This document shows, piece by piece, positions 1 through 22,529 of a stretch of 22,529 nt of DNA (position 1 is its first letter; each line of letters starts with the position of its first letter). The notes under the pieces were generated by a model. That model did no database searches. It saw only the letters and a program-made list of their open reading frames with translations, and had not been told where the DNA came from. The translations under genes were made by a program, and so were the position numbers. Origin of the DNA: a virus. The stretch covers positions 1 to 22,529 of the IMG/VR virus record IMGVR_UViG_3300033153_001843; one strand, 5' to 3'.

Positions 1-197
1 CTCAACTACTACCGAAGGACGAGTACTCTAAGGAGGCGGCTATTAAGGTAGGTCAGGAACGTGAACAGATAGCAATTTTCGACCTACAAGAGGGTAAGGA
101 GATTAAGTGCAAAGATGATACTGATAAGTGCTACAAGTGCCACACTACCGTAGCAGATGCGTTTGAGTATTGCCCAAACTGCATGACACAACTGTAA
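1..197 (+). CDS. C-terminal part of a zinc-ribbon protein (5' truncated)
   Basis: An open frame enters from the left edge (first full codon at base 3) and ends with TAA at 195-197, giving 64 visible residues. The last 25 residues contain two Cys pairs, CYKCH and YCPNC, spaced like a small zinc ribbon. The part before it is charged and Lys/Glu-rich. Zinc ribbons at phage protein C-termini often serve DNA binding or protein contacts, but with the N-terminus missing no function can be given. It reads in the same direction as the early genes that follow, and a UUCG hairpin begins 11 bases after its stop. The frame is convincing because of the paired cysteines and the clean stop; identity is unknown. 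Confidence 0.75.
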   Translation, partial: QLLPKDEYSKEAAIKVGQEREQIAIFDLQEGKEIKCKDDTDKCYKCHTTVADAFEYCPNCMTQL

Positions 198-208
198 ATT
201 ATGAACAA

Positions 209-230
209 GGGTAGGGCTTCGGCTCTACCC
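209..230 (+). promoter_or_regulatory. Stem-loop with UUCG tetraloop
   Basis: Two 9-base arms (209-217 and 222-230) pair with a single G-U wobble around a C(UUCG)G loop, an exceptionally stable RNA tetraloop. It lies between the stop of the zinc-ribbon gene and the start of the next gene. No T-run follows on either strand, so it is not a standard intrinsic terminator. It may protect the 3' end of the upstream mRNA, separate two transcripts, or mask translation starts upstream of 246. Confidence 0.7.
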
Positions 231-245
231 ACAAAACAAAACGAA

Positions 246-425
246 ATGAGAATAATGGAAAAAGAAAGAAAGTTAACAGTCAAAGACCTAAAGACACTTC
301 ACCTACTGTGCGGCTCTTGGATACGTAGAAACGAGAGTAAAGACAATCGCAAAGAAAGAGTTCCTGAAATTAGGACTTTACAACACAAGTTGTTTTGGTT
401 ATTCAATGAGCGACTATCCCACTAA
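246..425 (+). CDS. Small hypothetical early protein (59 aa)
   Basis: The protein is short, basic and rich in Arg and Lys, with a middle segment LKTLHLLCGSWIRRNES and a C-terminus LFNERLSH. No family is recognised. An in-frame ATG at 201 would place the UUCG hairpin inside the gene. The start at 246 is preferred because it follows the A-rich leader (ACAAAACAAAACGAA) seen before other early genes; ATG 255 is a close alternative. Its stop lies inside the junction sequence CACTAAAAC that leads to the next gene at 436, so the two are probably on one transcript. Net positive charge would suit nucleic-acid binding, but that is only a guess. Confidence 0.55.
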   Translation: MRIMEKERKLTVKDLKTLHLLCGSWIRRNESKDNRKERVPEIRTLQHKLFWLFNERLSH

Positions 426-435
426 AACAAAAACA

Positions 436-666
436 ATGGAAGCGAGAACCATAAAACAAGTTAACAAGGTTATTCAGAAGGAAGTGGGTAATTACAATTT
501 AGTAAAAGGCGAAGGGTATTTTTACGTAACAAGCGAAGATTACGATTTATCTTTAAACCTTTCGGGTCTTTACACAACTTCAATTTACGTGTGCCATCTG
601 AACCAACAGTCTGTTGAAGCTTGGATAAAAGATGTAAGGGAAATAGTATTCGGCTCTAACAACTAA
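436..666 (+). CDS. Conserved-looking phage hypothetical protein (76 aa)
   Basis: A small soluble protein with the segment LVKGEGYFYV, a run of alternating polar and hydrophobic residues, then SIYVCHLNQQSVEAWIKDV. From memory this pattern (LVKGEGYFYF followed by a tSVYV..L..L..EQW motif) occurs in small hypothetical proteins of many phages, with no known function. It probably folds as a short beta-sheet plus a C-terminal helix. The start at 436 is chosen because it follows the conserved ACTAAAAC-type junction at 421-438; an upstream in-frame ATG at 406 lies inside the previous gene. It is followed 11 bases later by a tiny membrane protein gene. Confidence 0.7.
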   Translation: MEARTIKQVNKVIQKEVGNYNLVKGEGYFYVTSEDYDLSLNLSGLYTTSIYVCHLNQQSVEAWIKDVREIVFGSNN

Positions 667-677
667 AATAAAACGAA

Positions 678-767
678 ATGAAAACGATAACGAAACACTT
701 TGACACGATCTACGCAATACTAACGGTGGTATTGATAGCTATAGTAACACTTAACATTAAACTTTGA
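678..767 (+). CDS. Micro membrane protein (29 aa)
   Basis: ATG at 678 follows a junction sequence (662-680) like those before neighbouring genes and ends with TGA at 765-767. The product has a basic N-terminus (MKTITKHFD) and then about 17 hydrophobic residues from roughly residue 11 to 27 (IYAILTVVLIAIVTLNI), enough for one membrane span with the N-terminus inside. No family is recognised. Tiny inner-membrane proteins made early by phages can modify host membrane complexes, block superinfection or affect lysis timing; none of these can be claimed here. The gene fits exactly between its neighbours, 5 bases before the next ATG. Confidence 0.6.
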   Translation: MKTITKHFDTIYAILTVVLIAIVTLNIKL

Positions 768-772
768 TAGCA

Positions 773-928
773 ATGGAATTGAATTACGAAATAGATGTAA
801 AGACACGGAGAGGTAGTTACAGGACGTACAAGATTACCTTCAACGGAGAGCGACACTACGAGAACTGGTGCAATGCGATGGAGCAGAAGTACGGACACAA
901 GATAATAGGCGAAAGGGAAATAAAGTAA
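773..928 (+). CDS. Small hypothetical protein (51 aa)
   Basis: ATG at 773, TAA at 926-928. The product starts MELNYEIDVKTRRGSYRTYK and continues with ITFNGERHYENWCNAMEQKYG, so it looks like a short two- or three-stranded sheet followed by a helix. This pattern (a strand, a short loop with GERHYENW, then a helix ending in a YG turn) resembles many small phage proteins, but no named family is recognised. The gene fills the space between the micro membrane protein and the conserved dyad element at 930-966. Its reading frame is open over its full length and no better frame exists there. Confidence 0.65.
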   Translation: MELNYEIDVKTRRGSYRTYKITFNGERHYENWCNAMEQKYGHKIIGEREIK

Positions 929-929
929 T

Positions 930-966
930 TGTCATTTGAGCGACATTTTAATAGGACAGGAACACA
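930..966 (+). promoter_or_regulatory. Conserved intergenic dyad element, copy A
   Basis: TGTCA (930-934) and CGACA (941-945) form an imperfect inverted repeat with a 6-base spacer. It is followed by TTTTA and, 11 bases after the dyad, CAGGAACACA (957-966). The same arrangement recurs at 2007-2041, also directly after a stop codon. It could be an operator or promoter element, or a weak hairpin with a short U-run that pauses transcription. No good -7 box is seen here. Confidence 0.5.
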
Positions 967-994
967 GACATTTGAACAAACAAAAACGAAAGCA

Positions 995-1216
995 ATGGAA
1001 AACGTAACATTAAACAAGGTAGAGTTAGCATCGGACTTAGCTTCCGATAGGTTAGAGGCAGAGTTCGAGGGGCAAATTTATGATGACCCAACTGCGGGAA
1101 TTGCAGTCTACACGGACGAGGCTCAGGAAGTTTGGAACAAGTACTACGGAAGATACTTGGAATTGATTGAGAACTGCCAACAGTACTGCGAATCGAAAAA
1201 GGAATACGACATTTAA
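995..1216 (+). CDS. Acidic hypothetical protein (73 aa)
   Basis: A strongly acidic product: MENVTLNKVELASDLASDRL, then an Asp/Glu-rich middle, then a helix EAQEVWNKYYGRYLELIENC and a C-terminus with two Cys. No family is recognised. The start at 995 follows the A-rich leader ACAAAAACGAAAGCA; a TTG codon at 929 in the same frame would read through the regulatory dyad and is rejected. Small acidic phage proteins sometimes mimic DNA or inhibit host nucleases or polymerases, but the sequence gives no specific evidence for that. It is followed after 26 bases by the next gene through another ACTAAAAC junction. Confidence 0.65.
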   Translation: MENVTLNKVELASDLASDRLEAEFEGQIYDDPTAGIAVYTDEAQEVWNKYYGRYLELIENCQQYCESKKEYDI

Positions 1217-1242
1217 TTATAAACAACTAAAACGAAAACAAA

Positions 1243-1446
1243 ATGATTTACGAAACGATTGAAAACGGTAGATGCTTCTCAGGAGAAGTGTACAATGCAG
1301 AGGCTCCAACTGCGATAGTATTGGAGGGGTTAGAGTGCGAGGCTATTAGCTTCAGCAAGGTAAGAAAGGAACTTAACAAGGAGTTCAAGTTTTGTAGCCA
1401 CAAGGTGTTGGTAGAGTACCTAAGCAACTTAGATAATAACTATTAA
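1243..1446 (+). CDS. Hypothetical protein (67 aa)
   Basis: The product starts MIYETIENGRCFSGEVYNAE and has a C-terminal half with two likely helices (FSKVRKELNKEFKFCSHKVL). No family is recognised. ATG 1243 sits at the end of a copy of the ACTAAAAC junction (1226-1245), which supports this start. Codon use and orientation match the surrounding early genes. The gene ends with TAA 13 bases before the next start. Confidence 0.65.
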   Translation: MIYETIENGRCFSGEVYNAEAPTAIVLEGLECEAISFSKVRKELNKEFKFCSHKVLVEYLSNLDNNY

Positions 1447-1458
1447 AAGACAGGAACG

Positions 1459-1698
1459 ATGAAAACTTACAGTGAATATCAATTCCTAATCTTCAGTCAA
1501 ATATTCTACCTTCTACTTAGCGAGTATGAGCAAAAGATAGGAGACTTGAAACTTGAATACGACCTAAGCTATCCAGTATTGGTGGAGACACTGAAAGACT
1601 ACTTAGGATCCGATTATAACGACCCTGAGTTTAGCGAATACGACTGTATGGCTACCTATCTAAAAGAAAACATAAACACAATAGCAGAACAATTATGA
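1459..1698 (+). CDS. Hypothetical acidic protein (79 aa)
   Basis: The product starts MKTYSEYQFLIFSQIFYLLL and continues with acidic, Tyr-rich sequence; the N-terminal hydrophobic stretch is interrupted and looks like an amphipathic helix rather than a membrane span. No family is recognised. Unlike its neighbours the start has a recognisable Shine-Dalgarno-like AGGA three bases before ATG (GACAGGAACGATG). Its stop overlaps the next start by four bases (ATGA at 1695-1698), so translation of the two is likely coupled. Confidence 0.65.
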   Translation: MKTYSEYQFLIFSQIFYLLLSEYEQKIGDLKLEYDLSYPVLVETLKDYLGSDYNDPEFSEYDCMATYLKENINTIAEQL

Positions 1699-2000
1699 GA
1701 ACATTCAAAGACAAAATTATCAGAGCAGACATTACCTCCAGAGGAGGCGGTATCGAGATTGACCTTCAAGAGTTCGGACACAACGGTAGGATGACCGCAT
1801 ACCAAAACTACTTAGGCGGTGGTATGCTTGGAAGGGTAGCCAGTGATTGTAATATCGATAACTGGAAGGAGAACGATGAACTGGTGGAGATTGCATACGA
1901 ACTGCGACAATACTTCCACAGTGTAACAAACCCTGATGATAGTGATTGGGAGAGCGTATCGTTCGAGCAGAACCAAAAACTACCAATAAGTGCTTATTAA
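1695..2000 (+). CDS. Hypothetical protein (101 aa)
   Basis: The product starts MRTFKDKIIRADITSRGGGI and includes IDLQEFGHNGRMTAYQNYLGGGMLGRV, a Gly-rich strand-turn pattern, then an acidic helix ENDELVEIAYELRQYF. From memory, similar small phage proteins with a strand, then QNYLGGGM, then a helix exist, but no named family or function can be given. It overlaps the previous gene by ATGA. After its TAA comes the 97-base intergenic space that holds dyad copy B. Confidence 0.65.
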   Translation: MRTFKDKIIRADITSRGGGIEIDLQEFGHNGRMTAYQNYLGGGMLGRVASDCNIDNWKENDELVEIAYELRQYFHSVTNPDDSDWESVSFEQNQKLPISAY

Positions 2001-2006
2001 CGTATT

Positions 2007-2041
2007 TGTCAGGTAGATGACATTTTAGTGTCAGGAACACA
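2007..2041 (+). promoter_or_regulatory. Conserved intergenic dyad element, copy B
   Basis: TGTCA (2007-2011) and TGACA (2018-2022) form a perfect inverted repeat with a 6-base spacer. It is followed by TTTTA and then CAGGAACACA (2032-2041). Layout, spacing and the position just after a stop codon match copy A at 930-966. The remaining intergenic bases up to the ATG at 2098 are A-rich and end in an ACTAAAAC junction. A regulator-binding site or a weak pause hairpin are both possible. Confidence 0.55.
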
Positions 2042-2097
2042 ACTACTTTAGCTAACGAATTAAAACAACAAACATTAACAACTAAAACAAAAAGACA

Positions 2098-2280
2098 ATG
2101 CAAACGACAGAACTAATTTCAGAACGCAAGACAGAGTTGAGACACAAGGGTAAGCCAGTATTCGAGGTGGTACGTAGGTACTGCAAGAGAGGGTGGAGCC
2201 ACAAGGTAGCTACCATTACAGAACTATGTACTGTGTATGAGAAGGAAGGAGTAAGGTGCTACAGAAAGGTTTACTTTTAA
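2098..2280 (+). CDS. Small basic hypothetical protein (60 aa)
   Basis: The product is basic: MQTTELISERKTELRHKGKP, then FEVVRRYCKRGWSHKVATIT and a C-terminus CYRKVYF. It contains three Cys and several Arg/Lys clusters. No family is recognised. The start follows the junction at 2081-2100. It is the first gene after the dyad element copy B and so may begin a transcript. A basic 60-residue protein could bind nucleic acid, but no motif proves it. Confidence 0.65.
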   Translation: MQTTELISERKTELRHKGKPVFEVVRRYCKRGWSHKVATITELCTVYEKEGVRCYRKVYF

Positions 2281-2312
2281 CAGTCAGGAACATTAACACT
2301 AAAACAACAACA

Positions 2313-2516
2313 ATGGAAAACAAAATAAAATACGCCAAGAAATACCTATCAACAAGATTACTAAACGAAGTTGATGGGGTCACAAGACTATACATAGATA
2401 GTGGCAACCTTTATATTGAGTTTGAAAATGGAATGTGTGTTCAACTACACGATGACGAAATAGGATACCAAGCAGTCAACCATCTCGAAAGTGAGATTCA
2501 AGGGATATACAACTAA
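2313..2516 (+). CDS. Hypothetical protein (67 aa)
   Basis: The product starts MENKIKYAKKYLSTRLLNEV and contains a beta-rich centre (LYIDSGNLYIEFENGMCVQL) and a C-terminal helix (YQAVNHLESEIQGIYN). No family is recognised. The start at 2313 follows the junction at 2298-2315; an earlier in-frame ATG at 2256 lies inside the previous gene and is rejected. The stop codon is part of the next copy of the same junction. Confidence 0.65.
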   Translation: MENKIKYAKKYLSTRLLNEVDGVTRLYIDSGNLYIEFENGMCVQLHDDEIGYQAVNHLESEIQGIYN

Positions 2517-2527
2517 AACAATAAGCA

Positions 2528-2812
2528 ATGGAAAACTTAGAAAACAACAAACTGATAGCAGAATTTATGGGTTATGAAGCCTATGAATATAGAGGGCATA
2601 CAATGTTCATTTTTGATGAGGATAACCACCGAACAGAATTAGACCTACATTATCACACCTCTTGGGATTGGCTCATGCCAGTAGTAGAAGAGATTGACCA
2701 CTTGCAATTTGAAGAAGTGGTGGAAATAGAGGAAGGTCTGAAAACGAGGTCATTATCAGACACCTACAAATCAGTAGTAGAATTTATTAAGCAACAAAAC
2801 AAAAACAATTAG
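2528..2812 (+). CDS. Phage hypothetical protein with SWDWLMPVVEEI motif (94 aa)
   Basis: The product opens MENLENNKLIAEFMGYEAYE, continues with a strand pair, then YHTSWDWLMPVVEEIDHLQF and a C-terminal helix ending KQQNKNN. The motif NNKLIAEFMG together with YH.SWDWLMPVVE.I is familiar from small proteins in many Bacteroidota phages, some assigned to the phage ABA-sandwich type fold; this assignment is from memory and not checked. No biochemical function is known. The start follows a junction copy (2512-2530). It ends with TAG, one of the few TAG stops here. Confidence 0.75.
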   Translation: MENLENNKLIAEFMGYEAYEYRGHTMFIFDEDNHRTELDLHYHTSWDWLMPVVEEIDHLQFEEVVEIEEGLKTRSLSDTYKSVVEFIKQQNKNN

Positions 2813-2818
2813 AAAGAA

Positions 2819-3058
2819 ATGGAAATTTTAAGAGGATACACAGACACAGAACTTCGGGCTGAACTTGCCCGAAGAGGGTACTACACCGAGAACCTATGGA
2901 CAGCAGAAGATGTGAAATACCACTGTTCAATAGAGGAGGCGTTGATAGACGTTCAATCTTTGATACTCGATAAAGACAATCATAAGGACGGATGTTTTAA
3001 AGAGTTTCCATTAGTGTTGAGTATAATTAAGATGGCGTTGAACTCGAAAAAGAATTAA
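2819..3058 (+). CDS. Phage hypothetical protein with ELARRGYYTENLW motif (79 aa)
   Basis: The N-terminus reads MEILRGYTDTELRAELARRG, followed by YYTENLWTAEDV. The pattern 'tDtEL..El.rRGYyTenLW..eDV' recurs in small phage proteins of unknown function (recognised from memory). The first helix resembles a SAP-like or LEM-like two-helix start, but the protein is too short to assign. The C-terminus ALNSKKN resembles the ends of the genes at 3344 and 4064, because all three are encoded by a shared junction sequence. The start is 6 bases after the previous TAG. Confidence 0.7.
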   Translation: MEILRGYTDTELRAELARRGYYTENLWTAEDVKYHCSIEEALIDVQSLILDKDNHKDGCFKEFPLVLSIIKMALNSKKN

Positions 3059-3074
3059 ACCAAAAGCAAATAAG

Positions 3075-3344
3075 ATGAAAACAGCACTACAAGAATTGAT
3101 TGAGCGTCTTGAAGAACGGAAAATACCCTTATCCACATCAGATGGAGAGAAGTTTGTGTTTGATTACTGCATAGCTAAAGTAACCGAACTACTCGAAAAG
3201 GAGCGGGAAGCGGCTGAGAAAGCATTCAACCAAGCAAGAAAGCAAACTTCAATTTTGGGAGAAAAAGACGTTCAAATGACAGACTACCTTATTTCGCCCA
3301 AGTATAAGACTTTTGAAGATTATTGGAACTCAAAAAATCACTAA
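3075..3344 (+). CDS. Helical hypothetical protein (89 aa)
   Basis: The product is almost entirely helical and charged: MKTALQELIERLEERKIPLS, then a region VTELLEKEREAAEKAFNQAR with heptad spacing that suggests a coiled coil (about residues 30-60), then a C-terminal YWNSKNH. No family is recognised. The last codons, the stop and the following leader form a 29-base sequence repeated exactly at 4046-4074. The start follows a TAAACC...AAATAAG type junction. Confidence 0.65.
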   Translation: MKTALQELIERLEERKIPLSTSDGEKFVFDYCIAKVTELLEKEREAAEKAFNQARKQTSILGEKDVQMTDYLISPKYKTFEDYWNSKNH

Positions 3345-3354
3345 ACCAAAACAA
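3326..3354 (+). repeat. Gene-junction direct repeat, copy 1
   Basis: Twenty-nine bases covering the last codons (NSKNH), the stop and the A-rich leader between the genes ending at 3344 and starting at 3356. The identical 29 bases occur at 4046-4074 at the next-but-one gene junction. In this copy the leader is 4 bases shorter (ATAA missing before GATGAAAC). Related, less exact copies are at about 3039-3077, 3691-3713, 7206-7230 and 7616-7637. Confidence 0.85.
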
Positions 3355-3355
3355 G

Positions 3356-3709
3356 ATGAAACTTATAGAAAAAGAAGAATTATTGCCAACGCACTACACA
3401 GAAGTTGGTGAGCCAAGTTACACAGGTAAAGGCAACCATAGTGTAATTCAACTCGAAGAAATTGCAGAACAATACAAAGAACTCGTTCACCAACTAAGAT
3501 TAAGAGAACAAGCTATTTTAAATAAATTTTCTATAGCTATTGTTAGCGAGAGTGATTTCCCAAAGGAGAGGGAGGTTGAAGAGAGGTGTCGGGAAGTTTT
3601 TGAGTTAGGTGCGTCAGCGTTCCAAGAATGCTTGAACCCTCACACCCTTGAATTTGACCACGAAACATTCAAGCGTTTAAAAGAAGAAGTAATAAACCAA
3701 AACAAATAA
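3356..3709 (+). CDS. Hypothetical protein (117 aa)
   Basis: The product starts MKLIEKEELLPTHYTEVGEP, has a long charged helix (about residues 30-55) and ends with a second helix FKRLKEEVINQNK. No family is recognised. ATG 3356 follows the short form of the junction repeat; an upstream ATG at 3323 lies inside the previous gene and is rejected. The gene ends at 3709, two bases before the next ATG, and its stop is part of another junction copy. Confidence 0.65.
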   Translation: MKLIEKEELLPTHYTEVGEPSYTGKGNHSVIQLEEIAEQYKELVHQLRLREQAILNKFSIAIVSESDFPKEREVEERCREVFELGASAFQECLNPHTLEFDHETFKRLKEEVINQNK

Positions 3710-3710
3710 G

Positions 3711-4064
3711 ATGAAACGATTTACTAAAGGTGAGTTTAAGCTGATTGAAAGACATTATTTGAAGTTCAAGCTATTTGGAAAGGAGTTCTTTATTTGGAAC
3801 ACTTCACCAAAGCAAGTATTAGAACACGTTACGGAAGTGAACCATGTAAAAGACTTTCACACTTGGAGGTTACCTAACGATAAACCCCAACCCCAAGAGA
3901 ACGGACTTCGTGAGGCGGCTGAAATTGTAGAGAAGTTAATTGAAGCAAGTGAGTGGATGGTTTCGGTAAAACCGATGTCTCCAAGAGAGAAAGAGAAACT
4001 TTACCATGAGCAATCTATTGTGATAGCAAAGGCAAAAGAATGGTTGAACTCAAAAAATCACTAA
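3711..4064 (+). CDS. Hypothetical protein (117 aa)
   Basis: The N-terminal half (MKRFTKGEFKLIERHYLKFK through FIWNTSPKQVLEHV) is beta-rich and aromatic. The C-terminal half is helical (LREAAEIVEKLIEASEWMV) and ends IAKAKEWLNSKNH. That tail resembles the ends of several Bacteroidota phage proteins and is encoded by the junction repeat at 4046-4074. No function is known. The two halves may be separate modules joined by recombination, given the repeated junction, but this is inference. Confidence 0.65.
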   Translation: MKRFTKGEFKLIERHYLKFKLFGKEFFIWNTSPKQVLEHVTEVNHVKDFHTWRLPNDKPQPQENGLREAAEIVEKLIEASEWMVSVKPMSPREKEKLYHEQSIVIAKAKEWLNSKNH

Positions 4065-4074
4065 ACCAAAACAA
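4046..4074 (+). repeat. Gene-junction direct repeat, copy 2
   Basis: Exact 29-base match to 3326-3354, again spanning the NSKNH codons, stop codon and leader. It is followed by ATAAGATGAAAC, where copy 1 has only GATGAAAC. The copies flank a unit of two genes (3356-3709 and 3711-4064), so recombination between them would delete or swap that unit. Confidence 0.85.
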
Positions 4075-4079
4075 ATAAG

Positions 4080-4190
4080 ATGAAACCACTTGAATACATA
4101 ACACTCGCACTCTACGTGATAGCGTTCAGGGTAGTGGATAAGATAGGAGAATACAAACAAAGAAAAGTAACAGAAAAATGGAACAACTAA
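4080..4190 (+). CDS. Micro protein with one hydrophobic helix (36 aa)
   Basis: ATG 4080 follows the junction repeat exactly and TAA is at 4188-4190. The product starts MKPLEYITLALYVIAFRVVD and has a basic C-terminus (KIGEYKQRKVTEKWNN). Residues 6-19 are hydrophobic with one Arg after them, so it is either a short membrane span or an amphipathic membrane-surface helix. It overlaps the next gene by 13 bases in another frame. No family is recognised. Confidence 0.6.
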   Translation: MKPLEYITLALYVIAFRVVDKIGEYKQRKVTEKWNN

Positions 4191-4525
4191 AATTGTCAAT
4201 CGAGACATCTCAAGATAAAGCAGTAACTGAGTTTATCAGCAGACCGTTCAAGGGGAGTCTTATAAAGGTCTACTTAATCTCAGAGGTAGAGGCAAACAGA
4301 AGAAGGAAGAGGTTACTTAAGGCAATAGAAAATAAAGAAGAAGATTCACGTCAAGAGTCTTACTTTATTGATGAGTACTGTTTCTGTAGGTGCGTAGGAA
4401 TCACTGTAGATTACAATAGGGTTAAACCAAGAGAGGTTGCTATTGTAAAGAGATTGGACTCGGACTTCATTACAGATGATGTGCATTACTTTCTTGATAA
4501 ACAAAAAGTTAAATTCCTGAAATGA
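4178..4525 (+). CDS. Hypothetical protein (115 aa)
   Basis: The product starts MEQLKLSIETSQDKAVTEFI, has a basic helix EANRRRKRLLKAIENKEEDS and a Cys-containing centre (DEYCFCRCVGITVDY), then strands. The C.C.C cluster might bind metal but lacks a second clear pair. No family is recognised. It overlaps the preceding micro gene by 13 bases, and its stop overlaps the next start as ATGA (4522-4525), so the three are probably translated together. Confidence 0.65.
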   Translation: MEQLKLSIETSQDKAVTEFISRPFKGSLIKVYLISEVEANRRRKRLLKAIENKEEDSRQESYFIDEYCFCRCVGITVDYNRVKPREVAIVKRLDSDFITDDVHYFLDKQKVKFLK

Positions 4526-4602
4526 AATACCTTAGACTGATAGCAAACATATTTGTGATGGCGATGTGCCTGGCGATAATCTTAATAAGATATTCGAGAT
4601 GA
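4522..4602 (+). CDS. Micro membrane protein (26 aa)
   Basis: ATG 4522 overlaps the stop of the previous gene (ATGA) and its own TGA (4600-4602) overlaps the next ATG (4599). The product starts MKYLRLIANIFVMAMCLAII and ends LIRYSR. It is one hydrophobic segment with positive residues on both sides. Two consecutive ATGA overlaps make this tiny frame convincing as translated sequence even though 26 residues is very short. Function unknown. Confidence 0.55.
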   Translation: MKYLRLIANIFVMAMCLAIILIRYSR

Positions 4603-4793
4603 GGAGAGCAACATTCCACCTGACCAGTAAAGACAGAAAGGAGTACGGTATAGCAGAGTTCAAGAGCAAGGATCATTTCCTTGAGTGGAGGATGCTGATG
4701 ATGAAGAGAGGCTACAGAATCGATCTAAATTGGTTGGACGGATACAATGGAATAGACGGTAAATACGATAAACAAAACGATGATGAAAAATAG
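4599..4793 (+). CDS. Hypothetical protein (64 aa)
   Basis: The product starts MRRATFHLTSKDRKEYGIAE and continues with HFLEWRMLMMKRGYRIDLNW and an acidic C-terminus. It looks like a short mixed alpha/beta protein. The start at 4599 is chosen because it overlaps the stop of the micro membrane gene; a GTG at 4566 in the same frame would lie within that gene. It overlaps the following gene by 14 bases. No family is recognised. Confidence 0.6.
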   Translation: MRRATFHLTSKDRKEYGIAEFKSKDHFLEWRMLMMKRGYRIDLNWLDGYNGIDGKYDKQNDDEK

Positions 4794-5148
4794 ATACATA
4801 ATATACAGATTAGGGGAGGACGGAGAGTACAATCAGGTTGATTGGGTAATGCACACAGAGGGAGATGACGATGGCTTTGAGATAGAGTTACGGTTGACGA
4901 TAGAGGGAGTGGCTTTCGATAGAGATATGGAAAGGATGGATAACGAGGACTTCTTCTTTCTTGACCCGATAGACGTAGAGTATATAAAGAAGTCTCTCTA
5001 CACGGTAATTGAGACTGAGTACGCAGTTACTGGAGACTACGACTACTGGTACATAATAAGAGAAAAAGCTACCGCAAGTGAAATAGTCAGGCACTTACAG
5101 ACACAAGCGGAAGAGATGCAACAAGTAAGAACAATAATGGGCTTCTAA
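4780..5148 (+). CDS. Acidic hypothetical protein (122 aa)
   Basis: A strongly acidic protein starting MMKNRYIIYRLGEDGEYNQV, rich in Asp, Glu and Tyr, with beta-strand-like segments up to about residue 100 and a C-terminal helix ending EEMQQVRTIMGF. Either of two adjacent ATGs (4780 or 4783) could start it. No family is recognised. The codons for AEEMQQ are part of an 18-base direct repeat whose second copy lies just after the stop codon. Confidence 0.65.
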   Translation: MMKNRYIIYRLGEDGEYNQVDWVMHTEGDDDGFEIELRLTIEGVAFDRDMERMDNEDFFFLDPIDVEYIKKSLYTVIETEYAVTGDYDYWYIIREKATASEIVRHLQTQAEEMQQVRTIMGF

Positions 5149-5167
5149 TGCGGAAGAGATGCAACAA
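5107..5167 (+). repeat. 18-base direct repeat pair around a gene end
   Basis: The sequence GCGGAAGAGATGCAACAA occurs at 5107-5124, inside the last codons of the acidic gene, and again at 5150-5167, immediately after its stop. The two copies are 43 bases apart. This looks like a small duplication or a remnant of a replaced gene end, and it lies just upstream of the recombinase cassette. Confidence 0.85.
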
Positions 5168-5191
5168 CAAATAAACAATTCAATATAAACG

Positions 5192-5488
5192 ATGAGGACA
5201 AAGGAACAACAAGAGCAGTACATCGAGAACCTTAAGAAAAGGTTGAACAAGGACTACCACGTAGTCATCGAGCCATACATGAAGAACTTAGACGGAGAGT
5301 ATAATTGGTTCTTCAACTGGAAGGATGGTGGTTACAACACCATCTGGGCGAAGTCTGAGGCGGATGCTGTCAGGAAGGTCAAGCAGAAGTTCAGTATGGG
5401 ATCCAAGATAGACAGGTCTACTCTCAGGAAGCAGACACGTAGTGGTGCTACGGAGACAGATAGAATGGGATACCTTATGACCTGTTGA
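5192..5488 (+). CDS. Hypothetical protein upstream of the recombinase (98 aa)
   Basis: The product starts MRTKEQQEQYIENLKKRLNK, followed by a strand pair around YNWFFNWKDGGYNTIWAKSE, a helix ADAVRKVKQKF and a basic tail ending RMGYLMTC. No named family is recognised. It ends one base before the recombinase ATG at 5490, so the two genes are almost certainly co-translated. Small basic proteins beside serine recombinases sometimes act as directionality factors; position alone raises that possibility here and nothing in the sequence confirms it. Confidence 0.65.
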   Translation: MRTKEQQEQYIENLKKRLNKDYHVVIEPYMKNLDGEYNWFFNWKDGGYNTIWAKSEADAVRKVKQKFSMGSKIDRSTLRKQTRSGATETDRMGYLMTC

Positions 5489-5489
5489 T

Positions 5490-6182
5490 ATGGATAGATA
5501 CGTAGCATACTATAGGGTTTCCACTAAGAGACAGGGGGAGTCAGGTCTTGGTCTTGAGGCTCAGGTTAGAATGGTTGAAGGTTACGCCAGGAACGGTGTC
5601 ATCATCAAGGAGTTCACTGAGAAGGAGACAGGAACATCGAAACGTGAACGACCTATACTCGCAGAGGCTATCGAGATGTGTAAGGAGACAGGAGCCAAGC
5701 TACTGATAGCCAAGTTAGACAGACTTGCGAGGGACGTACACTTCATATCGAGCCTGAGTAGAACTGGTGTTGACTTCGTTTGTTGCGATAATCCAAACGC
5801 TAACAAGCTGACTATCAATCTATTAGCCTCTGTTGCGGAGAACGAGGCTGAGGCTATATCTTCAAGAACAAAGGCAGGTCTTGGCTCTATCAAGGAGAGG
5901 ATAAAGAAAGATGGTAGCTACGTATCGAGGTCTGGTCGAATGATAACATCTCTTGGGAATCCTGGAAACCTGACAGACGAGGGTAGGAGAAAGGGCGGAG
6001 ATGTAATCAGTCAGAGATTCAAGAACAATCGCAATACGAGGATGGCACGACCATACGCAATGGAGCTGAGAGGCAGAGGTCTGGAGCTTAAAGAGATAGC
6101 TGAAAAGCTGAATAGTAACGGATTCATCACGGCTACTGGCAGACAGTTCAACAAGTATAGCGTACATAAACTGATAAAGTAA
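5490..6182 (+). CDS. Small serine recombinase (resolvase/invertase type)
   Basis: A DNA recombinase of the resolvase/invertase superfamily (230 aa). The start MDRYVAYYRVSTKRQ carries the catalytic serine at residue 11 in the typical YxRVST motif. The block KLDRLARDVHF (about residues 75-86) is the conserved arginine region of the catalytic domain, and residues about 100-130 (NLLASVAENEAEAISSRTKA) match the long E helix. The C-terminal 50 residues (ELKEIAEKLNSNGFITATGR) form a helix-turn-helix of the 'Recombinase' type. The length fits small serine recombinases and lacks the zinc and coiled-coil regions of large serine integrases. It could resolve multimers, invert a segment or integrate the phage; no crossover sites are recognised. 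Its stop overlaps the next ATG (TAATG). Confidence 0.93.
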   Translation: MDRYVAYYRVSTKRQGESGLGLEAQVRMVEGYARNGVIIKEFTEKETGTSKRERPILAEAIEMCKETGAKLLIAKLDRLARDVHFISSLSRTGVDFVCCDNPNANKLTINLLASVAENEAEAISSRTKAGLGSIKERIKKDGSYVSRSGRMITSLGNPGNLTDEGRRKGGDVISQRFKNNRNTRMARPYAMELRGRGLELKEIAEKLNSNGFITATGRQFNKYSVHKLIK

Positions 6183-6397
6183 TGTGGCGGATATTTGGAA
6201 TTACATTGTTTGTGGCTCTGTCCTGTTACTTTCTACAAGGATACGACAGGAACATAAACACCTTCTCCAGGAGGGTTTCCATACACTTCAGATACAGGTG
6301 GATGAGCAGAAGATGGAGGATTTTGGACAGGGTTTTATTCAACGTACTGATGATTTTTTTAATAGTAACATACATAAAAACAGTAATGACATGGTAA
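6182..6397 (+). CDS. Two-span membrane protein (71 aa)
   Basis: ATG 6182 overlaps the recombinase stop (TAATG). The product has two hydrophobic helices, residues about 4-19 (IFGITLFVALSCYFLQ) and 51-66 (RVLFNVLMIFLIVTYI), separated by a very basic loop (RRVSIHFRYRWMSRRWR), which predicts both ends in the periplasm or a tight cytoplasmic loop. No family is recognised. A longer overlapping frame with a GTG start at 6184 is rejected in favour of this one because this frame encodes clear membrane segments and fits both neighbours. It overlaps the next gene by 7 bases. Confidence 0.65.
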   Translation: MWRIFGITLFVALSCYFLQGYDRNINTFSRRVSIHFRYRWMSRRWRILDRVLFNVLMIFLIVTYIKTVMTW

Positions 6398-6594
6398 GAG
6401 AAAAAGAACTGATAGAGATGGGGTTCGAGAGGGATTACCCTCTGTACAAGATGGGAGACATAACCCTGTACGCATACGATGACGATGACAGGCTCGATGT
6501 GTACTATATGATAGGAAAGCTTCCGCACGACAATTCAATAAGAGTAAGAACAATAGAACAACTAAAACAACTGATAGATGAAAGGAAAGGTTAA
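6391..6594 (+). CDS. Hypothetical protein (67 aa)
   Basis: The product starts MVREKELIEMGFERDYPLYK and has two strands plus a C-terminal helix (RTIEQLKQLIDERKG). The frame is open back to a GTG at 6184, but ATG 6391 is preferred since it overlaps the stop of the membrane-protein gene by only 7 bases, in line with the packing here. It overlaps the next start by 17 bases. No family is recognised. Confidence 0.65.
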   Translation: MVREKELIEMGFERDYPLYKMGDITLYAYDDDDRLDVYYMIGKLPHDNSIRVRTIEQLKQLIDERKG

Positions 6595-6796
6595 GGTAAT
6601 AGTAAGGGTTTCGGAAGAACACCCTGACGCTGAGATATTCAAATGCCTGGGAGGAAAGGTAGTGATGAAGGTTAAGGACTACGACTACGCATACGAGTTT
6701 GCGATGACAATGCTTAACTTGCGTGAATCTGAAATGTTTGAACACGGAGACTTAATGTTCTTCAATAAGGGAATACTAATAGAGATAGATAGATGA
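6578..6796 (+). CDS. Hypothetical protein (72 aa)
   Basis: The product starts MKGKVKVIVRVSEEHPDAEI and looks alpha/beta, with a helix DYAYEFAMTMLNLRESEMF in the second half. No family is recognised. It overlaps both neighbours (17 bases upstream; ATGA at 6793-6796 downstream), which indicates a translationally coupled run from the recombinase onward. Confidence 0.65.
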   Translation: MKGKVKVIVRVSEEHPDAEIFKCLGGKVVMKVKDYDYAYEFAMTMLNLRESEMFEHGDLMFFNKGILIEIDR

Positions 6797-7209
6797 AAAA
6801 GGAAGAGAAGGAAGCGATTATTGACATACTTACAAAGTGGAAGGATATGATAGGTGTTGATGGCAGGAGCGTTGACATATTGATAGACAGAGTTAATCAG
6901 ATATACATTCCAGAGCCGATAGACATACAGGAAGTAGATGTCATCAAGGCAGACATAGTGAATATGTGTAATCAGATAAAGTATGATGTCAAGCAGAACA
7001 AAGTTCGTGGGATTGATAACACTACTAAAAGGATGGCAATCTACAAGGCTTCTGAGATAAAGTATGGCAGAACTTCAAGTATGGAGTGTGCGGTTAAAGA
7101 GTTCTTCGACAAGGATAGAACCACACTACTCTATTGGAGAAATAAATCAGATGACCTTATCGATGTAAAAGACCCTATGTTCGTAAGGTATGTTAACGAG
7201 TTAATTTAA
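6793..7209 (+). CDS. DnaA domain IV-like DNA-binding protein (138 aa)
   Basis: The N-terminal 50 residues are helical and acidic. The rest resembles the C-terminal DNA-binding domain of the bacterial replication initiator DnaA: IVNMCNQIKYDVKQNKVRGI, then KRMAIYKASEIKYGRTSSME and EFFDKDRTTLLYWRNK (residues 104-118), which parallels the DnaA signature 'fGgRDHtTVlha'. Stand-alone domain IV proteins are known from phages and may bind DnaA-box-like sites or compete with host DnaA. No ATPase domain is present. The exact signature residues differ (KDRTT in place of RDHTT), so the match is by pattern only. It overlaps the previous gene as ATGA and is followed by an ACC-type junction. Confidence 0.55.
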   Translation: MKKEEKEAIIDILTKWKDMIGVDGRSVDILIDRVNQIYIPEPIDIQEVDVIKADIVNMCNQIKYDVKQNKVRGIDNTTKRMAIYKASEIKYGRTSSMECAVKEFFDKDRTTLLYWRNKSDDLIDVKDPMFVRYVNELI

Positions 7210-7227
7210 ACCAAAACAAATAGCGAT

Positions 7228-7638
7228 ATGAAAAACAAAATAGAAACAATATTGGACGAAGCAAGGTACAATGGGCTACCTACACACATAGTAGCTGAAC
7301 AGCTATTGGATTTATTTAGTGTTAATCAACAACAGAACGAGCAGAAATCACAGAGCAGCGAGGTTGATTATCAAAAGATGTTTGCTAATTGCAAGTTGCC
7401 GAATGAACAACTACAGAGCAGTAACATTGATATGTCGGATTGGCATTTTTGCAAAGTTTACGGATTCAGAGAAGGCGTTGACAAATGTTCAGGATGCGAC
7501 CAAGACAAGGTGAGGGAGGCGTTGCAAGACTGTAAGGAAACACTCGGAATATTGATAAACATGGGGGTTGATTCAGACACGGTTAAGAACTCCTACGAGA
7601 ACGCAGAAAAAGCATTGAACCAAAAACAAGTAAGATGA
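7228..7638 (+). CDS. Cys-containing hypothetical protein (136 aa)
   Basis: The N-terminus is a helical pair (MKNKIETILDEARYNGLPTH, then VAEQLLDLFSV), followed by a Gln/Ser-rich linker (about residues 32-47), a central part with Cys residues including KCSGC, and a C-terminal helical domain (KVREALQDCKETLGILINMG) that resembles a short domain found at the ends of many phage hypothetical proteins. The modular make-up suggests shuffling. The stop overlaps the next ATG (7635). The start follows a TAAACCAAAACAAATAG leader. Confidence 0.65.
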   Translation: MKNKIETILDEARYNGLPTHIVAEQLLDLFSVNQQQNEQKSQSSEVDYQKMFANCKLPNEQLQSSNIDMSDWHFCKVYGFREGVDKCSGCDQDKVREALQDCKETLGILINMGVDSDTVKNSYENAEKALNQKQVR

Positions 7639-7766
7639 AACGCTATCAGATAAGACGCTGGGATAAGCGCAACACATTACGATTCAAGAAGTATGCATAC
7701 CCTATGTGGTTTATGATGAACGTAATGACGGTAATGTTAATATACACAATGACTAATATAAATTAA
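7635..7766 (+). CDS. Micro membrane protein (43 aa)
   Basis: ATG 7635 overlaps the previous stop (ATGA) and TAA is at 7764-7766, one base before the next ATG. The product is very basic at the start (MKRYQIRRWDKRNTLRFKKY) and then hydrophobic and Met-rich from about residue 22 to 40 (YPMWFMMNVMTVMLIYTMT). This is a typical single-span protein with the N-terminus in the cytoplasm by the positive-inside rule. No family is recognised. Confidence 0.6.
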   Translation: MKRYQIRRWDKRNTLRFKKYAYPMWFMMNVMTVMLIYTMTNIN

Positions 7767-7767
7767 G

Positions 7768-8043
7768 ATGACAGAAAAAGAAGCAGACAAGTTACTATCG
7801 GAAGTGATAAGAGGAATGGTTGATTTAGGGATGCACGGACAGGAACATCTTCACGACACTCCACTAAACGTGATATTCTTAGGAGTATCAACAGCTATAT
7901 TCTCAGCAGGTGGACCGAAGGATGACGATGACATGAAGGATGCCTCAATAGATTTGCTGGAGGCTCTTGCCGCAGTAATCAACTCCTCCAGGCTTATGAA
8001 GGAGATTGACATACAGAATCAGATAAACGACCTATTAGAATAA
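7768..8043 (+). CDS. Hypothetical protein (91 aa)
   Basis: The product starts MTEKEADKLLSEVIRGMVDL and is mainly helical, with a less polar centre (LNVIFLGVSTAIFSAGG) that is too short and broken for a sure membrane span, an acidic stretch PKDDDDMKD and a C-terminal helix. No family is recognised. It is the last small early gene before the leader region of the replication module, and a -7 box lies 5 bases after its stop. Confidence 0.65.
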   Translation: MTEKEADKLLSEVIRGMVDLGMHGQEHLHDTPLNVIFLGVSTAIFSAGGPKDDDDMKDASIDLLEALAAVINSSRLMKEIDIQNQINDLLE

Positions 8044-8047
8044 TTCG

Positions 8048-8055
8048 TATCTTTG
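8048..8055 (+). promoter_or_regulatory. Bacteroidota-type -7 promoter box
   Basis: TATCTTTG matches the Bacteroidota -7 consensus TAnnTTTG exactly. The same 12 bases, TTCGTATCTTTG, occur on the other strand in front of the gene starting at 14664. No clear TTTG is found about 20 bases upstream, so the -33 element is weak or absent. A transcript from here would begin near 8060 and carry the two hairpins and the leader ORF. Confidence 0.6.
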
Positions 8056-8059
8056 GGCA

Positions 8060-8081
8060 TCTGCTACGGCAATTTAGCAGA
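8060..8081 (+). promoter_or_regulatory. Leader stem-loop at the 5' end of the replication transcript
   Basis: TCTGCTA (8060-8066) pairs perfectly with TAGCAGA (8075-8081) around an 8-base loop. It starts where a transcript from the -7 box at 8048 would begin, so it would be the very 5' end of the mRNA and could protect it or act in regulation. Confidence 0.6.
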
Positions 8082-8099
8082 CACTTATAATCTTAGGAA

Positions 8100-8201
8100 A
8101 TGAAAAAGATTCTTACATCTGGGGATAAAACTACGACTGCGCCACCTGAGAGCCTGTTAGTAGGGTGTTGCCGCACCTCCCCTACCTTTTTACATACATA
8201 A
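8100..8201 (+). CDS. Possible leader peptide (33 aa) overlapping the attenuator hairpin
   Basis: ATG 8100 opens a frame ending with TAA at 8199-8201 that overlaps the next ATG as TAATG, the same junction used at the recombinase and at two fibre genes. The product starts MKKILTSGDKTTTAPPESLL and contains GCCRTSPTF near its end. Its last third is encoded by the terminator-like hairpin at 8160-8191. It could be a leader peptide whose translation controls read-through into the replication genes, or simply a chance frame. An AGGAA sequence lies just before the ATG. No family is recognised. Confidence 0.4.
   Translation: MKKILTSGDKTTTAPPESLLVGCCRTSPTFLHT
8160..8191 (+). terminator. Intrinsic terminator or attenuator before the replication module
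   Basis: GTAGGG (8160-8165) pairs with CCCTAC (8180-8185), with a further GTG/CAC pairing possible inside, and is followed by CTTTTTA. This has the stem and U-run of a rho-independent terminator. It lies 9 bases before the start of the replication gene, so it would act as an attenuator on transcripts from 8048 and end read-through from the small early genes. Confidence 0.6.
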
Positions 8202-9025
8202 TGGCTAAGAGATTTACAGACACTGACAAGTGGAAGAAGCCCTTTATTAGGGGCTTGGAAGCACCTTACAAACTACTGTGGTTTTATATACTTGATGACT
8301 GCGATCATGCAGGTATTTGGATTGTTGATTTAGAAATAGCATCTATACGTTGTGGTCATACATTTAACGAGAGGGATGTACTTAAAATATTCAACGGTCA
8401 GGTTGATGTTGTAAGGAAAGGAGAGCTATGGTTTATCAGAGACTTCATAGACTTTCAGTACGGAACATTGAACCCAGAGAATAGGGCGCACAAGTCTGTT
8501 TTAGATAGACTAAAGAAATACAAAATTAAGCCCCTTATAAGCCCCTTACAAGGAGCTAAGGATAAAGATAAAGATACAGACATAGATAAAGAGAAAAGAA
8601 AAGAGCAGTTTGAAAACTTTTGGGATCTGTATGATAATCGAAAGGATAAGCAGAAGGCAAAGAGTCTTTGGATGAAGCTTTCAGAAGATGACATCAATCT
8701 AATCAGAAAGACAATCAATCGGTACCTGGCTGAGACTCCTGACAAGAAGTTTAGGAAGCATCCATCTACCTACTTGAACCAAAAGACTTGGCTTGACTAT
8801 GTTCGAGCAGATGGAAAGGTAGATGAGGCTATACCGATAGTTGAGCCTGGGTGGGTGTATGTAGGACTGTCTGAGGCTTATGATATTATCCGTGATCAAA
8901 ACTCTGTTAGCCTGTCCGAGAAAGAGGCAATAGGTGCAGGAGATGATTACGTCAGGAAGATGATGAACATAAACCCATCGTACAAGAATGTAGGTAAGGG
9001 TTGGAAATACAAATCAGTTAATTAA
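8201..9025 (+). CDS. Replisome organiser / replication initiation-like protein (274 aa)
   Basis: Residues 1-100 (MAKRFTDTDKWKKPFIRGLE, then YKLLWFYILDDCDHAGIW) look like the winged-helix N-terminal domain of phage replisome organisers. A low-complexity Lys/Asp linker follows (about residues 124-140). The C-terminal part, FENFWDLYDNRKDKQKAKSL with KHPSTYLNQKTWLDYV, is the small domain often found at the end of phage replication proteins that helps load helicase. ATG 8201 is chosen because it overlaps the leader ORF stop and gives the usual MAKRF start; a codon at 8165 lies inside the terminator hairpin. Repeats inside the gene may mark the origin. The helicase gene lies two genes downstream. 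Confidence 0.75.
   Translation: MAKRFTDTDKWKKPFIRGLEAPYKLLWFYILDDCDHAGIWIVDLEIASIRCGHTFNERDVLKIFNGQVDVVRKGELWFIRDFIDFQYGTLNPENRAHKSVLDRLKKYKIKPLISPLQGAKDKDKDTDIDKEKRKEQFENFWDLYDNRKDKQKAKSLWMKLSEDDINLIRKTINRYLAETPDKKFRKHPSTYLNQKTWLDYVRADGKVDEAIPIVEPGWVYVGLSEAYDIIRDQNSVSLSEKEAIGAGDDYVRKMMNINPSYKNVGKGWKYKSVN
8237..8256 (+). repeat. Inverted AAGCCC repeat inside the initiator gene
   Basis: AAGCCC (8237-8242) and GGGCTT (8251-8256) form an inverted repeat around an 8-base spacer. Read outward on each strand they give AAGCCCTTTAT and AAGCCCCTAAT, close to the tandem units at 8528-8549. It may be part of a set of initiator-binding sites. Confidence 0.55.
8528..8549 (+). repeat. Tandem 11-base repeats (possible iterons)
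   Basis: Two adjacent copies, AAGCCCCTTAT (8528-8538) and AAGCCCCTTAC (8539-8549), differ only in the last base. They are followed by an A-rich purine tract with repeated GATAAA (about 8561-8605). Repeats next to an AT-rich tract inside an initiator gene resemble phage origins such as that in lambda O. The repeats also encode PLISPLQ, so selection at protein level is an alternative. Confidence 0.5.
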
Positions 9026-9454
9026 ATGAATCAAAAAATGAGAACAAGAAAAACATCAAAGGAAGCTTACAGAAACTTGATAGACAGTGGAGTGTTGGCG
9101 GAAAAGAATAGTATCGTCTACAAGCACCTATTCTTGAACGGAGCAACAACACAGAAAAAAACAGAAAGGTTTTTTAATGACAGAACTTACACGCTTAGAC
9201 CAAGGTTTGCTCAGTTAGAGAAAATGGGTTTAATAGAAGCTATAGGAGAAGAAGAATGCTCTGAAACAGGAAGGAAGAATACACTTTGGGATGTAACAAG
9301 TAGGGTTCAGCCATTAGAATTAAACAAAACATCTAAAACCAAGAAAGATAGAGTCAAAGATGCCGTAGACTCAATGAGAGATTTATATTTCAAAAGGCAC
9401 ACATCTTCCGATGAAGACTGGAAAGAGGTGGTCAATTTAATTAAGGCTATATGA
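9026..9454 (+). CDS. Winged-helix-like DNA-binding protein (142 aa)
   Basis: The central part (YTLRPRFAQLEKMGLIEAIG, then TGRKNTLWDVT) reads as recognition helix, short strand-turn-strand wing and second strand, the layout of a winged helix; the residues before it (SGVLAEKNSIVYKHLF) fit the first helices. The C-terminal 45 residues are basic and helical (SKTKKDRVKDAVDSMRDLYF). Such proteins are common beside phage helicase genes and may act as regulator or helicase partner. The start is directly after the initiator stop and the gene overlaps the helicase gene as ATGA (9451-9454). No specific family is named. Confidence 0.6.
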   Translation: MNQKMRTRKTSKEAYRNLIDSGVLAEKNSIVYKHLFLNGATTQKKTERFFNDRTYTLRPRFAQLEKMGLIEAIGEEECSETGRKNTLWDVTSRVQPLELNKTSKTKKDRVKDAVDSMRDLYFKRHTSSDEDWKEVVNLIKAI

Positions 9455-11316
9455 AAGAACTGTTTGAAAGGGAGATAAGCATTTACGAGAGTCTGTTCGA
9501 TGTAGACTCTTCGCATACGATTACTGTTGGTCAGGCTCTTAACCGAATCAAGAAAGGAAAGAGCAAGGAGAAGGTTGACCAGATACGTAGACTTGGCTCT
9601 GGAAAGGAACGTGATAGTGTTAAGAAGAGCTTGCCATCTCCATTGTTCTCTGGCGTGTTCAAGTCTCGTAACGACAACAACATCATCTCCTACACAGGCT
9701 TGATATGTTTGGACTTTGACCACTGTAAGATTTCGGATAAGATAGCCAAGCTGAAGAAGAACAAGTACGTGATTGCGTGTTGGGTTTCTCCAAGTGGTAG
9801 CGGTGTAAAGGCGTTGGTAGAAGTGTCTGAACCCGAAAGGCACATCGAACACTTTGATGCTATGCTTGAGGACTTTGAAGACCTTGACCCTACAGGTAGG
9901 AATCTGAGTCGTGTATGTTTCGAGAGTTACGACCCTAACATCTACATTGCTCGTAAGTGGGAAGTGTACGACAGGTTCGTTGAGAAAGTGTATGAAGCTA
10001 CTCCTGTCAACGTAACAACCGACAACACCATCTACGAGAAGCTAAAGAAGTGGATGATTAACAAGGGCGAGGGATTCTTTGAAGGTAACAGAAACAACTT
10101 CGTATTCAAACTTACTTGTGGATGTCTGAGGTTTGGACTGACCAAAGATGAAATACGTAACCCTATGATCGGAGACTTCTGCGGAGGTTCGTTCACTGTA
10201 AAGGAGCTGGACGTTATTCTCAACTCTGTCTACAGAAACTACGTGGCTGATTTTGGAACCGCTGAGTTTACTGAGGACGATAGGCTCATACATACAGTCA
10301 CAAGGGAGAGTATTGAGGCGCAACTTGAATCTTTGGATGGACCGCTTGAGGATGTAATCTATCTGAACGACATCTTTGCCGATATGCTGAAAGACTTTCA
10401 CTCTGGTAATCAGAAGGGAGAGACAACCCACTTCAACGGAATAGACGAAAGGTTCAGATGGTCAAGGGGAGAGATAACAATCGTAGGTGGTATCGGGAAC
10501 TTCGGTAAGTCTACGATGATGCTACAGCTTATGCTTATGAAGTCTTTGATGGATGGCTACAGGTGGGCTATATTCTCACCCGAACAGTATCCTCCTAAGT
10601 TCTTCTACAATCAGTTGATTCACGCTATGGTAGGAAAGTCACCCTACAAACACCATCAGAATCAGATGTCTGAGGATGAGTATCGCCAGGCGGCAGAGAA
10701 ACTGAACGATAAGTTCTACTTCATCTACCCTGAGAAGGAGATGCCGAGCCAAGAGTATATCAACCGAAAGTTTGTGGAGACAATGATAAAGCACAACATC
10801 GATGGATGTATGATAGACCCATTCAATGCTATCTACAGAGACAGAAGCACCCGAATGCGTGACGATCAGTTCTTGGAAGATTTCTTCAGAGTTCAGAAGA
10901 AGTTTGCGTTGGAGAACAATGTCTACATGGTAATCGTAGCTCACCCTAACAGTAACATACAGAAGGACGAGAGAACGGGAGACTATAAGACTCCAAGGGT
11001 TTACGACTTCGCAGGTGGCGCAATGTGGAACAACAAGGCAGACAACATCATCATGTTCCACCGACCATTCTACAACTCACAACCACAAGACTCTACATCT
11101 CTTTTTATCTCTCAGAAGATTAAGAAGAAAGAGCTGAACGGAACTACAGGAGACTGTGTGTTGACCTACGATGTGATGAAGGGCAGGTTCTATGACGATG
11201 GAATGAATCCATTGGAACTTGACAAGCATGAGTACGTTGTGAATAGCGAAGCGATGCGTCAGGCGAGGATGCCATACGCTGATGATGATGATGACTTAGA
11301 AGAAGTTCCATTTTAA
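9451..11316 (+). CDS. Primase-polymerase/DnaB-like helicase fusion (621 aa)
   Basis: A bifunctional replication enzyme. Residues about 60-175 match the BT4734/VirE-N type primase-polymerase domain: LDFD (acidic pair D88/D90), SPSGSGVK (113-120) and a later RVCFESYDPNIY (154-165). Residues about 195-265 (GNRNNFVFKLTCGCLRFGL) look like a primase C-terminal linker domain. The C-terminal half is a RecA-fold replicative helicase: Walker A GIGNFGKST (347-355), SPEQ with catalytic E378, Walker B MIDP (D456), VIVAHPN (494-500), and GGAMWNNKADNIIMFHR, the sensor block seen in DnaB and T7 gp4. The last residues, DDDDDLEEVPF, resemble the acidic tip of SSB. It unwinds and primes the phage fork. Upstream overlap is ATGA. 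Confidence 0.88.
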   Translation: MKELFEREISIYESLFDVDSSHTITVGQALNRIKKGKSKEKVDQIRRLGSGKERDSVKKSLPSPLFSGVFKSRNDNNIISYTGLICLDFDHCKISDKIAKLKKNKYVIACWVSPSGSGVKALVEVSEPERHIEHFDAMLEDFEDLDPTGRNLSRVCFESYDPNIYIARKWEVYDRFVEKVYEATPVNVTTDNTIYEKLKKWMINKGEGFFEGNRNNFVFKLTCGCLRFGLTKDEIRNPMIGDFCGGSFTVKELDVILNSVYRNYVADFGTAEFTEDDRLIHTVTRESIEAQLESLDGPLEDVIYLNDIFADMLKDFHSGNQKGETTHFNGIDERFRWSRGEITIVGGIGNFGKSTMMLQLMLMKSLMDGYRWAIFSPEQYPPKFFYNQLIHAMVGKSPYKHHQNQMSEDEYRQAAEKLNDKFYFIYPEKEMPSQEYINRKFVETMIKHNIDGCMIDPFNAIYRDRSTRMRDDQFLEDFFRVQKKFALENNVYMVIVAHPNSNIQKDERTGDYKTPRVYDFAGGAMWNNKADNIIMFHRPFYNSQPQDSTSLFISQKIKKKELNGTTGDCVLTYDVMKGRFYDDGMNPLELDKHEYVVNSEAMRQARMPYADDDDDLEEVPF

Positions 11317-11325
11317 AACAAAGCA

Positions 11326-11574
11326 ATGAATTACAACCAAATACTGAAAGAGTTCGATAGACAAATATGGTGGCAAAAGAAAGCATACAAGCAAGAAGAA
11401 AAATGCCCATCATATTGGAGGAAAATGATATTTGTTGAGTCTCACGACTTAGGTATAGATGATTGGAGAGAAATAAGATCTGGTAATTATTACGATGCAA
11501 GAGACTCTCTGTTCGATGTAAATAGAGATAAATTTATACTGAAGAGGATACTTGAATACAAGAGTAGATTTTAG
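11326..11574 (+). CDS. Hypothetical protein (82 aa)
   Basis: The product starts MNYNQILKEFDRQIWWQKKA and is rich in Trp, Tyr and charged residues, with likely helices and no membrane span or metal motif. No family is recognised. It follows the helicase by 9 bases (AACAAAGCA) and lies within the replication module, so an accessory role in replication is possible by position only. A 40-base space follows with no recognisable signal. Confidence 0.65.
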   Translation: MNYNQILKEFDRQIWWQKKAYKQEEKCPSYWRKMIFVESHDLGIDDWREIRSGNYYDARDSLFDVNRDKFILKRILEYKSRF

Positions 11575-11614
11575 AACATAAATAGATTACGTAGACAAAA
11601 ACTAAATTAGCAAT

Positions 11615-11848
11615 ATGAAAGGAGAAAAATTTATTACATTGAACATGACATACAGGCAAAAGGCAAACACACTTGAAGCCTTACTAAGCTTAGTGAAAGA
11701 AGACCCAAGGTGGATGGAGGAAGAAACAACGTCAAGGGATGCGATTGACGCTGCATCGATCTGGCTGAAAGAGCTAAATGCAATAGCATCATCTTTAGAG
11801 TTAGATTTGTTTGAAGTTGGTTCTTACAAGATTGCTTTTAAGAAATAA
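11615..11848 (+). CDS. Hypothetical helical protein (77 aa)
   Basis: The product starts MKGEKFITLNMTYRQKANTL and is mainly helical (ALLSLVKEDPRWMEEET, then DAIDAASIWLKELNAIASSL), ending with a short strand. No family is recognised. It ends 5 bases before the YqaJ exonuclease gene; an AAGGAT sequence gives that gene a partial Shine-Dalgarno. Position suggests a partner of the recombination enzymes, without further evidence. Confidence 0.65.
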   Translation: MKGEKFITLNMTYRQKANTLEALLSLVKEDPRWMEEETTSRDAIDAASIWLKELNAIASSLELDLFEVGSYKIAFKK

Positions 11849-11853
11849 TAAGG

Positions 11854-12969
11854 ATGAAATACGAATGGGTAACAGAGATTGAAGACCGAACTCCTGAGTG
11901 GTTTGAATACAGAAATAATGGGTTAGGAGCATCGTCTGCTGCGATTGTTTGCGGATTGAGTCCTTACAAACCAACACCGATGCAGTTGTTCCACGAGAAG
12001 GTAGGAACGATGGAGCCAGACAGAACTATGTCTGCCCCTGCATTTCACGGAATATACCAAGAGGAGTACGTAGCTCGTCTATGGGCTTACTACGATGGAA
12101 CAGAGGAAGGGTATATGAGCAACTTTGAGGCTGGCAATGTAATCCGTAACGCAAGTGAGCTTGTCGGATTCGTACAGAATCCCAAGTACCCACACCTTTA
12201 CTGCAACTTGGACAGGGTTATTGAGAAAGGTTCACGCAAGCTGAACGATGACGGAACTCTATCTGACGAGATAACGACAACGCTATGTCCGTTGGAAATC
12301 AAGACGATGAACGGTTTTGTCTACAAGAAGTACAATGGCGTTCCTGATATGTACATAATACAGGTTCATCAGCAGATGATGATAATGGAATGCGACTACG
12401 CTGAGATAGCCATACTTATTGACGGTAGAGGGTTCAAGGTATTCCCAATAGAACGTAACGAGGAGATAGTTGATATGATAACCGAAAGAACCTACGAGTT
12501 CTGGAGGCGTGTCCTACAGGGCAGGCAGGCTCTTCTTGAGGCTGAGATGGCGAAGGATGATGAGAACTACGAGAAGTACGATGATTGGATGGGGGTCATA
12601 CAGCAACTTGAACCTGAACCTAACGACAACGAACACTACTCAGCATTCATCTCAGAAACACACGAGGTAGAGCAGGAGATAATGATGGGTGACGAAGAGT
12701 TACTTGGTCAGGCAAAGCATCTTCAGACAGTTAAGGAAATGATCAAGCAACTCGAAAAGGAGAAGCGTGAACTTGAAAACAAGGTGAAGAACGAGTTCAG
12801 AAAGGAGTCTGTAGAGAAGATTGAGTTCCCTGGAAATGGCTACATGAGATACTATCAAAGAGCGAACAATAAGACCAAGATGTTGGACGTAAGAATCACA
12901 AAACCAGACGAGTTTGTGATAGGTGTTGAGTTGGAAAAAATCGATAGAGAAATAGGATATATCATCTAA
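11854..12969 (+). CDS. YqaJ-family viral exonuclease (371 aa)
   Basis: A lambda-exonuclease-like nuclease that resects double-stranded DNA ends 5' to 3' so that the annealing protein can pair the strands. The N-terminal block TPEWFEYRNNGLGASSAAIV with GLSPYKP (residues 13-40) is the YqaJ signature. The PD-(D/E)xK core follows: D120 in YCNLDRV, then E148-x-K150 in CPLEIKT, then IIQVHQQMMIM (168-178), the helix that packs on the active site. Residues about 285-320 form a charged coiled coil (LQTVKEMIKQLEKEKRELEN) likely used for oligomer or partner contact. The next two genes are ERF and SSB, the classical exonuclease-annealing pairing. Confidence 0.9.
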   Translation: MKYEWVTEIEDRTPEWFEYRNNGLGASSAAIVCGLSPYKPTPMQLFHEKVGTMEPDRTMSAPAFHGIYQEEYVARLWAYYDGTEEGYMSNFEAGNVIRNASELVGFVQNPKYPHLYCNLDRVIEKGSRKLNDDGTLSDEITTTLCPLEIKTMNGFVYKKYNGVPDMYIIQVHQQMMIMECDYAEIAILIDGRGFKVFPIERNEEIVDMITERTYEFWRRVLQGRQALLEAEMAKDDENYEKYDDWMGVIQQLEPEPNDNEHYSAFISETHEVEQEIMMGDEELLGQAKHLQTVKEMIKQLEKEKRELENKVKNEFRKESVEKIEFPGNGYMRYYQRANNKTKMLDVRITKPDEFVIGVELEKIDREIGYII

Positions 12970-12975
12970 TAATTA

Positions 12976-12983
12976 TACTTTAG
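12976..12983 (+). promoter_or_regulatory. Possible -7 box directly before the ERF gene
   Basis: TACTTTAG differs from TAnnTTTG at one position and ends 4 bases before ATG 12988. A start site at the usual distance would make a nearly leaderless message. No -33 element is seen, so this is tentative. Confidence 0.3.
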
Positions 12984-12987
12984 CAGT

Positions 12988-13569
12988 ATGGAAAAGTTAG
13001 TAAAATTACAGAAGGAACTGAAGGCTCCCAAGAACCAAAAGAACAAGTTTGGGGGCTACAATTATCGTAACTGCGAGGACATTCTTGAGGCGGTAAAACC
13101 ACTACTTGACAAGCACGGACTTGTGCTTAATATAACAGACTCTCTTGGAGAACTGTGTGGGATACCATACACCGAGGCTACTGCAAGTGTGTACGACCCT
13201 AAGAAGCCAGATATCGTGGTTTCATCTAAGGCACAGGCAGGTATAGACCCTAACCAAAAGGGGATGAGTCTTGGACAATGTTTCGGTGCGTCATCATCGT
13301 ATGCTCGTAAGTATGCGTTGAATGGTCTTCTTCTGATTGACGATAACAAGGATCCTGACGTAACCAACACTCACACCAAGACAACTACAAGAAAGACAAC
13401 TACTGTAGAGAAGAAGGCAGGAGCGAAGAAAAAGGTAACCGCAGGAACCGCTGAGTACAACAAGCTACTCAAATGGATCGAGTCACCTAAAGGCTCAATA
13501 GAAAAGGCACTTGAGATGTACGACATCGACAAGGCTACAGAAACCATAATCCGTAAATCAATTAAATAA
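12988..13569 (+). CDS. erf: ERF-family single-strand annealing protein (193 aa)
   Basis: A recombinase that anneals complementary single strands produced by the neighbouring exonuclease. Residues 1-125 carry the ERF superfamily pattern: KNKFGGYNYRNCEDILEAVK (lysine-rich entry, then YxY and helix), KHGLVLNI, a beta-rich centre ending in GMSLGQCFGASSSYARKYAL (the conserved G...G...SYaRKYaL block) and DDNKDPD. The C-terminal 65 residues are a Lys/Thr-rich linker followed by a short helical domain, as is common for contact with SSB. The start at 12988 gives full family length. It precedes the SSB gene by 7 bases. Confidence 0.9.
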   Translation: MEKLVKLQKELKAPKNQKNKFGGYNYRNCEDILEAVKPLLDKHGLVLNITDSLGELCGIPYTEATASVYDPKKPDIVVSSKAQAGIDPNQKGMSLGQCFGASSSYARKYALNGLLLIDDNKDPDVTNTHTKTTTRKTTTVEKKAGAKKKVTAGTAEYNKLLKWIESPKGSIEKALEMYDIDKATETIIRKSIK

Positions 13570-13576
13570 CAATAAG

Positions 13577-13969
13577 ATGAGTTCAGTGAACAAGGTAATT
13601 CTTCTGGGAAACATAGGTAAAGACCCAGAGGTTAGAGAAACAAAGGCAGGTAATGTTGCCAACATGGTAATGGCTACGTCAGAAAGATACACTGACAAAA
13701 GTGGTCAAAAACAAGAGAAAACAGAATGGCACAATCTTGTTGTATTTGGTAAACTTGCAGATATAGTTGCTAAATACGTAAAGAAAGGTGACAAACTGTA
13801 CGTTGAAGGGAGTATTACCACAAGGAAGTGGGAAGACAAAGAAGGTAACACCCGATACACAACAGAGGTAAAGGTCCGTGACCTTACCATGCTTGGGGGT
13901 GGAGAGAAGAAAGCAACTCAGCCAGCAGCAGTAGCAGTTGGTGAGGGAGAAGATGACTTGCCATTCTAA
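13577..13969 (+). CDS. ssb: Single-stranded DNA-binding protein (130 aa)
   Basis: Binds and protects single-stranded DNA at the fork and during recombination. The OB fold is evident: MSSVNKVILLGNIGKDPEVR, then TEWHNLVVFGKLADIVAKYV, GDKLYVEGSITTRKWEDKEG and TEVKVRDLTMLGG, in the order and spacing of bacterial SSBs. A short Ala/Gln linker leads to the acidic tip GEDDLPF, which in SSBs recruits partner proteins. Length is slightly below host SSBs because of the short linker. It is the last gene of the replication-recombination module and is followed 22 bases later by an intrinsic terminator. Confidence 0.95.
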   Translation: MSSVNKVILLGNIGKDPEVRETKAGNVANMVMATSERYTDKSGQKQEKTEWHNLVVFGKLADIVAKYVKKGDKLYVEGSITTRKWEDKEGNTRYTTEVKVRDLTMLGGGEKKATQPAAVAVGEGEDDLPF

Positions 13970-13991
13970 GTATCTGATTATCAATTAGTTA

Positions 13992-14023
13992 AGAAGCCCT
14001 GTCGTAATGATGGGGCTTTTTAT
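13992..14023 (+). terminator. Rho-independent terminator after ssb
   Basis: AGAAGCCC (13992-13999) pairs with GGGCTTTT (14013-14020, one G-U pair) around a 13-base loop, followed by more T/A-rich sequence. It closes the replication-recombination operon and separates it from the HTH regulator gene. Confidence 0.85.
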
Positions 14024-14031
14024 TATCTTTA
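14024..14031 (+). promoter_or_regulatory. Possible -7 box before the HTH regulator
   Basis: TATCTTTA is one base off the Bacteroidota -7 consensus and ends 3 bases before ATG 14035. Together with the terminator directly upstream this suggests the regulator has its own, nearly leaderless transcript. No -33 element is seen. Confidence 0.4.
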
Positions 14032-14034
14032 ATT

Positions 14035-14412
14035 ATGGCTTACAAGAGAGTAAAAAGGATGCACACAATCACAGACGAGGTGTATCAGAAGATGCAGTCT
14101 CGTAATCAGCTCTGGACCAGGGAGGCGTTTGATCAGTCCGAGGATCTTGCAAGGCAGTTCAAGGAAAACATACTCTTCATGTGCGAAAAGAAAGGTATCA
14201 AGGTAAATGATATGGTCGCATGGATGAAAGATATGGGGCTTACATTTCACAAGAGAAGGCTGTACAAATGGGGTAGTGAACACGCAATCTACCCATCGCT
14301 TGTGGAGATAACATTCTTCTCAAAGTATTTCGAGTTAGACCCAGGCGTAATGATAAGCAAGGACCTGCGTGAGTCAGACAGACTAAAAGGTATTTCTAAA
14401 AAGAATATCTAA
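14035..14412 (+). CDS. HTH (Cro/CI-like) transcriptional regulator (125 aa)
   Basis: Residues about 38-100 read as a helix-turn-helix of the XRE type: DLARQFKENILFMCEKKGIK, VNDMVAWMKDMGL, then LYKWGSEHAIYPSLVEITFF and FELDPGVMISKDL, where 'P....l..ia.yf.l.p..li..dl' is the typical end of a Cro/CI domain. A basic N-terminal arm of about 35 residues precedes it. There is no C-terminal protease domain, so it is not a LexA/CI cleavable repressor. It sits alone behind a terminator at the strand switch, a typical place for a phage switch regulator. Its last 30 bases overlap the 3' end of the opposing gene. Confidence 0.7.
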   Translation: MAYKRVKRMHTITDEVYQKMQSRNQLWTREAFDQSEDLARQFKENILFMCEKKGIKVNDMVAWMKDMGLTFHKRRLYKWGSEHAIYPSLVEITFFSKYFELDPGVMISKDLRESDRLKGISKKNI

Positions 14413-14664
14413 CATCTCCTCCACCTCAGATGTCATCTTGATGTCCATGTAAGTACCGTCCGAGAACATTAGAGATGCCACTGCATTTCCATTCATAGAC
14501 CTAACATACGCTCTGGTAACATCGTCAATGTGAAACCAACCTACTGATTCTTCGTATGTTGGCTTTGGAAGTGGTTGAGGATTGGGTAGGTTCAACTTCT
14601 CGTTTTCTTCCTTTACCCTTTCAATTTCCTCAATGTTTGTGCAGATGTATGTGGAAGCTCTCAT
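14383..14664 (-). CDS. Hypothetical protein at the end of the late operon (93 aa)
   Basis: The product starts MRASTYICTNIEEIERVKEE, has a Pro-rich middle (LPNPQPLPKPTYEE) and a beta-rich second half (WFHIDDVTRAYVRSM, then VASLMFSDGTYMDIKM) followed by a short helix. No family is recognised. It overlaps the HTH gene tail to tail by 30 bases. A perfect TATCTTTG box lies 5 bases before its ATG, so it may be expressed independently of the late transcript. Confidence 0.6.
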   Translation of the reverse strand: MRASTYICTNIEEIERVKEENEKLNLPNPQPLPKPTYEESVGWFHIDDVTRAYVRSMNGNAVASLMFSDGTYMDIKMTSEVEEMLDILFRNTF

Positions 14665-14669
14665 ACATT

Positions 14670-14677
14670 CAAAGATA
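14670..14677 (-). promoter_or_regulatory. Bacteroidota-type -7 promoter box (minus strand)
   Basis: Read on the minus strand this is TATCTTTG, preceded by TTCG exactly as at 8044-8055 on the plus strand. It ends 5 bases before ATG 14664, which predicts a nearly leaderless transcript. No -33 element is obvious. Confidence 0.55.
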
Positions 14678-14681
14678 CGAA

Positions 14682-15302
14682 CTATCTTGAGATGATGTTC
14701 CTGCCGACTCTTACACCAATGTAGTGATCACCATTGAACCCATAGTCAATACCGTAGTATCCCTTGTTTACCGTACCCTGCACACCAATACCCAAAAGAG
14801 GAACGTAGCTTGCTTTGAAGTCGCTCAGAAGACCTGCATTTGCGTGTACTCCCAACGCCCACTTCAATGGAACTTTCTTAGGTGTGTAGGTAATATTTAG
14901 GTTCTCGGACCTGTTCTGGTAGTTCTGCCAAGATAAAGCCAATGTAGCCGACTCCTGCTCTATCGTTGTGTCGTACTTTGCTATTTCTGTAAGCCACGCC
15001 TCAACGATGCTAACCGTGTCTACCAAAAACAATGTGTCTAAGCGATTAACTATTATCTCTGATGTGATTGTATCCCTGACGGTAACAAGCTCCTTAGAAA
15101 CGAATCTAACAGTGTCTGTGCGCCATCTATCAACGTACTCTACGGTAGGAACTGGTTTTTCTATGATAGTGGTGACAGGCTTACCGCTTGTATCACCGCA
15201 GCCTTTCCATGCAACAATAACCCCCATCAGAAAGGCTATCAGATACGGCAGGTACGTCTTCAACATATGCTTTACTATGTCGTTGTTTAGTATCCAGTTC
15301 AT
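14682..15302 (-). CDS. Membrane-anchored protein in the lysis cassette, possible spanin partner (206 aa)
   Basis: Residues about 14-32 are a membrane span (LKTYLPYLIAFLMGVIVAW) followed by KGCGDTSGKP. Residues 40-110 are beta-prone with repeated Asp-Thr and Val (VDRWRTDTVRFVSKELVTVR). The C-terminal 70 residues are Gly/aromatic-rich strands (LGIGVQGTVNKGYYGIDYGF) that resemble the edge of an outer-membrane barrel or a periplasmic beta domain. The Cys after the span lacks a proper lipobox. It follows the endolysin and overlaps the preceding small membrane gene by 110 bases in another frame, like Rz/Rz1 spanins. A role in outer-membrane disruption is inferred from position and layout. Confidence 0.6.
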   Translation of the reverse strand: MNWILNNDIVKHMLKTYLPYLIAFLMGVIVAWKGCGDTSGKPVTTIIEKPVPTVEYVDRWRTDTVRFVSKELVTVRDTITSEIIVNRLDTLFLVDTVSIVEAWLTEIAKYDTTIEQESATLALSWQNYQNRSENLNITYTPKKVPLKWALGVHANAGLLSDFKASYVPLLGIGVQGTVNKGYYGIDYGFNGDHYIGVRVGRNIISR

Positions 15303-15405
15303 CTTGTAGTGATTCTATTCTCATTCCCATCGCTATCACAAGTAGGCATAGACCCAATATTGCGAGGGATAGTATTCTAAATTCGTAATCTTTCAATAGC
15401 TCCAA
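15193..15405 (-). CDS. Small membrane protein, possible inner-membrane spanin (67-70 aa)
   Basis: One membrane span (ILSLAILGLCLLVIAMG, about residues 11-27) is followed by a charged segment (RIESLQDELDTKQRHSKAYV) and a tail with CC. This N-in, single-span, short-coil layout is that of an inner-membrane spanin, though short. No ATG is available: TTG at 15405 is one start, and TTG at 15396, which overlaps the endolysin stop as TTGA, is an alternative that mirrors the ATGA overlaps elsewhere. Its 3' half overlaps the start of the 206-residue gene. The tail lacks a long coiled coil, so this stays a proposal. Confidence 0.5.
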   Translation of the reverse strand: MELLKDYEFRILSLAILGLCLLVIAMGMRIESLQDELDTKQRHSKAYVEDVPAVSDSLSDGGYCCMERLR

Positions 15406-15776
15406 ATTGTTGGTCTGAGGAAGTCTTTAGTGTCAGGTTCAATGTTATCAAGGTGTATGAATCTGCCGCCTCCTTTCTGCTGTATCCCAACACCTGTAAA
15501 TCCGATCTCAAATGCGAGCCTCAAAACTTCGTAAGCATCTCCTCTGTCTACACCTATATCAGCCGCTTGACCTGTAGCGTGTGCGCCTGGGCGAGACTTC
15601 TTAGCCTCTATCGGATGCGATTCGTGTCTGTAGCCAGATGTGATACGCATAGGTTTACCGTACTTGGTTCTGAGGTCCTGCAACATAGCCATAAAGTCTG
15701 GCTTCATCTCGTTCTTACCTGAATGCTTGCAGTCGAACTCTTCTTTACTGAAGTTAGGGTAGTCGTTCCAATTCAT
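15393..15776 (-). CDS. Peptidase M15 family endolysin (127 aa)
   Basis: A zinc peptidase that cleaves peptidoglycan cross-links during lysis. It is a compact M15 (M15A/M15_3, VanY-like) domain without a separate binding module: the N-terminus FSKEEFDCKHSGKNEM, then RITSGYRHESHP, the zinc ligands H66 and D73 in GAHATGQAADIG, and H108 in RFIHLDN. Length is typical for single-domain phage M15 proteins. There is no signal peptide, so export depends on the holin-like membrane proteins encoded just upstream. The gene overlaps the small spanin-like frame downstream. Confidence 0.9.
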   Translation of the reverse strand: MNWNDYPNFSKEEFDCKHSGKNEMKPDFMAMLQDLRTKYGKPMRITSGYRHESHPIEAKKSRPGAHATGQAADIGVDRGDAYEVLRLAFEIGFTGVGIQQKGGGRFIHLDNIEPDTKDFLRPTIWSY

Positions 15777-15780
15777 CTTA

Positions 15781-16032
15781 TTACTCTACGTCAGGATTCT
15801 TGTCTGTAGCAATAACCTTTCCCTCTTTTCTTTCCTTATCAAACAGTTTGTCCCATTTAACAATTGTCATAACAACTCTGACAATCCAATAAACAAGGTA
15901 AGCGGCAAATATTCCAGCGAATACGTAAGACGCTGTTTTTGCTCCTGACAGTAAACAGATAATTGAAAGCACAAAAGGAATAATCATTCCAAATCTGTGC
16001 AAGTAGTATAGTATCTTATCTTTCATCTTCAT
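15781..16032 (-). CDS. Two-span membrane protein in the lysis cassette (83 aa)
   Basis: Two hydrophobic helices, residues about 13-32 (RFGMIIPFVLSIICLLSG) and 35-58 (SYVFAGIFAAYLVYWIVRVV), are followed by a charged C-terminus (KLFDKERKEGKVIATDKNPD). Size and layout fit a class II holin or a holin regulator. It lies between the Cys-rich hidden gene, which overlaps its start by 17 bases, and the endolysin, whose ATG is 4 bases past its stop. The N-terminal MKMK gives two possible starts (16032 or 16026). Confidence 0.65.
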   Translation of the reverse strand: MKMKDKILYYLHRFGMIIPFVLSIICLLSGAKTASYVFAGIFAAYLVYWIVRVVMTIVKWDKLFDKERKEGKVIATDKNPDVE

Positions 16033-16183
16033 CTTTCTTTTTAGGTTCTCTTCCTTTTCTTGAACACGTTCCTGTCTTCAAACATTTCTTATCGCATTCA
16101 GCAGGAACAATCTCACACCATGTCTTTTTACTTTCCAATCCTTTCTCTAAACATCTTTCTATGGAATAGATATGCCCACACAA
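16016..16183 (-). CDS. Hidden Cys-rich small protein with non-ATG start (about 55 aa)
   Basis: A frame open from just after a TGA at 16189-16187 to TAA at 16018-16016 encodes LCGHIYSIERCLEKGLESKK, then TWCEIVPAECDKKCLKTGTC and a basic tail SRKGREPKKKDEDER. Seven Cys and one His are spaced CxH, C, C, C-x3-C-x5-C, which suggests metal binding or disulfides. There is no ATG; TTG 16183 is the most complete start and TTG 16138 a shorter one. It fills the 95-base gap between two membrane-protein genes and overlaps both (56 and 17 bases), as other genes here do. The ordered Cys pattern argues against chance. Function unknown. Confidence 0.5.
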   Translation of the reverse strand: MCGHIYSIERCLEKGLESKKTWCEIVPAECDKKCLKTGTCSRKGREPKKKDEDER

Positions 16184-16421
16184 ACGTCAAGGCTAATCCT
16201 ACATTAAGTACGACTTCAGTTAGTGGAGGGTCTGATAATGTAAGCACGTTCAACGCACTTCCAAGTATGATGCCTACCAATCCTAACTTGAGCGTCCAGT
16301 GACCTACGAATGACCACTTATGTACAACCTTTGTCTTATCACCGTAGAGGTACACATACATCATCAACACGCTGATGCACATAACAAAGTTTGCTACCTC
16401 GTTAACTACTACTGCTACCAT
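16128..16421 (-). CDS. Three-span membrane protein, holin-like (97 aa)
   Basis: Three hydrophobic helices, at about residues 4-26 (NEVANFVMCISVLMMYVYLY), 42-62 (WTLKLGLVGIILGSALNVLT) and 67-88 (LTEVVLNVGLALTFVWAYLF), and a basic C-terminus. This is the layout of class I holins. It overlaps the upstream holin-like gene by 20 bases; the overlap encodes that gene's SSSS tail. With two candidates side by side, one may be the holin and the other an antiholin or accessory protein. No specific family is recognised. Confidence 0.65.
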   Translation of the reverse strand: MVAVVVNEVANFVMCISVLMMYVYLYGDKTKVVHKWSFVGHWTLKLGLVGIILGSALNVLTLSDPPLTEVVLNVGLALTFVWAYLFHRKMFRERIGK

Positions 16422-16695
16422 CTTCGTTGAATATTTTCTGTGATATCTTCTCTACTCCTTTGAGTCCAATATAACCAAGGATAAAAGCAAGACCGTACTC
16501 AGTCTTACCACTAAGACCTGTAAGTTCAACTACTACTTGGGTCATATAGTTTGCCGAGAACGTACCTGCTATAATACCTGCAATAGAAGACTTTAGATTC
16601 TTCGTAGCATCGTTACTGACTGTAACAAGGGAACCTGCAAGTCCTGCCAACACAAAGGCAATGTTAATGCCTATTTCTTCTAAAAATTCTTTCAT
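16402..16695 (-). CDS. Putative holin (97 aa)
   Basis: Three hydrophobic segments, at about residues 8-27 (IGINIAFVLAGLAGSLVTVS), 36-58 (SSIAGIIAGTFSANYMTQVV) and 67-84 (YGLAFILGYIGLKGVEKI), with small residues (Gly, Ala, Ser) typical for holins that pack into large pores, and a short charged tail. It is the first membrane gene of the lysis cassette after the fibre genes. It overlaps the gene upstream as ATGA (16692-16695). Inference rests on size, topology and position next to an M15 endolysin. Confidence 0.65.
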   Translation of the reverse strand: MKEFLEEIGINIAFVLAGLAGSLVTVSNDATKNLKSSIAGIIAGTFSANYMTQVVVELTGLSGKTEYGLAFILGYIGLKGVEKISQKIFNEDGSSSS

Positions 16696-16907
16696 AACAC
16701 TAAGTTTCCTTGTTCGTCAAAATCTGGGATTATTCCCCACTTCGCTAATTCATCTAACCATTGTTGCTCATCTGTGAACTCGTCAATAATGTAGATGGTT
16801 CTGAACACTTGGTACGGCTCAACATAGTTGTAGGCAATAACCTCAGTTCTATCGTTGTCGAAGCTAATCCAATAGGTGCGTACTGATGGTTTATTTATCT
16901 CGTTCAT
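16692..16907 (-). CDS. Small protein following the fibre gene (71 aa)
   Basis: The product starts MNEINKPSVRTYWISFDNDR, then IAYNYVEPYQVFRTIYIIDE and a helix TDEQQWLDELAKWGI with acidic end. It looks like a small beta sheet plus helix. Comparable short genes behind phage tail-fibre genes sometimes encode fibre chaperones or tail assembly proteins, but no family is recognised here. It begins 10 bases after the fibre stop and overlaps the holin-like gene as ATGA. Confidence 0.65.
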   Translation of the reverse strand: MNEINKPSVRTYWISFDNDRTEVIAYNYVEPYQVFRTIYIIDEFTDEQQWLDELAKWGIIPDFDEQGNLVL

Positions 16908-16917
16908 CTTCTAATTT

Positions 16918-18546
16918 TTAAACTCCTCCACCATCTGCTAATCCTCCCCATTTCAACTCTAAGCTATCGTGAGCAGTTTCAGCCGCTCCACCTAATGTGT
17001 AGGTAGACGCTCCAAAGTTTGCGTTACCACCACTATATGCCATCGTGCCTTGAGCATCCCACGCAATACACAGAGCATCATAGTTAGCCGTAGATAAAGA
17101 CGGTGATGTATTCTGCATCATACCTTGTAGGTTAGTTGCTTGACTAACTGTCCAACCGCTAATATCTTGGTCAAACGCATCTGCATCGTAAAGGATGTAG
17201 AGAAAGTCTAACACGCTACTTGTATCCCAACTACCTATAGGTTGATTGAATGACTTATTATTCTGAAACATCCTTGCCATTTTAGTTGCTGACGATGTAT
17301 CCCAACTACTGATGTTTTGGTTGTAGTTGCTGTCTCTAAATGTTGACTCAAAATTGGTAACATTGGATGTATTCCAACTATTTAGAGAATATGTTAGGCT
17401 ATCAGTTCCAGCAAATGTGTAATCCATTCTGGTTACACTTGTGGTTGTCCAACCATCAATATCTTGATTGAAGTTATCACAATTTTGGAATGTTCCTTTC
17501 ATATTTGTTACGCTACTTACATCCCAATTACCTATTGTGTCGCTACCTCCATTATTAAACGCTCTTGCCGCATAAAACATTGTTTCCAATGTTGTGGCAG
17601 ATGACATATCCCACGACCCAATATTCTGATTGAAGATGGTACAATTGTAAAAGATATTTTTGAAATTGCTAACGCTACTTACATCCCAAGATGATAAATC
17701 CGCATTAAAGGCAATGCAATTTGTAAAAGCAAGTTGTAAATTAGTAGACCCCGTAGTATTCCAAGCATCAATACCAATTCCTGTAAAAGCTGAACAACTA
17801 TGGAACGTTCCGTTTAATCCTGAACTAACCCTCCACCCCTCAACGCTACCATTAAATGTACTGCAATTTTTAAAAGTGTCTCTGAAATTTGTTACACCAC
17901 TTGTATCCCAACTACTTAAATCTTGATTGAATGTCGGGCAACTTTGAAGCATCGCACGTAAATTCGTTACCCCGCTATGCACCCATCCACTTATATTGCC
18001 GTTGAATAACGCACAACCGTTAAACGCTTCTTGCATATTGGTTACGCTACTCGTATCCCATCCACTAAAATCTTGTGTTGTTAAAGCATCGCAATTTCTG
18101 AATATAGAATAGAAAGATGTAGTGGTAATAGTTGGCACATCTGTAGCCGTTACATCCAAGTTTTGACAATAATCAAATTGTCTATCTGATGAAGAGATTG
18201 TAAAGAATCCCCAATTCTGAATGTCGATGAACTTTAGTTTATCTCCACTATTAGCAACTCTCCAACCTTCAAACGTATCTCCGCTTATTGTGATGGTGTA
18301 TGTACCACCACTTAGGTAGGTATGCTGTCTGTTTGCGTAGGATAATGCACTTGTATCGCCATCGCCCCAATCAATAGTGCCATCGTATGTTCCTCCAGAT
18401 TCTAATGGTAAGATAATAGTATCTGACGCTGATCCTGCCTGAGTAGTATCAACTTCAATAACGAAGTCAGGGTTAACACCACCGCCACCGCTACCAAAGG
18501 CTTGGTTTCTAAAAGTAGTTCCTATGCCATTGTGTATTCCAGGCAT
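16918..18546 (-). CDS. DUF285/BspA-like repeat tail fibre, putative receptor-binding protein (542 aa)
   Basis: Residues about 27-90 resemble a PKD-type beta sandwich (TIDWGDGDTSALSY ... HTYLSGGTYTITISG). From about residue 155 to 480 there are some 13 repeats of about 25 residues with the pattern 'isgWdtSsvTnm...F.nc..FNqd', the DUF285 (surface protein, BspA-like leucine-rich-type) repeat; one repeat near residue 230 is shortened. The C-terminal 60 residues (NYDALCIAWDAQ, then WGGLADGGG) match the cap that ends such proteins in Bacteroidota. These repeats form curved solenoids used for adhesion. In a virion gene block directly before the lysis genes, it is the best candidate for the host-receptor protein. 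No retroelement for targeted variation is present. Confidence 0.85.
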   Translation of the reverse strand: MPGIHNGIGTTFRNQAFGSGGGGVNPDFVIEVDTTQAGSASDTIILPLESGGTYDGTIDWGDGDTSALSYANRQHTYLSGGTYTITISGDTFEGWRVANSGDKLKFIDIQNWGFFTISSSDRQFDYCQNLDVTATDVPTITTTSFYSIFRNCDALTTQDFSGWDTSSVTNMQEAFNGCALFNGNISGWVHSGVTNLRAMLQSCPTFNQDLSSWDTSGVTNFRDTFKNCSTFNGSVEGWRVSSGLNGTFHSCSAFTGIGIDAWNTTGSTNLQLAFTNCIAFNADLSSWDVSSVSNFKNIFYNCTIFNQNIGSWDMSSATTLETMFYAARAFNNGGSDTIGNWDVSSVTNMKGTFQNCDNFNQDIDGWTTTSVTRMDYTFAGTDSLTYSLNSWNTSNVTNFESTFRDSNYNQNISSWDTSSATKMARMFQNNKSFNQPIGSWDTSSVLDFLYILYDADAFDQDISGWTVSQATNLQGMMQNTSPSLSTANYDALCIAWDAQGTMAYSGGNANFGASTYTLGGAAETAHDSLELKWGGLADGGGV

Positions 18547-18549
18547 TAC

Positions 18550-18840
18550 TTACAGATTGTAGATGATAACGCTTCCTGCTGTTAATGTGATTGCGGTGAT
18601 TACACTCCCTTCTGGAACCACAATGTAAGCCCCTGCCTTTACAGGAGTTGCTAATCCGTAATCAGAAATAGATTCAACCCCATCTACAAAAAAGGATGTA
18701 ATTGTAGTGTCCTCTTGTGCAATAAAAGCATAGCCAGTAAGACTTGAGTGAGCCGCAACGCCTAATAATTTAGATCCGTTACCTACAACTTTTCTTAGCT
18801 TGGATAGGCTTTCTACTTCGCCTGGTGATAATTTTGACAT
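18550..18840 (-). CDS. Small virion-like protein (96 aa)
   Basis: The first 25 residues are helical and basic (MSKLSPGEVESLSKLRKVVG); the rest is beta-rich with small residues (AHSSLTGYAFIAQEDTTITS, then VVPEGSVITAITLTAGSVII), like a small jelly-roll or fibre-head domain. No family is recognised. It ends 3 bases before the start of the DUF285 fibre gene and begins next to the stop of the Cys-rich gene, so it belongs to the fibre operon and may be a decoration or fibre adaptor protein. Confidence 0.65.
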   Translation of the reverse strand: MSKLSPGEVESLSKLRKVVGNGSKLLGVAAHSSLTGYAFIAQEDTTITSFFVDGVESISDYGLATPVKAGAYIVVPEGSVITAITLTAGSVIIYNL

Positions 18841-18841
18841 T

Positions 18842-19183
18842 TTAAATGTATTTAGGTAGATTATCGTCTAATATCTTTGCGTCTGAACATCCACACGGGC
18901 ATCCACACAGTTCATCCATCTGTCCGAGAAACTTCTTGGCTACAGAGTCCTTAAAACAAGAAACCTCAGTATCCTCGTCTTGGTTCAATGTGAATATGCC
19001 CTCGTCTATGTATGTACACATCTCTCCGATAGCATAGTTCAGGAACATTGCCTTTTTCTTCTTGCACTCGTACATCTCCATATCTCCGATGGCACGAGCT
19101 TCCATCATATCAATGACCATATCAGCGAAGCAACACCTCGCCAATACTGTTCTGTTTGTTATGTTTGATTCGTTGAATATCAC
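18842..19183 (-). CDS. Cys-rich helical protein in the fibre operon (113 aa)
   Basis: The product starts MIFNESNITNRTVLARCCFA and is helical (DMVIDMMEARAIGDMEMYEC, then AMFLNYAIGEMCTYIDEG), ending with a cluster CGCPCGC before the tail KILDDNLPKYI. Ten Cys in 113 residues is unusual for a cytoplasmic phage protein. The C-terminus of the partial gene at 21775 has a similar helical Cys-rich make-up (CNVECC ... CDC ... CNNECKSC), so the two may be related. It overlaps the upstream gene as ATGA (19180-19183). Metal binding is possible; function unknown. Confidence 0.65.
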   Translation of the reverse strand: MIFNESNITNRTVLARCCFADMVIDMMEARAIGDMEMYECKKKKAMFLNYAIGEMCTYIDEGIFTLNQDEDTEVSCFKDSVAKKFLGQMDELCGCPCGCSDAKILDDNLPKYI

Positions 19184-19953
19184 GAGCCTCGTCTTATTGC
19201 TTTAATATACCATCCGTGTACCGTACACGTACAGGCTTTGTCTGCCTCAATTTTTAACTGAGCAAGGTTATCTCTTACATCTTCACTACCGATGTAGACA
19301 CCCATGTATCGGATAACTTCAAATGTTCCAGCAGCCTTAAAGTTCTGATCAGAAATAAAAGGAACTACAATAGAACCTCCGCTACCCATGTGAAGATTTA
19401 CATCGACTACCGTGTTTGTAGATGCTATGATTACACTGATATCCATCCTAATGTCAACCATGTCACCCACCTCAAGCTCACTAAAGTCAAACCCATTGGA
19501 AGATGTATTCCAAAGTTGGGTTATACCGTTTCCTCCTATAGGTAGATAAGAAGTGTTTGTGTCTACACCTAAGCCGTCATTTGTAAGTACGGTAGGTGAA
19601 GCTGTTACAGCTATCGGTGATCCTGTAGTAGCAACATCCGCATAGTCTGCCCAACCACCTGAGAATGAGTCTGGTGACTCTGTTCCTATGTAACCCTTAA
19701 TAGTAGTTACAAGATCGTATATTGAGTTGGTAGAAGGATCGTCTATCATAGATGCCTCCTGACTGAAGATCGTGTTTGTTGATTCACCTACAGTTTGGGT
19801 AATGATAATGTTGCCATTACTCGCAGATACAGACAGTTCTGACTTAGGGTAATAGTTAATGTTCTTACCTACCTTGTCGTAGATAAGAAGCTCTAAGTTC
19901 TTATTCTGTATATCGTAAGCCATTATGATCTTATTCTGTATATCGTAAGCCAT
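19180..19953 (-). CDS. Tail-fibre/virion protein with duplicated N-terminus (257 aa)
   Basis: The N-terminus reads MAYDIQNKIIMAYDIQNKNL: the first ten residues are repeated because of a perfect 30-base tandem duplication. Both copies carry an in-frame ATG, so translation can start at 19953 or at 19923. The central part is Ser/Thr/Gly-rich. The C-terminal 110 residues (FDFSELEVGDMVDIRMDISV ... HGWYIKAI) look like a jelly-roll fibre domain and resemble part of the protein at 20974-21771 (AGDMVEVELMM). The upstream stop overlaps the first ATG as TAATG. No named family is recognised; a structural role is inferred from context. Confidence 0.75.
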   Translation of the reverse strand: MAYDIQNKIIMAYDIQNKNLELLIYDKVGKNINYYPKSELSVSASNGNIIITQTVGESTNTIFSQEASMIDDPSTNSIYDLVTTIKGYIGTESPDSFSGGWADYADVATTGSPIAVTASPTVLTNDGLGVDTNTSYLPIGGNGITQLWNTSSNGFDFSELEVGDMVDIRMDISVIIASTNTVVDVNLHMGSGGSIVVPFISDQNFKAAGTFEVIRYMGVYIGSEDVRDNLAQLKIEADKACTCTVHGWYIKAIRRGS

Positions 19954-19958
19954 TATGA
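19899..19958 (-). repeat. Perfect 30-base tandem duplication at a gene start
   Basis: Bases 19899-19928 are repeated exactly at 19929-19958. The unit contains the stop-start overlap TAATG and the first codons (MAYDIQN). The perfect identity suggests a recent event. It leaves the gene in frame with two possible start codons and adds ten residues if the first is used. Confidence 0.95.
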
Positions 19959-20972
19959 AGTATAGTATCCACAGACCATTACAAGAACCTCTCCTCCCAA
20001 TGTACTCGCTGCGCTTGGCTCTATCTTCAAAACGTCCCCATTGCTAAAAGTGTTGTTTGCTGTCGGGGTTGTGTTTATTACATTACCTAACAATGTTGCT
20101 GACGAAACATCTATTTGGCTTCCTGTCATAACAGTTCCAGTATCGTCCTTAAATATCATAGAACAAGTAGAAGATGTTTGGTCAAACACAGTAGCGTGTA
20201 GATCATCAATAACACAGTTAAAACAGATAGGGATATTAAGAGTTCCGCCAAGCTTTGAGGCTGAACTGAAATCAATAGGTACGGTAAATGAAAATCTCTT
20301 AGTATTGCTATCAAGTTTCGCAGCGGTAACAGCAGCATCATCAATCTTTGCGGTTGTTACTGATGCGTCTACCAACTCAGCAGTGTCTACAGAGTTATTT
20401 GCAAGTGAAAGAACTCCTCCTGTAGAAATAGTAGCATCACCACTAAGAACAGCAGCGTTGTATCCTTTACCTCCCGTAACACCGATAAGTAGCTTACCGT
20501 CTGTAGCCATATCAACCTCCTCAATGTCTCCACTTGCATTGTAAGCAAGAATAGAACCTGTAGTTCCTTGAGCCATCTTAGCAAGTGTTACTGAATTGGC
20601 TGCGAGCCTGTCTGAGTCAACAATACCTACACCTGCAAAGTCAGGTAGAATATTAACTACCCAAGCAGCACCATCGTAAACGCATTCAGCTACAAAGTTT
20701 TTTGCGGCTAATTCGTCAGGAACAGTTTCACCGAATATGGTAATTGTATTTCCAGATGGAGTTACCGATGCCTCCCAAAGAATCTTTACTGAAGTGTTTT
20801 TTACTGGTGTTCCAGACGGAGAAACATTAAAGCTTCCGCTTAAAGTAACAGTTCCAGCTATTCGTGCGGTTGTGGCACTGCTTAATGTAGCAGAAGGGGC
20901 TTTGTCAACGTGTACATTTACTGTTCCACTTGCTAAAGCATTAAGAGTTACAATATTCTCTAATCCAGACAT
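19953..20972 (-). CDS. Tail-fibre protein with VTxAK repeats (339 aa)
   Basis: A virion fibre protein. Residues 1-110 are beta-rich (GTVTLSGSFNVSPSGTPVKN). The middle has the fibre-shaft signatures SVTLAKMAQGTTGSILAYNA, LSGDATISTGGVLSLANNSV and the short repeats TAELVDASVTTAKIDDAAVTAAKL (written here in part), typical of trimeric phage fibres. The C-terminal 120 residues from SFTVPIDFSS are a likely globular beta domain for binding or trimer closure. The 20974 gene lies directly upstream and its stop is one base before this ATG; the downstream gene overlaps as TAATG. The exact family is not named, but the repeat type is clear. Confidence 0.8.
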   Translation of the reverse strand: MSGLENIVTLNALASGTVNVHVDKAPSATLSSATTARIAGTVTLSGSFNVSPSGTPVKNTSVKILWEASVTPSGNTITIFGETVPDELAAKNFVAECVYDGAAWVVNILPDFAGVGIVDSDRLAANSVTLAKMAQGTTGSILAYNASGDIEEVDMATDGKLLIGVTGGKGYNAAVLSGDATISTGGVLSLANNSVDTAELVDASVTTAKIDDAAVTAAKLDSNTKRFSFTVPIDFSSASKLGGTLNIPICFNCVIDDLHATVFDQTSSTCSMIFKDDTGTVMTGSQIDVSSATLLGNVINTTPTANNTFSNGDVLKIEPSAASTLGGEVLVMVCGYYTS

Positions 20973-20973
20973 T

Positions 20974-21771
20974 TTAAGACTTTTTGTATGATGTTATTTT
21001 AGCGTAAAACATATTTACGCTTACACTTGCATTTACACTTGCTGCTGAAACTTTTAAATTCATTGCAGCGTCTAATGCTGTTGATGGGTTCGTAGAAGCT
21101 CCTCTGTGGTTGAAATTATGCTCAGAATCTTTTGAGTTAATGTAAGTATCACTTGTTAAATCTGAGTATATTCCTGCCTTTGCCTCGAAATCAGTAATAG
21201 GTATTATGTTTTTCGTTCCTACATCAGTAAGAATAAGTTGTGTCTTTAAATGAATTAAAGGACCAATTGAAGCTGGGCAACCAGCATAACCAGGAGAACC
21301 AAGAGAAGTACTAACGTGGTCTATTTCAATTGGATTACTATCTAATTCAAGATATACACTATGTCTTTCAAGTAAACCAAAACCAGAAGGTTCATAAGAC
21401 TGTCCTATCATCATCAACTCAACCTCTACCATGTCACCTGCATTTTGCCAAGTGTTCTCAGGAATACTAAAAGACCTTTTTGTGGCTGCTGTGGTTTGAT
21501 TTGTATTACCTATGGCTGAAATTGAAAAGGCTCCTTGAGACACATCGTAATGAAGTATAGATACACCATTAGCACCATCAGCACCCCTTAAATCGGTAGT
21601 TGAAAAACCAAGACCATCATCAGAAGTAAACGTGACAATTCCAGTTCCACCATCATAAGATCCACCAGTAAAACCAAGACCATCGTCACCAGGTGCGCCA
21701 TCGTCACCAGCAGCCCCAGCAGGTCCTACAACTCCAGGTAATGTTACATTTGAACATGAATTACAGCTCAT
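20974..21771 (-). CDS. Collagen-like tail-fibre protein (265 aa)
   Basis: After a short Cys-containing start (MSCNSCSNVTLPG) comes a run of about six Gly-X-Y triplets (VVGPAGAAGDDGAPGDDG), a short collagen-like trimerising stalk. Next are GLGFTGGSYDGGTGIVTFTS and GLGFSTTDLRGADGANG, beta-helix or fibre-neck type sequence. The C-terminal half is a beta domain (NAGDMVEVELMMIGQ) similar in pattern to the C-terminus of the 19180 gene. Collagen-like stalks are common in phage fibres. It is packed between neighbouring virion genes with gaps of 1-3 bases. Confidence 0.8.
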   Translation of the reverse strand: MSCNSCSNVTLPGVVGPAGAAGDDGAPGDDGLGFTGGSYDGGTGIVTFTSDDGLGFSTTDLRGADGANGVSILHYDVSQGAFSISAIGNTNQTTAATKRSFSIPENTWQNAGDMVEVELMMIGQSYEPSGFGLLERHSVYLELDSNPIEIDHVSTSLGSPGYAGCPASIGPLIHLKTQLILTDVGTKNIIPITDFEAKAGIYSDLTSDTYINSKDSEHNFNHRGASTNPSTALDAAMNLKVSAASVNASVSVNMFYAKITSYKKS

Positions 21772-21774
21772 TTT

Positions 21775-22529
21775 TTAACAGCTTTTACATTCGTTATTAC
21801 ATATCGCCTGAAGTCCTTCAAGCAACTTATCAGCTTTCGCATCCTTTCCACAAGCCGCTGCGGCTTTGATTCCCTGCAACATTAGCATTGCATTTACAGC
21901 AGCATCTGTCTGCTTGTCTCCTACACAATCACAGTCTACATCAATCGCAGACATCTTACCTCTTACACAACACTCTACGTTGCATAAAAAGTAAGACTCA
22001 ATAGTTGATATATGCTTTGCGGGACTCAAATCAGCGTCATCTAACTCCCAAGTTATTACGTATTTTCCATCTGTAGTAAGTTCGGCATTTACATTATGCA
22101 CGAGCATATTTGAATTACCGTTTGCAATAACAGATAATCCAAATGAAGCACCAGTAAGATCAACACGCCTTGTGCTTGAATTATATGAAGCACTCACTCC
22201 TGTTGTGGAAGTTTGAGCGTTTATTGCATCAACTATCAACCCACCTACAACGGGAAATGAACTTGATGTAGAATCAAAGTAAAAAGACTGAACAGTTAGA
22301 ACTCCGCTTGTATTAGTGTATGTTATGTACCAATGGTAATAGTTGGTTCCAGATATAAGAACAGGAACAAAAGACAATGATGCTGACGTACAACCTAAAG
22401 GACTAAACCCCATTGTGTGACCAAATAGGGAGTCCTGAGTATTTGAGTATAAATCAAAAGTAACACTATCATCATTCGGATAGGTTACTTTTACAGACTC
22501 TGCACCTATTGGTGCTGTCACCGTTCCTA
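21775..22529 (-). CDS. Virion-associated protein with Cys-rich C-terminus (5' end outside window)
   Basis: The frame stays open to the right edge; a GTG at 22521 could start it (TAPIGAESVKVTYPNDD follows), but the codons before it are also open, so the true start may lie outside. Residues up to about 170 are beta-rich and Ser/Thr-rich, as in tail proteins (YYHWYITYTNTSGVLTVQSF). The last 75 residues are helical with a Cys-rich pattern (CNVECC, VDCDCVGDKQTD, CNNECKSC), like the 113-residue protein at 18842. It could be a tail or fibre-base protein. No family is recognised. Confidence 0.7.
   Translation of the reverse strand, partial: GTVTAPIGAESVKVTYPNDDSVTFDLYSNTQDSLFGHTMGFSPLGCTSASLSFVPVLISGTNYYHWYITYTNTSGVLTVQSFYFDSTSSSFPVVGGLIVDAINAQTSTTGVSASYNSSTRRVDLTGASFGLSVIANGNSNMLVHNVNAELTTDGKYVITWELDDADLSPAKHISTIESYFLCNVECCVRGKMSAIDVDCDCVGDKQTDAAVNAMLMLQGIKAAAACGKDAKADKLLEGLQAICNNECKSC

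Follow-up and report, generated by a model that had tools for sequence, protein, structure and literature searches.

The small early genes of the 22.5-kb virus record studied here are joined by repeated sequences that, judged from sequence comparison, are presumably reused translation-start leaders and probably serve also as recombination patches for the gain, loss, and exchange of whole genes. Each leader follows or contains the stop codon of a small early gene and would supply the next one with an unstructured, A-rich, G-poor start free of a Shine-Dalgarno (SD) sequence. The same leader recurs at many places and so offers 15–40 bases of near-identity, sometimes lengthened by a hairpin or the last upstream codons. 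If two leaders, within one genome or from two phages, recombined, whole genes would be deleted, inserted, or exchanged, and a working stop-start junction would remain. The homology of the leaders would direct the crossover, and the phage's own exonuclease-ERF-SSB set, whose genes are present in the window, would perform it; in other phages, ERF-type proteins can recombine homology that is short and diverged (PMC3945230).

The window is the whole stretch analyzed (IMGVR_UViG_3300033153_001843, positions 1–22,529), with genes called by a home-made gene caller. Its left 8 kb contains approximately 30 small genes on one shared strand; almost none can be assigned to a family, and protein family searches with them gave nothing useful. 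The right part encodes a replication-initiation protein, a primase-DnaB helicase, and the recombination set. A scan of the window for tRNA and Rfam families found none, and a megablast search of named phages with the full window returned no match. Relatives of the primase among named phages belong mostly to Flavobacterium and Cellulophaga phages, and distant relatives were found in Bacteroidota genomes; the predicted host is a bacterium of the Bacteroidota type. The recombination genes are as follows:

11854–12969, + strand: YqaJ/RecE-type recombination exonuclease (PF09588, 1.1e-19; phrog_434, 5e-54)
12988–13569, + strand: ERF single-strand annealing protein (PF04404, 3.6e-39; phrog_155, 1.5e-40)
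13577–13969, + strand: single-strand DNA-binding protein, SSB (PF00436, 3.2e-35)
5490–6182: serine recombinase, resolvase-type, the sole site-specific recombinase identified among those window proteins that were scanned

The leaders fall into two families, as the original prediction had it. The first is listed here, headed by a related leader and its hairpin (209–245):

209–230, + strand: stable hairpin with a UUCG loop, immediately preceding the first leader (-17 kcal/mol, z -4.8)
231–245, + strand: leader ACAAAACAAAACGAA, upstream of the gene at 246 and forming the left flank of the cassette g246+g436
421–435, + strand: family I leader before g436, exact motif
649–677, + strand: second, partial copy of hairpin half and leader (TTCGGCTCTAACAACTAAAATAAAACGAA) before g678; right flank of the cassette g246+g436
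1226–1242, + strand: family I leader before g1243, exact motif; cassette difference here among L100, L088, and L021
2081–2097, + strand: family I leader of g2098, present once (L100 has two)
2298–2312, + strand: family I leader before g2313, exact motif
2512–2527, + strand: family I leader before g2528, exact motif

Five of the six family I sites listed earlier contain exact ACTAAAAC followed by A-rich bases and ATG (421–438, 1226–1245, 2081–2100, 2298–2315, and 2512–2530), whereas the remaining one, 662–680, reads ACTAAAAT; a related leader, CACAAAACAAAACGAA directly before ATGA at 230–249, had been overlooked. The motif ACTAAAAC occurs six times in the window, compared with a mean of 1.4 and a maximum of 4 in 100 shuffles; its sixth copy (6561), within a reading frame, is probably a coincidence. 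Family II is represented by six leaders, three of them within an extended unit that includes the preceding codons:

3039–3074, + strand: extended family II unit before g3075, made up of tail codons (LNSKKN), a stop, and the leader
3325–3355, + strand: extended family II unit (tail WNSKNH) before g3356
3693–3710, + strand: family II leader before g3711, with stops in three frames; g3356 reads through it
4044–4079, + strand: extended family II unit (tail LNSKNH) before g4080; the leader, 4062–4079, stops three frames
7207–7227, + strand: family II leader before g7228
7616–7634, + strand: family II-like leader before g7635; g7228 reads through it

All six are present where they had been reported, but the copies before 3356, 7228, and 7635 are looser: the first is shorter, the second ends in ATAGCGAT, and the third reads TGAACCAAAAACAAGTAAG.

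Both repeat families exceed what an A-rich start context yields. In the window, 112, 35, and 14 pairs of leaders have in common an identical run of at least 8, 10, and 12 bases, respectively, while the maxima in 300 column shuffles, which preserve the base make-up at each position before the start codon, were 78, 16, and 4. Leader repetition is clear in the relatives L021, L095, L088, L097, L099, L100, L101, and L103, and weak or absent in L015, L016, and L034, though these are mosaic. In the isolate phages JQ (whole genome), phi38:1, and phi14:2 (first 50 kb each) the motif is absent, and leader repetition is weak or none.

The sequences lie at gene starts, and their composition suggests that they initiate translation. 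Leaders of the group are A-rich at -13 to -11, -7, and -3 (A frequency 0.79 at -12/-11, 0.76 at -7, and 0.66 at -3) and contain only 1–8% G between -20 and -11. Three leaders that were folded are practically unstructured (0 to -0.2 kcal/mol), and the SD-like fraction in loci with the virus-wide leader described below is 0.06. In Flavobacterium johnsoniae, A at -3, -6, -12, and -13 raises translation, as demonstrated by ribosome profiling and mutants (PMC6847099). The leaders thus have the features of a Bacteroidota-type start (A near -13/-11, -6, and -3, no SD, little structure), which fits the proposal that they act as SD-free translation starts (PMC6847099). They share with the general Bacteroidota context the A-rich sequence before ATG and the lack of an SD (PMC6847099, PMC3155529), but that context is statistical, whereas here near-identical sequences of 15–40 nt recur.

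The leaders also end the upstream gene. The family II sequence TAAACCAAAACAAATAAG directly before ATGA holds stops for all three frames, and all three are used in the window: g3711 ends at the first TAA, g3356 reads on to ..INQNK-stop, and g7228 to ..LNQKQVR-stop. In other viruses, the upstream stop at sites of the 20-mer introduced below is the leader's TAA in 29/78 cases, and the upstream gene is read through as ..KPKQR-stop in 17/78. That the leader sequence persists although it is read in different frames suggests selection or exchange acting on the nucleic acid itself.

Family II resembles, in looser form, a near-invariant leader of viruses, TAAACCAAAACAAAG directly before ATGA; this consensus form also occurs in L093, which belongs to the same group as the window. 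For counts in viral DNA, a 20-mer with a matched control was chosen over a shorter motif. The 20-mer TAAACCAAAACAAAGATGAA was found in 72 viral DNA stretches, compared with 3 for the dinucleotide-matched control. Loci with the 20-mer contain 178 sites of a looser motif (1 and 0 for permuted motifs), and these precede 125 protein families. In whole contigs, all records but one have the copies on a single strand, and the copies are mostly crowded into one short region or a few; a 242-kb virus, for example, has 17 of them within 5.2 kb. Genes that carry the leader in at least two of these viruses have different neighbors each time, i.e., the genes are reordered while the leader is the same. In the virus-wide arrays, leader similarity is 0.88 against 0.82 for coding sequence, with the leader higher in 9/15 pairs. 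An A-rich context generic to host genes is not what the motifs represent: the family II core has 38 matches in 295 Bacteroidia genomes versus 26 for the reversed control, which is chance level, and family I has fewer matches than its control in 149 genomes.

Such precision could alternatively reflect recognition of the leader by an RNA-binding protein of phage or host, by an initiation factor, or by an early-gene regulator, the use in recombination being a by-product. The virus-wide form is far more exact than a start context requires (AAG stands directly before ATG at 147/178 sites, with the matched variant being rare), its copies crowd onto one strand within one short region or a few in each virus, and the start-associated sequences (SAS) of cluster K mycobacteriophages, unexplained themselves, provide a parallel (PMC3203893). 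However, the two families of the window are unlike each other and change from relative to relative, which argues that no single target is kept in the group, and no candidate binding protein was identified. We consider this regulatory reading possible but rather unlikely. Equally tentative is the broader suggestion that TAAACCAAAACAAAG directly before ATGA might be a mobile stop-start tag across many viruses of SD-free hosts, recognized by a specific factor during infection and making early regions exchangeable one-gene arrays.

The reading of leaders as recombination patches draws on cassettes found between two leaders. The hairpin-leader at 209–245 is one flank: the same 22 bases and leader precede different genes in related phages. 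In L095 and L100, a single hairpin-leader is joined directly to the orthologue of g678, and the cassette g246+g436 is absent; in the window, two genes (246–666) stand between the hairpin-leader and g678, and the event spans 246–677. Local alignment of 196–267 with 627–695 scores 56 (maximum 48 in 1000 shuffles), and the 5' part of the 649–677 copy encodes FGSNN, the tail of g436. Similarly, the single leader of g2098 corresponds to two copies in L100 around an extra cassette (22-nt identity 0.95, overlap 31 nt). Orthologues of g7635 have different leaders and different upstream genes.

Early regions were compared across 35 loci and contigs, and the gene content between leaders differs among relatives, as had been anticipated. 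The ends of shared DNA concentrate at gene starts. This is not proof of mechanism, because whole-gene events that survive end there under any mechanism; related contigs also repeat the same edges, and the raw breakpoint position was dropped as an argument. With the caveat that BLAST can extend edges through A-rich sequence, 33 of 46 non-redundant gain/loss events have both edges at starts, against approximately 2.6 expected at random. The matching blocks overlap by at least 10 bases in the shorter genome in 20 of these 33, hence a single leader in that genome matches two in the longer one. The two leaders around an extra gene have higher similarity (0.63) than do other leader pairs close by in that genome (0.51; 4/10000), and for the intergenic-only subset the values are 0.743 and 0.542 (0/10000). 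Of all these comparisons, only the similarity of flanking leaders speaks to mechanism, and strict filtering leaves 17 events for it. Among non-redundant true leaders, a filtered set that replaced a first comparison mixing in overlapping genes, similarity is 0.84 when both neighbors are kept, 0.69 when only the upstream and 0.64 when only the downstream neighbor is kept, and 0.54 when neither is. The two intermediate values stand above the 0.54 background and indicate that a leader is kept in part whichever of its neighbors is exchanged.

The notion of homology linkers fares well in one respect: extra cassettes are flanked by two similar leaders where the shorter genome has one, and short similarity at both module edges, a feature of linker sequences, recurs in the gain/loss comparisons. 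In another respect it does not. The closest relative, L086, is 99.5% identical to the window and differs by one cassette:

3117–3353, + strand: segment replaced in L086 by an unrelated 84-nt segment, the leader being removed along with it

The left edge of this swap lies in codon 14 of g3075 and the right edge between AG and ATG, so that the family II leader itself is replaced and is not a fixed boundary. Nor are the junctions in this group more conserved than the genes, as had been claimed; leader similarity is 0.72, compared with 0.92 and 0.61 for the adjacent coding sequences and 0.71 for third positions (n = 11). Together, these two observations make leaders at best preferred patches rather than fixed borders.

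They also lend some weight to an explanation in which the leaders are alike simply as SD-free, A-rich start sites, non-homologous joins arise by illegitimate recombination, and selection keeps those at gene ends. The start-context profile is indeed like that of Flavobacterium (PMC6847099), leaders are conserved no better than genes, and the L086 swap made no use of a leader. On this explanation one would not expect leader sharing above that of context-keeping column shuffles, a same-dinucleotide leader 24 times rarer in viral DNA, unusually similar leaders around gained or lost cassettes, or a motif at chance level in host genomes. We therefore regard start context combined with illegitimate joining as unlikely.

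The shared protein tails raise the question of whether whole gene ends were copied. The tails ALNSKKN (g2819), YWNSKNH (g3075), and WLNSKNH (g3711) are confirmed, as is the identity of 3326–3354 and 4046–4074 over 29 bases. The description of the genes bearing them as unrelated is right only in part, since g3711 and genes of L038 and L408 share weak C-terminal similarity (E 0.005–0.06). The extended unit, TTGAACTC-AAAAA-..-TAAACCAAAACAA.. with the tail LNSK[KN][HN], is common to the window, L038/L039, and L408, and in L038/L039 and L408 the unit seen at 4044–4079 is placed after other genes; the fetched stretch of L408 has no relative among the window genes tested, yet it contains the unit. 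Blastn of the unit against named phages gave chance-level matches only. The shared tails of these unrelated-looking genes are thus largely a translation of the leader or of the codons immediately upstream.

It is conceivable that tails and leaders are remnants of recently duplicated genes rather than linkers. The weak C-terminal similarity just mentioned would fit, as would a 27-nt coding patch of g3075 that recurs in the L086 version of g3356. However, the downstream genes are non-paralogous, the leader is read in several frames, and the similarity begins sharply a few codons before the stop, all of which make duplication of gene ends quite improbable. Site-specific exchange by the serine recombinase (5490–6182) acting on the leaders is hardly credible, for although this gene is kept in most relatives reaching the region, the leaders vary in length and lack the dyad symmetry and fixed core of resolvase sites, and the edges are scattered over approximately 40 bases.

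Compared with known systems, leaders that double as recombination patches would resemble the PeSLs of T4-type phages and the boundary sequences of lambdoid phages by function, and the cluster K SAS by position, while lacking defining features of PeSLs and SAS. As outlined in one account (PMC4503421), PeSLs are regulatory sequences repeated in the intergenic regions between small accessory genes, for which gene shuffling has been proposed (Arbiol 2010, Comeau 2014); the repeated sequence between small genes and the proposed shuffling between related phages are the points of likeness. In that account, however, PeSLs combine an early promoter with a stem-loop, while the present sequences are unfolded translation-start leaders, and here a hairpin is paired with a leader only in the 209–245 unit. 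The SAS, too, is a short repeat that adjoins the start codon of some genes only and is more specific than translation requires (PMC3203893). It is a 13-bp repeat containing the SD core (AGGAG) and stays with the same gene family across genomes (PMC3203893), in contrast to the leaders, which have no SD core and of which one precedes many different genes. An integron gene-cassette array is a poor match, as its attC sites are folded and the leaders are unstructured, and the recombinase identified is of the serine type, not an integron integrase.

Lambdoid boundary sequences are short shared sequences at the edges of exchangeable modules (PMC3029335), thought to be used by annealing recombinases (PMC3945230). 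A boundary more conserved than the genes, expected of such sequences, is not observed in this group. On the other hand, the boundary here is a start leader repeated often within one genome, which permits gain and loss within a genome besides exchange between genomes. Whether phage mosaicism arises through short shared sequences at gene boundaries or through random joins is still debated (PMC3945230, PMC3029335). In this case the boundary is a defined sequence that is repeated, can be counted, and evidently has another, primary role, so recoding offers a test of the linker idea. The near-invariant viral leader, for its part, marks small early genes without assigned function in SD-free viruses and so helps to locate their true starts.

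The first 14 codons (MKTALQELIERLE) are common to two proteins that differ elsewhere, one encoded in the window (3075–3116) and one in its closest relative, L086 (753–794); hence, swaps take place inside the small genes too. The adjacent gene starting at 3356 carries a 15-nt indel (window 3565–3580 vs. L086 1087–1113), and the longer L086 version matches the window gene starting at 3075 over 27 nt (3182–3208). The matching stretch looks as if it had been copied from a neighbouring gene. In L038, a viral locus that shares an extended leader unit with the window, a 295-aa protein (3976–4863) contains the module MKTREQAEARA twice, looking like small cassettes fused together.

An operator-like inverted repeat, TTGTCA-N5/6-TGACATTTTA, is observed at window positions 930–945 and 2007–2022, i.e., in the two longest intergenic gaps, with GACAGGAAC or GTCAGGAAC downstream. 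It occurs in 2–3 copies per phage and is near letter-perfect across many relatives (L021, L088, L090, L097, L101, L103), apparently being more conserved than the leaders, the repeated A-rich sequences preceding the small early genes. A third leader family, AACAACTAAAAACAAATAGAAAGC followed by ATG, repeats in relatives L021, L095, L097, L099, and L100.

A hairpin with a UUCG loop (window 209–230) is situated 5' of the first leader and is retained in relatives, where it precedes different genes. It is not an obvious terminator, since no T-run follows it on the 3' side.

Two other window genes were annotated:

5490–6182, serine recombinase of the resolvase type
16918–18546, minus strand, DUF285 repeat protein (four domain hits)

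The recombinase is retained, in variable surroundings, in most relatives covering the region.
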